Shown in pieces: positions 1 through 64,000 of a DNA stretch of 64,000 nt (position 1 is the first letter of the stretch; the number at the start of each line of letters is the position of its first letter). The notes under the pieces were generated by a model, which saw nothing but the letters and a program-made list of their open reading frames with translations, searched no databases and was not told the DNA's origin. The position numbers and the translations under genes are program-made. Source of the DNA: Spirochaetota bacterium. Lineage in GTDB: Bacteria; Spirochaetota; JAAYUW01; JAOAHJ01. The stretch covers positions 62,001-126,000 of the forward strand of contig JAOAHJ010000039.1 in the NCBI GenBank assembly GCA_026415295.1. Reading direction: 5' to 3'.

Positions 1-666
1 GAAAAAATTTGTTCCCATATTAATAACATAAGCAATAGCAAGAGAAAATAGAAATAAAAAAGCCTCTATAAAGGAACCTGTATTAAATGTAAGGAAAATA
101 AAAATAGCAAAAATAGTAATATATAGAGCAATATCTTGGGTATTAGATCTAACCTCCCTATTACTTTCTTCATTAATTACAGCAAATCCTCCAAAATATA
201 AATTTTTGTAACCTTTTAGATTTTCTTTAATTTTTCTAACAGTTTCAAATGTTCTTTTATCCTCTGGACCATATTTAAATTGAATGGTAATTAGAGATCC
301 TTCTTTTGAATAAAATTGCGATCTAATATTTTCTGGTAGAAATTCAGGAGGAACAGTTAAAACTCCAAAGCTTTTTGTACTATAAATACCTTTTATTCCA
401 TCAATTAATGATATTTTTTCAATTATTTCATTAATATATTTAATATTTTCAAAGCCTTCTAAATAAATAAAAGCAGAAGAAGAAGAGTGAAAATATTGTT
501 CAAGGATTTTTTGACCTTTAACTGAATCTAAATCTTGAGGTAAATAGGAAGTCAAAGAAGTATTTATATGGGTATTTTTCCAAGAATAGAAACAAAATGG
601 AATAATTAAAATATAAAAAATAAAAACCCAAATTCTATTTTTAACTATAAAATTAAATACTTTCAT
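1..666 (-). CDS. MMPL/RND-superfamily exporter, N-terminal part (partial)
   Basis: An open minus-strand frame runs from ATG at 666 off the left edge, giving the first 222 residues. The protein starts with a basic stretch and one membrane segment (about residues 11-27). A soluble loop of about 150 residues follows, then two hydrophobic segments (about 180-220) ending at the window edge. One TM helix, a large periplasmic loop and then a TM bundle is the layout of MMPL-type exporters of the RND superfamily, and the GGFAVINEESNREV stretch before TM2 fits that family. Substrate cannot be read; lipids, hopanoids or drugs are all possible. The ribosome site is weak (GAAATAGAT ahead of ATG). Divergent from the DUF3795 gene across about 310 bp. 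Confidence 0.72.
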   Translation of the reverse strand, partial: MKVFNFIVKNRIWVFIFYILIIPFCFYSWKNTHINTSLTSYLPQDLDSVKGQKILEQYFHSSSSAFIYLEGFENIKYINEIIEKISLIDGIKGIYSTKSFGVLTVPPEFLPENIRSQFYSKEGSLITIQFKYGPEDKRTFETVRKIKENLKGYKNLYFGGFAVINEESNREVRSNTQDIALYITIFAIFIFLTFNTGSFIEAFLFLFSLAIAYVINMGTNFF

Positions 667-891
667 TTATCTATTTCAATTTAAATCAAATTTTTAATTA
701 ATAAAACTATACTATTTTTTGGATAAAAATCTTGCCTTAATATATATAACTTTTTAAAAACTTCAATTTTTATATTTAAATATTTATTAAAAAAATTTCT
801 ATAAATTTATTAAATAACTTAAATTTTTTTAGTTAAAATTTTATTTTTAGAAATATGGAGTTTAAATTATCCAAGATTTTATTAAAAATAA

Positions 892-921
892 TTGACTTTT
901 ATAAAAAAATATTTATATATT
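892..921 (+). promoter_or_regulatory. Predicted sigma-70 promoter of the DUF3795 gene
   Basis: TTGACT (892-897), an 18-base spacer and TATATT (916-921) lie about 55 bases ahead of the ATG at 978. The gene also has a strong AAGGAGGAT ribosome site. The rest of the 667-977 intergenic stretch is plain A/T sequence in which I see no gene or RNA. Confidence 0.5.
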
Positions 922-977
922 TTAAAAATTAGCAATAATTAATTTATTCTTTTTTAACAAAAGGAGGATAAAATTTA

Positions 978-1328
978 ATGGATTCATTAGTTGCTTATTG
1001 TGGATACGATTGTACTAAATGTCCTGCTTTCTTGGCTTACAAAAATGGTGTTCAAAATATCGACAAAGAAGCTTTGATAAAATGGGCTTCAAATTCAGGA
1101 AGTAATTTAAAACCTGAAGAAATTATTTGTTCAGGTTGCACAAGTAATGATGAAATTAAATTTAAGTTTTGTTATGAATGTAAAATTAGAGAATGTGCTT
1201 CATCTAAAGATCTTGTAAATTGTGGTTATTGCGAAAATTACCCATGTAGTAATCTCGATGAAGTATTTTCTTATTCTAAAGAAGCAAAATATAGACTTGA
1301 TAATATAAATATGCAATTTTTAGAATAA
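978..1328 (+). CDS. DUF3795-type small cysteine-rich protein
   Basis: A 116-residue soluble protein with regularly spaced cysteines: AYCGYDCTKCPAF at residues 6-18, CSGC near 51-54, CYECKIREC near 65-73 and CGYCENYPC near 82-90. This is the signature of DUF3795, short proteins of anaerobes thought to bind zinc or another metal; the biochemical role is unknown. The start is well set by AAGGAGGAT seven bases upstream. It is a single gene with its own predicted promoter, converging on the MATE exporter with only four bases between stops. Function beyond metal binding should not be assumed. Confidence 0.75.
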   Translation: MDSLVAYCGYDCTKCPAFLAYKNGVQNIDKEALIKWASNSGSNLKPEEIICSGCTSNDEIKFKFCYECKIRECASSKDLVNCGYCENYPCSNLDEVFSYSKEAKYRLDNINMQFLE

Positions 1329-1332
1329 AATT

Positions 1333-2751
1333 TTATTTGCTTAGTATTAACCTCATTTTTTTTAACTCATTACACCCTATAGAAAAGCCAATAAAGGAAC
1401 CAGTTATATTTGCAAGTGAAATACCTATACATATACCTTTTATTCCCAGTTTAAAAAATACTCCAAAAAGAAAAGAAAAAAATATTTGTAAAATTATTGT
1501 TCTAATTATGGTAATTATTAAAGCCATTCTACCATTCCCTATTCCTTGGAAAAAAGATGAGGAATTCATACCAAAAGAAACAAAAGGAATAAATATAGAA
1601 AGATATCTAATTGACTGGGAAATTAAAGGTATAAATTCTATATTCTCTTTATTAAGGGAAAAAATATATGATATTTCTTTAGAAAAAATATTAATCAAAA
1701 TAAAAATAATTAACTCAATAACAATTCCAAAAAAAATTGAATAAAAATAGCTAGTTTTAACTCCACCAAAACTTTTTCTACCATAATTAGCACCTATTAC
1801 TACATTTGAAGAAGCAGCAAGTCCAGTTAAAGGAACAATCGCTAATAGAATTATTCTCCATGAACTTGTAAATATTGCTAACCCTGTAGAATCACTAACT
1901 CTTAATACAAAATAATTAATAAAAAACATAGCTAAAGACATTGATAGTTGAGCAAGAGCAGATGGTAAAGCTACAATAATTATATCTTTTATTATATAAT
2001 TATCAAAAATTATTTTTTTATTCTTATAGTAAAACTTTTCTTTAATTACATTTAAATAATTAAATTTTATTTTAAGCAAATTACTTTTATTAATCATGAT
2101 TCTAAAAACAACAACCAAACTTATAAATTGGGATATAATTGTAGCAATAGAAGCCCCTAAAACACCTAATTTAAAAAAATAAATAAATATAGGATCAAGA
2201 ATTATATTAATTAAAGCCCCACAAATAATGCCTACCATTGTCCCTCTAGAATTTCCAGAACCTCTTAAAATACCATATATTGTATTTGTTAAAAATAAAA
2301 AAATGTTTCCATATATTAAAGGATAAGCATATAACAATGCATAATTATAAACTATTCCTTTAAGACCAATCTTTCTAAATATAATGCTAATTGTTGGAGA
2401 TAATAAAAGCATGAAAGATACTGATAAGAAAAATGTTAAAATCAAAGATTGATTTGCAGATTTATTAGCATTTTCAAAATCTCCTGCACCAATAAATCTT
2501 GCAATAGAGGTACTGACACCAGTAGACATTCCTATACATAAAGATACTATAGCCATATTAAAAGGGAAAAATACGCCAATTGAAGCAAGAGCATTACCTC
2601 CTATACCAGATACCCATACAGCATCAACTATATTATAAAGAGTTTGAACTATATTAGCTAAAATCATTGGAATAGAAATCTTAATAATTGCTCTTTTAGG
2701 ATTACCCAATAATATTGATATATTTTTATTTTCATTTATTGAACTACTCAT
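1333..2751 (-). CDS. MATE family efflux transporter
   Basis: A 472-residue polytopic membrane protein with about 12 hydrophobic helices in two halves. The N-terminus (GNPKRAIIKISIPMILANIVQTLYN, residues 16-40) and the following DAVWVSG are typical of the DinF/NorM-like MATE family. These are Na+- or H+-coupled antiporters that export cationic compounds, drugs or metabolites across the inner membrane. Length matches the family (about 450-480). It stands alone on the minus strand, divergent from glyQS. Substrate cannot be predicted. Confidence 0.9.
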   Translation of the reverse strand: MSSSINENKNISILLGNPKRAIIKISIPMILANIVQTLYNIVDAVWVSGIGGNALASIGVFFPFNMAIVSLCIGMSTGVSTSIARFIGAGDFENANKSANQSLILTFFLSVSFMLLLSPTISIIFRKIGLKGIVYNYALLYAYPLIYGNIFLFLTNTIYGILRGSGNSRGTMVGIICGALINIILDPIFIYFFKLGVLGASIATIISQFISLVVVFRIMINKSNLLKIKFNYLNVIKEKFYYKNKKIIFDNYIIKDIIIVALPSALAQLSMSLAMFFINYFVLRVSDSTGLAIFTSSWRIILLAIVPLTGLAASSNVVIGANYGRKSFGGVKTSYFYSIFFGIVIELIIFILINIFSKEISYIFSLNKENIEFIPLISQSIRYLSIFIPFVSFGMNSSSFFQGIGNGRMALIITIIRTIILQIFFSFLFGVFFKLGIKGICIGISLANITGSFIGFSIGCNELKKMRLILSK

Positions 2752-2924
2752 TAAATTTTCCTCTTAATAAAAATACTTTATTTTTTCCAATTAATTTTTA
2801 AATAAATTTATTTAAAAAAAAATAAATAAAAATATGTTAAAAACAATTAATTTCAAAAATAGTATATTTTATTTTACAATTATTAAAAGTAATATTTAAA
2901 AATTATTAATCTTAAAAATTAATC

Positions 2925-2952
2925 TTGACTTTAAGAAAACCTAAATTATTTT
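2925..2952 (+). promoter_or_regulatory. Possible promoter of glyQS
   Basis: TTGACT at 2925-2930, a 16-base spacer and TATTTT at 2947-2952, about 28 bases ahead of the glyQS ATG. The -10 is poor (four of six). The leader would be only about 20 bases, so it has no room for a T-box. Confidence 0.35.
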
Positions 2953-2979
2953 TAATGAAAATCCATAAAAAGGGTTATT

Positions 2980-4374
2980 ATGCCTTCCAATACAACTAAG
3001 GATATAAAGGAAATTGTTTCTTTATGTAAAAGAAGAGGTTTTATTTTTCAAGGTTCTGAAATTTATGGAGGCTTAGCGAATTCGTGGGATTATGGTCCAC
3101 TAGGAGCTCAATTAAAAAAAAACATAAAGGATTACTTTTGGAAAGTATTCGTTCAAAAAAGAGATGATATATATCCTATTGATTCATCAATACTTATGCA
3201 CCCAAAAGTTTGGGAAGCTTCAGGTCATTTAGAAAATTTTAAAGATCCGCTCATAGATTGTAAAGATTGTAAAGAAAGATTTAGAGCAGATAAACTAATA
3301 GAAGAGACCACTTCAATTAAAGTAGAAGGGCTAAACAATCAAAAACTATCAGAAATTATAGAAAACAATCAAAATATTAAATGTCCTAATTGTGGAGCAC
3401 ACAATTTTACCCCTGTTAGATCATTTAATCTAATGTTTAAAACATATCAGGGTGTTGTTGAAGGAGAAGAAAATATAATTTACTTAAGACCTGAAACTGC
3501 ACAAGGAATATTTATAAATTTTTTGAATATATTAAATACAACAAGAGCCAAACTTCCATTTGGAGTTGCTCAAATTGGTAAATCTTTTAGAAATGAGATA
3601 ACTCCTGGTAATTTTATATTTAGAACAAGGGAATTTGAACAAATTGAAATAGAATATTTTGTTAAACCAGGTGAAGAATTAGAATATTTTGAAAAATGGA
3701 AAGATGATTTTTACAACTTTTTCTTAAATTTAGGAATAAATAAGGATAATTTAAGAATAAGAGAACATGAAAAGGATGAACTTTCACATTACTCTAACAA
3801 AACAATAGATTTTGAGTATAATTTTCCATGGGGTTATGGAGAATTAATGGGAATAGCGTCACGAACTGATTATGATTTAAAAAGACACATTGAATATTCT
3901 GGTGTCGATTTGGTTTATTTTGATCCATATAATCAACAAAAATTGATCCCTTATGTAATAGAACCCTCACTTGGAGTAGAAAGACTCCTTTTAGTTTTAC
4001 TAATAGATAGTTTTGAAATAGAAAAACTCCCAGATGGTACAGAAAGAAATCTACTTAAACTCTCTCCAAAAATTGCTCCAATTAAAGCAGCTATACTTCC
4101 CTTAAAGAAAAATGAACCAAGAATAGTTAATTATGCAAAAAACATTTTTAATGAACTTTCTGATTATTTTGATGTAATGTATGATGACACTGCAGCAATA
4201 GGAAAACTTTATAGAAGACAAGATGAAATAGGAACACCATTTTGTATTACTGTTGATTTTCAGACAATTGAAGAAGACAATAAGGTAACCATAAGAGATA
4301 GAGATTCAATGCAACAAATAAGAGTAGATAGAGACAAAATAAAAGATTGCATTTTTGATAAAATCAAGTATTAA
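2980..4374 (+). CDS. glyQS: Glycyl-tRNA synthetase (single-chain, class II)
   Basis: A 464-residue homodimeric-type glycyl-tRNA synthetase that charges tRNA-Gly. The N-terminal GFIFQGSEIYGGLANSWDYG is the hallmark of this family. Class II motif 2 is seen in GKSFRNEITP...RTREFEQ (about residues 201-220) and motif 3 in EPSLGVERLLLVLL (about 328-341). A zinc-binding-like CKDCKE...CPNC segment lies between motifs 1 and 2 (about 88-140). The C-terminal anticodon-binding domain is present (KAAILPL to the end). The start follows an AAAGGG site. It is the alpha2-type enzyme, not the two-subunit GlyQ/GlyS form of many Gram-negatives. Confidence 0.97.
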   Translation: MPSNTTKDIKEIVSLCKRRGFIFQGSEIYGGLANSWDYGPLGAQLKKNIKDYFWKVFVQKRDDIYPIDSSILMHPKVWEASGHLENFKDPLIDCKDCKERFRADKLIEETTSIKVEGLNNQKLSEIIENNQNIKCPNCGAHNFTPVRSFNLMFKTYQGVVEGEENIIYLRPETAQGIFINFLNILNTTRAKLPFGVAQIGKSFRNEITPGNFIFRTREFEQIEIEYFVKPGEELEYFEKWKDDFYNFFLNLGINKDNLRIREHEKDELSHYSNKTIDFEYNFPWGYGELMGIASRTDYDLKRHIEYSGVDLVYFDPYNQQKLIPYVIEPSLGVERLLLVLLIDSFEIEKLPDGTERNLLKLSPKIAPIKAAILPLKKNEPRIVNYAKNIFNELSDYFDVMYDDTAAIGKLYRRQDEIGTPFCITVDFQTIEEDNKVTIRDRDSMQQIRVDRDKIKDCIFDKIKY

Positions 4375-4450
4375 ATATTTGATTTATTTTTTATAAAATA
4401 CATTCAATTATTTATATTTAAATAAGCTCTTTAAAAATAAATTAATATTT

Positions 4451-4579
4451 TTTATTCTTCGGGGATCGGTGAAATTCCGTACCGGCAGTATAGTCTGCGA
4501 TCTGGAATAGATGATTATTCCAGGGGATAAGGTGAAAATCCTTAACCGACAGTTAAAGTCTGGATGGGAGAAGAATAAA
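4451..4579 (+). promoter_or_regulatory. FMN riboswitch (RFN element)
   Basis: The conserved RFN landmarks appear in order. TCGGGG...GGTGAAATTCC...ACCGGC comes first, then AGTCTGCGA, a CTGGAAT/ATTCCAG stem, AAGGTGAAAATCCTTAACCGACAG, and finally AGTCTGGATGGGAGAAG. The closing P1 helix is a perfect 10-bp pairing of 4451-4460 with 4570-4579. The element lies in the 430-base gap between glyQS and the fused ABC gene, reading toward the ABC gene. FMN binding normally turns such genes off, and targets are riboflavin synthesis or uptake. This assigns the downstream ABC system to flavin or precursor import. Confidence 0.96.
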
Positions 4580-4601
4580 TGCTATTTATTATCAATAGCA
4601 T
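4579..4601 (+). terminator. Short hairpin directly after the riboswitch P1
   Basis: ATGCTATT (4579-4586) pairs perfectly with AATAGCAT (4594-4601) around a seven-base loop and is followed by CTTTTAAAT. The U-tract is only four bases and the stem is AU-rich, so it may be a weak terminator or a stacking helix of the expression platform. Confidence 0.35.
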
Positions 4602-4658
4602 CTTTTAAATAAACAATATTATAATTTATCTATCTCAATATAAAATAAAAAATAATTT

Positions 4659-4701
4659 TATCCTTAGCTCTCCCTTCCAGTTATTTCTATAACAAAGGAT
4701 A
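4659..4701 (+). promoter_or_regulatory. Candidate riboswitch expression platform
   Basis: TATCCTT (4659-4665) can pair with AAGGATA (4695-4701), followed by TTAAAATTTTTG. Inside the loop, TCTCCCTTCCAG (4669-4680) is complementary at 11 of 12 positions to CTGGATGGGAGA (4560-4571), the conserved 3' strand leading into P1 of the riboswitch. Forming that long-range duplex would disrupt P1, so the two states are mutually exclusive. An all-A/T perfect palindrome (4725-4739 with 4740-4754) lies further down. The switching logic is inferred, not shown. Confidence 0.5.
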
Positions 4702-4804
4702 TTAAAATTTTTGTGAGAAAAATTAAATAATTTTTTAATATTAAAAAATTATTTTAATAAAGATTATTTTAATATAAATAATTATAGATATAGTAGGGAA
4801 AGTT

Positions 4805-6412
4805 ATGGAAATAATTTCGAAAAATTTATCATTCAGTTATTCAAATCTCTTTGTTTTAAATAATATTTCTTTTGTAGTTAATAAAGGAGAAGTAGTTTCT
4901 TTCATTGGGCCATCTGGTTGTGGTAAAACCACACTTCTAAAAATAATTGGAAAAATAAAAAATAATTTCGAAGGATCTTTGCAAAATAAGTTTTCAAATA
5001 TAAGTATTGTTTTTCAACATGATACTTTGCTTAATTTCAGAACAGTTTATAAAAATCTTTATCTCCCCTTTGAAATGAAAAACATTAAAATAGATTCTGA
5101 AATTAATCATAAAATTGAAAATATTTTAAAAATGGTAGGATTATTAGAATTTAAAGATTATTTCCCTGATGAACTTTCAGGAGGAATGAAAAAAAGAGCA
5201 GAAATAGCTCGTGCCTTAGTTAATGATCCCGACCTTCTTATTCTAGATGAACCTTTTTCATCACTTGACATCTTAACAAGAGAAAAATTAAATATAATGT
5301 TAAAAAATATTATAAAAAAACTCAATATAACAACAATAATTGTAACACATTCAGTTGAAGAAGCTTGTTTCCTTTCTGATAAAATCTTTATTATGTCATC
5401 ACTGCCTTCAAAAATTATTAATACTTTATCTTTAAAAAAAGAAAATACTACTTATTATGACTCTTTTATATTAAGTGAGGAAGAGAAAAATGCTGAGAAT
5501 TTTATAAGAAAAAATGTAAAAGAACTTTGGGACATAAATGAAGAAAATCAAAAAGAACTGAAAAAACAAGCAAATAATAAAAATTTAAAAAATACTAAAT
5601 TTTATTATAAATTTCCCTTTTTTATAAAATCTTTTATTAAAATTAAATCAAAATTATTATCTTTTCTTAATTTAATAATTTTTTTAATAACGTTATTTTT
5701 AATAAAAAATATTTTTAATATCTCAGATCTAATATTTCCATCCCCAGAAAAAATAATACTTAAATTTTTTAAAACTATAAAAGATGGCTCTATTTTTAAA
5801 GATTTAGGAATAACTATTTATGAATCTTTATCTGGTTTTTTTATAGCATTTTTTATAACTCTATTTTTAGGTATATTTCTTTCAAAAAACAAAAAAATTT
5901 ATTCAATCATTATGCCATATCTTATTTCCTTTAATACAATACCTTCTGTAGCAATAGCTCCCTTTATTGTCTTATGGTTTGGATTTGGTTTGACTTCAAA
6001 AATATTTGTTTCTATTATTGTAATTTTTTTTCCTATGTTAATCAATAATATTTCAGCTATAAAAATTGCATATTTAGAATTAGAAGATCTAATTCAGTTT
6101 TATAAGCCAAATAAACTTAAATCTTTTCTAAAACTGGAATTCCCAAAATCATTACCAATTATATTTAGTGGAATTAAAGTTTCAATAACATTATCAGTAA
6201 TAGGAGCTGTAGTTGGAGAATTTGTAGCTGGTTCTGACGGACTAGGTAGTTTAATAAGAATAGCAAAAGCTAATTTCGACATCGAATTAATGTTTGTTGG
6301 TCTTATATGGTTAATAATACTAGGACTATCGTATTTTAAATTAGCAAACTTTTTTTATAATATTTTTAATAAAAATAAAAAAATAAAAGATATTTCAAAT
6401 TTTAATTCTTAA
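4805..6412 (+). CDS. Fused ABC transporter ATPase-permease, FMN-riboswitch controlled
   Basis: A 535-residue protein joining two subunits that are normally separate. Residues 1 to about 220 are an ABC ATPase of the SsuB/TauB/ThiZ type: Walker A GPSGCGKTT, Q-loop VFQHD, signature LSGGM, Walker B LLILDEP and H-loop VTHS. After a charged Lys/Asn linker, residues about 285-535 form a BinPD-type permease with five to six helices. It carries the cytoplasmic ATPase-coupling loop (LKLEFPKSLPIIFSGIKVS) and the family-typical VVGEFVAGSDGLGSLI. The FMN riboswitch upstream and the NMT1-like binding protein 106 bases downstream argue for riboflavin or precursor uptake, comparable to RibXY of other bacteria. 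No in-frame break separates the two halves. The start follows AGGGA. Confidence 0.88.
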   Translation: MEIISKNLSFSYSNLFVLNNISFVVNKGEVVSFIGPSGCGKTTLLKIIGKIKNNFEGSLQNKFSNISIVFQHDTLLNFRTVYKNLYLPFEMKNIKIDSEINHKIENILKMVGLLEFKDYFPDELSGGMKKRAEIARALVNDPDLLILDEPFSSLDILTREKLNIMLKNIIKKLNITTIIVTHSVEEACFLSDKIFIMSSLPSKIINTLSLKKENTTYYDSFILSEEEKNAENFIRKNVKELWDINEENQKELKKQANNKNLKNTKFYYKFPFFIKSFIKIKSKLLSFLNLIIFLITLFLIKNIFNISDLIFPSPEKIILKFFKTIKDGSIFKDLGITIYESLSGFFIAFFITLFLGIFLSKNKKIYSIIMPYLISFNTIPSVAIAPFIVLWFGFGLTSKIFVSIIVIFFPMLINNISAIKIAYLELEDLIQFYKPNKLKSFLKLEFPKSLPIIFSGIKVSITLSVIGAVVGEFVAGSDGLGSLIRIAKANFDIELMFVGLIWLIILGLSYFKLANFFYNIFNKNKKIKDISNFNS

Positions 6413-6518
6413 AAAGAATAAATAAACTTCATTAATGATATAATTAAAAAAATAATAACAATAATAAGAAATAAATATTAAAAAATATAAATAAACTACA
6501 AATTTAAAGGAGTATAAT

Positions 6519-7490
6519 ATGAAAAAAAAATTATTTATCTTTTTTTCATTTTTAATTCTATTAATATTTTCATTTTTACCCCCAAATCTAATTAAATTAA
6601 ATTCTCAAACTTTACATGAGGTTAAATTAGCAATCGGCTTTATACCCCACATTCAATTTACTCCACTTTATGTAGGAATTGAAAAAGGTATATATAAAAA
6701 ATATGGTATAGATTTAAAAATTGAATATGGGTTTGGTATTGATATTTTTTCACTACTTTCAACAGAAAAAATTGATATTGGTTTAAGTGATTCAGATCAA
6801 CTAATTATAGCAGGTTCAAAAGGCATAGAATTAAAATCTATTTTCCAGTATTACCAAAAATATCCTGTAACAATAGTAGCAAAGAAGTCAAAAATTGAAA
6901 AAATAGAGGATTTTGTTGATAAAAAGATTGGAACTCCTGATATTTTTGGAACTTCTTTTATAGGCTTGTTAATATTTCTTAATTATTATAATCTAACAAA
7001 CAAAGTAAAGATTGAAAAAATAGGTTACACTCAAATAGCTTCTTTAACTTCAGATAAAGTTGATGCAGCTGTATGTTTTTATAATAATGAACCTGTTCAA
7101 ATGGAAGAAAATGGTATAAATTTAAATTATTGGAATGTTAAAGATATTTCTGATATTGTCGGAGCATCATTTATAACTTCAAATAAAACTTTAACAAGAA
7201 AAAAAGATATAATAGATAATTTTATAGTTGCTACTACAGAAGCATTTAATTTTACAACAAAAAATATTGATGAAGCTTATGAAATTGGGAAAAAATATGT
7301 TAAAGGAATAGACAATGACAAAATAATGAAAAAAGTTTTAATTAAAACAATAGATCTTTTCTATCATAAAAAAGGTTTTGGTTATATAGATAAAGATAAA
7401 TATGATGAATCAATTAAAATACTATATAACCTTGGAATAATAAATAAATTATTTAACTCATTAAATATCTTATACCTATATAAAAATTAA
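6519..7490 (+). CDS. NMT1/THI5-like ABC substrate-binding protein (probable flavin or precursor binder)
   Basis: A 323-residue exported protein: Lys-rich start, hydrophobic core at about residues 5-22 and a likely signal-peptidase I site near LNSQT; no lipobox Cys. The mature part (VKLAIGFIPHIQFTPLYVGIEKGIYKKYGID) is the start of NMT1/THI5-like periplasmic-binding proteins, followed by family segments such as DIGLSDSDQLI and ASLTSDKVDAAVCFYNNEP. It sits 106 bases after the fused ABC gene in the same direction behind a clear AAAGGAG site, so it should share the riboswitch-controlled transcript. NMT1-like proteins also bind thiamine precursors; the FMN riboswitch is why I prefer a flavin. Ligand residues cannot be assigned by eye. 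Confidence 0.85.
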   Translation: MKKKLFIFFSFLILLIFSFLPPNLIKLNSQTLHEVKLAIGFIPHIQFTPLYVGIEKGIYKKYGIDLKIEYGFGIDIFSLLSTEKIDIGLSDSDQLIIAGSKGIELKSIFQYYQKYPVTIVAKKSKIEKIEDFVDKKIGTPDIFGTSFIGLLIFLNYYNLTNKVKIEKIGYTQIASLTSDKVDAAVCFYNNEPVQMEENGINLNYWNVKDISDIVGASFITSNKTLTRKKDIIDNFIVATTEAFNFTTKNIDEAYEIGKKYVKGIDNDKIMKKVLIKTIDLFYHKKGFGYIDKDKYDESIKILYNLGIINKLFNSLNILYLYKN

Positions 7491-7559
7491 TTTTTTAACT
7501 ATTTATTTTTAATAATAAAAAATCAGTTAAATTATAAACTTTAAAAATAAATTATTCAA

Positions 7560-7589
7560 TTGACAATATAATTTTCTTAATTATTATAT
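7560..7589 (+). promoter_or_regulatory. Predicted promoter of the exported protein gene
   Basis: Consensus TTGACA (7560-7565), an 18-base spacer and TTATAT (7584-7589). It lies between the riboflavin-type transporter genes and the ATG at 7667, suggesting that gene is transcribed separately. Confidence 0.5.
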
Positions 7590-7666
7590 CTAAAAATTTT
7601 TATTATTTAAGTTTTTTACCTAAATTGTTTTTTAATTAAAATTAAATAAAAATTAAAGGATAATGA

Positions 7667-8473
7667 ATGGCAAAAAATAATGGTTTTATAAATAAAATTT
7701 TGATTGGAATATTATTATCAACTTTTATAATCTTTTCTATTGTTTATACCCAAAATGGTTATAAAAACTTCCTCGATTTATCTGAATTTTCATCAAATAA
7801 TTATGCGCTTGTTTCTAAAATAGAAGCAACATTTAAAATTAAATTTAAAGGATCATTCAATGATGAAAAAATAATTTATGAATTTAAATATGATGAAAAA
7901 AATAGAATCAAAGAAATTTTTATTAGAGAAGATTCATGGGGACCACTTGGAGAATCAGTCTATACAATGGAAATAGATGAAAAAATTTCTCCAAAAATTG
8001 TAGATTTTAGATTCGATTCAGATTTTGAGAAATCTTATTGGCATGTTAGATATGAATACTTCGATGATAAAATTATATTTAAGGACATTTACAAAAAAGA
8101 ACAAAAGACATTAACAAGAGAAAATCCACTTGTATGCGATTCTCTTTACCTTATGGAGTTTTTAACATTCGTTAATTTAGAAAAATATAAGCAGATAGAT
8201 TCAACAGCATATCTTGTTTTCAACACTTTTAAAGTGCCTTTTGGTTTTAAAGTTCTCAGTGAAGAAAACATAACAACACCATTTAATAAAAATTTTTCTA
8301 CTTATAAAGTAGAAGCAAATGCTAGAGGTTTTATAGGCTTTTTATCATATGCTATAGGAAATAATGGTAGATTTAATGTAATTAAAGAATTTCCACATTT
8401 AAGAGTTTATGCTTTATACGCTTCTAAGGAATATTGGCTTTATGATTACAAAATAGACTATCTTAAAAAATAA
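7667..8473 (+). CDS. Exported protein of unknown function (DUF3108-like at best)
   Basis: A 268-residue protein with an N-terminal hydrophobic segment (about residues 10-28) that is a signal peptide or anchor. A mainly beta-strand body follows with no recognisable catalytic motif. Features such as LVCDSLYLMEFL in mid-protein loosely recall DUF3108 periplasmic proteins, but I would not assign the family firmly. AAAGGAT precedes the ATG. It has its own predicted promoter and converges on the MCP-like gene with 22 bases between stops. No link to the flavin transporter can be shown. Confidence 0.6.
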   Translation: MAKNNGFINKILIGILLSTFIIFSIVYTQNGYKNFLDLSEFSSNNYALVSKIEATFKIKFKGSFNDEKIIYEFKYDEKNRIKEIFIREDSWGPLGESVYTMEIDEKISPKIVDFRFDSDFEKSYWHVRYEYFDDKIIFKDIYKKEQKTLTRENPLVCDSLYLMEFLTFVNLEKYKQIDSTAYLVFNTFKVPFGFKVLSEENITTPFNKNFSTYKVEANARGFIGFLSYAIGNNGRFNVIKEFPHLRVYALYASKEYWLYDYKIDYLKK

Positions 8474-8495
8474 ACTTTAAATATATATTTTGGTT

Positions 8496-9359
8496 TTAAA
8501 CTTCCTTGGCAAGAATATTTTTAATCTCTTCATAAGCCCTAAATAAAGCATTTGTCAAGTTGAAAGTTTTATTTGAAAAGTTAGATAAATTCTCTATATT
8601 TTTAAGTCCATCACTTAAAGCATAAGTTTGTTCATCCATAGAATTTGTAATTTCAGTTAAAGATTGCCCTATCTTTTTACCAATAATATTATTCTCATTA
8701 AAATTTTTCTTTATTTCATTAATATCAGTAACCAAAAATTCCATTATTTCACCAATATTTTTTAAAAGTTCATTAATATTACTAAAATTTTCTTGAAATT
8801 CATTTACTATTTTTGATATATTATTTGCAAGATCTTTAGTATTGTCAGCAAGTTTCCTAACTTCAGAAGAAATAATATTAAACCCAGAACCATACTTTCC
8901 AGCATGAGCAGCTTCAATAGAAGCATTAATTGCCAACACATTTGTTTTTTCAGCTATATCTTTTATTGCAGAAGTGGATTCAAATACAATTTTAGAATTT
9001 TCAAAAAGCCTATTAAATACATTTTTTGATTCTTTTATCTTTGAAAATATATTATCTATTTGTTCTGTTCTTTCGTTAAATCTATTAACAAGTAAATTAT
9101 TTTTATCTAGCATCGAATTCATTTCTAAATCAATATTTTTTAAATTAACATTAATATTTTTATTTGTAGCACTCATTTCTTCAAATGCAGCAAGAATAGA
9201 GGTGGTAAATCCTTTTATAGAACTTATAAATTCAAAAATGAGTTCAAGGGAATTTGTTGTAATTGTACTTAATATAATTGAATTTGAATATTGAGAAGTT
9301 AATTTATCTGCTAAAATGAAATAATTTTGTAACTCTTTTTTTAAATTATTATTATTCAT
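8496..9359 (-). CDS. Cytoplasmic methyl-accepting chemotaxis-like protein
   Basis: A 287-residue soluble, almost wholly helical protein without membrane segments. Residues about 131-172 contain the conserved chemoreceptor hairpin tip (DIAEKTNVLAINASIEAAHAG...GF...SEVRKLA) that contacts CheA and CheW. The flanking heptad regions are short, and no HAMP or sensor domain is present. It lies 66 bases downstream of the ODP-type di-iron gene on the same strand. A soluble MCP paired with ODP is the known oxygen/iron-sensing chemotaxis arrangement of Treponema denticola, so the neighbour probably supplies the sensing domain in trans. AAAAGGAT gives a good start at 9359. Confidence 0.85.
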   Translation of the reverse strand: MNNNNLKKELQNYFILADKLTSQYSNSIILSTITTNSLELIFEFISSIKGFTTSILAAFEEMSATNKNINVNLKNIDLEMNSMLDKNNLLVNRFNERTEQIDNIFSKIKESKNVFNRLFENSKIVFESTSAIKDIAEKTNVLAINASIEAAHAGKYGSGFNIISSEVRKLADNTKDLANNISKIVNEFQENFSNINELLKNIGEIMEFLVTDINEIKKNFNENNIIGKKIGQSLTEITNSMDEQTYALSDGLKNIENLSNFSNKTFNLTNALFRAYEEIKNILAKEV

Positions 9360-9425
9360 ATTGAAATCCTTTTTATAATTTACAAAACTTTTTTATAGGG
9401 CTCTTTAATTAAAAGGATAAATTTT

Positions 9426-10205
9426 TTAATAAATAGTTTCAATTATATCAATACCACATTTAAGATTATATAACCAATCTAAAAACTTTTTAACATTTTC
9501 TCCATCATAAATTGCACCATGTTGTGGACAAATCATTTTTATTTCATATTTTGAAATTTTATCAACAAAATATCTAAGCACTTTATTTGAAGCCATATAT
9601 CGTTGATGAAAGGCCTCAATAGCTTGAAGATGATCTTCAAATTTTTCAACAAAAAGATACTTCTTATTTGGAGGAAAAACTGCTGCTCCAATATCTCCTG
9701 AAAAAAGAATTTTTGAATTTGGATCATAAATTATTAAATTCCCTGGAGAATGCATAAAATGAGCTGGAACTATTATAAGAGGTTGATATCCATCTATCTT
9801 AATATCACCTCCTTGATCTTTTAGTGGAACTATCCTAGATGCATCAAAAATGCCAAAATGTGGTAAAAATCTGATCCATTTATTTGAAATATAAATATTT
9901 GCGTTTGTAATACCAAGCCACATAGCTATTCCAGATGAAACATCAGGATCTTGATGGGTATAAAATATAACTTTTATCTTTGTCATAGGAATATATTGTG
10001 ATACAACAGCAACAACTTTAGAAAAAGTAGAAACACCACCTGGATCAAGCAAAATCCCCATATCTTTAGTCATAATAAGATATTGGTTTGTCTGGATGAT
10101 TTCTCTTTCAGAATATTTATCCCATCCAAGCCAAATAAATTTATAATCATCTTTTTCAAATAAAACTTTCCCTTCTATTACTTCATTTGCTTTAATATTT
10201 TCCAT
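9426..10205 (-). CDS. ODP-type di-iron protein (metallo-beta-lactamase fold), probable oxygen sensor
   Basis: A 259-residue cytoplasmic protein with the flavodiiron-type beta-lactamase fold but no flavodoxin domain. Probable metal ligands are THQDPD (residues 83-88), H152 in MHSPGN, D171 in FSGD and H229 in CPQHG. Gln replaces the Glu of the usual HxExD motif. This matches ODP, the oxygen-binding di-iron protein that feeds Treponema denticola chemotaxis. It is transcribed ahead of the cytoplasmic MCP gene from its own promoter, with an AGGAG ribosome site. A plain metallo-hydrolase or rubredoxin-linked oxygen reductase fragment is the alternative, but the MCP partner makes sensing likelier. 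Confidence 0.8.
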   Translation of the reverse strand: MENIKANEVIEGKVLFEKDDYKFIWLGWDKYSEREIIQTNQYLIMTKDMGILLDPGGVSTFSKVVAVVSQYIPMTKIKVIFYTHQDPDVSSGIAMWLGITNANIYISNKWIRFLPHFGIFDASRIVPLKDQGGDIKIDGYQPLIIVPAHFMHSPGNLIIYDPNSKILFSGDIGAAVFPPNKKYLFVEKFEDHLQAIEAFHQRYMASNKVLRYFVDKISKYEIKMICPQHGAIYDGENVKKFLDWLYNLKCGIDIIETIY

Positions 10206-10234
10206 TTTTTACTCCTGTAATTATTCTAAATTTA

Positions 10235-10262
10235 AAAATAATATAAATTATAATTTTGTCAA
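10235..10262 (-). promoter_or_regulatory. Predicted promoter of the ODP-MCP operon
   Basis: On the minus strand, TTGACA (10257-10262), a 16-base spacer and TATTTT (10235-10240). It lies just past the groES terminator, so ODP-MCP forms its own unit. Confidence 0.5.
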
Positions 10263-10300
10263 AATGATTCAGTTAAAACTTATTATAAATTAAATTAAAA

Positions 10301-10330
10301 AAAGCCACCCCTATTACTAAGGATGGCTTT
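10301..10330 (-). terminator. Rho-independent terminator of groES
   Basis: In the minus-strand RNA, AAAGCCATCC pairs with GGGTGGCTTT over 10 positions (nine Watson-Crick, one U-G) around a 10-base loop. A run of U follows (A-run at 10297-10300 on the plus strand). It lies 48 bases after the groES stop and before the ODP promoter. Confidence 0.9.
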
Positions 10331-10378
10331 AATATGTAAAAAATAATTTTCTAAAAAATGAACCAAATAAAATTTAAT

Positions 10379-10642
10379 TTATTCAATTATTGCAAGTATA
10401 TCATTCATCTTTAATATAAGATGGTCCTCATCATCAATTTTTATAGAGGTACCAGCATATTTATCATACATTACTTTATCGCCAACTTTAACCTTAATCT
10501 GATCTGAATCCCCTATAGCTACAACAGTTCCATTTTGAGTTTTTTCTTGTGCTGTATCTGGTAAAATTATTCCACCTTTTGTTCTTGTTTCTGGTGGGTT
10601 AACTTTAATTAGTATTCTGTCACCAATTGGTTTAATTTTCAT
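10379..10642 (-). CDS. groES: Co-chaperonin GroES
   Basis: An 87-residue GroES, the heptameric lid of the GroEL folding chamber. It begins with MKIKPIGDRILIKV, carries the mobile-loop region (PETRTKGGIILPD, about residues 17-29), and ends with the typical VGDKVMYDKYAG...DILAIIE. It is a little shorter than the common 94-97 residues. A perfect AGGAGG site precedes the ATG. groEL is not next to it on either side, and the gene has its own promoter and terminator, so it is monocistronic here. I see no CIRCE inverted repeat. Confidence 0.97.
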   Translation of the reverse strand: MKIKPIGDRILIKVNPPETRTKGGIILPDTAQEKTQNGTVVAIGDSDQIKVKVGDKVMYDKYAGTSIKIDDEDHLILKMNDILAIIE

Positions 10643-10683
10643 AATATATTCCTCCTGAAATAAAATTATTTATATCAATAATA

Positions 10684-10713
10684 AATATAATAAAAGATGT
10701 TTAATTTCGTCAA
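10684..10713 (-). promoter_or_regulatory. Predicted groES promoter
   Basis: On the minus strand, TTGACG (10708-10713), an 18-base spacer and TATATT (10684-10689), about 45 bases ahead of the groES ATG. No heat-shock operator is visible around it. Confidence 0.55.
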
Positions 10714-10726
10714 TTTATTTTTTATT

Positions 10727-12478
10727 TTAAACTAACTTTTCTGATTTATTATATGATATACTTTGCAAAATCATATAAAATACAGAAACATCTATATGAC
10801 TTTCATCTATATTTTCTTTATTTTCAATATCAGCAACTGTTCTTGAAATCCTTATTAATTTTTCATGTTGTCTTAAAGATAATCCAAAATTTAATGTTAT
10901 ATCCTTCAAATATAGTTCAACCTCTCTTTTTAATTTAACTTTTTCATTAAATATTTTTGGTACTACTTTGCCATTAAAATAATCAATCCTATTTCCATAT
11001 CTAAAAATTTGCCGAGATATAGTTTCGCTTAGCAAATTTATAATATTTGAATCATCCCAAAATATTTTTTCTTTAATATGATTATTTATTATAGGGCTTA
11101 CATTTATCATTAAGTTACTATCTTTTTTAACTTTAGGAACAATAAGATTTATATCAATCCTATCTATTATAGCTTGTGAAATTTTTTTATTAAAATTTAT
11201 TATCTCTGATTTTGAACAAATACAAATTTTTTCATCATCACCTGAAGCCCCACATGGGCATAAATTTGAAATAAGAAATAATAAAAAAGATGATGGTAAT
11301 TTAATCTTATTATTAACTCTTGAAATTGAAACAAAATTATCATTTACTGGTTCTCTTAGACTTTCTATTACACTTTTTTTAAATAAATTTACTTCATCAA
11401 GAATAAGAACTCCTCTATGTGCAAGAGTCACTTCTCCTAATGATAAATAATTCCCACCTCCAAGCATTGCAATCTCAGTAATACTATGATGAGGAGTCCT
11501 AACAGGTCTTGTAATTTCAAAATTAACATCCCTTAATATCCCAAACTTTGAATATAATTCAGCAAGTTCTATTTTTTCTTCATAAGTTAATGGTGGTAAA
11601 TAATTTGTTAATATTTTTGAAAGGAGTGTTTTACCAGTACCAGTAGCTCCTTTTAAATATAAATTATGAAAACCAGCTAAAGATATAAGTAATCCATATT
11701 TTATGTGAAAATTTTCAATATAATCATTAAAGGTCAAACTGTTAGAATCTGTTTTGTTTTTAATATTATCATTACCTTCTCTATCAACTATTTTAATATA
11801 ATTATTGCTTTCTATATTAAAAATATTTTTTAACTCATATCCCATTTCTTGTAAGAAAAACTTATAAGTATTATTTATTTTTTCATTTTTATTTATCTTG
11901 TTAAAAATTTTATTAATAAAAATATTTAAAGTTTTTAAAGTATCTACAAAGATAATTTCTGATTTAATATAATTAATGTTTTTATTATAAATATATAATT
12001 TATTTTTAATTATATCAGACACAAATATATATTTAAAACCAAATTTTGATGCATTTATAAGATAAGATAGTATATTTTCATCTGCCTTTATTTGGCCATC
12101 TAAACCTAACTCACCAATAAATAAAACTTCAGAAAACAATTCTTTTATATAACTCATGATTAAATCTAATGATAAATTTAATTCCTTCTTCATAATACTC
12201 AATTTAAATTGTACTAAAATATTTAATGCTATAGGTAGATCAAGATACTTTGTATTCTTTGGAACATCTGAAGGTGAAAGATTTACAATAATCTTTTTTT
12301 CAGGAAAATCTGACATAGTCTTTAATATAGATTCTTTAATCCTAAAACAGGATTCTTTAACTATTTTTCCTGGTAATCCAATAATTTCAAAATAAGGAAG
12401 ACCTTTAGTTAAAGCTACTTCTATATCAATTTTCTTAAATTCAAAATCAGATAAAATAAGAGCAGGTATTGAAAACAT
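10727..12478 (-). CDS. comM: ComM/YifB-type magnesium chelatase-like AAA+ ATPase
   Basis: A 583-residue protein of the ComM (YifB) family: a lon-protease-like N-terminal domain, a central AAA+ core (Walker A KGATGTGKTLL, Walker B ...LILDEV) and a C-terminal chelatase-like lid. In naturally competent species ComM is a hexameric helicase for branch migration during recombination of incoming DNA. The family is also widespread in non-competent bacteria. A Cys cluster (CPCGASG...CICS) after the AAA core is usual. I start at ATG 12478 (MFSIPALIL) because GAGGTAAT precedes it and family proteins begin there; a longer frame to 12529 has no ribosome site. Confidence 0.9.
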   Translation of the reverse strand: MFSIPALILSDFEFKKIDIEVALTKGLPYFEIIGLPGKIVKESCFRIKESILKTMSDFPEKKIIVNLSPSDVPKNTKYLDLPIALNILVQFKLSIMKKELNLSLDLIMSYIKELFSEVLFIGELGLDGQIKADENILSYLINASKFGFKYIFVSDIIKNKLYIYNKNINYIKSEIIFVDTLKTLNIFINKIFNKINKNEKINNTYKFFLQEMGYELKNIFNIESNNYIKIVDREGNDNIKNKTDSNSLTFNDYIENFHIKYGLLISLAGFHNLYLKGATGTGKTLLSKILTNYLPPLTYEEKIELAELYSKFGILRDVNFEITRPVRTPHHSITEIAMLGGGNYLSLGEVTLAHRGVLILDEVNLFKKSVIESLREPVNDNFVSISRVNNKIKLPSSFLLFLISNLCPCGASGDDEKICICSKSEIINFNKKISQAIIDRIDINLIVPKVKKDSNLMINVSPIINNHIKEKIFWDDSNIINLLSETISRQIFRYGNRIDYFNGKVVPKIFNEKVKLKREVELYLKDITLNFGLSLRQHEKLIRISRTVADIENKENIDESHIDVSVFYMILQSISYNKSEKLV

Positions 12479-12743
12479 AATTATTACCTCAAAACTTACT
12501 TTAATATTATATACTAATTTTAAAATCAAATTATTTCATAAAAAAATATTATTCTAAAATTTATAAATTTTATAAAAAATTTAATATTTTAAATTAATTA
12601 AAAAAAATTAAATAAGAATTAACATAATAAAAATAAAATAGATTAATAACAAATCATAAAAAATAAAATAAAATTAACATATATAATAACAGTTGAAAAA
12701 AATGGAAAGGTGAAAAAATTAATTCTTAAAAAATGATTATAAT

Positions 12744-13811
12744 TTAAAATAAAGCTTGACTTTCTTTATTGATTAAAGAATTTTTAATTCTTTCTATTTT
12801 GTCATTATTAATTAGACCGATTTCAGCAAGGTATTCTAACCCCTTTTCACTTATAATTCTACCTTTTTGAGTTCTTTTTAAAAACCCTTTTTGAATTAGA
12901 TATGGTTCATAAAACTCTTCTATAGTTTTTTTGTCTTCTGATAGATTTATAGCAAGAGTTGCTAAACCAACAGGGCCACCACAATAATCATTACAAATAG
13001 TTGATAACATCCTCCTATCCATACTATCCAATCCATATACATCAATTCCAATTTCTTCAAGTGACTTATTAACAACATCTTTTGTTATTTTATCTTTGCC
13101 CATATAAATAGAAAAATCATATATTCTTTTTAATAGTCTTATAGCAATTCTAGGAGTACCCCTACTTCTTTTTCCTATTTCAGCTGATGCATCATCCTCT
13201 ATATTTATATTTAAAATATTAGCAGCCCTTTGTACTATTTTGCTTAATGAAAAATCATCATAATAGTCCATTTTGATTATAATTCCAAATCTAGTTTGTA
13301 AAGGTTTAGATATATTGCCAACTTTAGTAGTTGCTCCAATAAGAGTAAAATGAGGCAAATTAATCCTCATTGTTCTTGAATTAACTCCACTACCAATTAG
13401 AATATCAAGTTTAAAATCTTCCATAGCAGGAAATAAAACTTCTTCAAGATTTACTTTAAGTCTATGAATTTCATCTATAAATAAAACATCATTGTTTTTA
13501 AGAGAAGATAAAAGAGAAGCAATATCTCCATTTTTGACAAAAACTTGAGCAGATACTATTTTAATATTACTTCCAAGCTCATTAGCTATTACAGATGACA
13601 GGGTAGTTTTACCAAGTCCAGCTGGGCCATAAATAAGTATATGATCAAGAGTTTTATTTCTTCTTTTAGCTGATTCTATATATACTTTTAATTGATTTTT
13701 AATATTATCTTGCCCTATGAATTCATCAAGTTTAGAAGGCCTTAAAACATTTGTATCTTCTTTATTAACAAAATTTTTATAGGATTCCTTACATTTTTTT
13801 TCTTCTATCAT
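12744..13811 (-). CDS. ruvB: Holliday junction branch-migration motor RuvB
   Basis: The AAA+ ATPase of RuvAB. It carries LRPSKLDEFIGQ, Walker A GPAGLGKTT (usually GPPGLGKTT), Walker B DVLFIDEIHRL, sensor I GATTK and arginine finger region SRGTPRIA, followed by the winged-helix domain (LDSMDRRML...PVGLATLA). I favour ATG 13811; the frame extends to a GTG at 13826 without a better ribosome site, so the start is uncertain by five residues. It is the last gene of a ruvC-ruvA-ruvB run, 98 bases after ruvA. In many bacteria ruvC lies elsewhere or ruvB follows other genes. Confidence 0.96.
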   Translation of the reverse strand: MIEEKKCKESYKNFVNKEDTNVLRPSKLDEFIGQDNIKNQLKVYIESAKRRNKTLDHILIYGPAGLGKTTLSSVIANELGSNIKIVSAQVFVKNGDIASLLSSLKNNDVLFIDEIHRLKVNLEEVLFPAMEDFKLDILIGSGVNSRTMRINLPHFTLIGATTKVGNISKPLQTRFGIIIKMDYYDDFSLSKIVQRAANILNINIEDDASAEIGKRSRGTPRIAIRLLKRIYDFSIYMGKDKITKDVVNKSLEEIGIDVYGLDSMDRRMLSTICNDYCGGPVGLATLAINLSEDKKTIEEFYEPYLIQKGFLKRTQKGRIISEKGLEYLAEIGLINNDKIERIKNSLINKESQALF

Positions 13812-13909
13812 AATTTTACTCAACACTTAATTATTAATAGAATTATACACAATTAATTATTAATTAAAACAAATATTAAATTTGTTAATTACAATTTTTC
13901 AAAAATATT

Positions 13910-14488
13910 CTAAATTTTAGAAAGTTTTGAAAGAAAATACTTAAATTTTTCTTCAAAAGAATCTATTCTTTCAATTTCTTTAGAATATTTCTTGTAAACA
14001 CTATTTATTTCTTCATCATTAAAACCTAATCCCTTTAATCCTACAAAAATATCTTTATCAGAAAAATTATTTTGATCTACTTTAAGGTCAATTTTACCTG
14101 CAAGCTCAATTAATATTTTTTGAGCTACTTTTTTACCTATACCCTTTACTTTTTCAAAAGGAGAAATATCACCTCTTAAAATCGAATCTTTATATAACTT
14201 TATTTCATTAGCATCTATTATTTCAAGAGCTTTTTTAGGACCTATTCCTGAAATACCAATTAAAGTTATAAAAAATTCTCTTTCTTCCTCACTAATAAAA
14301 CCATAAAGTTCATCAAAATTTTCTCTTTTATATTTAAAAAGATAAATAAAAACCTTTTCTCCCTCTTTTTCTTTATAGGTTTCATAAAACTTTTTTCTTG
14401 TAAATATTTCATAATAAACATTGTTATTCTCAATAATTGTTTTATCAATATTTACTCTATTGAGTTTACCTTCAATTCCATACAACAT
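13910..14488 (-). CDS. ruvA: Holliday junction DNA-binding protein RuvA
   Basis: A 192-residue RuvA, the tetrameric junction-recognition partner of RuvB. It has an N-terminal OB-like domain, two helix-hairpin-helix motifs (GISGIGPKKALEII and VKGIGKKVAQKILIEL) and a C-terminal RuvB-binding domain after a short linker (GLKGLGFNDEEINSVYKK). ATG 14488 has AAGGAAA six bases upstream; a TTG directly before it is in frame but not needed. It lies 38 bases after ruvC. Confidence 0.96.
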   Translation of the reverse strand: MLYGIEGKLNRVNIDKTIIENNNVYYEIFTRKKFYETYKEKEGEKVFIYLFKYKRENFDELYGFISEEEREFFITLIGISGIGPKKALEIIDANEIKLYKDSILRGDISPFEKVKGIGKKVAQKILIELAGKIDLKVDQNNFSDKDIFVGLKGLGFNDEEINSVYKKYSKEIERIDSFEEKFKYFLSKLSKI

Positions 14489-14526
14489 CAAAAATTTCCT
14501 TAGAAATTATTTTAATTTATTTGCTT

Positions 14527-15030
14527 CTAATTAAGAAAATATTTATTATAATTAAAAAAACATGCAAGTGCCGTAGCAATTGCATCTGAAGCATCATCTG
14601 GGGTTGGAATCTCATCCATATTAAAGAAACTTTTTATAAATATTTGAATCTCTTTTTTTTTAGCTTTACCATTACCTGTTATTATTTTCTTTATTTCAAG
14701 AGGAGTAAATTGAACTACTTCAATTTTTTTATATAAAAAAAATAAATTAAGTGCACCCCTTATCTCTGAGATTTCCATAACAGTTTTTTTATTCTTCGTA
14801 AAATAAACCCTTTCTACAGATGCAATCTCCGGTTTATAACTATTGTATATTATTTCTAAGTTTTCAAAAATTTCTTTAAATCTCTCTTTATAAGTTAAAT
14901 TCTGATCAGTTTTTATAACTCCATAAGAAATAAGTTGTGGGCTCCCTCTATCTATATAAGTTTCGGGAAAAAATTCTATTATAGAAAATCCCACTAAAGC
15001 ATATCCTGGATCTATACCAATAACTTTCAT
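14527..15030 (-). CDS. ruvC: Holliday junction resolvase RuvC
   Basis: A 167-residue RNase H-fold endonuclease that cuts Holliday junctions symmetrically. The catalytic acidic residues are visible: D7 (GIDPG), the Glu of SVERVYF, and two Asp in PDDASDAIATALA near the C-terminus. The ISEIRGAL stretch is typical. It is first in the ruvC-ruvA-ruvB run, so all three parts of the resolvasome are in one unit. The 260 bases upstream to yebC are featureless A/T sequence. Confidence 0.97.
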   Translation of the reverse strand: MKVIGIDPGYALVGFSIIEFFPETYIDRGSPQLISYGVIKTDQNLTYKERFKEIFENLEIIYNSYKPEIASVERVYFTKNKKTVMEISEIRGALNLFFLYKKIEVVQFTPLEIKKIITGNGKAKKKEIQIFIKSFFNMDEIPTPDDASDAIATALACFFNYNKYFLN

Positions 15031-15290
15031 TTATTTTTAATTTTTATTAAATATTAAATTTTCAGTAACTTTATTAAATATTTCAAATTATAATAATGAA
15101 TTAAAATATTAATTTAATATTTTATATTTCTTATTTCTAAAACTATATTTGTTTTGATAGAATTTTATTATTATATTAATTAATTTAACAAAAATAATTT
15201 TCTAATAATTAAATAATATGATCTTTTACTAAAATTAAATAATAATCCATACATAAAATATTAAGTCTTTAAAATCATATATACAAAAAC

Positions 15291-16052
15291 TTAATTATTT
15301 TGGGCAGATTCAAACTTTTCCATAATATCGTCATCAATATCAAAGTTTGCATAAACATCTTGAACATCATCATTATCTTCAAGAGCATCCATAAGCTTAA
15401 GCATTCTTATAGCTTCATCATTTTCAAGTTTTACATAAGTATCAGGCACAAATGTTACTTCAGCTTCTATATATTTTATACCATTTTTATCAAGTTTCTC
15501 TTTAATATTAAGAAGCTCATCAGGATTTGTATAAATATAAGCTTCTTCACCTTTTATCACATAATCATCCGCATTATTTTCTAAAGCAAAACTTGCTATA
15601 TCATCTTCTGTTCTACCATCCATAGATAAAGTTATAACCCCTTTTCTTTTAAACATCCAGGAAACGCAACCATTTTCTCCTAAATTACCGCCATATTTGG
15701 TAAGAGTAGACCTTATAGAAGATGCTGTTCTGTTTTTATTATCTGTCAAAGCTTTAATCATTATTGCAACTCCAGCAGGACCATATCCTTCATAAGTAAT
15801 ATCCTCATAATTTTCACCTTTTAGCTCACCAGTTCCTTTTTTTATAGCTTTTTCAATATTATCTTTAGGCATATTTGCAGCTTTAGCTTTTTCAACTACT
15901 GCTCTAAGTCTTGGATTAGAATTAATATCTCCTCCTCCAATTTTAGCTGCTACTACTATTTCTCTGATAAATTTTGTAAATAGTTTTCCCTTTTTTGCAT
16001 CAACTATTGCTTTTTTATGTTTTATAGTACTCCACTTATTATGACCTGACAT
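15291..16052 (-). CDS. yebC: YebC/TACO1 family protein
   Basis: A 253-residue YebC-family protein, beginning [14 protein letters not shown], with the conserved AAKIGGGD and [17 protein letters not shown] segments. YebC proteins help ribosomes pass difficult proline-type motifs and were long annotated as transcription regulators (PmpR). A GGAGG site sits ahead of the ATG. The gene precedes ruvCAB, a frequent bacterial neighbourhood. Confidence 0.95.
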
Positions 16053-16323
16053 AAAACCTCCATTTATATTTATATAAATTAATTTATTAAAAATTTTAAT
16101 TAATTATTATTATTTGAAATCTATTAATAATAAAGCTTTTTATAATAAATACAAGATAAATAATAAAAAGATAAAAAAATAGAACCAAATTCAAAAATAA
16201 ATTAATTTTATTATTTCTACTTATTACTTAGATATTTTATTTTTTTTAATTTAATTTTTCAATTTTTTTTTTCAATTTTTTTAATTTAAATTTTTTGTAA
16301 TTGACTAATAGAAATATTTTTAT

Positions 16324-16815
16324 CTAATTTTTTTGTAACCCAATTAAAACAATAATCTTGTGAAAATCATAGTAATAAGTTAAAATGTAAACAATTTGGG
16401 ATTTACCAAATATTTTTAAATTTTCTCCTCTCATAATAGTTGGGGTTGTAATATTGCATTTAAATCCAAAATTTGCAAAATCTGTAATTGCCTTCCCACC
16501 AACCATATTTGCAACTTCACCAATTGAAGCTTCAATTAATTCGTCTTTCTCCTGTTGAGATTCTATTTCATCAATTGAAACTGAATTCATTATTTGAGTT
16601 ATCTTTTTTGCAGATTCCTCATCAAAATTACAAATTATAGTACCCTTAACATCTTCTATTATATTTAAAATTGCTACATAACCATTAATATTCGCTGGAT
16701 TTATTTTAAGCTCTATAGACTCAAGCTTTACATCACTAGATATGATTTCAGACAATAGAATTTCTGTTTGTTTTGAAAAAATATCAACTAATTTATTTCT
16801 ATCAAATTTTTCCAT
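16324..16815 (-). CDS. cheX: CheX-type CheY-P phosphatase
   Basis: A 163-residue protein of the CheC/CheX/FliY phosphatase superfamily. The catalytic ExxN motif is E100-V-A-N103 in ASIGEVANMVGGKA, and there is only one such motif, as in CheX. In spirochaetes CheX dephosphorylates CheY-P and ends the chemotaxis signal. It overlaps the 3' end of coaE by 28 bases, an odd partner that implies translational coupling. No other che gene is adjacent; the MCP-ODP pair is about 6 kb away. Confidence 0.85.
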   Translation of the reverse strand: MEKFDRNKLVDIFSKQTEILLSEIISSDVKLESIELKINPANINGYVAILNIIEDVKGTIICNFDEESAKKITQIMNSVSIDEIESQQEKDELIEASIGEVANMVGGKAITDFANFGFKCNITTPTIMRGENLKIFGKSQIVYILTYYYDFHKIIVLIGLQKN

Positions 16816-17432
16816 ATTAACTCCACATTTTCTCTAAGCTGATCATATGTGCCATTATTATTAATTATAAAATAATTTGCTTTTTTTTCATCACTAAAAA
16901 AAAATAATTTGTTTCTAGTTCTAATTTTTAATTTTTCAATTTTTTTTTCATTTAAAAAATGGTATTTCTCATGAAAATCTATTATTTTCTCTGCTTCATC
17001 AAACTCTATCATATTTCTAGAAATTAATCTTTCCAATCTTTTTTCCCTATTTGAATCCACTATTATTATATTATCGCAATATCTATTAAATTTCATCTTA
17101 TGAAGCAAAGCACAATTAATAATTATAACCCTTCCATTTTTTTCATTTTCATTCAAAATTCTTTTTACAAATTTTTTCATGTTTGGATGCAAAATTTTTT
17201 CAAGTTTGTTCATCTTACCTTTATTACTAAAAACTATTTTCCTTAAATTTTTTTTTATATTTTCACAAGTTTTTAAATTAAATTTTTTAACTATAGTTTC
17301 AACTTTTAATTGAAAAAAATAATTACCAATTTTATCAATATCAAGACATATATCATACTCTATATAATCTTTTAATATCGATAAAACAGAATCTTTCCCA
17401 GCAGCTACTTTACCTGTAATTCCAATTATCAT
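16788..17432 (-). CDS. coaE: Dephospho-CoA kinase
   Basis: A 214-residue P-loop kinase catalysing the last step of coenzyme A synthesis, ATP-dependent 3'-phosphorylation of dephospho-CoA. MIIGITGKVAAGKDSV is the N-terminal P-loop. The family's Asp-containing DICLDIDKIG, IVDSNREKRLERLISRN and lid region follow. The core is slightly divergent (GKVAAGKD instead of GGIGSGKS). It follows the M24 peptidase by 11 bases and overlaps cheX by 28. Confidence 0.88.
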   Translation of the reverse strand: MIIGITGKVAAGKDSVLSILKDYIEYDICLDIDKIGNYFFQLKVETIVKKFNLKTCENIKKNLRKIVFSNKGKMNKLEKILHPNMKKFVKRILNENEKNGRVIIINCALLHKMKFNRYCDNIIIVDSNREKRLERLISRNMIEFDEAEKIIDFHEKYHFLNEKKIEKLKIRTRNKLFFFSDEKKANYFIINNNGTYDQLRENVELIWKNLIEIN

Positions 17433-17443
17433 ATTTGCAATTA

Positions 17444-18595
17444 TTAAAATTCCATGTATTTTGATTTCGTTAAAATTTCATATCCATCATCAGTTACTAA
17501 AACATCATCTTCCAATCTACAACCACCAAACCTTTCTTCATAAATTCCAGGTTCAATAGTAAATATCATCCCTTTTTCTAATACTTCAGGTTTCCATAAT
17601 TTTGCTAAATTTTCATCAGTTGGTTTGCTATTTATCCTTGGATACTCATGAACTTCAAGACCAATTCCATGACCTAAAGAATGGGGCATAGTATAACCAT
17701 TTTCTTTAATTATACTAATAGCAATATCTGAAATTTCAGAACTTAACTTACCAGGTTTTATTGCTTTTATTGCTTCATCATGAGCTTTTTGAACTACTTT
17801 AACAACATTTTTTTCTTCTTCCGAAAGATCCCCAAATGAGAAAGGAATTGTTACATCTGTGCAATACCCATTATAAAGAATCCCAAAATCAATTAAAGCA
17901 AGCCCCCTTAAAGTTAAATCTTCATTTGAACTTGGTGGATACGCATGAATTCCCCATGATCTTTTTGAATTAGCTATAAGATATTCAAAACTTTCTTTCT
18001 GAGCTCCAAGTTTTCTAGCTTCCTTTATAACATAAAAAGCAAGATCATTTTCTGTAAGTCCTTCTTTTTTAGCTACTTTCTCTTTAATAAAAGCATAAAT
18101 CTTTTCAATTAGATCATTTGTAATAGATGCTGCTTCTTTAATTATTTTAATCTCTTTTTCACTTTTAACCATTCTTATTCTATTTATAAGATCAAAAACA
18201 GAATCTTTTTCTTTATATATAAAATTAAATCCTGTATATTTTTTTAAATTATCAATATGAAAAACTGAAGTTTCAGAAGAAACCTCAAAAATTGGACTAT
18301 TAGAAAGATTTTCTTCATAAGAAATCTTTTTCAAAAGTTCATATATAGATATCTGATCCATCGTGTATATATAATCTACCTCTGCTTCTTTTTTTGCTAA
18401 AATTATATCCCAACACCATAAATATGTTTTACCATTTTTAGTTATTATTAGACTTGCATCCATTGGATGACCAGAAATATATTTTAAAGATACATCTCTT
18501 TTTCTCTCAGAATCAGATATTAAAAGGCCATCTAAATTATTTTTATCTAAATAATCTATAATTTTATTAAAATTATCTTTAGTTATTATTCTCAT
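17444..18595 (-). CDS. M24 family Xaa-Pro aminopeptidase
   Basis: A 383-residue two-domain metallopeptidase with a creatinase-like N-domain and a C-terminal pita-bread fold. The five metal ligands are visible in order: Asp in ALIDFG, Asp in GYCTDVT, His in SLGHGIG, Glu in FTIEPG and Glu in GCRLEDD. This fits aminopeptidase P / Xaa-Pro dipeptidase-like enzymes that release N-terminal residues before proline. AAGGAG precedes ATG 18595. It is first in a run with coaE and cheX, 116 bases after asnA. Confidence 0.92.
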   Translation of the reverse strand: MRIITKDNFNKIIDYLDKNNLDGLLISDSERKRDVSLKYISGHPMDASLIITKNGKTYLWCWDIILAKKEAEVDYIYTMDQISIYELLKKISYEENLSNSPIFEVSSETSVFHIDNLKKYTGFNFIYKEKDSVFDLINRIRMVKSEKEIKIIKEAASITNDLIEKIYAFIKEKVAKKEGLTENDLAFYVIKEARKLGAQKESFEYLIANSKRSWGIHAYPPSSNEDLTLRGLALIDFGILYNGYCTDVTIPFSFGDLSEEEKNVVKVVQKAHDEAIKAIKPGKLSSEISDIAISIIKENGYTMPHSLGHGIGLEVHEYPRINSKPTDENLAKLWKPEVLEKGMIFTIEPGIYEERFGGCRLEDDVLVTDDGYEILTKSKYMEF

Positions 18596-18711
18596 ATTTG
18601 CTCCTTAATAAATATATTATTAATTATAATTTATTAATTAATTACAATTTATTGATTTGAATTTATTACTATTTTAATTTTTTATTAAATTAATATATAT
18701 ATAAAATAAAT

Positions 18712-19755
18712 TTATAATATATAAATATTATTTTTATAACAAATTTCTTTCATTTTTTTTGGCCAAACTCCTACTTGAACCTCCCCAATATGGGCTTTTC
18801 TTAAAAAGAACATACATAATCTTGATTGGCCAATTCCACCCCCTATTGAAAAAGGAAGTTTTTCTTCAAAAATAAGTTTATGAAAATAAAGTTCTTTTTT
18901 CCATTCCTCACCCTTTATTTTAAGTTGTTTTTCCAAAGAGTATTTATCAACTCTAATTCCCATTGATGATATTTCAAATGGGATTCTTAAAATATCATTC
19001 CAAACTATTATATCACAGTTTAATCCAATATAACCATCTTCATTTTGAGTAGACCAATCATCATAATCTGCAGCCCTCCCATCATGAGGCTCACCATTTG
19101 AAAGCTTATTACCAATTCCTATAATACAAACAGCTTTGTATTTTTCAGTTATCCTTTTTTCTCTTTCTTTTGGAGGTAAATCAGGATACATTCTTAGCAA
19201 TTCTTCAGAATGGATAAAGTAAATTTCGTCTGGTAAAATAGGTTTTATTTCAGGATAAAATTCATAAATATAAAACTCAGTTCTTGGAAGAATAGAATAT
19301 ATTTTTTTTACTATCTCCTTCAAGAACTTTATATTTCTGTCTTCTTTGTTAATAGTCATTTCCCAATCCCACTGATCAACATAAATAGAATGTATATTAT
19401 CTGGTATTTCATCAGGTCTTATAGCATTCATATCAGTATAAAGCCCATTATAAGCTTCAATTTGAAGTTCCCAAAGTTTTAATCTCTTCCATTTTGCAAG
19501 AGATTGAACAATTTCAACTTCTCCATCATCAGAAGATAAATTTTTAATTTTAAATGAAACTGGTTTCTCAATTCCATTTAGATCATCATTTATACCAAGT
19601 CCACTTTGAACAAAAAGGGGAGCTGTTACTCTTCTTAGCTTTAATTCTGATGCAAGGTTAATTTGAAAAAAGTCTTTTATAAGTTTTATTGCATTTTCAG
19701 TTTGTCTAACACTTAAAATTGGATTATAATTTTTTGGTATAATTAAATTTTCCAT
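18712..19755 (-). CDS. asnA: Aspartate-ammonia ligase (ammonia-dependent asparagine synthetase)
   Basis: A 347-residue AsnA making asparagine from aspartate, ammonia and ATP, a class II tRNA-synthetase-like fold. Long signatures match the E. coli enzyme: SLAKWKR, RPDE, YVDQWDWE, DYDDWST, SSMGIRVD and IGGGIGQSRL. ATG 19755 is favoured because GGAAGG lies just upstream; a TTG at 19767 would place that site inside the gene. AsnA is patchy and common in spirochaetes and other host-associated or anaerobic lineages. Confidence 0.96.
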   Translation of the reverse strand: MENLIIPKNYNPILSVRQTENAIKLIKDFFQINLASELKLRRVTAPLFVQSGLGINDDLNGIEKPVSFKIKNLSSDDGEVEIVQSLAKWKRLKLWELQIEAYNGLYTDMNAIRPDEIPDNIHSIYVDQWDWEMTINKEDRNIKFLKEIVKKIYSILPRTEFYIYEFYPEIKPILPDEIYFIHSEELLRMYPDLPPKEREKRITEKYKAVCIIGIGNKLSNGEPHDGRAADYDDWSTQNEDGYIGLNCDIIVWNDILRIPFEISSMGIRVDKYSLEKQLKIKGEEWKKELYFHKLIFEEKLPFSIGGGIGQSRLCMFFLRKAHIGEVQVGVWPKKMKEICYKNNIYIL

Positions 19756-19888
19756 TTTTCCTTCCAAAAAATGAATTTTTATATTTTTAATATTATTTTA
19801 TTAAAAATGTTTATTAATATTTTTTAGTTAACTAAAACTAATTTATCTTTTATTATTTATTTTTCAATAATTATTAAAGCTAAATTAC

Positions 19889-19905
19889 TTCAAATTTAAT
19901 TTGAA
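19889..19905. repeat. Perfect 17-base A/T inverted repeat
   Basis: TTCAAATT-T-AATTTGAA followed by A and seven T on the plus strand. It lies in the divergent gap between asnA and the kinase/GGDEF gene. It could be an operator or chance in such AT-rich DNA; no plus-strand gene upstream needs a terminator here. Confidence 0.3.
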
Positions 19906-20012
19906 ATTTTTTTACGAAATGATAAATTATTTTTATAATATTTTTTTAATATTATTATTTTATTTAACTAAATTAATTAAGATAATTTAATTATTAATAA
20001 AACAAGTTATTT

Positions 20013-23000
20013 ATGAAACTTATAAATAAAAGATATGAAATAATTGAACTCATTGGTGAAGGTGAGTTCGGGGCTATCTATAAAGTAAAAGACATTTATA
20101 GCAAAAACCCGGAAATAAAAGCATTAAAATTATATAATTTTGATAAAAATCGAGATATTGCAATAATTAATTTTAAATTCGAATTTATTTTTCTTAAATT
20201 TTTTCCATTACCTTTTGTACCTGAAGTTTATGATTTTAATAAAGTAAAAAATATAGATGGAAATGAAATATCTACAAATTATTATTTTTATACAATGGAA
20301 TATATTAAAAGCCTAACTTTTGAGGATTTTGTAAAAAAATATAATGAAAATACTCCTCAATATAAACAAATTAAACTTAAAATAGATTCAATCCTTCAAT
20401 ATTTACACAAAATAGGTTTATACCATGGGGATTTTAGTTTTAAAAATATTTTAATTAAAATTGATAATAATAGTTATCTACCTTTTTTTATAGATCTTGA
20501 AGAAAAATCTAATATATTATTAGATATTGAAAGGTATAAAGAATATTTCAAACAAGATTTTAATCCACCCCCTACTGACTATGAAATATTAAAACATTAT
20601 AAATTAGAAAAATTTATTAATTTATTTTTTACACATAATGTTAAATCAACTATTATTAATCTTTTTGAAAAAATTAAAAGCAAAAATAAAATAAAGATTA
20701 TAAATTTTTATAAAACAAATTATGAATGTTTTGATTTAATTAAAGGTTTCATATTTTCAATATCTCAAATTTATGAATTTATTTTTTTAGAAATAGACTT
20801 AAATGAAACTTATGAAAACAACTTAATATATTTATCAACTCAATTGAAAAAAGAAAATTATAATAGTAATATAATCAATAAAATATCTGAATTTTTAAAC
20901 AATAATATTCAAAAAGGATTTCAAAACTATTATATTTTCTTTACATCAATTTTGCAAGAAATATCTTTTTATAATAAAACCATTATTTATTTAAAAAACT
21001 ATGATTTAATAGATTTAGAAAAAGTCCAATTTGTAGATAAAATTTTAAACAATATAGAATCAAATAATTTAACAATTTTATTTAATTCATATAAATTTAA
21101 CGAAAATAATTATGAAAACATTTTATTATTTTTACCAGATAAAAATATTAATTTTGATCAAATTAAAAAAGAAATACTAACAAAATTAAATCAAATATTT
21201 TTAATAGAAAACAAATTAGATATATCTATCGATATTAATAAAATAATTCATTTTTTAAAAAACTTTGAAAATTATTTTGAAACATTAAAAAGTTCTCAAA
21301 AGATAGATTTATTTAAAGATATTAAAGACTTAGAATTAGAAAAATTTATTAAAGAAAAAAATTTTATAAATTTTTTAATTTTATTATTCAACTTAGATTC
21401 TCCATTCAATTACGAAGATATTATAAATTTTTGTTCAACAAATTTAAACATACAAAAAAATATTAGTGAAGCATATTTAAATTTATTATTAAACAAAGAG
21501 TTCATATATTTTCTTGAATATAATAAAATTCTTATAAACAAAAATAAAATAAAAATATTTATTAAAGATTATATTTATAAGGATAAAGAATTTATATTCT
21601 TTTTAATTAGCAAAATAATAGAAACATATTATAACAATTTAACTGAATTAGATATTTCAGAATATATTTATCTTTCTTATCTTTATTTATTAATCAAAGA
21701 TTTTAAAAAATCTATACAAACATTATATGAAAAAGTCTTTTTAAATATTAAATTTTATCAAAATAGGTATAATGAAAAGCTTAGTTATTTTACAGAATAC
21801 TTTAATATTAATTTAAATTTAATAGAAAAAAATTATGATAATGAAATTAATTTATTTAAATCAGAAGAAGAAAAAAACCTTTTTATATATATTATAATTC
21901 TTTCAATATATACATCTACAAGTTTAACTTTTGAAGAAAAAGAAAGAATACTAATTAAAATAAAATCAGACAATAAGATTATAAATTTTTCAAAAATTTT
22001 TGTATTAGGCAAACTTTATTTAATTAATTTAAATCCAGAAAAACTTGATAATGTATTTTCTCAATTAGAAAAAATAAAGGAGCAATTAAACCAGAATGAA
22101 ATAATATTTTATTACACCTTTATTAATGAATATTTTTATCATAAATCCGATTTTTCAAATCTAAAAAAATCAATAAATGAAGTAATTGAAAAATTCGAAA
22201 CAGAAAACGATTATGAAAATGAAAATATACCATATCTATTATGTCTATCTTATATTAACTATGGTGAATATTTTTTTAACAATAAAGATCTAGAAGCTTA
22301 CTATTTTTATAATACAAAAGCAAAAAATCTTTCTGAAAAATACAAATTTTATGATCTTTTAATTGTGACATATACAAATTTAGGTATCTACTTTTACTAT
22401 CAAAAAAACGATCCAAATAAGTTAAAAGAATTTTTTAATAAAGCATACATTCTAGCTGAAAAATTTAACATACCTAATCTTATAGCTAGAACAAATAACA
22501 ATATAGCAGCTATCTCTGATGATATTCAAGAAAAAAAATCACACTATCTTAAAGCTTTAAACTATGCTTCATATATCGAAGATAGAAAGATAGTACTGGT
22601 TTTATTGTACAATTTAAGCAAATACCTTTCACCTGGTAAAATGGAAAAATTACTTAAAAAATTCAATAAATATATATTTACCTTTAAAGAACTTGATATA
22701 GTTACTAATGAAAATTTTTTATTATCTACTATAGCTTCATATTATACCCTTTTTAGATTAGGATATGAAAATGAATTAAAGAAATATTATGATAAACTTT
22801 TAGAACTTGAAGAACCTTTTTCAAAAAATGAAAAAAATAAAAACCTTTTTTTGATAATAAAAGCTTTATATGAGTTAAAATTCCTTTATAAAGAAGAAAA
22901 AACAGTAAAAACTAAAGATTTTAATTCTACAATTAACAATAAAATTTTATTATTAAAAAATTGCATTCAAAATACATTTTCATACAATTATCAAGATATT

Positions 23001-24536
23001 TTTTACTTTGTTTTAACTTTTTTGTATAACCAAAATACAAAAGATAATTTTAGTAATTATTTTAATGAAATACTTTATGGAATAAAAGAGTTTTATAAAA
23101 CTAAAGACAAGCTGAAAGAAGATACTCTTAATATAATTAACAATATTTTTCAAAATTTAAATAATATAGACTATCTTAAAAACTTTGAATTAACAGAATT
23201 AAATAAAATTACAAAACTCGATATTCCTATCTTAGATTATTTAGCTTTAATATTAAAAAGTATAATCTATTATTTAAAAAATATGGATATTTACTTAAGA
23301 TACTTATCTTCAGCTTTATTTATATATCAAAAACAAAAGCACTACTATAAAAAAGAAGATATTATAAGTAAAACATCATGGGGTTTTTTTTATCAATTAT
23401 TAGAGAAATTTTTTAATGTAAAGATTGGAAAATTAAAAGAGAGAAAATCTTTTATAACTAATATCGATAATATTAACAATAATATTACAAAGGAAAATAT
23501 AATAATACAAAAAAATTTTATAAAACTAAATTTCAATAAGTTAGAAAATGAAATTATAAATTGTATATCTCTTGAACTTATATCTGGCTTAAAGGAATTT
23601 TCGAAAATAATAATTGAAAAATTTTATTTTGATAGGGCAATATTTTATAATTTTGATATAAAAGATAATATAGATCAAAATAAAAAATTAAAAAAAGAGT
23701 TTGTATTGTATTTTGATGAAAATCTTTATGGTTCTTCAGAACCTACATATATTTCAGAAGATGAGATTTTAAATATTAATACAATTGTTTTAAAAAAATT
23801 TAATATAAATGAAGATGAGGGTATTAATTCAACCTTAATAATCCCAATATTTGATCCAACAAAAATAAAAAATATCTTTATTACTAAAAATTCCAGAAAA
23901 AATTATTCTAACTACAATCTTCATTATCTCTATGGCTATCTATACTTCGATAAAAAAAATAATATTAAAAATAAAATAGATTATAATCTATTAAAAAATA
24001 TTCAAATCCTACTTTCTCTATTTTACTTTCAAAAAATTGAAGAAGAAAAATACCTTAAAGATTTTTTAACAAAATTTTACTTAAGAGACATATTTTATAA
24101 AAAAATTAGTAATTTTTTATATGATGAAAGAAACAAGAATATCCCTATAACTTTCCTTTATATAGATATAGATCATTTTAAAAAAGTAAATGATACATTT
24201 GGACATCAAAAAGGAGATGAGATTCTTACTAATGTTGCAAATATTATAAGAGAAAATGTACGCAGAGATGATTTAACATGTAGATTTGGAGGGGAAGAAC
24301 TTATTATTGCTTTGTTCAACTCAAAAAAAGATGATGGAATAAATATTGCAGAAAAAATAAGAATGAAAGTTCAGGATGCAAAGCTTTTAGGAGATAAGAT
24401 GAACCTAACTATAAGTATTGGAATATCAAACTATCCTGAAGATAGTAGATGGATAGAAGAACTTATTAATATTGCAGATAAAAATCTATATAAAGCTAAG
24501 GAATCTGGAAGAAACAAAGTTGTTTATAATATTTAA
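20013..24536 (+). CDS. Ser/Thr kinase-like, helical/TPR, GAF-like and GGDEF signalling protein
   Basis: A 1507-residue cytoplasmic sensor. Residues 1 to about 200 resemble a Hanks-type kinase: G-loop GEGEFGAIY (15-23), K39, HGDFSFKN (138-145) and DLE at 161-163 where DFG is usual, so activity is uncertain. About 200-1150 is helical with TPR-like repeats (clearest about 740-900); I find no Walker A, unlike the AAA-type ATPase in many such proteins. About 1190-1345 is GAF-like. Residues 1350-1507 are a GGDEF domain with GGEEL (1426-1430) and an RxxD inhibition site (RRDD), so diguanylate cyclase activity is likely. No ribosome site precedes the ATG. Stimulus unknown. Confidence 0.85.
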   Translation: MKLINKRYEIIELIGEGEFGAIYKVKDIYSKNPEIKALKLYNFDKNRDIAIINFKFEFIFLKFFPLPFVPEVYDFNKVKNIDGNEISTNYYFYTMEYIKSLTFEDFVKKYNENTPQYKQIKLKIDSILQYLHKIGLYHGDFSFKNILIKIDNNSYLPFFIDLEEKSNILLDIERYKEYFKQDFNPPPTDYEILKHYKLEKFINLFFTHNVKSTIINLFEKIKSKNKIKIINFYKTNYECFDLIKGFIFSISQIYEFIFLEIDLNETYENNLIYLSTQLKKENYNSNIINKISEFLNNNIQKGFQNYYIFFTSILQEISFYNKTIIYLKNYDLIDLEKVQFVDKILNNIESNNLTILFNSYKFNENNYENILLFLPDKNINFDQIKKEILTKLNQIFLIENKLDISIDINKIIHFLKNFENYFETLKSSQKIDLFKDIKDLELEKFIKEKNFINFLILLFNLDSPFNYEDIINFCSTNLNIQKNISEAYLNLLLNKEFIYFLEYNKILINKNKIKIFIKDYIYKDKEFIFFLISKIIETYYNNLTELDISEYIYLSYLYLLIKDFKKSIQTLYEKVFLNIKFYQNRYNEKLSYFTEYFNINLNLIEKNYDNEINLFKSEEEKNLFIYIIILSIYTSTSLTFEEKERILIKIKSDNKIINFSKIFVLGKLYLINLNPEKLDNVFSQLEKIKEQLNQNEIIFYYTFINEYFYHKSDFSNLKKSINEVIEKFETENDYENENIPYLLCLSYINYGEYFFNNKDLEAYYFYNTKAKNLSEKYKFYDLLIVTYTNLGIYFYYQKNDPNKLKEFFNKAYILAEKFNIPNLIARTNNNIAAISDDIQEKKSHYLKALNYASYIEDRKIVLVLLYNLSKYLSPGKMEKLLKKFNKYIFTFKELDIVTNENFLLSTIASYYTLFRLGYENELKKYYDKLLELEEPFSKNEKNKNLFLIIKALYELKFLYKEEKTVKTKDFNSTINNKILLLKNCIQNTFSYNYQDIFYFVLTFLYNQNTKDNFSNYFNEILYGIKEFYKTKDKLKEDTLNIINNIFQNLNNIDYLKNFELTELNKITKLDIPILDYLALILKSIIYYLKNMDIYLRYLSSALFIYQKQKHYYKKEDIISKTSWGFFYQLLEKFFNVKIGKLKERKSFITNIDNINNNITKENIIIQKNFIKLNFNKLENEIINCISLELISGLKEFSKIIIEKFYFDRAIFYNFDIKDNIDQNKKLKKEFVLYFDENLYGSSEPTYISEDEILNINTIVLKKFNINEDEGINSTLIIPIFDPTKIKNIFITKNSRKNYSNYNLHYLYGYLYFDKKNNIKNKIDYNLLKNIQILLSLFYFQKIEEEKYLKDFLTKFYLRDIFYKKISNFLYDERNKNIPITFLYIDIDHFKKVNDTFGHQKGDEILTNVANIIRENVRRDDLTCRFGGEELIIALFNSKKDDGINIAEKIRMKVQDAKLLGDKMNLTISIGISNYPEDSRWIEELINIADKNLYKAKESGRNKVVYNI

Positions 24537-24604
24537 CAGTTTTTATCAATAAAATTCTTTCTAAAAAATTTTTATTCTTTTATTTTGTTTTTAATCTTTT
24601 TAAT

Positions 24605-24632
24605 TTGAAAATTAAAAAACATATATTATAAA
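24605..24632 (+). promoter_or_regulatory. Predicted promoter of the Lol-type ABC operon
   Basis: TTGAAA (24605-24610), a 16-base spacer and TATAAA (24627-24632), about 90 bases ahead of the first ATG. The predicted start of transcription falls at the edge of the palindromic operator. Confidence 0.5.
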
Positions 24633-24638
24633 TTATTA

Positions 24639-24654
24639 TAGACCATTTGGTCTA
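24639..24654. promoter_or_regulatory. Palindromic operator, probably for the operon's own TetR regulator
   Basis: TAGACCA-TT-TGGTCTA is a perfect 16-base palindrome six bases past the predicted -10, over the transcription start. The TAGACC-N4-GGTCTA pattern is a known TetR-family operator type (the NemR box, for example). The operon it precedes ends with a TetR gene. A hairpin terminator is the alternative, since ATTTTTG follows, but nothing obvious upstream needs one so far from the GGDEF stop. Confidence 0.6.
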
Positions 24655-24720
24655 ATTTTTGTTTAAAAACATTTTTTTTATTATTTAACATAATTAAACA
24701 ATTACTTTGAGGAGTAAGAC

Positions 24721-25395
24721 ATGGATTTTATTAAAGTTTTAAATTTATCAAAAACTTATAAAACTGGTTCTCAAGAAGTCAAAGCCCTAAGAAATATTAA
24801 CCTTGATATAAATAAAGGAGATTTTATTAGTATAGTTGGGCCTTCTGGTTCAGGTAAAACAACTTTATTAAATTTACTTGGATGTATAGATATACCTGAT
24901 TCAGGAAAATACTATTTTTTAGACAATGAATTAACTTCATTTAATAAAGAAAAACTGACTCTTTTAAGAAGAGAAAAATTTGGGTTTATTTTTCAGAATT
25001 TTAACCTTATTAAGGTTTTAAATGTTTTTGAAAATGTTGCTATAACTCTTGAATTATTAAACTTAAAGAAACATGAAATCGAAGAAAAAGTTCATAATAT
25101 TCTTAAAGAAACAAAATTATCTGGTCTTGAAAACAGGCTTCCAAATGAACTTTCAGGTGGCCAACAACAAAGAGTAGCTATTGCTAGAGCACTTGTTAAG
25201 AACCCTGTGGTTGTATTTGCTGATGAGCCAACCGCAAACCTTGATCATAAAACTGGAGCAGAAATAGTAACACTTATGAAAGAACTAAATGAAAAATACG
25301 GTACAACATTTATTTTCTCAACTCATGATTCTAAAATAATGGAATTGGCAAAGAAGATAATTTATCTTGAAGATGGAGAAATAATTAAAAACTAA
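24721..25395 (+). CDS. LolD/MacB-type ABC transporter ATP-binding protein
   Basis: A 224-residue ATPase with Walker A GPSGSGKTT, Q-loop FQNFN, signature LSGGQQQRVAIARAL, Walker B VVFADEPTANLD and H-loop STHD. The ADEPTANLD form and short length place it in the LolD/MacB/FtsE group, which powers mechanotransmission rather than simple import. It opens an operon with two FtsX-like permeases, a LolA-like protein, a beta-barrel candidate and a TetR regulator. The ribosome site is GAGGAG. Confidence 0.93.
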   Translation: MDFIKVLNLSKTYKTGSQEVKALRNINLDINKGDFISIVGPSGSGKTTLLNLLGCIDIPDSGKYYFLDNELTSFNKEKLTLLRREKFGFIFQNFNLIKVLNVFENVAITLELLNLKKHEIEEKVHNILKETKLSGLENRLPNELSGGQQQRVAIARALVKNPVVVFADEPTANLDHKTGAEIVTLMKELNEKYGTTFIFSTHDSKIMELAKKIIYLEDGEIIKN

Positions 25396-25456
25396 ATTAT
25401 AAAATTAAAATAATATTTTAATTTTATTATTAAGTTAGTTATCAAAGAGGTAAATT

Positions 25457-26743
25457 ATGAAAAAAAATGTCGGAAAAACAGAAGAAAAAGTAAGCATTTC
25501 TAAAATATTCTTAGTTAAATTTGCTTTTAAAAATATATTGCAATATAAACAGAGAACAATTTTAACTTTTCTTGTATTAACTTTTGGAATAACTTTTTAT
25601 ATTTTAATGGATGGACTTATGACAGGTTTTGAGCATGATACTGTTAAACTTCTTATAAGTCTACAAACTGGAAATATTAAAATTTTAAGCAAAGATTTTA
25701 ATGAAGAAGAAGTTTTTAAAATATTTAAGATAGAAAATTATAATGATATAATTGAATATTTAAGCAAACAAAATTTTGTTGAAGGTATAACAAAAAGAAT
25801 AAGATTCTTTGGATTAATAGAGTCTAAAACTATTTCAACTCAAGTAATTGTTTTAGGAATCAATTTTAACGATGATAATAAAGTTTTCGATTTCATTAAA
25901 TATATATACAAAAACTATGATATCCAAAAAAATCCAATTTATCAAACTATTCCCAAAATATATCTTGGGAAAAACATTATTAATGAACTGGAATTAAAAG
26001 AAGGTGATCCTGTAATTTTAACAACAAAAACATCAGATGGAATGTTTAACTCTGAAGAATTTATTCTTGCAGGATATATAGATTCTCCAGATATTTCTAT
26101 AAATACTAATTTTGTTGTTATTGATTATTTAGAAGCTCAAAACCTAGTACAAATAGATTCTCCAACTGAAATTTGCATAAAAACTGACAATTTTAAAAAA
26201 GATAAATTATATATCAAAAACCTTAGCAAATATTTAAAAGATTCTTTTGTCACATATTGGGCAGAAGAAGGAAGAGATATACTTGAATTAACTAAAACAA
26301 AATCAAAATTTACAAATATTTTTATTTTTTTTATAATTATTATTGCTATTATTGGAATTGTAAATACTATGACTTTATCTGTTTATCAAAAGATAACTGA
26401 GATAGGAACTTTAAAAGCAATTGGTTTTAATGAAAAAGAAATAAGTTATCTTTTTACATTTGAGAGTTTATTAATAGCTTCTCTTGGGACTCTATCAGGG
26501 ATTTTCTTTGGACTTATTCTTAATTATTTCCCTTACAAATATGGAATGGATCTTTCCAAAATGATGGACGTTAATACTCTTGGTTCTTTCAATACTCAAA
26601 GCATAATTTATTCAAGCTATAATATTAAAAATATATTTATATCATTTTTTCTTGGGATCTTTTTTTCTTATATTTCAACAAAATCTATAGTTAAAAAAGC
26701 ATCAAAGTTAGAACCTGCTGTTGCTTTAAGAAAAATACAATAA
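25457..26743 (+). CDS. LolC/LolE-type FtsX-like permease 1
   Basis: A 428-residue membrane protein with one N-terminal TM helix (about 30-52), a periplasmic domain of some 220 residues and three C-terminal helices, the layout of LolC/LolE/MacB permeases. The conserved coupling segment EIGTLKAIGF lies just after TM2. Together with the ATPase it should move lipoproteins or another amphiphile from the outer face of the inner membrane. The ribosome site is AGAGG. It is a paralogue of the next gene, with the same length and layout. Confidence 0.9.
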   Translation: MKKNVGKTEEKVSISKIFLVKFAFKNILQYKQRTILTFLVLTFGITFYILMDGLMTGFEHDTVKLLISLQTGNIKILSKDFNEEEVFKIFKIENYNDIIEYLSKQNFVEGITKRIRFFGLIESKTISTQVIVLGINFNDDNKVFDFIKYIYKNYDIQKNPIYQTIPKIYLGKNIINELELKEGDPVILTTKTSDGMFNSEEFILAGYIDSPDISINTNFVVIDYLEAQNLVQIDSPTEICIKTDNFKKDKLYIKNLSKYLKDSFVTYWAEEGRDILELTKTKSKFTNIFIFFIIIIAIIGIVNTMTLSVYQKITEIGTLKAIGFNEKEISYLFTFESLLIASLGTLSGIFFGLILNYFPYKYGMDLSKMMDVNTLGSFNTQSIIYSSYNIKNIFISFFLGIFFSYISTKSIVKKASKLEPAVALRKIQ

Positions 26744-26785
26744 CAATATTAAAATTATATTTTAATAAACTATTTGGAGATTGAT

Positions 26786-28072
26786 ATGAAATTTATAAAA
26801 ATACCTTATAGATATCTTTTTATTAACAAAAAAAGAACATTTATTTCTGCACTATCTATTTTCGTATCATGCATTATTGTAGCTATCGGTTATGGGTGGA
26901 TAGATGGAATGATAAACAATATGATAAATTCTTACAAAAATATTCAAACAGGAAATATAAGGGTAGTTAATAAAGATTTTATTAAATTTGAAAAATTTAA
27001 ACCAATTGAATATCTAATAGAAGATACAACAAATATAAAAGAAAAGATAAACAAATTTTTAGATAAATTTTTTTCGAATTATCCAAAAAAAATTAGAAAG
27101 TTTGAAATAATAGAAAGATTGAAATTTAATGCTTTTGCTGGGTATAAAAATAACTCATCAATAGCACAAATTTTTGCTTTAGAATTTAATAAAGAAAAAG
27201 AAAGATTTAAGTTTGAAAAAAATCTTATATATGGCTCAAGCACAATAAATAGTTCAGAAATACTTATTGCGGAAGGATTAGCAAAAAAGTTAAATGTTTA
27301 TCAAAATGATTCTATAATAATATCAGCTCAAACATTTAGTGGTGGATTAAATGCAAGAAAATTCAAAATAAAAGGAATAGTAAAAATTACTCTATCTAAT
27401 CTAAATAAAAGCGCAATATTTATGAATTTAGAAGATGCAAAAACTCTCATAAAGTTACCAGAGAATACAGGAACAGAAATCTTAATATTTTTTGATAATG
27501 CTTTTACAGAAATCTTAACAAAAGAATTAAAAAAATATATTTCGGACAATAAAAATGAATTTCCATTTAACTTTTTAGAAAACTATGCTTTACACCATTG
27601 ATTTGACAATATGGGGCTTCTATATAATCCTTATGATTTAGTTAAAAAAGTAATGTATATAGTTTATTTTTTTATAGTTCTTCTGGCATCCTTTGTAATT
27701 ATTAATTCAATGATGATGAATATTTTTGAAAGAATTAGTGAAATAGGAACATTAAAAGCAATAGGCTTTTCTGATAAACAAATATTTTTAATTCATATTA
27801 TAGAAGGAACAATGATGGGAGCTATTGGGGGAATTCCTGGTTCATTTTTCGGTTACTTCTTAACATATATTATGAACTATTATGGCTTAGACTTTAGTTA
27901 TGTGATGTCAAATATAGATTTTCTAATTGATACTATTATAAAACCCAAAGCATCAATTGATGTTTTAATTTTGACAATCATCTTAAGCATAATAGCTCCA
28001 GCTTTAGCTACTATGATTCCTTCAAACTATGCTAAGAAATTAAATCCAAATGAAGCATTAAAACACTTATAA
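26786..28072 (+). pseudogene. LolC/LolE-type FtsX-like permease 2, interrupted by one in-frame TGA
   Basis: One continuous frame of 429 codons, the same length as the preceding paralogue, except for TGA at 27599-27601 (codon 272). Both sides are homologous to permease 1. The first part has the N-terminal TM and periplasmic domain; the second has three TM helices and EIGTLKAIGF. An ungapped alignment back from that motif places the TGA on the Trp of TYWAEEG in permease 1. Nonsense mutation, sequence error or UGA read as Trp are all possible. Reinitiation at ATG 27611 would give a 153-residue piece lacking TM1. ATG 26786 is chosen for its GGAGA site. Confidence 0.8.
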
Positions 28073-28181
28073 AATATTTTAAAAAATAAAAATATTTAAA
28101 ATTTTAATATAAATTTAATAAATAAAAAAATTTTAATTTTTAAATATTTTTTTAAACATATATTGAATAAGGAGATAAATA

Positions 28182-28937
28182 ATGAAAAAAATAGAGTGTT
28201 TACTTAAAATATTAACTTTACTTTTTTTTGTGTTTATAACTTCTATTTTTGCAATAGAAGAAAACAGTGAAGCTTTAGAAATACTTAATAAAATTGACAA
28301 TAATAAGGTCTTTGAATCTGTTTATTATAAAGCCATTTTAGAAATAAAAAGAGGCAAAAATACTTTATTAAAAAGTTTTGAGGTCTATGCTAAAAACAAA
28401 AATTTTTTTATAAAATTTACAAATAAAGAGGATTATAATGTAAAATATCTTAAAAAAGACGGAAATCTTATAATTTATTTCCCTGAAGCAAATGATATAT
28501 TAACAATATCAGGATCAATGTTAAAGCAGTCATTTATGGGATCAGATCTAACTTATGAAGATATTACCTCAAATGATAAACTAATTGACCTTTATAAAAT
28601 CGAAGAATATAAAAATATTACTATTGATAATAAAAATTATATTTTTATTTCATTGATTGCAAAAGTTAAAAATGTTCCATATTTTAAACAAGAGCTTTTT
28701 ATAGATCCACAAAATTTAACAATTCAAAAAATAAATTATTTTGATTTGGCTTTAAGAAAAATAAAAGAAATACACTTTTTAAAATATGAAAATTTTAAAA
28801 ATAGAATTTACCCTACAGAAACAATAATTAAAGATCCAAAAAGAGAAGATTATTATTCTAAATTTAAGATACTTGAAGCAAAATTTGATATAAATATAGA
28901 TGAATCAATTTTTACAATACAAAATTTATACAAATAA
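28182..28937 (+). CDS. LolA-like outer-membrane lipoprotein-sorting protein
   Basis: A 251-residue exported protein with a signal peptide (about residues 1-24, cleavage near IFA). The mature beta-rich body carries FPEANDILTISGSMLKQSF and MGSDLTYEDIT, which mark the LolA-like family that includes TP0789 of Treponema pallidum. These proteins bind lipid or lipoprotein in a half-barrel and are usually next to MacB/Lol-type ABC genes, as here. It probably carries cargo from the two-permease ABC complex to the outer membrane. AAGGAG precedes the ATG. Confidence 0.85.
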   Translation: MKKIECLLKILTLLFFVFITSIFAIEENSEALEILNKIDNNKVFESVYYKAILEIKRGKNTLLKSFEVYAKNKNFFIKFTNKEDYNVKYLKKDGNLIIYFPEANDILTISGSMLKQSFMGSDLTYEDITSNDKLIDLYKIEEYKNITIDNKNYIFISLIAKVKNVPYFKQELFIDPQNLTIQKINYFDLALRKIKEIHFLKYENFKNRIYPTETIIKDPKREDYYSKFKILEAKFDINIDESIFTIQNLYK

Positions 28938-28978
28938 AATTGCATCAAAGGAAAAAATAAAATAGTTTAATAATATTT

Positions 28979-30205
28979 ATGAAATGCTTAAACAAAAAAT
29001 CATTTTTAATAAATTTTGCTTTTAATTTTATTTTTTATTTAATTATGTTTTTATTTTTTATCATTTTTATTCTAAACTCAACAAAATTAGAAGTTTATGC
29101 CGATGAAACTTTCATCTCTTTTGAAACAAATTTTTTTTCATCATTGTTTTTTTCAGATAATTTAATAGAAATTTCAAAGCAAAATATCAATATAGATTTT
29201 ATAAAAATATTAAATGATTATATTAAAATCGGTTTTGGAGAAAATATTAAAATTAAACTATTTTATAAAACGGATTTTTATAAATTTAGCTCAATATTTA
29301 ATATATATTTCTATCAAAACTACTTTGAGAAAATTAATAATAAAGATATTTTATTTATTTTAGACCAATTTTATATATCTTTTATATTTAACAACTTTAT
29401 TAGTGAATTTGGAATCTTACCCAATTATTCTATCAATCTTTATAGTTTAGATATTTTTTCTCCTGTAAAACTAAGAACTTTATTAAATTCTAATTATAAC
29501 AATAGCTTAAATAATTTCGCTTTTAATTTTATCTTAACTTATAATTTATTTAAACAAAATATAAAAATTATCTTTTTTGATTTTAATAATTTTATAATTT
29601 ATTCAAAAAGTTCTCTAACTAATTTAAATTTTGCTTTTAATTATTTCACTGTCTGGGACAATATATTTAAACATTTTAGAACAGGGTTTGAAATAAAGCT
29701 TAATTTGCTTATAAATATTATAATTTCTTATCAATATCATTATTTTAAAAATAGAGTAAACTCTTTAGAAAATATTAAGAAAGGATATGAACTTCTTTTA
29801 TCCTTTTATTATAATTTAGACAATACTACTTTAAATTTTCAAATCCTAAATACAGATTTAAATTACACAAATGAAGAATTTCATAAAATCTATTTTTATC
29901 TTATATCAAACAATAAAGAAAATATAAATAGAAATATTTTAATTACTAAAGATGATATAATTTTTATAATATCAATCGATTATAATCCAGATCCATTTTT
30001 ATTTTTAAAAATCGGAACTTTCACAGATAAAGAACTATCTAAATATATCCTTTTTACAATTATAAATTTAAATTTGCTTAATCAATTGAAACTTGAATTA
30101 AATTTCAGCTTTTATCCAAAATTTGATCCAAATTTAATTGATCAATTTTTTATCTCCCATCCTTTTTATTTAATAACAGGAATTTTAATTAAAATAAATT
30201 TTTAA
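28979..30205 (+). CDS. Exported protein, probable outer-membrane beta-barrel
   Basis: A 408-residue protein with a long hydrophobic N-terminus (about residues 10-33) ending near VYADET. After it come many alternating polar/hydrophobic strands of about 10 residues rich in F, Y, N and I, and a C-terminal aromatic residue (ILIKINF). These are the usual signs of an outer-membrane beta-barrel. No homologous family is recognised. The position between the LolA-like and TetR genes suggests it is the terminal outer-membrane part or a cargo of the pathway. The ribosome site is poor and the start is uncertain. Confidence 0.55.
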   Translation: MKCLNKKSFLINFAFNFIFYLIMFLFFIIFILNSTKLEVYADETFISFETNFFSSLFFSDNLIEISKQNINIDFIKILNDYIKIGFGENIKIKLFYKTDFYKFSSIFNIYFYQNYFEKINNKDILFILDQFYISFIFNNFISEFGILPNYSINLYSLDIFSPVKLRTLLNSNYNNSLNNFAFNFILTYNLFKQNIKIIFFDFNNFIIYSKSSLTNLNFAFNYFTVWDNIFKHFRTGFEIKLNLLINIIISYQYHYFKNRVNSLENIKKGYELLLSFYYNLDNTTLNFQILNTDLNYTNEEFHKIYFYLISNNKENINRNILITKDDIIFIISIDYNPDPFLFLKIGTFTDKELSKYILFTIINLNLLNQLKLELNFSFYPKFDPNLIDQFFISHPFYLITGILIKINF

Positions 30206-30238
30206 CTTTATAAAAATAAAAAATATTTAAATTAAAAT

Positions 30239-30949
30239 ATGATTTTACAAAAATTAAATAATTTAATCGAAACATTTATAGACTATAAAAACAAAGAAGG
30301 TTTCAATGATGATAAATTTGTAAAGTTTAATAAAATTAATAAATTAAAAAAAGAAAAAATAATACTATGTGCAATTGAAGAATTTAACAGCAAAAATTAC
30401 GATGAAGCTTCAACAAATAGTATTATAAAAAAAGCATCAATTGGAAAAGGAATGTTATTTTATTATTTTAAATCAAAAGAAAATCTCTTTAAATATTTAA
30501 TTTTCTACTCTATTGAAAAATTTCTTTATCTTATAAAAGAAAAGTTTGAAAATATAAATAATTTTAATAATTTGGGGTTTGAAGAAAAACTTTTTTTATT
30601 ATTTAAAATTAAAATAGAAATTTATAGAAAAAATTTATTAATAACAAATTTTATAATTAAATATTTCTCAAATCCACCAGAAATATTAAAATACTTCATA
30701 TGTAAACTATATAATTTTATGATATTTCTTTCGCCAGACTTTATAATAGATGAAGAAATAGTTGGGAAAATTAAAGAAAACATTGATATAAACAAGGTAA
30801 AAGAAACCATCTTATTTGTAATAAAGGGTTTTGAAGAGAAAATACTTTTAAATGTCAAAAATTTACCTGCTTATGATATAAATTTTGAAAAAATATCAAA
30901 AGAATTTATAGAGTATTTAACTATTCTAAGAAAAGGTTTTGAAAAATAA
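30239..30949 (+). CDS. TetR family transcriptional regulator
   Basis: A 236-residue protein with an N-terminal TetR DNA-binding domain (about residues 37-85: IILCAIEEF...STNSIIKKASIGKGMLFYYFKSKENLF) and a helical ligand domain after it. The helix-turn-helix starts later than usual because of about 35 extra charged residues, so translation may begin further in. It closes the Lol-type operon and probably represses it through TAGACCATTTGGTCTA at 24639-24654. The inducer is unknown, perhaps a lipid or amphiphile. Confidence 0.85.
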   Translation: MILQKLNNLIETFIDYKNKEGFNDDKFVKFNKINKLKKEKIILCAIEEFNSKNYDEASTNSIIKKASIGKGMLFYYFKSKENLFKYLIFYSIEKFLYLIKEKFENINNFNNLGFEEKLFLLFKIKIEIYRKNLLITNFIIKYFSNPPEILKYFICKLYNFMIFLSPDFIIDEEIVGKIKENIDINKVKETILFVIKGFEEKILLNVKNLPAYDINFEKISKEFIEYLTILRKGFEK

Positions 30950-31044
30950 TTAATTTTTAAATTAATCTTTTATATTAGAGATTTAGAATTAAATTAGAAA
31001 TAATTTAATATTATAGTTATTTAAATAAAATTTTTTTGAGACAT

Positions 31045-32922
31045 TTATAAAAACTTTAATCCTGATTCTCGAATTATGCTCTTTTCTAACCCATTAATAA
31101 ACACCTCTTTTTTACCAAAAATAAAAACTCTTTTTTTTGCCCTTGTTATTGCTGTATATATAATTTGCTTATTTAAGTAAGGAGAATTTAATTCAGTTGG
31201 TAAAACAAAATAAACATCATCATAAGAACTTCCTTGACTTTTGTGAACTGTCAAGCAAAAAGAGTAATTCCACTTTTTTATTAGATTTATATTAATAAAT
31301 CTTCCATCTTCAGACATAAAAAAATTTAAAAGATTCCCATCTTTTTTAATTTGAACAATTAAACCTGTATCTCCATTAAAGAGATTATTTTCATAGTCGT
31401 TTTCAAGAATAATAACAGGTTTTAATTCAAAATTATCTTTGTAATAATTTATAAAAATATCATTAATATTTTCTGTTCCTAAAAAACCTCTATTAGTGCA
31501 AACTAATAAAGCAAATTTAGAAATAACACTATCTTTTACTGCATTTAGTCTATCTAAGTTATCATTTAATAAGTTATCATTTAATATTGAATAATTAAAA
31601 TTATTGCTATAATTTGAAACAATAAAATCTATAAGTTTATATATAAAAGCTTCATTTTTAGCTTCTAAAAAATATATACCATTTTCAAAATCTTCAATTG
31701 TAAAACCTTTGTTAATATCTTTCAAAGGTAAAAATCTTATTTTTTTAAAAATATTTTCTAAATGTTTTTCTTTTTCACTATTAAATAAGAAATTTAAATC
31801 ATTACTTTTTTCTTTTAACTTGGTATCATTAAATTTTAATATATCTTCAGAAATATTTTTAATAGAATCAACAAATCTAAATTGTCCTTCTAAATTTACT
31901 TTAAAAACATTCTTACTTTCAATAATATCTCCAAATACATTCCCACAATCTACAGAAGGAAGTTGATCTTTATCTCCAAGAATAACAAGCTTTGTCAATT
32001 CAGAAATAGCCTGAATAAGAGAAGAAAAAAGGTATAGATCGATCATCGAAGCTTCATCAACTATTATTAGGTCTGCCTTTAATTTACAATCTTTATTAAA
32101 ATTAAAAGATCCTTTCTCTGAATTAAATCCTAAAAGTTTATGAATCGAAGTTCCAGAAACAAAATTTGAATTATTATATATATTGTTTTCTTCTAAGATT
32201 TTTCTTACCCTATAATCTAATAAGTTCCATATTCTTAAAGACAAAACATTAGCTCCCTTACCTGTCGGAGCACAAATAAAAATTTCTGGAATTCTTCCAT
32301 GATCATTGTAATATTTTATAAAATAAAAATTAAATATTTTAGATGCCAAAGTTGTTTTTCCACTGCCAGGTTTCCCTGTTATTAATACAAAACTATTCTC
32401 AATTATTTGATCAATTATATTATTTATATTTTTTTCATCCCTTTGTAAATTAATATATATTTGGTTATCTTTATTCCTTCTTACTCTTTTTTTAATGCTT
32501 TCTTTAATTTCATTTTCATTAACATAGTCCCCACATCTATAAAAAAGAAACTTTTTTTCCCCCTCATAATTTAGTTTTTTTAATATAAATGGAGTTATTT
32601 TATCTAAACTTTTCTGTTCTTCATCCACATATGTTACAAAGTCAGATAATAGATTTTTAAAATAATTATTATTAAAAAAATAATTTAAAAAATCTGGATA
32701 ATTTGATAGGTCAATACAAGTTGAACCATTGTAGATATTTATCAAAAGATTTCCTACAACATTAACAAAACTATTAATAAGTCTTAAATCAATATAATTT
32801 GAAAAATTTTCTTTTTCGTATTTATTGATAATTTCCTCACAAATATCAGAAATAATTAACTCTTGAAATTTATAAGGAAATTCTAAATTAATAAATTTAC
32901 AAATATCAAAATAATTTTTCAT
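31045..32922 (-). CDS. recD: RecBCD exonuclease V alpha subunit (RecD helicase)
   Basis: A 625-residue 5'-3' helicase of superfamily 1B. Motifs: Walker A TGKPGSGKTTLA (about residue 190), Walker B LIVDEASMID, GDKDQLPSVDCGNVFG, the SH3-inserted C-terminal core and TVHKSQGSSYDDVYF near the end, followed by YTAITRAKKR. Length matches RecD (E. coli 608). It is the last gene of recC-recB-recD, 81 bases after recB, and converges on the TetR gene. Confidence 0.94.
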   Translation of the reverse strand: MKNYFDICKFINLEFPYKFQELIISDICEEIINKYEKENFSNYIDLRLINSFVNVVGNLLINIYNGSTCIDLSNYPDFLNYFFNNNYFKNLLSDFVTYVDEEQKSLDKITPFILKKLNYEGEKKFLFYRCGDYVNENEIKESIKKRVRRNKDNQIYINLQRDEKNINNIIDQIIENSFVLITGKPGSGKTTLASKIFNFYFIKYYNDHGRIPEIFICAPTGKGANVLSLRIWNLLDYRVRKILEENNIYNNSNFVSGTSIHKLLGFNSEKGSFNFNKDCKLKADLIIVDEASMIDLYLFSSLIQAISELTKLVILGDKDQLPSVDCGNVFGDIIESKNVFKVNLEGQFRFVDSIKNISEDILKFNDTKLKEKSNDLNFLFNSEKEKHLENIFKKIRFLPLKDINKGFTIEDFENGIYFLEAKNEAFIYKLIDFIVSNYSNNFNYSILNDNLLNDNLDRLNAVKDSVISKFALLVCTNRGFLGTENINDIFINYYKDNFELKPVIILENDYENNLFNGDTGLIVQIKKDGNLLNFFMSEDGRFININLIKKWNYSFCLTVHKSQGSSYDDVYFVLPTELNSPYLNKQIIYTAITRAKKRVFIFGKKEVFINGLEKSIIRESGLKFL

Positions 32923-33003
32923 AATAAAATTTAGTCTTTATATTTATTATCTTACCCTACTTATAGAAATATATGTTCCTATTTAATTATTATGGAGAAA
33001 TAA

Positions 33004-36000
33004 TTAATTAAATACATTTTCAATATCTTCAACAAAATTATATAATCTTTCAAAGTTAGGATTTAAAAAAACTACACCATTTCTCCTTTTCTCTACCTCT
33101 CTTGTATAAATGTAAAAAATACCTCCAAAATAATTATTATATATTTCAAAAAATTTTTCCCTATTTAATTTTAAATCCTGAAATGAAAATATATATATAT
33201 TATTTAATGATAAAATATATTTAAAAAAAGAAAATTCATATATTTTTGCTTGGAGAAAATAGTTTTCTTCAAAATGTTTATTAATATCTATGCCCTCAAC
33301 AATGTTTGTTTTCCAATCTGCTATAAAATATTTTAATTTGCCATTTATATTTACCCTAAAAATTAAATCAATAAACCCACTTATAAAACCATTCTTTATT
33401 TTAAAATAAAATTCAAGCTCATTAACTCGATCCATTTTTTTAATATTCTTAATATAAAAATTTGGTTCCAATATTTTTAAATTTAAAACAGATTTTATCA
33501 TTGACTTAGTATTTTCTTGAAATATTTTCTGTTGTTCATATTTATAGTCACTAAAGTATTTACTAATCTTCAATGATATTATATTTTCAAGTTCTTTATT
33601 ATTTATTTTATCATCATAATCAACATCATAATCTATCTCCTCCATTAGTTCATGAAACATGGATCCAGTTTTCTCACCTTTTGGTAACAGATTTGTTTCT
33701 TCTAAATTAAAATCTTTAATATAAATTTCATCATTAAGTTCTTTTAGTATTTTGTCAATATTGTATATGTTTTTATTCTTTTCTTTTTCATGAAGACTAG
33801 AAAAAGAAGTTAGTCTTAGACTTTTCCTATTTAGTTCCAAAATATAGTTTCTATAGTTTTCTAAACTAAAATCTATAGAAACATAATTTTCTTGAATTTT
33901 ATTATCAAATTTATTGTAAGGAGATTTATCTTCAAAAATTAAAGAATTTTCTATATTTTCTGATCTACAAGGAATAAAAGCCCCTTCTAAATTTTTATCA
34001 AATAAAATGTCTAAAGTCCCAAGATATTCTGAAAAACTCATTTTTGCTTTTTTTTCTTCAATATCTTTAATTGATTTATTATTTTTCAATGGATCAAAAA
34101 ATATGGGAATATAGGCAAGAAAAATAGCCCTTGTGATAGCTACATAATGAAGTCTTCTATACTCTTCATATAATAATTTATTAAGATACATTTCTTTATT
34201 TTCTTTTAATATTTTATACTCTATAACAACATTTCCATTTTTATAATAAAAAGGATAATTTTTTTTATTATTTATTTTCTTAATTGCCCCAAAATCAAAG
34301 ACAATTGGAAACTCAAGACCCTTTGAAGCATGTATAGTTAAAATATTTATCTTATCCTCTTCTGAATAGTTTCTAAAAAGATCTTCTTCAATTTCACTTT
34401 CTTTGCTTTTAAAAATCATAGCTAAGAATTTATTTTTTAGAGAAAAGATATCTAGATTTTCACTATAAGCTATCTTCTCTATATTTTCAATTATATGCCT
34501 ATAGTTGATAATTATATTTTTTGCCCTTTTGCTTCCATACTTTCTAACTATGTTTTTTTCAACATCCATTAATTTAAAAATACGGGATAAAAAGTTCCAT
34601 TGTAAAAAAATTTTATCCAGTTTTTTAACTTCATCAATAAACTTTAATAAATTTTCATTTTCATTAATTATTTCTTCAATATTAATATTTTCAACATCAT
34701 CTATAAAAAAAAGATCAGAAAGTATAATTTTTTTTAGTTTTTCAATATTATCTGGCTCTGATATATAATCTATTAAAAAGTAAATATTAATACTCTCAAC
34801 ACTCTGATATAGAAGATTTTTCTTATAAAAAGTAGAATCTATTCCAAACTTATCATAAAGATAGTTTTGTATTTTTATTGCATCTTTTCTTGAAGATACA
34901 AGTATAGCTATTTCTGATGGTTTAATATATCTGTAATCCTTTTCATTTTCTCTTTTTATTAAATATTTGCCTCTTTTTGTTATTCTTATAATTTCTTCTC
35001 CAATAAAATCTAAAAATAACTTCGTTTTATCAATACTTGTAATCTTATCTATTGCTCCTGCACCTTCATTATTAATCTTTTCTATTTTAACAAAATTTAC
35101 TCCAAAATATTTCTCTTTATTATTAGATGTTTTAATAGAAAAATCATAAATTTTAGCTTTAATGCCCTTTTTTATTCGATACTATTCTATATTTAAATCA
35201 TTTTTACTAAAACTAATATTTTTTTCTTTTTCATTCTTAATATTTAAATTAAAATAATCAGAAGACGAAAATATTTTATTACAAACATCTATGAATTCTG
35301 CAGTAGATCTAAAATTTTCATCTAATTTATATATTTTACCATTCTTTGCTATCTCATTTTTAGCTTTAAAATATGTATTTAAATCAGCATTTCTAAAAAA
35401 ATAGATAGATTGTTTTGGATCACCTATTAAAATAACCCTATTATTATTTTCTGAACTAATAAAAATTTTTCTAAAAATTTCCCATTGTATTGGATCTGTA
35501 TCCTGAAATTCATCGATAAATACGTACTTAAATTTATTTCTTAACTTATCTATTAATATACTAGAATTATTAATAGCATTAAATACATAATGAATCATAT
35601 CATTAAAAGATAATTTTGAACATTTTTTCTTATATTCTAATGATAGTTGAAAAACATTTATACTAATATAATTGACGAGTGAGTTTAATATATCTGTATA
35701 TAAAAAGTAAAAAAACAAAAAGATTTTGTTCTGAAGATACCTTGGAAAACTATCTTTTACTTTAAATTCTAAAATAGAAAAAAAATCATGAATATTTATA
35801 TCTCTTTCTATAGCTTCAATTCTAGATATTAAGTCAACAATATTTTTTTTTATATTTCCCAAGTTTTGATTATTTGAAAAACTCCCATCATCATCTTGTA
35901 ACATTGGATAAATTTCCTCTATATAGTTATTAATTTTATTAATAATATCATTAAATTTATCTTTTAATTCTAAAACAAATTCATTAAAATTATATAAGAT

Positions 36001-36807
36001 TGTATATTCTCTATCTTGATTATTTTGCTTTAAATCAGCAAAAAACTCTTTTATTTTATTGAATATTATCTTTATTAAATCAATTTTATTACCTATATCC
36101 TTTAATAGTTCATATTTCTCATCACTATTTTCAAATATATATTTTCTAAATTTATATGGGAAAATATAGGATATATTATAAATATAATTTAAAATTTTGT
36201 ATATTTTTTTTTCTGTGCTTGAGTCAACAATCAAATTATTATTTTCAAAAGTACACTGTCCAAAAGATAAAAAAGAAAAAATATCTTCTGCAAAATTGAC
36301 CACTAATTTTTTATCAGAATTATTTAATATTTTACCTATATCTTCGAATAAACCTTTTCTTAAATATGAAAAAAAAGAATTTTTAATAATTTCAGAATCA
36401 TCTATAATTTCATTTGTAAAATTTAACCCTATTTCAAAAGCATAATTGCTAATAAGGTAATTACAGAATCCATGAATAGTATTAATTAAAAACTTATTTA
36501 TATTATTTAAAGCATTATTAATAAGTTTCTTTTTTCTTAATAAAATTTCTTTTTCAAAATCAATATTATTACGAATTTCTTCATCTATCTCTTTTAACTT
36601 TAATGATAAATCATTATAAATTCTTTCTTTTATTTCACCAGCTGCCTTTTCAGTAAAGGTAACAATAATTATTTCTTCTGGCAAAGCATGAGCATTTTCA
36701 ATCAAGTTTGCCACAAGCTTTACAATAGTATAAGTTTTACCAGTTCCAGCCGATGCTTCTATTAGAACATTTTTTGACAAGATATCTTCACTTATTTTAT
36801 CAATCAT
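33004..36807 (-). pseudogene. recB: RecBCD exonuclease V beta subunit (RecB), interrupted by one in-frame TAG
   Basis: The frame is open for 1268 codons from ATG 36807 to TAA at 33004 except for TAG at 35182-35184 (codon 542). Before it: Walker A IEASAGTGKTYT, DEFQDTDPIQW, GDPKQSIYFFRNADL and LDENFRS. After it: the rest of the 2A/2B region, LTIHASKGLEFP and YVAITRA helicase motifs, and the RecB nuclease (GFIDLIF...IADWKTN). About 204 codons downstream of the stop remain open without an ATG until 34569. Total length fits RecB (E. coli 1180). As written, only a 541-residue fragment lacking half the motor and the nuclease would be made. Confidence 0.85.
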
Positions 36808-36900
36808 AGCTTCAATATAAAATAAATTTATATAAAAAATTTAATATAAATTTATAACCTATAAATAAAATAAACTTTAATAATAAATTAACTTTTAAAA

Positions 36901-39900
36901 TTAAATACTAAGTTCTATTATTTTATCAATAGTATCAAATATTCTCAAATATCTATTTTTTAATTTCTCAAAATCAAGCCCATCTTTTGAATTTTTTAGC
37001 AGTAAACTTTCTATTTCCAGAAAATACCCCTCATTTATTTCATCAAATTCTTCAAAGTCATAATCTATTTTTTCTTTATAAATATTTAGTATCTCTTCTA
37101 TATTAATTTTATTTGAATCTTGAGGGTTATAACTATCTAATACATTATTAAACAAAACATTAAAATTAATTTCATAAATTTCAGAATTTTTTATATCATT
37201 TAGAAAACTAATTAATAATCCATTTTCTTTATTTTCAAAATAATCTAAAATTTTATTTTTATTAAAAATAAAAGCTTGTAAACAAACAATCTTATCTTTG
37301 TTAACTAAACTATTTGAATTATTTATAAAAAAATAATAAATTGATATTTCATTCTTATCAAATACCTTAAAAAGTAGATAAGCATAAAAAATATTTTTAA
37401 TAAAACTTTTCAAATAGAATAAATTTTTTTTCAAATTTTTAAAAACTTTAAGCTCAAAGTATAAATTTTCTTTTGTAAAAGGGAACTTGCTATTAATAAA
37501 ATCAAAGAAAATAATAATTTTTTTTAATTCTTTTTCTATAATTAAAAAATTTTGAACTTTTCCCTTAATATAAATATCTTCAAAAACAATAGGATTATAT
37601 CTATACTTAAAATCTGGGTCTAGGTTGTCTATAATAAACTCCTTAACTAGCTCAAATCTATCAAATTTTAAGTTATACTGATAATTATTAGACTTATTTA
37701 ATTCACTATCAATTAATATTAATTTATTAAATAAATCAAAATTTATAAAAGAATAAAAGTTTATAAAGATTTTCTTTAATAAATATCTTAGTTTTTTATA
37801 AATAAAGTTTCTAAAGAAGTTATTAGGTAATTTAAAATTAAAATTTCCACTTTCTATTTTTTCTTTTATATAAAGGAAGAATTCATCAAAATATCTTTTT
37901 TCAAAATTTTTATAAAAATCAAATTTAAAAATATATAAATCTTCTATTATTGATTTATTAAAATCATTTTTACTTTTTTTATTTTTTATAAAATAAAATA
38001 GTTCGACAAAAATTAATTTTTCCATTTCCTCAAAAGAATATCTATCTTCATAAAAAGGCTCAATATCATCATCTATTAATTCTATTGGTTTTTCTACATT
38101 TATATTATAGATATTTTTCAATAAAACTCTTTTTGGATTTAAAATGTAATTAAATAGATCATTTAAATAAAATTCTTTTCTGGATAAACCATATCCTTCT
38201 ATATTAAATAAATCATTATTTTTCTCTTCTATTGATTCTTTTATTAATTCTTCTTTTAATTTAATATTTTCTTCTAAAACTAAATAAAAAATATCAGTAT
38301 AATTTTTTAAAATAAAATCTTTATAATTTTTTTCTTCAATATATTTTGCATAATTTTCATCTATTAAAAATGGAACCTCAAATAAAATAAATTTGTCTAT
38401 AATAATATTCTCTTCTAAATAACTTATAAAATCTTTTAAAACATTTGATGGATATAAAATTCTATCTCTTTCTAAATCTTTTGAAACATATGAAAGATAT
38501 ATTTTATTTATACACAAAAAAAAAGTTTCTATAAAATTATAATTATCAATTTCTTCTTTTAACATATAATTATTATTATATATTCTTAAATCAAAAATGT
38601 CGTTTATAAAAATTGAAGGATATATATCTTCATTTAAGCCAATAAGATAAATTATTTTAAAAGGAAGAGGTCTCATAGGATTTATTTGAGAGATTGTTAC
38701 TCCATCTATAATATAATTTCCTTTTATAACTTCTATTTTTTGATATTCACTCTTTATAATTTTTTTTATAAGATCTACATTAATAGATTTATCTAATATA
38801 TTTCCATAATTTTTAAATTCTATAAGAATATTTTCAAAACTACTCTTTATTTGTTTCTCAATACCCTCATCTTCATTAAAATCAAAAAAATTTTCATTTA
38901 GTTTTTTAAATATATTTACCCAATCTTCAAAGGATATTGCTTCCCTGGCTTCTTTAAGCAATCTAAACAGAGATTCAAAAAAAGTATTAAATTTTTCAAA
39001 AATTTCTGGATTTTTTAGAAAGTAAACTATATAAGGAGGATATTTTTCAAAATAGCCTGAAATCTTATAACTATTAGGAGATATTAAATTGTATAAATAA
39101 CCACTTCTAATTCTTTTCAATCCATAACTCCATGTAAATAAAAGATCTTCAAAATATGAATATTTCCTTTTATCTTCTATATCATATGAATAAAAAATAT
39201 CTAAAGATTTGATAACTTTTATTATATTTACAATATCATTATATGTGAATTTATATTTGTTCATCACAATAGGATTTATTAAGAATTCGATTATTTCATT
39301 TCTTCTTAAATCAGATTCAATTAAATTTAAAAAACTAATTATAGCCTTGTAAAAATTACTTTCAGAATCAGCTTTTAAATCACTAATATTATATTTTATA
39401 AGTCCATAATAATCAAAAACATTTTTTATTTCATAAATATATGACTTAATATCAGTGACAAGGATAGCTATTTCATTTAAGTTTAAATCTTTATCATTTA
39501 TTAAATTATAAATTATACTATTATAAACAGTTTCTATTTCTCTTTTTTTTGAATGAGCACAAAAAATTTGAATAGAATTATCCTGCTCTATTTTTGAAAA
39601 TTTTTCAATATTTAATTCTCCTAAAATAGATAATTTAAAATAATCCAATAAACTATTTTTTTTTAATTGACTGTATTTGAAAGCAATCTCAACCTTTTCT
39701 TTATTATTAGAAAAAATTGAAAATTGATTTCTAAGATTTTTATAAAAACTCAAAAAATATTTTTTAATAAACTCTTTGCTATCACTATAAATTGAAAAAT
39801 ACTTTTTAAAAACTTTATCAAACTGGGTAAGAGTAACATTTGATTCTTCTAATAGCTTTTCCTCAAAGTTTTTTTCTAAAGTTTTTTCATTATGATAATC

Positions 39901-40797
39901 AACAAAACTCTGATAAAGACTAAAATACGAAGGATAAAAAAGTGAATAAAATTTTACATTTATAAAATTTGAAATAAATAATAAAAAATCAGTATGAAAT
40001 TCTGAAATATGTGAAAATCCGAAATAAAAAACCGGATCATATTCTAAAATACTTATCCCTAAATTTTGAGAAATAGAATTTTCATTTTTTATAAATTTAT
40101 CAAAATAATTTTTTGCTATTTTATAAAGATCATAAAAAAAGCAATAAGATATCTCTTCTTTGTTAAATTTTTCTTTAAAAATAATATTTAATTCATCAAA
40201 TACTTTTTTATAAATTGCTTCTATTTCTCTTACTATATAATTTTTACTACTTATTTTATCAAATAAAAACTCTTTTTTTTCCCACCATTTAATAAGGTCT
40301 GGAAAATGGTAAAAATATTCTTTTAAATAAAAAGCTAATTTTTCAGCAATATCCCATATATAATAAAACTTATTTTTATCATTGGCATAGTTTTTTATAA
40401 TTTTGAAATTTTCATCATCATATTTTTCTAATATAATATTTAATATAAAAAGGGATAAATAAATAAAATTATTTGAATAATTCAATACTTTAATATTTCT
40501 AGAAATTTTAATATCTTCTTTTTTATTTAATTTTTTTATATTATTTTTTTCCTCTATTCCTTTTATTAATAACATTAAAAAATTAAATATAAACTCTTCA
40601 AAACGAAAAAAATCTATAAATGTACTTATTCCTATATCTTGACTCAACTTTATTTGAATATATTTCTTTAAATTTCTATTTGGAACTACTAACTTAATTC
40701 TATTTAGTATATCTTTTTTATTATAGTTTTTTATATCATTTTTAAGTTGATCTATTAAATCATTAATATCGTTTGAAAATATTAATTTTAAACCCAT
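36901..40797 (-). CDS. recC: RecBCD exonuclease V gamma subunit (RecC)
   Basis: A 1298-residue inactivated helicase-like protein: VPNRNLKKYIQIKLSQDIGIST at the N-terminus, EIAILVTDIKSYIYEI in the middle, RPLPFKIIYLIGLNEDIYP as the RecC signature near residue 735, and a nuclease-like C-terminal fold. RecC splits duplex DNA and, in Enterobacteria, scans for Chi. It is longer than E. coli RecC (1122). It starts four bases after the AlkD-like gene, so translation is probably coupled, and precedes recB by 93 bases. Confidence 0.92.
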   Translation of the reverse strand: MGLKLIFSNDINDLIDQLKNDIKNYNKKDILNRIKLVVPNRNLKKYIQIKLSQDIGISTFIDFFRFEEFIFNFLMLLIKGIEEKNNIKKLNKKEDIKISRNIKVLNYSNNFIYLSLFILNIILEKYDDENFKIIKNYANDKNKFYYIWDIAEKLAFYLKEYFYHFPDLIKWWEKKEFLFDKISSKNYIVREIEAIYKKVFDELNIIFKEKFNKEEISYCFFYDLYKIAKNYFDKFIKNENSISQNLGISILEYDPVFYFGFSHISEFHTDFLLFISNFINVKFYSLFYPSYFSLYQSFVDYHNEKTLEKNFEEKLLEESNVTLTQFDKVFKKYFSIYSDSKEFIKKYFLSFYKNLRNQFSIFSNNKEKVEIAFKYSQLKKNSLLDYFKLSILGELNIEKFSKIEQDNSIQIFCAHSKKREIETVYNSIIYNLINDKDLNLNEIAILVTDIKSYIYEIKNVFDYYGLIKYNISDLKADSESNFYKAIISFLNLIESDLRRNEIIEFLINPIVMNKYKFTYNDIVNIIKVIKSLDIFYSYDIEDKRKYSYFEDLLFTWSYGLKRIRSGYLYNLISPNSYKISGYFEKYPPYIVYFLKNPEIFEKFNTFFESLFRLLKEAREAISFEDWVNIFKKLNENFFDFNEDEGIEKQIKSSFENILIEFKNYGNILDKSINVDLIKKIIKSEYQKIEVIKGNYIIDGVTISQINPMRPLPFKIIYLIGLNEDIYPSIFINDIFDLRIYNNNYMLKEEIDNYNFIETFFLCINKIYLSYVSKDLERDRILYPSNVLKDFISYLEENIIIDKFILFEVPFLIDENYAKYIEEKNYKDFILKNYTDIFYLVLEENIKLKEELIKESIEEKNNDLFNIEGYGLSRKEFYLNDLFNYILNPKRVLLKNIYNINVEKPIELIDDDIEPFYEDRYSFEEMEKLIFVELFYFIKNKKSKNDFNKSIIEDLYIFKFDFYKNFEKRYFDEFFLYIKEKIESGNFNFKLPNNFFRNFIYKKLRYLLKKIFINFYSFINFDLFNKLILIDSELNKSNNYQYNLKFDRFELVKEFIIDNLDPDFKYRYNPIVFEDIYIKGKVQNFLIIEKELKKIIIFFDFINSKFPFTKENLYFELKVFKNLKKNLFYLKSFIKNIFYAYLLFKVFDKNEISIYYFFINNSNSLVNKDKIVCLQAFIFNKNKILDYFENKENGLLISFLNDIKNSEIYEINFNVLFNNVLDSYNPQDSNKINIEEILNIYKEKIDYDFEEFDEINEGYFLEIESLLLKNSKDGLDFEKLKNRYLRIFDTIDKIIELSI

Positions 40798-40801
40798 TTA
40801 C

Positions 40802-41632
40802 TTAATTTATCTTTTCTTTTAAAATTCTTTCTCTTTCACTTTTTTCAAATTTTTCAATAGAATATCTTAAGCATGTTCTATGAATATAATTATAATTATT
40901 CTTTATAAATTCTAATAACCTCACTTTATCAATTTTTCCTATTTCTCTTAAAATCCACCCACAAGCTTTATGTATGAGATCATGATCATGGTTTAATAAT
41001 ATGGAACAAATTTTAATTGGTAAATTGATTTCTCTCTTTTTAATAAAATATAATGTTGAAACTATTGCAATTCTATTTTCCCATAAATTTGAAGACTTTG
41101 CAAGATTAAATAAGATATTTTCATATTCTAAATTTTTATTTATAAAGTAATAATTATACAAAAAATTTCCTACTATATTTGGAGCAGATAAATCAACTAA
41201 ATCCCAATTGTTAATAAAATTAAGATTTCTAAAATAAACATTAAAGATCTCTTTTTGATAAATTTCAAGTTTTTTAGTAATTTCACTAATATTATTTTTT
41301 TTTAAAAAATCATTTTTTTCTTTTTCAATTTTATTATATTTCATAACAAGAAGAATAAGAGCAAGCATTCTTACTTCATGAAATCTATCTTTTAATAATT
41401 CCTCTTCAATAAAAAAAACATCGACTTTATTTAATATTTCTTTCGCAACTTTTCTTATATATGGAACAGTTACACCCAAAAAATAATCTCCATAACCATA
41501 TCCACCTTGATAAACTTTAAAGAATTTATAATAAAATAATTTTTTTTCTTCTTTTGAATAAGTTTTTAATTTTTCAATTATAAAATCTTTATTAATGCTT
41601 TGAGAATTGTTTCTTAACACCTTTTTACCCAA
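40802..41632 (-). CDS. AlkD-like DNA alkylation repair (HEAT-like) protein
   Basis: A 276-residue all-helical protein of the DNA-alkylation-repair/AlkD family, HEAT-like repeats that wrap DNA and remove alkylated bases without base flipping. Characteristic segments are GDYFLGVTVPYIRKVAKE (about residues 52-69), LLKDRFHEVRMLALILL, NNWDLVDLSAPNIVG, LWENRIAIVSTLYFI and KACGWILREIGK. The Trp-Asp pair used in catalysis by AlkD appears to be present (NNWDLVD). It overlaps the 3' end of valS by eight bases and couples to recC, placing it in a DNA-repair segment. Confidence 0.86.
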   Translation of the reverse strand: MGKKVLRNNSQSINKDFIIEKLKTYSKEEKKLFYYKFFKVYQGGYGYGDYFLGVTVPYIRKVAKEILNKVDVFFIEEELLKDRFHEVRMLALILLVMKYNKIEKEKNDFLKKNNISEITKKLEIYQKEIFNVYFRNLNFINNWDLVDLSAPNIVGNFLYNYYFINKNLEYENILFNLAKSSNLWENRIAIVSTLYFIKKREINLPIKICSILLNHDHDLIHKACGWILREIGKIDKVRLLEFIKNNYNYIHRTCLRYSIEKFEKSERERILKEKIN

Positions 41633-44357
41633 GCATTTTAATTTTTTCTTTAATAGACTTTATTTTTAAAAGATACTCTTCTCTTTTTTCTTTTTCTTTT
41701 TCAATAGCTTCAATTTTTGCTTTACTTAAGTATTCTTTATTATTAAGTTTACTTTCACTTTTTTGAAATTCTTTCTCAATTTTCTCAAGTTCTTCCATAA
41801 GTCTTCTTTTTTCTTTTTCATAATCAATAATTCCCTCAATCTTAATATGAACCTCATTATATATATTAACAGAAATTGCTGATTTATATGGAGGAAGAGA
41901 ATCAATAATATTTATATTTTCAATTTTTGTTAAAAATTTTATAATATTCAATTCTCTATTTAATAATTCTTTTACTTTCTTATCCTTATCTTCAAGCTTA
42001 ATCCATATTACTGACTCAGAAATAGGAATATTAAGTTCCTGTCTAACATTTCTAATCGATTTAACTGTTTCTTCTATTATTTTAAAACTAATTAAATCTT
42101 CTGAAAAATTTATATTAAAAATTGGTTCTGGATATTTTTCAAAAATAATAGAATCTTTTGAAGAATTTATAAAAGAATATATCTCTTCAGAAACAAAAGG
42201 CATTATCGGATGAATAATTTTTATTATTTCGTTTAGTAAATAATAAAGTATTTTTGTTTTAAAGATTGAAGTTTCATTTTTCATATTTAAATAAAATTTA
42301 GATATCTCAATGTACCAATCACAAAAATCATTCCATACAAATTTATAAATCTCTGAAGAGATGAAATTAAATTTATAATTATTAAAATAATTTTTAAGTT
42401 TTTCTTTTAATGAATTTAATTCTTCTAATATCCACTTGTCATAGATATCTAGCTTATCTATCTCTTTATAAGGATTAAAATTATTTTTATCTATCAATAT
42501 CTCATTATTATATTTTTTAAAATAACTAAAACAAAACTTAAAAGCATTCCATATTTTATTAACGAAATTACGACCCATCTCAAATTTAATGGGATCTAAG
42601 TTTATATCTTGTCCCTCAGAACATAGATAAACTAAAGTAAACCTTACTGCATCAGCACCATATTTTTCAACCATTTCAAGAGGATCTATTCCATTACCAA
42701 GTGATTTTGACATCTTTCTTCCGTACTTATCTCTTATAAGCCCTGTTAAATAAATATGTTTAAACGGGATATCATCCAAAAATTCTAATGAAGCCATTAT
42801 CATTCTAGAAACCCAAAAAAACAATATATCATACCCTGAGATAAGTAAATCTGAAGGAAAAAATTTTTTTAACTCTTTTGTTTCTCTATTAGGCCATCCA
42901 AGGGTTGCAAAGGGCCATAACCAAGAAGAAAACCATGTATCTAAAACATCTTCATCCTGTTTTAAATTTATTGAATTACAATATTGACATTTTTGTGGAT
43001 TTTCAATAGAAACAAACATTTTATTACAGCTTTCACAATAATAAACTGGAATTCGATGTCCCCACCATAGTTGTCTTGATATACACCAGTCTTTTATATT
43101 TGTAAGCCAATCAAAATAAATTTTCTCCCATCTTTCAGGATATATTTTTATTTGTCCATTTTTAACAACATCTATAGCTTTCTCAGCCATAGGCTTCATT
43201 TTTACAAACCATTGATCTGAAAGATATGGTTCTATTATAGTATCACACCTACTACATATACCTGCTGAATGCTTATAAGGTTCAATTTTAAGCAAATAAC
43301 CTTTTCTTTCCAGTTCTTCAACAATTTTTTTTCTTGCTTCTTCCCTTGACAAATATTTAAAACTTTCAGGTACATTATCATTCATATTCCCTTTCGAATC
43401 AATAACTACTATAAATTCAAGATTATGTTTTTTTGCTATTTCAAAATCTACAGGATCATGAGCAGGTGTGACTTTAACAGCACCTGTTCCAAAACTTTTA
43501 TCAACAAGCTCATCTTTTATTATTTCTATTTCTCTTTCAACAATAGGCAAAATAACCTTTTTACCTACTAAATTTGAATATCTATCATCTTGAGGATTAA
43601 CTACAACTGCAGTATCTCCCAACATTGTTTCAGGTCTTGTGGTTGCAACAACTATAAAATCAATGTATTCAACCCCTTCCTTTACCAATTTCTCATAATT
43701 TGTAAAGAATTTACTATTATTTTCTTTTTTAATAGGATACTTAATGAACCATAAATTAGTTTCCCTTTCTATATATTCAACCTCTTCATTAGATATGGCT
43801 GTATGGCATCTTGGACACCAATTAACAATATATTTGCCTTTATAAATGTAACCTTTATCATATAAAATTTTAAATGCTGTTAAAACAGCTTTATAATAAT
43901 CTGGATCAAGTGTAAATACCTCTTTTGTCCAATCAACAAAATCTCCAAGTTTCTTTTTTTGATTTGAAATAGTATTTCTATTTTTTTCAACAAATTTCCA
44001 GACCTCTTCAAGAAATTTTTCTCTTCCTAGATCATCTCTTTTTATACCAATCTTTAGTAATTCTTTTTCAACTACATTTTGGGTAGCAATACCAGCATGA
44101 TCTTTACCAGGAATCCAGAATGATTCATAACCATTCATTTTCTTGTATCTTATTAAAGTATCCTGCAATGTATCCTGCAATCCGTGCCCCATATGTAAAA
44201 CACCTGTGACATTAGGAGGAGGCATAGGAATAACATAGCTTTCTTTCTGTGAATCTACATCTACTGAAAAAATTTTTTTTTCTTCCCAATTCTTATAAAT
44301 TTCAATTTCTCTTTTATTATAATCAAAGTATTTTTCTGGTTCTTTTGAAAAAGTCAT
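41625..44357 (-). CDS. valS: Valyl-tRNA synthetase
   Basis: A 910-residue class I synthetase: PPPNVTGVLHMGH carries the HIGH box and GRKMSKSLGNGIDP the KMSKS loop. A CP1 editing domain lies between (TTRPETMLGDTAV, GTGAVKVTPAHD). Two zinc-type Cys clusters are visible (CPRCHTAISNEE; CESC...CQYC). A C-terminal coiled coil (about residues 840-905) is the usual ValRS tRNA-binding arm. A GGGGAG site precedes ATG 44357. It follows a membrane-protein gene and overlaps the AlkD-like gene. Confidence 0.97.
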   Translation of the reverse strand: MTFSKEPEKYFDYNKREIEIYKNWEEKKIFSVDVDSQKESYVIPMPPPNVTGVLHMGHGLQDTLQDTLIRYKKMNGYESFWIPGKDHAGIATQNVVEKELLKIGIKRDDLGREKFLEEVWKFVEKNRNTISNQKKKLGDFVDWTKEVFTLDPDYYKAVLTAFKILYDKGYIYKGKYIVNWCPRCHTAISNEEVEYIERETNLWFIKYPIKKENNSKFFTNYEKLVKEGVEYIDFIVVATTRPETMLGDTAVVVNPQDDRYSNLVGKKVILPIVEREIEIIKDELVDKSFGTGAVKVTPAHDPVDFEIAKKHNLEFIVVIDSKGNMNDNVPESFKYLSREEARKKIVEELERKGYLLKIEPYKHSAGICSRCDTIIEPYLSDQWFVKMKPMAEKAIDVVKNGQIKIYPERWEKIYFDWLTNIKDWCISRQLWWGHRIPVYYCESCNKMFVSIENPQKCQYCNSINLKQDEDVLDTWFSSWLWPFATLGWPNRETKELKKFFPSDLLISGYDILFFWVSRMIMASLEFLDDIPFKHIYLTGLIRDKYGRKMSKSLGNGIDPLEMVEKYGADAVRFTLVYLCSEGQDINLDPIKFEMGRNFVNKIWNAFKFCFSYFKKYNNEILIDKNNFNPYKEIDKLDIYDKWILEELNSLKEKLKNYFNNYKFNFISSEIYKFVWNDFCDWYIEISKFYLNMKNETSIFKTKILYYLLNEIIKIIHPIMPFVSEEIYSFINSSKDSIIFEKYPEPIFNINFSEDLISFKIIEETVKSIRNVRQELNIPISESVIWIKLEDKDKKVKELLNRELNIIKFLTKIENINIIDSLPPYKSAISVNIYNEVHIKIEGIIDYEKEKRRLMEELEKIEKEFQKSESKLNNKEYLSKAKIEAIEKEKEKREEYLLKIKSIKEKIKMLG

Positions 44358-44382
44358 ACGCTCCCCTAAAATTTCTCTATAT

Positions 44383-45180
44383 TTAACTATTTTTTATCAA
44401 GACATATATATTATAGTTAAGTAATGTTTTAATATGAATTGCCAAAACTACTAAAATTGAAAATATAAAAAAATAAAGAATGGACAAAATTTTTATATTT
44501 CTAAATATATAAGTTATATACCCTCCTAAAATCAATAATAAATAAATAAATAGAATAAATGGCAAATTTAAAATAAAAATTTTAACATAATCTTTATAAC
44601 ATTTAGAAATAGAAAATGATAGAGCATTTTTTGCAATTTCATCTCTATCAATAATAAAAAAATTACAAAAATTAAATAAAATAGAATAAAGAGGGTATAA
44701 TATTAAAACGATATTTATACCTAATAAATAAAAAAATGGAACAAAATTACCAGATTTAAGTAACTTTATGGTTTGTGGAAAAATAAGAAAAAAATTGTTT
44801 TCTATAATATTAAATTTTAACAATTTTAAAAGATTATTTAAAAGAAAAAAACCAAAAAATAATAAAGAATATTTAATAATTATACATATAGCTATGTCAT
44901 TTGATTTGTTTAAATTAGATAATAAAACTGAAACGTCTATCCTATTATATTCTGATTGTTCTATAAAACCCGTTATATAAGAAGTGAAAGTCAACAAGAA
45001 TATATAAAAATTAAAGATATACAAAAGAATAATAAAATTCGTATTAAAATATTGTTTAAAATAAAAAATTATTATTGAAACAAATAAAATAAATATTTTA
45101 ATTAATAAAAATCTCAAATATTTTGGAATAAATATTTTTTTTATATCTTTTCTTAAATCACCCAAAACATAATTTATCAT
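44383..45180 (-). CDS. Polytopic membrane protein of unknown function
   Basis: A 265-residue hydrophobic protein with about six predicted helices. A basic start (DLRKDIKKIFIPKYLRFLL) precedes the first helix, and a charged cytoplasmic loop near residues 165-185 contains DRDEIAKNALSFS. I recognise no family or motif; it loosely recalls small glycerophosphodiester/DUF-type membrane proteins with internal repeats. It lies 27 bases after the EamA gene and 25 before valS, so it is co-transcribed with them. It may be lineage specific. Confidence 0.6.
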   Translation of the reverse strand: MINYVLGDLRKDIKKIFIPKYLRFLLIKIFILFVSIIIFYFKQYFNTNFIILLYIFNFYIFLLTFTSYITGFIEQSEYNRIDVSVLLSNLNKSNDIAICIIIKYSLLFFGFFLLNNLLKLLKFNIIENNFFLIFPQTIKLLKSGNFVPFFYLLGINIVLILYPLYSILFNFCNFFIIDRDEIAKNALSFSISKCYKDYVKIFILNLPFILFIYLLLILGGYITYIFRNIKILSILYFFIFSILVVLAIHIKTLLNYNIYVLIKNS

Positions 45181-45207
45181 AAATTCCTCTCATAAAAGTA
45201 TGTTTTT

Positions 45208-46134
45208 TTAGTATTCCTGAATATAAATATTCCTCTTATTTTTTATTTGAGACATAAAAACACCAAATATAATTAAGAATATTGAAACTATTTTAATTAT
45301 TCCAAAATTTTCTTTTAATATAAAAAACGAAGAGATAGCCGTTACTATCGGGATAAAATTGGTAAAAATATTGGATCTATTTATACCTATTTCTCTTAAT
45401 GAGATATTATAAAAAATAAAAGCTAAAGTTGATGGAAAAATTGACAAATATAATACATTTTTAATTAATTCATCTATTTTAAAAATCTCTAATCTTAAAT
45501 TTTTAAGCTCAAATATTATAAATAGAGGTAAAAAGTAGATCGCTCCAAATAGATTTTGATAAGTAACTAAAGTAATAGGATTAACATTTTTTTTAAGTAT
45601 TTTTTTTGCTGTAATAAGATATCCAATTGCAGATAAAACAGCTAAAAACAATAAAATTATTCCTTTTATTGAAATATTATTTTCACTTATTTTCTCTACT
45701 TTACTTAAAAATATAAGAAGAAACACACCAATAGTAGATATAAATAAACCAATAATGCCATAAAAAGTTAACCTTTCTTTCTCAAATATAAATGAGAAAA
45801 TTGGGGTTAAAACAGGAATTGTAGCAATAATAATAGAACCTATTGTAGCAGAAACCAACATAAGCCCAAAACTTTCACATATAAAATATAAAAATGGTTC
45901 AAAAAAGGATAGTAACATAATAGAAAATAAAATACTTTTATCTTTAATTTTTTCAAATAAACCAAAAATACTACTAAATAAAAATAATAAAATAGAAGAA
46001 AAAAATAACCTTATAAAAACTAGTGTAAAAGGGCCAATATATTTAAAAACTATTTTTACCCAAACAAAAGACATTCCCCAAAAAATCATTGCTAAAGTAA
46101 TCAAAATATATATTAAACCGAATTTATTTCTCAT
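45208..46134 (-). CDS. EamA/DMT family transporter
   Basis: A 308-residue protein with ten helices arranged as two EamA repeats. The first begins LITLAMIFWGMSFVWVKIVFKYIGP, typical of drug/metabolite exporters of the RhaT/YdcZ-like group; the second is near residues 160-295 (SIFPSTLAFIFYNISLREIG). Substrate unknown; amino-acid or metabolite export is common. Its ATG overlaps the TGA of the M3 peptidase gene (ATGA), so the two are translationally coupled. Confidence 0.88.
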   Translation of the reverse strand: MRNKFGLIYILITLAMIFWGMSFVWVKIVFKYIGPFTLVFIRLFFSSILLFLFSSIFGLFEKIKDKSILFSIMLLSFFEPFLYFICESFGLMLVSATIGSIIIATIPVLTPIFSFIFEKERLTFYGIIGLFISTIGVFLLIFLSKVEKISENNISIKGIILLFLAVLSAIGYLITAKKILKKNVNPITLVTYQNLFGAIYFLPLFIIFELKNLRLEIFKIDELIKNVLYLSIFPSTLAFIFYNISLREIGINRSNIFTNFIPIVTAISSFFILKENFGIIKIVSIFLIIFGVFMSQIKNKRNIYIQEY

Positions 46135-48173
46135 ATTAAACCTTCTCTCTTTAATAAAGCTTCTTCATTAGGCTCTCTTCCCCTAAATTTTATATACAAT
46201 TTCATAGGATCTTCACTATTTCCTTTAGATAAAATATTTTCCCTAAAAGAACTGGCAACTTCACTATTAAATATTCCTTTTTCTTTAAATAATTCAAATG
46301 CATCTGCTTCAATAACTTCAGCCCATTTATAAGAATAATAACCAGCAGAATAGCCTCCAGCAAAGATATGAGAAAAGGATGAAGATATACAACTCCCCTC
46401 TATTCTAGGGAATATATTTAATTTATCAGTGCATTTATACTCAAACTCTATTATATTAATATTAGTTTCTCCAAATCTATTAAAATGATAAGCCATATCA
46501 AGAAAACCAAAAGTTAATTGTCGTAAATTTAAAATACCACTTAAAAATTTTTTTGATTCCTTTAAACTATTCAATATTTCATCATTAATGAGTAACTTAG
46601 TTTTATAATGTTTTGCAAATAAGTTTAAACTTTCTTTTTCATAAACCCAATTTTCCATGATCTGAGAAGGTAATTCAACAAAATCCCAGAAAACATTTGG
46701 GCCACTCATAGATTGATATTTACAATTAGAAAGCAGCCCATGTAAAGCATGCCCAAATTCATGAAATAGAGTTCTTACATCATCTAATGATAAAAGTGAT
46801 GGAGAAGTAGAAGTTGAAGGAGTTAAATTTCCACATATTGCAACATGTGGTCTTATGATTTTACCTCTATAATATCCCTGGCCAAGATATTCAGTCATCC
46901 AAGCACCTGATACCTTAGTATCCCTTGGAAACAAATCCATATAAAGAATACCAAGATAAGAACCATCTTTATCAAGAACTTTAAATGTTTTAACATCATT
47001 ATGATAAATTGGAATATCTTTTACTTCAATAAAATTAATATTATAAAGTTTATTTGCTACTTTAAATAAACCATCAATAACATCTTCTAATTTAAAATAT
47101 TCTCTTAATTTTTCTGTGTCAATATTAAACAATTCTTTCCTTAATTTCTCTCCATAATATCTCCAATCATAAATCTGTAAACTGTCTATATTATCTATTC
47201 TTTTAGCATACTCTTCAAGTTGCATCTTTTCCTCTAATGCTTTCTTATAAGAATATTTATAAAGTTTTTCTAAGAATTCCATAACCTTATTTGGATTATT
47301 TGCCATTCTCATCTCAAGTACAAAATCAGCATGAGTATTGTAACCTAGTATTTGGGCTCTTTTCTCTCTTAATTTAACTATTTTATTGATTATTTCTAAA
47401 TTAGAAAATTCACCTGAAGTAGCTCTTTTAGAATATGCTTCATTTATAATTTTTCTTAAATTTCTATTTTGACAGTATTGTAATATAGCCATTAAAATTG
47501 GTGGTTGTAAATTTAAAAGATAGCCTTTATTTTTACCTTTTTTTATAGCATTCTCTTTTAATATTTCTTTAATATTTTCTGGAATTCCTTTAATTTCATT
47601 TTCATCCTCTACATAATATTCAAAACTATTGGTGCTATTTAATAAATTTTGATCAAATTTAGGATCAAGTTTAGATAGCTCTTCATCAATTTCTCTCAAT
47701 ATTTTTTTATCACTATCTGATAACAAAGCACCGTTTCTTATGAAATTTTTGTAAGTGATATCAAGAAATCTATTTTGTTCTACATCCAATTTACTTCTAT
47801 CTTCATTCTTATATACATACTCAACTTTTTTAAATAAATCAGGGTCTAACATAACATCATTTTCGAATTTTGTTAACAATGGATAAATTTCCTGAGCTAA
47901 ATCTTTAAACTTATTGTCAGATTCTGCTTGTAAAAGATTTGAAAACAAAGCAGAAACTCTTTTAACTTCTAAAGTACTAAACTCTAATTTCTCAATAACA
48001 TTAAAAAAATCAGGTTTTTCTTTATTTTTATTTATATTCTCTATTTCTTTTTTGGCTTCTTCTATAGTTTCTTCTATTGCAGGCAAAAAATGTTCAGATT
48101 TTATTTTATCAAACTCATAATAATATTCTGTATTTGACTGTGAAAAATTTAAAATAGGATTATTACTTTTCAT
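46131..48173 (-). CDS. M3 family oligopeptidase (OpdA/Dcp type)
   Basis: A 680-residue zinc metallopeptidase with HEFGHALHG (HExxH, near residue 470), a downstream Glu ligand in ELPSQIMENW, and the C-terminal FAGGYSAGYYSYKWAEV and KFRGREPNEEALLKREGL. This matches oligopeptidase A / dipeptidyl carboxypeptidase, a cytosolic enzyme that degrades short peptides and signal-peptide fragments. ATG 48173 is favoured because GAGG precedes it; GTG 48179 would overlap that site. It is the only gene in the window whose natural end uses TGA, in an ATGA overlap with the EamA gene. Confidence 0.94.
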   Translation of the reverse strand: MKSNNPILNFSQSNTEYYYEFDKIKSEHFLPAIEETIEEAKKEIENINKNKEKPDFFNVIEKLEFSTLEVKRVSALFSNLLQAESDNKFKDLAQEIYPLLTKFENDVMLDPDLFKKVEYVYKNEDRSKLDVEQNRFLDITYKNFIRNGALLSDSDKKILREIDEELSKLDPKFDQNLLNSTNSFEYYVEDENEIKGIPENIKEILKENAIKKGKNKGYLLNLQPPILMAILQYCQNRNLRKIINEAYSKRATSGEFSNLEIINKIVKLREKRAQILGYNTHADFVLEMRMANNPNKVMEFLEKLYKYSYKKALEEKMQLEEYAKRIDNIDSLQIYDWRYYGEKLRKELFNIDTEKLREYFKLEDVIDGLFKVANKLYNINFIEVKDIPIYHNDVKTFKVLDKDGSYLGILYMDLFPRDTKVSGAWMTEYLGQGYYRGKIIRPHVAICGNLTPSTSTSPSLLSLDDVRTLFHEFGHALHGLLSNCKYQSMSGPNVFWDFVELPSQIMENWVYEKESLNLFAKHYKTKLLINDEILNSLKESKKFLSGILNLRQLTFGFLDMAYHFNRFGETNINIIEFEYKCTDKLNIFPRIEGSCISSSFSHIFAGGYSAGYYSYKWAEVIEADAFELFKEKGIFNSEVASSFRENILSKGNSEDPMKLYIKFRGREPNEEALLKREGLI

Positions 48174-48284
48174 AAACACCTCTATTTCATGGTTATTTTT
48201 TTATAAAATTTTAATTTAGCAAAATCTTCATTTCCCTAATAAAGATTATACTATTATTTTTTTTTTATCAATACATTGTTTGAA

Positions 48285-49319
48285 CTAATTTATTTCTTGA
48301 GGATAATTAAATAGATACTCTACTTTATTATTATTCAAAGAGAATACTGTTGTTAATAAATCATTTGTATTAAAAAAAAGATAAAGTTCGCTATTTAAAC
48401 TTTTATCTTTAACCTTATATTCTTTTGATCTACTTTTTTCAATAATTTCTTTAATATTTTCTCTATTTAATGTTTTTCCTCTCTTAAAATTTTCACTTAA
48501 AAAATCATAAACTTCTTTTTCAAGATTTTCTTGGCTCAAAATTTGAAAATAATCTTCAAATAAATATTTGTATGGTTTTAATATAGGATAAGAGATCTTG
48601 TTTTTTATAAAATTTCTTTCAAAATTAATTGGTTGAACTATTAATCTCAAATTAAAAGGCCCTATTGATTTTCTTACAAGTTTTTCGCAATAAGCAAACT
48701 TACCTGAATACTCAACAATATCTTCAATATATTTTCTTATATAAGTACCAGATGAACATTTTACATAAATAACAGCTTTCTTTAACTTTTTATTATAATT
48801 TAAAAGTTTATTTTCATAAATAAATATTTCTCTTTTTTTAAGTTCAAATTCTCTATTTTCTCTTGCAAGTTTATAAGCTCTTTGGCCATTAATTTTTACT
48901 GCTGAAAATTTATGAGGATATTGTTCTATTTTACCCCTGAATATATTTAAATTCTTTTCGATCTCATATCTATCAATTATTTCAGAATCTCCAATCTTAA
49001 TGCCAGTAATATCACCTGTATTTCTCTTTTCTCCTAACTTTATTACAGTTATATATTCTTTTGGTAAATAATTAAATAAAAAGTTTAATTTACAAGCCTT
49101 ACCACATAGAATTAAAAGAACTCCACAAGCAAAAGGATCTAAAGTACCTGTGTGGCCAAATTTAATTAAATTATTTTTAATTTTATTATTATTGTTGGCA
49201 TAAGATAAAATTTCAAATTTTATATATGATAAAAAATTTTTCTTTATTATATTCAAATATTGAGCACTAGAAAAACCAGAAGGTTTTATAATAGGCATTA
49301 TCAAATAATCATCAAACAT
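48285..49319 (-). CDS. truB: tRNA pseudouridine-55 synthase TruB
   Basis: A 344-residue enzyme that makes pseudouridine 55 in the T-loop of tRNAs. The catalytic Asp is in HTGTLDPFACGVLL, preceded by IIKPSGFSS; GDITG and RAYKLAR segments follow, and CSSGTYIRKYIEDI is the family's motif III. An extended C-terminal part (about residues 240-344) is less typical. ATG 49319 is chosen over an adjacent TTG; the ribosome site is weak. It follows rbfA by 39 bases in the usual infB-rbfA-truB order. Confidence 0.93.
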   Translation of the reverse strand: MFDDYLIMPIIKPSGFSSAQYLNIIKKNFLSYIKFEILSYANNNNKIKNNLIKFGHTGTLDPFACGVLLILCGKACKLNFLFNYLPKEYITVIKLGEKRNTGDITGIKIGDSEIIDRYEIEKNLNIFRGKIEQYPHKFSAVKINGQRAYKLARENREFELKKREIFIYENKLLNYNKKLKKAVIYVKCSSGTYIRKYIEDIVEYSGKFAYCEKLVRKSIGPFNLRLIVQPINFERNFIKNKISYPILKPYKYLFEDYFQILSQENLEKEVYDFLSENFKRGKTLNRENIKEIIEKSRSKEYKVKDKSLNSELYLFFNTNDLLTTVFSLNNNKVEYLFNYPQEIN

Positions 49320-49358
49320 CAAGTAAATTTAAACCTAAAAATCTTTTAATAAGATAAA

Positions 49359-49715
49359 TTATTTTTCTTTTTTAATTACCTTTTCTATTAATTCATCAAC
49401 TCTATTTGCTCTATCTTCTTCATAATCAAATTTAAAAATAATATCAGGGCAATATTTTAAATTTATTTCATCAGCTATTCTTTTTCTTAAAAAAGATTTT
49501 AATCTCTCAAGTTCTTTTAAAATTTTATCAATTATTTTTTCATCTCTATTTTTAGCTATAAAAAATATCTTAGCAACCTTCAAATCTTTTGAAACTTCAA
49601 CATTTGTAATAACTACATTATCTTTTATAATTTTGTTATAAATTTCATCAAAAAAAAGATTACATATTAGTTTATATATAGACCTTCCAACTCTAATATT
49701 CCTATCTGGAATCAT
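49359..49715 (-). CDS. rbfA: Ribosome-binding factor A
   Basis: A 118-residue KH-fold protein that helps mature the 30S subunit and 16S rRNA 5' end. It opens RNIRVGRSIYKLICNL, with DNVVITNVEVSKDLKVAKIFF in the middle and FLRKRIADEINLKYCPDIIFKFD near the end, all typical of RbfA. It lies about 100 bases after infB in the standard cluster. Confidence 0.93.
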   Translation of the reverse strand: MIPDRNIRVGRSIYKLICNLFFDEIYNKIIKDNVVITNVEVSKDLKVAKIFFIAKNRDEKIIDKILKELERLKSFLRKRIADEINLKYCPDIIFKFDYEEDRANRVDELIEKVIKKEK

Positions 49716-49818
49716 ACTCTTTATCTCTTTTAATTTTTATTAATTTAATTTAAGTTGTAAATATGTTACTTTTATATAATAACCCAACCTGAAAAAAATT
49801 TTTATTTAGTTTTATATT

Positions 49819-52533
49819 CTATTCTTTTTTTTCTTTATCTTGTAATTCTTCTGTTTCTTCTCTTTTTAATTCTTCAAAGGAAATTGCTTCCTCAATGTTT
49901 TGATATACTTCGATTATATCACCAACATTAATATCATTAAAATTTTCAATTGATATACCACATTCAAAACCTTGTTTAACTTCTTTAACTGGATCTTTAA
50001 ATCTAAAAAGGGAAGCAATTTTACTTTCATATATTTTTACATGATCTCTATAGATTCTGCATAGTGCCCCTCTAACAACTTTACCTTTTGTTACATATGA
50101 TCCAGCAACAGTTCCAACATTTGGAACTTTAAATAATTGCCTTACCTCGATTTCACCTATTATTTCTTCTTTGATTTTTGGAGCAGCTAAACCAGAAATT
50201 GCAGATTTTATATCTTCAATAGCATCATAAATAATATTATATCTTCTAATTTCAACTCCTTCACTTTCTGCTAATTTAAGTGCTTCAGGAGTAGGTTTAG
50301 TATTAAAACCAATGATAATTGCTTTTGATGCTATAGCAAGATTTACATCACTTTCTTTTATAGCTCCAACAGATTTCTGAATTACTTTTACTTTTACTTC
50401 TTTAACTGACAATTTTTCCAATGCATTTGAAAGAGCTTCAACCATGCCATTAACATCAGCATTTAAAATTATTTTTAATTCTTTAACTTCAGAACTATCC
50501 ATCTGTTTCAAAATTGAATCAAGAGAAAGCGAAGATTTTTTAGATTTCTTTAAAACCTCATACTCTTTTCTTTTTTTAGAAATTTCTTTAACCAAATCTT
50601 CGTTATCAACAATATTAAATTCATCACCAGGTTCAGGTAAACCTTCAAAACCTATTATCTCAACAGCATCACCAGGATAAGCTATTTTTAAGCTTTTCCC
50701 TTTATCATCAATCATTGACCTAACTTTACCATACTCTTTACCACTAACAAAAAATTGTTTAAGTTTTACAACTCCATCTTTTAAAATAACTGTTGCAATA
50801 ACTCCTCTACCTTTATCAATTCTTGATTCTAGAATATAACCACTTCCCCATTTTTCTGTATAAAAATCTGCTTTCAAGTTAAGAGAATCTGCTAAAAGCA
50901 AGATTCCTTCTAAAAGATCATCAACTCCTATTCCTTTTAATGCTGATATATTAAAAAATAGAGTATCTCCTCCCCATTCTTGAGGGATTAAATTGAATTC
51001 AGCAAGCTCTCCTTTTACTTTATCTGGATTAGCATTGTGTTTATCAATCTTATTTATTGCAACTATTATTGGGACATTTGCTTCTCTTGCATGATTTATA
51101 GCTTCTTTGGTCTGTGGCATTACACCATCATCAGCAGCAACAACTAGAATTACTATATCTGTAACTTTAGCACCCCTAGCTCTCATATTAGCAAAAGCTT
51201 CATGCCCTGGTGTATCTATAAAGACAATAGATTTTCCTTTAACATCAACCTTATAAGCACCTATTTTTTGTGTTATTCCACCAGCTTCAGTTGCAGTGAT
51301 TTTGGATTTTCTAATATAGTCTAACAAAGATGTTTTACCATGATCAACATGCCCCATTATAGTAACTATAGGAGGTCTTATTCTGATATCTTGTTTACTC
51401 AAGTTTTGCTCAGGAATCTTTATCTCATCAGCAATTGAAGTTCTTATTACTTGTGTACCAAATTCTGAAACCACAATTTCAGCAGTTTCAGCGTCTATTA
51501 TTTGATTTATTGTTACAAGTTTTCCCATTTCAAAAAATTTTTTTATAAGCATATTACTTTTAATGTTCATCTTTTTAGCTAATTCTGAAACTGTTATTGT
51601 TTCTGGGATTTCAATTTTAGATGGTATATTAAACTTAGTTTCTTCCTCTTTTTTCTTCAAACTTGCTGAAATTTTTTGATTAAAAATATTTTCATCTTCA
51701 TAAGAAGATTGATATTCTACCTCTTTTTTCTTGCCTTTTTCTGTAAATTTTCTGGGAGGCTCTTTTCTCTCACCAATTTTAGTTGGCTGTGTAGAAGTTT
51801 GCTTATTGCTAAAACTAAACTCTTTTTTCTGTATATCTATTACTTTACTTTCTTTTTTCTTCTTAATAAATATCTTTTTCTTATGATCACCAAAACTCTT
51901 TTGTTCTTCTTTCTTTGTATCAATTTTATTGTCATAATCAGATTTTTTAAATTCTCTTGAAAATGTCAATTTTTTAGAAGGTTCTAAAGTTTTAGTTCCC
52001 TGTTGCGGTGTACCTTTAAAATTTTTTCCCTTATAAGAAGGTTCTTTAGCAGATTTACTTGAAATATTTGATTCCTGAGGTTCCTCTTTGATTTTTTTAT
52101 AATCTGTTTTTGGAGAAAATTTATAAGTTTTAACTATCTCTTGCCCACTTTCATCTTTAATTTTTTCTTTTATATCTTCTTCTTTCTTTTCTAAATCTTC
52201 TAACTTAACTTTTCCCTCATCATCTTTAACATTATCTTCAATTAATTCAGCAGTAGATATTTTTTTGTCTTCTTCTAATTCTTGAGCAGTTTCTTCTTCT
52301 ATCTCATCTTCTTTGGAGCTTAATGATGTTTTTACTACTTTTTTAATAATTTTCTTTTTTATTTTTATCTTTTTAATAGGCTTCTTTAATTCTTCATATT
52401 CTCTATCTATTATAGAAATAATTTCATCAACCAATCTATCTTCAGGATTCCAATTGTATTTAGAGAGAATTTCATTAATTTTTTCAATTGTAAAATTTTT
52501 TTCTTTAAGATATGTTATTATTTTTTTATTCAT
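49819..52533 (-). CDS. infB: Translation initiation factor IF-2
   Basis: A 904-residue initiation factor that delivers fMet-tRNA to the 30S subunit. The first about 310 residues are a Lys/Glu-rich low-complexity region. An IF2-N domain follows ([22 protein letters not shown]), then the G domain: [16 protein letters not shown] (G1), DTPGHEAF (G3) and AINKID (G4). The domain II, III and C-terminal segments follow ([40 protein letters not shown]). Length is in the long bacterial range. It lies between nusA (125 bases upstream) and rbfA. Confidence 0.97.
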
Positions 52534-52658
52534 ACATTCCTTTCAAACACTAATCATGTTTTATCATATTTTTTTGCAATTACAACAAATATAATTAATA
52601 ATGTAAAGTGTTTTTTTCTTATTACTTTAATTTATTAACTTTACTATTTTAACTTTCA

Positions 52659-54230
52659 TTATTCTTCAAACTCATATCCACAATAAGGACATTTCAAGGC
52701 ATCTAAAGGAATTTCGTTATTACAATTTGGACATGTAGCAACTTCTTCCTCAACCTCTTCAACTTCCTGTATATCAACATTTTCTTTAATAAATTTATCT
52801 ATTTTTAGAAATTCTTCTGTTGTTAATTTAGAAATATTTTGTAATCTATTTGTAGAGCTATAATCAATAAGTTTTTCAATAGTATCAATACCAGCAGATT
52901 TTAATTTATTTATTATTTCCTTACCAAGGAATTCAATAAATTCATCAATTGCTGCATCCTCTGAAACTTCTTCATATTCTTCTTGTTCAGTATCTTTTCT
53001 ACTACCTTGAAAAATATTTTCAAATTGAATACTTTTTAAATGAGCATATTCTGATTTTTCAAACTCTTCTCTAGTTTTTATATCAATTTTCCATCCTGTA
53101 AGCTCCACTGCTAATTTAACATTTATGCCATCTCTACCTATTATATTGGCTTGAGATTCACTATCAGGAACTATTAAAATAGCTATTTTTTTATCTGCTG
53201 AAATTGTTAAAACTTCAAAATTTTTATTTTTGTCCATTAACCTTTCAAGATTTAATGAATTTTTAATCATTTCAGCAGGATCATCAGAATAAGGAATTAC
53301 TTCAACAACTTCTCCTCCTAATTCTTTTCTGATATTTTGAATCCTATATCCTTTTATTCCAAGGCAAGCTCCTACTGGTTCTATTCCTTCTCTAACAGCT
53401 TTAACAAGTACTTTTGTTTTAAATCCTACCTCTCTTGCTATTTTTAATATTTTTACTTCACCATTTGCTATCTCAGGAACTTCAGCTTCAAAAAGTTTCA
53501 TTATAAATTCTGGTTTTGTTCTAGTCAAATAAACTTCTACAGGTATTTCAGAACTATTAACTGTACCATCCCATTTTATCTTTTTATTTTTAACCTTTTC
53601 AATTTTATAAAGTAAAAATAGCTTAGTCTTGCCAACCTCTATATCTTCAGACCTTGATATATCATTATTAGTTATAATACATTCAAATTGTGAATCTTCA
53701 AGAGAAGCATATATAGCTTTTCCTGTTATTCTTAAAATTTTTGCATTTACAAGTTTATTTAGTTTCGAAGATAGATTTTCAGTTATTTTATTCAATGAAT
53801 AAAATTTTATTTCCTCATCAAACTTTTTCTGTATTTCTTTAATAATATTCTTGGAAAAAGATTGATAATCTATAGGAACTTCCAAAACATCATTTTCAGA
53901 TACACTACTATCTATCTTTTTTGCATCTTTTAGACTTATTTCTCTCAATAACAACTTTGGTTTTTTTGTAACAGTCTTTTTCACTAAAACGATAAGTTTT
54001 CCCTTTTTATCAATCTCAAGTCTTGCCTCAATATCATCAATTTTGTCTTGTTTTTTAGAATCTTTATCAAACTCATATTCTCCTGTTAAATCATTTTTTA
54101 CCGCTTTATAAAGTTCTATTTTATATCCATATAAAATAGATTTTAAAAGTGAATTTTTAACAACTTCATCTGGTATTCCTTTACTTTTTGCTATATCACC
54201 TATTAATTCTGATACTTTAGATGTTTTCAC
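52659..54230 (-). CDS. nusA: Transcription factor NusA with C-terminal zinc ribbon
   Basis: A 523-residue NusA: N-terminal RNA-polymerase-binding domain (VSELIGDIAKSKGIPDE...), S1-like domain (about residues 160-240), two KH domains (CLGIKGYRIQNIRKELGGE and GRDGINVKLAVELTGWKID) and an HhH-like helical segment near 430-480. NusA controls pausing, termination and antitermination. The last 24 residues, with CPNC and CPYC pairs, form a zinc ribbon not present in standard NusA. It follows rimP by 90 bases and precedes infB. Confidence 0.95.
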   Translation of the reverse strand: MKTSKVSELIGDIAKSKGIPDEVVKNSLLKSILYGYKIELYKAVKNDLTGEYEFDKDSKKQDKIDDIEARLEIDKKGKLIVLVKKTVTKKPKLLLREISLKDAKKIDSSVSENDVLEVPIDYQSFSKNIIKEIQKKFDEEIKFYSLNKITENLSSKLNKLVNAKILRITGKAIYASLEDSQFECIITNNDISRSEDIEVGKTKLFLLYKIEKVKNKKIKWDGTVNSSEIPVEVYLTRTKPEFIMKLFEAEVPEIANGEVKILKIAREVGFKTKVLVKAVREGIEPVGACLGIKGYRIQNIRKELGGEVVEVIPYSDDPAEMIKNSLNLERLMDKNKNFEVLTISADKKIAILIVPDSESQANIIGRDGINVKLAVELTGWKIDIKTREEFEKSEYAHLKSIQFENIFQGSRKDTEQEEYEEVSEDAAIDEFIEFLGKEIINKLKSAGIDTIEKLIDYSSTNRLQNISKLTTEEFLKIDKFIKENVDIQEVEEVEEEVATCPNCNNEIPLDALKCPYCGYEFEE

Positions 54231-54320
54231 AATACCTCCTTAAAATACAATGTTAAAATAAAAATATTTTTTTAATTAAAAAATATTTTTAATTTTCCTT
54301 ATTACATAAAAAAATTTAAG

Positions 54321-54734
54321 TTAAAGTTCTACCTTCATTTTAATTATATTATCTTTATTAATATAAATAATTTGTTTCTTCCTTTTATCTTCAAATATCA
54401 AATTCTCACCCTCTTCACTTTTTAAGTTAAGAACTTTATTGATAATTTTTTCTTTCTCTTTATAACAAATATTAACCTTTTCACCTATAAAAAATCTCAC
54501 TTCTGAATCTTTATTAATTTCCCATCCTATTCCGGGAGATTGAACAACAAGATCAAACTCTTCTGGAATAAAGGTTTTTAATCTTTTAGAAACAATTTCA
54601 CAATCCCCAACAGTTATTCTTCCGTCTTCTTTAGCAATAGTAATTGTAAGTTTATGTTGTTTATATATATCAATTTTTAAAAGATAAATACCTTTAATAG
54701 GAAATTCATTTTCTATTCTTTTAATAAGTTCCAT
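54321..54734 (-). CDS. rimP: Ribosome maturation factor RimP
   Basis: A 137-residue protein that assists 30S assembly. Conserved parts are GRITVGDCEIVSKRL (about residues 38-52) and DLVVQSPGIGWEI (about 60-72, usually VSSPGLDRPL), followed by an Sm-like C-terminal domain. It opens the rimP-nusA-infB-rbfA-truB unit, preceded by a hairpin terminator and two predicted promoters. Confidence 0.87.
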   Translation of the reverse strand: MELIKRIENEFPIKGIYLLKIDIYKQHKLTITIAKEDGRITVGDCEIVSKRLKTFIPEEFDLVVQSPGIGWEINKDSEVRFFIGEKVNICYKEKEKIINKVLNLKSEEGENLIFEDKRKKQIIYINKDNIIKMKVEL

Positions 54735-54900
54735 AAATTTTTATAAATTAATATTTTATAAAAATATTAAATGTTTTCAATACTAAATTATTTTTATTTT
54801 TAACTAATTTATTAAGATTATTATTATCATTTATCATAAAAATTTAAACAAAACTCAAAAACAAAATCCAAAATTTGAAAACAAAAATACTAAAAAAAAT

Positions 54901-54923
54901 AAGAGACGCATAATGCGTCTCTT
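54901..54923 (-). terminator. Strong hairpin terminator in the rimP leader
   Basis: AAGAGACGCA (54901-54910) and TGCGTCTCTT (54914-54923) form a perfect 10-bp stem around TAA. On the minus strand it is followed by eight U (A-run at 54892-54899). It lies about 160 bases before the rimP ATG and points toward rimP. No gene precedes it on that strand, so it must end a leader or a small transcript. Confidence 0.85.
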
Positions 54924-54929
54924 TATAAA

Positions 54930-54957
54930 AAAATATATTATAAATTTATTTTGTCAA
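54930..54957 (-). promoter_or_regulatory. Possible second rimP promoter
   Basis: On the minus strand, TTGACA (54952-54957), a 16-base spacer and TATTTT (54930-54935). Transcripts from it would start almost at the hairpin 54901-54923, placing that stem at the 5' end of the mRNA. Confidence 0.35.
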
Positions 54958-55064
54958 TCATTTTTTTTAATTTACATTATCTAATTTTATATTTTTATTT
55001 TGTAATTTTTAGTTAATTACATTTTTAATAATTTTTATTCAATAAATTTAATTGAAAATATTTT

Positions 55065-55093
55065 ATTATACTCTAATTTTATTTTGAAGTCAA
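55065..55093 (-). promoter_or_regulatory. Near-consensus promoter upstream of rimP
   Basis: On the minus strand, TTGACT (55088-55093), exactly 17 bases and TATAAT (55065-55070), the best promoter in the window. Transcription would start near 55057 and meet the terminator at 54901-54923 after about 150 bases. It overlaps the upstream region of ychF on the other strand. No coding gene or recognised RNA lies in the 54735-55118 gap. Confidence 0.65.
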
Positions 55094-55118
55094 TGTTTTA
55101 ATTTATAAGGATATTAAC

Positions 55119-56183
55119 ATGGAAGTAGCAATTATTGGTAAAAAATTTAGTGGCAAAACTACTCTTTTTGAAATTTTAACAGGAAAAAATGTAGAATCAT
55201 TTTCAAATAATATAAACGAAGGAATTTGTTTTGTAAATGATGAAAGAATTGATTATTTAGCTAAAATATTTGAACCAAAAAAGAAAACATATGCTCAATT
55301 TAAAGTTTTAGATATGCCAGGTGTTGATAAAGAAAAATTTTATTCTAGTTCAAATCTCTCGAATTTTAAGATATCTGAAGCTTTAATTTATGTAATAAGG
55401 ACTTTTAATAATCCACAATTCCATATAGATTATGAAATAAATCCAGAAAAAGAAATTAATCAATTTGAAAGTGAATCAATTATTAATGATTTAGCTCAAA
55501 TAGAAAGTAGAATAGATAAACTTCATATACAAATGAAAAAAAGGAAAAGCCCTGAAGATGAAAATGAACTAAAGCTATTATTAAAATTAAAAGAAAACCT
55601 TGAAAAAGAGATACCAATTAAAGCCTTAACTCTTAATCATGATGAAATAAAAATTATTAAAGGCTTTACATTTTTATCCCAAAAAAAAATTATTTATATA
55701 TTAAATATTGATGAAAATGAAATTGAAATAAAAGATGAAATTTATAGTAAATATAATCTTCATAATTTAAAAGAAAAGTTTACCATTATACCAATATGTT
55801 GTAAAATAGAGAAAGAGTTACTTTATTTAAATGATGATGAAAAAAAAGAATTTATCAATTTATATAAACTTGAAAATCCAGCAAAAGAAAAAATAATTAA
55901 AGAGACATTTAATATTTTGGATCTAATCTGTTTTTTAACATATGGAAAGGATGAAGTTAAAGCATGGCCAATTAAGAAGAACACTTCTGCAAAAGTTGCA
56001 GCTGGTACAATTCATTCAGATATTGAAAAAGGATTTATAAAAGCTGAGGTTATACACTTCAATGATTTTATTAATGAAAATGGGAATTTAAACAAGATAA
56101 AAGAAAAAAATTTACTTAAAATGGAAGGAAAAGATTATATTGTTAAAGATGGGGATATGATAGTTTTTAAATTTAATATTTAA
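55119..56183 (+). CDS. ychF: YchF family ribosome-associated ATPase
   Basis: A 354-residue Obg-related P-loop protein. G1 is GKKFSGKTT (residues 7-15) and G3 DMPGVD. The G4-equivalent is NIDEN rather than NKxD, which marks YchF and explains its preference for ATP. A coiled-coil insertion (about 130-170) and the C-terminal TGS domain (FLTYGKDEVKAWPIKKNTSAKVAAGTIHSD...) complete the family layout. YchF binds ribosomes and affects stress and translation fidelity. AAGGAT precedes the ATG. Confidence 0.92.
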   Translation: MEVAIIGKKFSGKTTLFEILTGKNVESFSNNINEGICFVNDERIDYLAKIFEPKKKTYAQFKVLDMPGVDKEKFYSSSNLSNFKISEALIYVIRTFNNPQFHIDYEINPEKEINQFESESIINDLAQIESRIDKLHIQMKKRKSPEDENELKLLLKLKENLEKEIPIKALTLNHDEIKIIKGFTFLSQKKIIYILNIDENEIEIKDEIYSKYNLHNLKEKFTIIPICCKIEKELLYLNDDEKKEFINLYKLENPAKEKIIKETFNILDLICFLTYGKDEVKAWPIKKNTSAKVAAGTIHSDIEKGFIKAEVIHFNDFINENGNLNKIKEKNLLKMEGKDYIVKDGDMIVFKFNI

Positions 56184-56373
56184 GAATACAATAATTAATG
56201 CTTAAATTATATAATTTTTAATATAAAAACCTAATTTCTAAAAATAAACTTTGAATTAAATTAAAAATCTATTTTTATAAGGTTTTTCTTAAGTTGATTT
56301 AAATTTTATTTAACCTATAATAATAATGAAAAAAATGAATTAAAACATTAAAATAAAAATTAAAGGGAAAAAT

Positions 56374-56934
56374 ATGCCTAAAAATTTAAGAAATAGACAA
56401 AAAAATATTGAAAATTTATTAAATAATGAAAATAATAGTCAAATAAATATTAATGAAAATAATAATTCCAACAATAATAAAGATCAAAATGATGGTAATT
56501 CAATAATTGACTCTTTTATAAACTTTTTTTCAAAATATACTGAAAAAGGATTAGAATATTCCAAAATTTTAGCATTAAAAACAGATATTTTTAATGAACA
56601 AAGAAAGATAAAAAAATTGATGGTTCAACTTGGAGAAATCTATTATGAATCATTTAAGATTCCAGAAATATTGAAGGAAAAAGAAGAAGAAATCAATATA
56701 ATAATATCAGAAATAGATAAAAGAAAAATAGAAATAGAAAAACTTAAAAGGTGTATAAATAACATCAAAAAGAAATCAAATATAAGTGAAAGAGAATTGA
56801 ATGAATTATTAAATCTAGTCCCCTCTAATAATCCTGATAACTTTGAAGAAGAATTCATAAATGTTGATTATATTAAAAAAAATAAAGACTTAACAAAGCT
56901 ACTTAAAAAAATTAAAAAAGGCTACTCTTCATAA
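56374..56934 (+). CDS. Coiled-coil protein of unknown function with Asn-rich N-terminus
   Basis: A 186-residue charged protein. Residues about 18-42 are Asn-rich low complexity, about 44-85 are helical, and about 90-150 contain heptads (EKEEEINIIISEIDKRKIEIE) predicting a coiled coil. No signal peptide or membrane segment and no known family. AAAGGGAAAA precedes the ATG. Its last 13 bases overlap the 3' end of queD on the other strand. A structural or scaffold role is only a guess. Confidence 0.6.
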   Translation: MPKNLRNRQKNIENLLNNENNSQININENNNSNNNKDQNDGNSIIDSFINFFSKYTEKGLEYSKILALKTDIFNEQRKIKKLMVQLGEIYYESFKIPEILKEKEEEINIIISEIDKRKIEIEKLKRCINNIKKKSNISERELNELLNLVPSNNPDNFEEEFINVDYIKKNKDLTKLLKKIKKGYSS

Positions 56935-57281
56935 TATTCAGCATATTGTTGTTCTGTTTCCCAAACTTTAACAGAATATAAGCTTTTATATTTTTTCTTT
57001 ATTTTTTCAAAAATATAGAAAGCAATCATTTCAGATGTTGGATTATTTTTTTGGAAAAAATCTAGATTATTTAATAATTTATGATCTAACTCATTTAGTA
57101 TATTCTTAAGATAAGTCTTCAATTCAGAAAAATCAATTAATATCTGGTTATCCTGTAAATTATTACTTTTTATTATAACTTCAACTTTATAATTATGCCC
57201 ATGTATATTTTCACACTTTCCTTTATAATTTCTTAAAAAATGAGCTGAAGAAAATGTCCCAGAAACTGATACTTTAAACAT
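56922..57281 (-). CDS. queD: 6-carboxy-tetrahydropterin synthase QueD
   Basis: A 119-residue enzyme of the PTPS/QueD family that makes 6-carboxytetrahydropterin on the way to queuosine and other 7-deazapurines. Zinc-binding His residues are in FSSAHFL and ENIHGHNY; the catalytic Cys is in GKCENIHGH; ELDHKLLN and SEMIAFYIFEKI follow. GAGGT precedes the ATG. No other queuosine gene is nearby and no preQ1 riboswitch is visible upstream. Confidence 0.92.
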   Translation of the reverse strand: MFKVSVSGTFSSAHFLRNYKGKCENIHGHNYKVEVIIKSNNLQDNQILIDFSELKTYLKNILNELDHKLLNNLDFFQKNNPTSEMIAFYIFEKIKKKYKSLYSVKVWETEQQYAEYYEE

Positions 57282-57542
57282 TTTTCACCTCTAAATTTCT
57301 TTATAAATAAAAATTACTAATTTTGTATAAACATCAAGAATACTATTTAATGTCTAATTATTTAATATCTAATTATTCAATTATTTATTTAATATATATA
57401 AATAATAAATATTTCAATATGAAATATAAAACAATTTATTTACTTTACTTTTTATAACACTATATTATATTATTTTTCTTGTAAAGTATTTTTATAAATT
57501 TAAAAAAGATCGACAATTAACAAATATATAGGAGTAAATTTT

Positions 57543-57893
57543 ATGAAGGAAAAAATTCTTGATTATTTCGATTATTATAAGATTGCAACATATATTCCTG
57601 AAGAATTTTTAGAAAAACTAATGGATAATGTTAACTCAAATAGTAGTATTCTCTATAAAAATTATGATTATGTTTTTTCTTATTATAAAGTTACAGGAAC
57701 TTGGAGACCACTTGATGGAGCTAATCCTTATTTAGGAGAAAAAAATAAAATAGAAAAAGCAGAAGAAATTAAAATAGAGTTCCTTATTAAAAAGGATGAC
57801 TTAGATAAAGTTATTAAAAAAATAAAAGAGATACATCCTTATGAACAACCAGCAATTGATGTTTATCCTGTATTACCTGGTTTTATTTTCTAA
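57543..57893 (+). CDS. NIF3/YqfO-type single-domain protein
   Basis: A 116-residue protein matching only the PII/CutA-like insert domain of YqfO/NIF3 (DUF34) proteins: YYKIATYIPEEFLEKLMDNV at the start, VTGTWRPLDGANPYLGE in the middle and EIHPYEQPAIDVYPV near the end. Stand-alone versions are widespread; function is unknown. A good AGGAG site precedes the ATG. It is monocistronic between queD (divergent) and the SNF2 gene. Confidence 0.85.
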   Translation: MKEKILDYFDYYKIATYIPEEFLEKLMDNVNSNSSILYKNYDYVFSYYKVTGTWRPLDGANPYLGEKNKIEKAEEIKIEFLIKKDDLDKVIKKIKEIHPYEQPAIDVYPVLPGFIF

Positions 57894-58196
57894 TTTGACT
57901 TTTTATTAACTAGTTATATTTATTAGTTATTACATTGGTTTTTTAATATTACTAAATATGCTTTTATTTAAATATTGTTCTTTTATTACTTTAACTATTA
58001 TTAAGTTTTTAATATTTTCTGACAATAAATAAACAATATTTAATTATTATTAATCTTGTTTTTTTTATTTATTTATGTATTATCTTTTAAAGAATTTTAT
58101 TTAATTTAATTTTTTATATTAATTTAATTTTTAATTAAAACATTATTTTTATTATTAATAAATTATTATTTTATTATTTCAAGGAGATAATCATTT
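57894..58196. other. AT-rich intergenic stretch without visible gene
   Basis: About 300 bases of nearly pure A/T with short T-runs. I see no open frame with a ribosome site, no RNA fold and no convincing promoter; a TTGACT near 57896 lacks a properly spaced -10. The downstream AAGGAG site belongs to the SNF2 gene. Confidence 0.6.
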
Positions 58197-61100
58197 ATGG
58201 ATTTCAGCATTTTTGATTCTATAAAAGAAAAAATAATAATTGACACTGGGGAGAAATATTATTTAGAAAACTTTATTAAAGACTATGAAGTTACTTTAAT
58301 ATCTGATGAAAATATTAGCATTAAAGGTATTAATGTCATTGATGATAAAATGTTTTCATCTGAAATAATATTTAATGTTAGAAATAATAAAATAGAAAGT
58401 TCTATATGTACATGTGATGAAGAAGGTAATTTTTGTTCACATAGAGCTTCATTATTAATTAAATTAATATATGATAGTAAATCATTTATAGTTGAAAATA
58501 AATTCAATGTCGAGAAATTTAAAATATACTCAAGAAACATTGCTAAAGAAAGATTTATTAAAAAATTAAAAAAAATAAGTGAAAAATATTCAATAAAAGT
58601 TTTATTAATTCTTGAAGATAGAATAAATTCTGAAATTCGATTTAGAATAGATTTTTATCATGAAAATGAGAAAATTAACTTTTACACAGATATACCATAT
58701 AGTGAAAAGTGGGATGAGCAAAGAAATTTTAATTATACTCTTTTCCCCTTAAAAGATAGACTTATAATAAAAACCATTACAGAATGGATTGGCCATATTC
58801 CTGAAGAAGAATTTAGTTTACCCAAAGAAAAAGTTGATCTTTTCATGAAAATTCTTTCAGACTTTCCTGAAATATATGATTATGAGTATGAGGAAAAGTT
58901 AACTTTTGATGTTAAATATTTTAAACCTAAAATAATTCTAAATTTAAAAGAAGATTTTTCTGAAATAAATATAGAAATCTTAGACAAAAACTTTAAGATA
59001 TTTTCAGGGGAAATTTATCAATGGATAATTATTAATAATTGCATTTATCCTTTGAGAGTTAAACTCAATGAAAATATATGGGAAAATTTAATAAATGATA
59101 AGTTTATTTTATTAGGCAATGAAATCTCTACTTTCTATTATGAACTTTATCCTAAAATTAAAAATGCTTTTGACATTTCTTTAAAAGGAAATGTTGAGCT
59201 TGAAGAAGTTGAAAGTTATGAATACCTCTTTACCATCGACTACGATGGAAATATATTAATATATCCAAAAGTTTTTTCTGAAAAATATAAAATACCTCCT
59301 TTAGACATTCCATTTTCGAATCCCGAAGTACCATATATATCATTTTATAAAGACAATAAATATTATGTAATAAAAAGAAACCTTGTAAAAGAAAAAAAGA
59401 TTCTATTCCTATTAAAAAAATACAATTTTATTATAGAAAATAATATTTTGAAGCAAAAAGATAAATTATATTATAAAAAATTTCTCGAAGAAGGACCAAA
59501 TATTTTGAAAAAAGAAGCTGCTATTGAGTATACTGAAAGTTTTAAAAAAATTAATCTTGAAAAACTTTATATTTTCGCAAACATAAACTTTGAAGATTCT
59601 CCAGAACATCAAAACATAATTTTTATAAATGAAAAATATATTTTCTCAGATGGTACACCAGTTTCAAAAGATGCAATTGAAAAAATAATGGCTGGTAAAA
59701 GATTCGTTAATGTTGATGAAAATTTAACACTAGTTGAAAATTATGCTGAAATACAAGAACTATTAGCAACTATAAATTCTATAATTGAAATATTCAAAGA
59801 TGATAATAAGAAAGAAGCAAAAAAAATTGTTTTTGTTTCTCAACTTTTCTATCTTTATGATGAAATTATTAATATTATAAAAAAATTCAATGCTGAGTCA
59901 AATATAAAAATATCGCTTTCACCAAACATTGAGAAAATGATCTATTTAAGGGAAATGATATTAAATGAAAAAGATATAACTGTTCTGAAAAAAACAATAT
60001 CTATACCAGAAGAAGTCTCATCTATAATGAGAAATTATCAGAAGTATGGTTTTTACTGGTTTCATTTTTTAAAAGAGTTCCAATTTGGTGGAATACTTGC
60101 CGATGATATGGGGCTTGGAAAAACTTTACAAATTCTTGCTTTTATAAAATCCTTAAACACTCCTAAACCATCCTTAATAATTTGTCCTACATCTCTAATG
60201 CATAACTGGGAAAATGAAATAAAAAAGTTTTTTCCAACATTTAAAACAATAGTAATTAAAGGAAATATAAATGAAAGAAAAAGGGAAATTTCTCACATCA
60301 ATAGATACGATCTTGTTATAACATCCTATTCATTAATAAGAAATGATATTGATTTATATGAGATATACGATTTTGAGGTTATAGTTCTTGATGAGGCAAA
60401 TCATATTAAAAACCCAAATACTAAAATAAGTAATACGGTAAAAAAACTAAACTCTACATATCGATTTGTTTTAACAGGAACACCTATTGAAAATAATTTA
60501 AAAGAATTATGGTCAATATTTTCTTTTGTTTCACCACATTTACTTGGCAAGTTTAAACCTTTTAAAGAAAAATACATAGATGAATTCACAGAAGAAAAAC
60601 TTGAAGAATTAAAACAGAAGATAGCTCCATTTATACTTAGAAGAATAAAATCTGAAGTATTAAAAGAACTACCTCCTAAGATTATCCAAACTCTTTTTGC
60701 TGATCTTACTCCAATTCAACAGAAATTATATCAAGAAGTACTTGAAAAAACTAGAGAATCTCTACTTGAAAAAATTAGAATAGATGGAATAAAAAAATCA
60801 AAAATTCATATTTTAACTGCATTACTTAAATTAAGACAAATTTCAAATCATCCATCTTTAATTAATCCTTCAATTGGAATTGGTGATGAAATCTCTGGTA
60901 AAATGGATCTATTAAAAGAATTATTAATAGAATTAACAGACTCTAATCATAAAATATTACTTTTCTCACAATTTACCAAAATGCTTGCTCTAATCCAACA
61001 AGAAGTCGAAATATTAGGAATTAAATATTCATACCTTGATGGCTCTCTCTCTGAAACTCAAAGAAAAAAGGAAATAGAAACTTTTAAAAATACAGATACC

Positions 61101-61400
61101 CCTCTTTTTCTTATAAGTCTAAAAGCTGGTGGTTATGGTCTAAACTTAACTGAAGCTGATACAGTTATACTTGTTGATCCTTGGTGGAATCCAATGGTTG
61201 AAATGCAAGCTATAGACAGATCCTATAGAATAGGACAAGTTAATTCTGTTAATGTATATAAGCTTATATCTTCAGGTACAATTGAAGAGAAAATAATAAA
61301 TCTTCAGGAAAGAAAAAAAGCACTTTTTGATAATGTTATGAGTATTGATAATATATTTGCTTCTTTAAGTGAAGATGAAATAGAAGAGATGTTAAGTTAA
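58197..61400 (+). CDS. SWIM-domain SNF2 family helicase
   Basis: A 1067-residue SWI2/SNF2 ATPase. A SWIM zinc finger is at C71-x-C73-x6-C80-x-H82. A long divergent N-terminal region is followed by the SNF2 motor from about residue 600: GGILADDMGLGKTLQ (about 632-646), ICPTSLMHNWENEI, VLDEANHIKNP (DEAN, about 731), LTGTPIENNLKELWSIF, and the C-terminal lobe with LISLKAGGYGLNLTEAD and DRSYRIGQVNSVNVYKL. These proteins move along double-stranded DNA and occur in many bacteria near repair or transcription genes; the cellular role is unknown. AAGGAG gives the start. Confidence 0.93.
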   Translation: MDFSIFDSIKEKIIIDTGEKYYLENFIKDYEVTLISDENISIKGINVIDDKMFSSEIIFNVRNNKIESSICTCDEEGNFCSHRASLLIKLIYDSKSFIVENKFNVEKFKIYSRNIAKERFIKKLKKISEKYSIKVLLILEDRINSEIRFRIDFYHENEKINFYTDIPYSEKWDEQRNFNYTLFPLKDRLIIKTITEWIGHIPEEEFSLPKEKVDLFMKILSDFPEIYDYEYEEKLTFDVKYFKPKIILNLKEDFSEINIEILDKNFKIFSGEIYQWIIINNCIYPLRVKLNENIWENLINDKFILLGNEISTFYYELYPKIKNAFDISLKGNVELEEVESYEYLFTIDYDGNILIYPKVFSEKYKIPPLDIPFSNPEVPYISFYKDNKYYVIKRNLVKEKKILFLLKKYNFIIENNILKQKDKLYYKKFLEEGPNILKKEAAIEYTESFKKINLEKLYIFANINFEDSPEHQNIIFINEKYIFSDGTPVSKDAIEKIMAGKRFVNVDENLTLVENYAEIQELLATINSIIEIFKDDNKKEAKKIVFVSQLFYLYDEIINIIKKFNAESNIKISLSPNIEKMIYLREMILNEKDITVLKKTISIPEEVSSIMRNYQKYGFYWFHFLKEFQFGGILADDMGLGKTLQILAFIKSLNTPKPSLIICPTSLMHNWENEIKKFFPTFKTIVIKGNINERKREISHINRYDLVITSYSLIRNDIDLYEIYDFEVIVLDEANHIKNPNTKISNTVKKLNSTYRFVLTGTPIENNLKELWSIFSFVSPHLLGKFKPFKEKYIDEFTEEKLEELKQKIAPFILRRIKSEVLKELPPKIIQTLFADLTPIQQKLYQEVLEKTRESLLEKIRIDGIKKSKIHILTALLKLRQISNHPSLINPSIGIGDEISGKMDLLKELLIELTDSNHKILLFSQFTKMLALIQQEVEILGIKYSYLDGSLSETQRKKEIETFKNTDTPLFLISLKAGGYGLNLTEADTVILVDPWWNPMVEMQAIDRSYRIGQVNSVNVYKLISSGTIEEKIINLQERKKALFDNVMSIDNIFASLSEDEIEEMLS

Positions 61401-61418
61401 TAAATATTAAGCTAAATA

Positions 61419-63836
61419 TTAAGTTACAGTTATATCAGAAACTTTCTCTCCATCATTTGTTTTTACAATTCTCGAACCCATTGTATTTCTTTTCTGAATA
61501 TTTATATCATTAACCTTAATCTTAATGGTTTTTCCATCTGTTGTTGCTATTATAATTTCTGAATTATCGTCAACCGAAATTATTTTAACTATTTCGCCAG
61601 CTTTTTCTATATTTGAAAGTATACTTACACCTTTTCCACCCCTTTTTTGCAAAGGAAATTCTTCAAATTGTACTCTTTTTGCAAAACCATTGGAAGTGAG
61701 AATTAAAACCTTCTTGTTTTCTTCAACCTTAATTATTGATACAACATAATCATTTCCCTCCAATGTAACACCTTTAACACCAATTGATTCCCTACCTGTT
61801 TCTCGAACATCATCAACTTTAAATCTTATAGATTTCCCCTTCTTTGTAGATATTAAAACTTCATCAGTATTTTTACAAACTATAGAATCTACTATTTCAT
61901 CTCCTTCTAATATTTTAGCATATTTAACACCATTTCTTCTTAAAGAACCACTTATTTCATTTAATTGAACTCTTTTTGTTATACCTTTTTTGGTAATAAT
62001 AAGAATACTTTCATCTTTATTAAACTCTTTAATGACTTCAATATTTTTAACCTCTTCATCAGAATCTAAATCTATAAAATTAGAAATATGTTCTCCTTTT
62101 GAACTCATTGACCCCTCTGAAATATCATTTACTTTGATAGTATACAATTTGCCTTTATTAGTAAAAAAACAAATGTAATCAGTTGTTACTGCTTTTTGAA
62201 TAAATTTAATCTCATCTTCATCATTTAAATTAATTCCTTTTTTACCTTTTCCTCCTTTATTTTGCAAATAAAAAGAATTTGCTTTTAATCTTTTTATAAA
62301 TCCTATATTTGTAAATATAATAATAACTTCTTCAGGAATAATTTCAAATTTCAGATCTTCTTCCTCTGTGAGGGTAATTAGATCAGTTCTTCTTTTATCT
62401 CCAAAAAGAGTTTTAACCTCTTCAAGTTCCTTTATAATTTGAAGATTAATATTTTCTTCTGATGAAAGAATCTTCTCAATTCTTTCAATTTCAGTTTTAA
62501 CTTCGCTATATTCTATTTTTATCTTTTCAACTTCAAGAGTAGTTAATCTTTGAAGTCTCATATCGAGAATTGCTTGAGCTTGTACATTTGATAAATCAAA
62601 TTTTTCCATCAATTTTTGCTTAGCAAATTGAGCATCTTTGGATTTTTTAATAATATTAATTACTTCATCAATATTATTTAAGGCTACTATTAATCCTTCT
62701 AAAATATGCAATCTATCTTTTGCTTTTCTTAGAATAAAATTAAACCTTTTTATCATTATTTCTTTTTTAAAATTATAATAAAGAACCAGATAATCTTTTA
62801 AGTTAAAGGTGATTGGTTTATTTTCATAAATTGCAACCATGTTCGCATTATAAGTTTTTTGAAGATTAGTATGTTTATAAAGTTTATTAATAATTAATGA
62901 AGGTTTTTCACCTTTTTTTACCTTAATTACTATTCTTATTCCTTCCTGATCTGACTCATCTCTAAGATCTGTAATACCATCAATAACTTCACTTTTAACA
63001 AGATCTACAATTTTTTTAATTAGATCAGCTTTATTAACTTGAAACGGTAACTCAGTGATCACTATATAAGTTTGACCCTTCTCTTCTTCAATCTTTACCT
63101 TACCCCTTATTATAAATCTACCTTTACCTGTATAATAAGTTTGATAAAAATCATCAGTTAATATAAGAGTTCCATATGTAGGAAAATCTGGTCCTTTAAC
63201 AAATTTAATTAATTCCTCAATTGTTGAATTTGGATTCTTGATAAGATAAATTAAAGCATCTATAGTTTCACTAAGATTATGAGGAGGAATAGAAGTAGAC
63301 ATGCCAACACCTATTCCTTCAGCACCATTAATAAATAGGTTAGGTATATTTGATGGTAAAACTTCTGGTTCATTCAAGCTATCATCAAAATTTGGTAAAA
63401 AATTTACAGTTTCTTTATCTATGTCTTCAAGTAATAGATTAGATATCTTTGCAAGCTTTGCTTCAGTATACCTCATTGCTGCTGGGACATCCCCATCTAT
63501 TGAACCAAAATTCCCTTGTCCAATTATTAAAGGATATCTTAAAGAAAAATCTTGAGCAAGCCTAACTAAAGCATCATATACTGCAGCATCACCATGAGGA
63601 TGATATTTACCAAGAACATCTCCAACTATTCTTGCACATTTTTTTGTAGAACTTTCAAAAGTTATACCTTGCTCCCACATCGACCAAAGAATTCTTCTAT
63701 GAACTGGCTTTAAACCATCTCTTATATCTGGGATTGCCCTACCTATTATTACTGAAAGAGAATAAGTTATATAGGACTGTTCTATTTCATTTTGTATTTT
63801 TTTTATAATTATATTTTCATTTTTCCCCATATCCAT
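61419..63836 (-). CDS. gyrA: DNA gyrase subunit A
   Basis: An 805-residue type II topoisomerase subunit that cuts and rejoins DNA. The N-terminal KPVHRRIL and the quinolone-determining [17 protein letters not shown] are present, and the active-site Tyr is in [10 protein letters not shown]. The C-terminal beta-pinwheel carries the GyrA box QKRGGKG, which distinguishes it from ParC. The residue equivalent to E. coli Ser83 is Ala, usual in several lineages and linked to lower quinolone sensitivity. GAGGT precedes ATG 63836. It lies 33 bases after gyrB. Confidence 0.96.
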
Positions 63837-63869
63837 AAATTTTACCTCGAATAAAAAGAATTAAATTTT

Positions 63870-64000
63870 TTACATATCAAGTTTGTCTTTTGAAATAAAT
63901 GCTGCTTTATCTATTATAAAACTATATCTTAATGGTACCTCTTCTCCCATTAATATATAAAAAATTCTATCTGCTTCGATTGCATCATCTATAGAAACTT
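63870..64000 (-). CDS. gyrB: DNA gyrase subunit B, C-terminal end (partial)
   Basis: The last about 43 codons of a minus-strand gene entering from the right edge and ending at TAA 63870-63872. The translated tail (DDAIEADRIFYILMGEEVPL...) is the C-terminal TOPRIM/tail segment of GyrB. The gyrB-gyrA order and 33-base gap support the call. Confidence 0.88.
   Translation of the reverse strand, partial: VSIDDAIEADRIFYILMGEEVPLRYSFIIDKAAFISKDKLDM

Follow-up and report, generated by a model that had tools for sequence, protein, structure and literature searches.

One in-frame TGA at a conserved aromatic column in a Lol-type permease gene of a Spirochaetota genome

The Lol-like operon and its interrupted permease gene

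The window analyzed here is a stretch of 64,000 nucleotides from a Spirochaetota bacterium, and it carries on its forward strand an operon related to the Lol lipoprotein transporters. The first gene encodes a LolD/MacB-type ABC ATPase (24721-25395; Pfam ABC_tran, 2.2e-32; NCBIfam LolD_lipo_ex, 6e-66, below the cut-off of that model). It is followed by two FtsX/LolCE-type permease genes in tandem: permease 1 (25457-26743; Pfam FtsX; lolCE, 2.8e-29, below cut-off), which is intact, and permease 2 (26786-28072), which is interrupted once. The remaining genes encode a LolA-like periplasmic carrier (28182-28937; Pfam LolA_like, 6.8e-35), a 408-aa protein of unknown family (28979-30205; no Pfam match) and a TetR-type regulator (30239-30949; Pfam TetR_N, 1.5e-10). 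Ahead of the operon, on the same strand, lies the gene (20013-24536) for a protein of 1507 residues, which has a GGDEF domain at its C-terminus and an N-terminus weakly resembling protein kinases. An identical gene order was found in one relative belonging to the same taxonomic order, with the ATPase, permease 1, an intact permease 2, the LolA-like carrier and a 372-aa protein whose gene occupies the place of that for the 408-aa protein.

The operon shares with LolCDE and LolFD the combination of FtsX-like permeases, an ATPase and a LolA-like carrier, and the nearest solved relatives of permease 2 are LolF (9w37) and LolC/LolE (7arh). However, it differs from these systems by its tandem permeases placed after the ATPase, by its LolA-like and TetR regulator genes, and by permeases scoring below the lolCE equivalog cut-off. 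A separate lolF-lolD pair, the arrangement in which the Lol transporter commonly occurs (PMC11784454), is present elsewhere in the genome on contig C16. The operon of the window is therefore probably an accessory Lol-like exporter, and its loss would probably be tolerable.

The only interruption of the permease 2 frame is a TGA at 27599-27601 (codon 272), followed by a T at position +4. When this codon is read through, both permeases are 428 codons long, in agreement with the equal length stated in the earlier note. Read in this way, permease 2 matches Pfam FtsX above the cut-off and aligns with the lolCE profile over residues 6-426 (5.4e-32; 111 bits, for an equivalog cut-off of 362 bits). 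The downstream piece (27611-28072, 153 codons) contains the whole FtsX C-terminal domain (FtsX, 1.2e-20). Its ATG, at 27611, lies 10 nt past the TGA without a Shine-Dalgarno sequence, and such a sequence was present at four of the six other starts inspected in the same stretch. The spacing reported in the earlier note was also recovered without gaps: 47 residues separate the TGA from the E of EIGTLKAIG, exactly as they separate the Trp of TYWAEEG from the same motif in permease 1. The observation of the TGA thus holds.

The residue expected at the TGA and the state of the gene

In order to keep the alignment from being pulled towards Trp, the TGA was masked as X before permease 2 was aligned with 155 homologue ORFs, taken from relatives both inside and outside the phylum. 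At the masked column we found Trp in 92 ORFs, Tyr in 34, Phe in 18, Leu in four, Ile in three, Pro in two, and Thr and Val in one each, so that an aromatic residue (W, Y or F) occupied the column in 144 of 155. An ungapped count, starting at an invariant Tyr (Y280) and running backwards, placed F, F, P and Y at the site in the four closest homologues. In the lolF-like permease of this genome, TWMDYMG stands where permease 2 has stop-FDNMG. A solved LolF also has a Trp at the aligned place, in an alignment that was not blind since the query carried Trp there. The proposal that the stop falls on the Trp of the paralogue is thus correct as to spacing, but the column is better described as conserved aromatic, mostly Trp. 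The homology supports an ancestral Trp codon turned into TGA, and TGG very probably stood there originally.

We then compared conservation on either side of the stop. Of the residues conserved at 90% or above, permease 2 keeps 14 of 14 downstream of the TGA and four of eight upstream; overall, it ranks low among its homologues for conserved residues kept. Neither a second stop nor a frameshift was found in permease 2, no homologue was split at the site among the 155 full-length ORFs, and none of the matches listed for relatives contained a stop. A single-protein scan of genome contigs did not reveal any close relative of permease 2, and in an alignment scan of genome contigs all its relatives were at 42% identity or below. 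As in a nonsense lesion or a young pseudogene, the homologues are intact across the site and an ancestral sense codon can be deduced. Since the downstream half has not decayed and the homologues are unsplit, the stop is either recent or not real.

Decoding of UGA and other in-frame stops in the genome

The assembly (2.1 Mb, 39 contigs, 96% complete, 22% GC; relatives within Spirochaetota) was searched for the components that decode UGA. The only tRNA-Trp found among 36 tRNA matches has a CCA anticodon. The same 36 matches contained neither a suppressor anticodon nor the tRNA-Trp with UCA anticodon that would be expected if UGA were read as Trp; they did not contain a tRNA-Ala either, indicating that some tRNA genes are missing from the assembly. 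Classical suppressor changes in tRNA-Trp affect positions 9 and 24, and A9 and G24 were both unaltered here. A tRNA-Trp CCA with a 4-bp anticodon stem has been shown to read UGA (PMC13092985), whereas the stem of the present tRNA (27-31/39-43, TCGGT/ACCGA) has the normal 5 bp. The prfB gene, whose loss or damage would be expected under reassignment, encodes an intact RF2 (450 bits, above cut-off) with GGQ and SPF motifs. This gene, on contig C27, is one uninterrupted frame and lacks the internal stop at which many bacteria use programmed frameshifting.

Stop codon usage was determined on stretches totalling 744 kb (about 35% of the genome), where TGA terminates 47 of 497 ORFs of at least 150 codons. 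The scarcity of UGA as a stop noticed in the earlier note is true within the window, but UGA is an ordinary stop in the genome. Among 317 positions at which an aligned relative has Trp, the genome itself has Trp (TGG) in 120 cases and a stop in one, the TGA of permease 2. The earlier reading that TGG encodes Trp elsewhere and that full reassignment is not indicated is thus borne out, and no further TGA was found at a conserved Trp site among these positions.

To survey in-frame stops more broadly, proteins of relatives were aligned to the 744 kb, giving 48,942 homologous codons, of which 5,955 were in the window. After removal by eye of antisense frames and gene junctions, two genuine in-frame stops were left, both in the window. 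A mechanical listing of in-frame stops over the 744 kb, cleaned likewise, yielded no others. No frameshift was detected in the sampled codons, no in-frame stop appeared in the approximately 43,000 located outside the window, and none of 51 ABC-domain matches genome-wide had an internal stop. The second stop is a TAG at 35182-35184, splitting a recB-like UvrD helicase-nuclease gene on the reverse strand (33004-36807). The domain motifs are preserved in both halves, the nuclease motif among them, and the gene is flanked by open recC (36901-40797) and recD (31045-32922) genes in a recC-recB-recD cluster. As this stop is a TAG, reading of UGA as Trp cannot explain the split. The TGA and the TAG can both be accounted for by nonsense changes of a single base, or by errors at two bases of the consensus. 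The two stops are 7.6 kb apart; once the first is given, the second would fall within the window by chance with a probability of about 0.12, going by the fraction of tested codons that the window contributes. Their closeness is a weak hint that the sequence is faulty locally or mixes strains, as against two mutations having arisen independently.

These results do not support recoding of UGA. What permease 2 has in common with UGA-to-Trp recoding, either of the genetic code 4 type or by a 4-bp-stem tRNA-Trp CCA, is a UGA at a Trp position; it differs in that no tRNA-Trp UCA and no 4-bp stem were found, RF2 is present and TGA is used as a stop. Full reassignment of UGA to Trp was rejected on the basis of the CCA tRNA-Trp, the intact RF2, the use of TGA as a stop and the TGG codons at Trp sites. 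Reading of UGA as selenocysteine was likewise rejected, as neither tRNA-Sec nor SelB gave a match above cut-off. The RNA fold around the TGA was no better than that of shuffled sequence (z = -0.01), and a structured read-through element after the TGA was rejected.

Origin of the in-frame TGA

Among the options offered by the earlier note, nonsense mutation and sequence error remain plausible, the first on balance probable and the second a substantial but lesser possibility, while UGA read as Trp is disfavoured by the CCA tRNA, RF2 and stop usage. On balance, we consider that the TGA arose recently, as a nonsense change of a single base. A TGG codon for Trp at the conserved aromatic position would have changed to TGA, a change favoured in a genome of 22% GC, and RF2 would end translation there. 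Going by the usual topology of the family, the truncated product would retain the first membrane helix and the periplasmic domain and lack the last three helices, and permease 2 would probably be inactive in cells with the TGA sequence. The placement of the gene in a probably accessory operon, in a genome that has a separate lolF-lolD pair elsewhere, would make this loss tolerable. The preservation of all 14 conserved residues downstream indicates that such a lesion would be young; however, an undamaged downstream half is equally explained by read-through or by a consensus error. As in other premature-stop lesions of accessory genes, there is one in-frame stop, the frame is otherwise intact and the homologues are unsplit. 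This interpretation supposes that the TGA base is real in the cells rather than a consensus error.

Less probable but credible is an error of the metagenome-type assembly, in its consensus or through a mixture of strains: the gene would be intact in the cells, and the TGA a wrong base or a minor variant. The state of the assembly (39 contigs, 96% complete), the undamaged downstream half of permease 2 and the nearby stop in the recB-like gene, with its halves otherwise intact and no counterpart in the other sampled codons, are consistent with such an error. However, the absence of frameshifts and of other stops in the sampled homologous codons indicates that overall base quality is good, and TGG to TGA is the change expected from mutational bias.

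Read-through of the UGA as Trp, whether inefficient or programmed, would yield some full-length permease and would account for both the conserved column and the conserved downstream half. Even though a near-cognate tRNA-Trp can read UGA in its 4-bp-stem form (PMC13092985), we regard read-through as unlikely: the tRNA-Trp has a 5-bp stem and unaltered A9 and G24, RF2 is intact, a U at position +4 lowers UGA read-through in E. coli (PMC5289835), the site lacks unusual RNA structure and is the only one of its kind found, and the TAG of the recB-like gene would need a separate explanation. Still less likely is that the TGA is kept and usefully read as Trp by the normal CCA tRNA in an otherwise standard code, with small, regulated amounts of permease as the result. 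Least likely of all is that two genes now exist, with re-initiation at 27611 and assembly of the pieces into a working permease cut between its periplasmic domain and its last three helices, for although this ATG soon follows the TGA and the break falls just ahead of the FtsX C-terminal domain, the start lacks the Shine-Dalgarno sequence seen at most other starts inspected, its Met is ancestral, being also Met in the closest homologue, and none of the 155 homologue ORFs is split.

A recent nonsense lesion in permease 2 would belong to a known kind of event, the premature stop in an accessory gene. An in-frame stop does not become evidence of recoding simply by lying on a conserved Trp; once tRNAs, release factor, stop usage and the other interrupted gene are viewed across the genome, little speaks for recoding here. 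If read-through were nevertheless found to be true by proteomics, permease 2 would represent an unusual case of UGA decoding at a single site.
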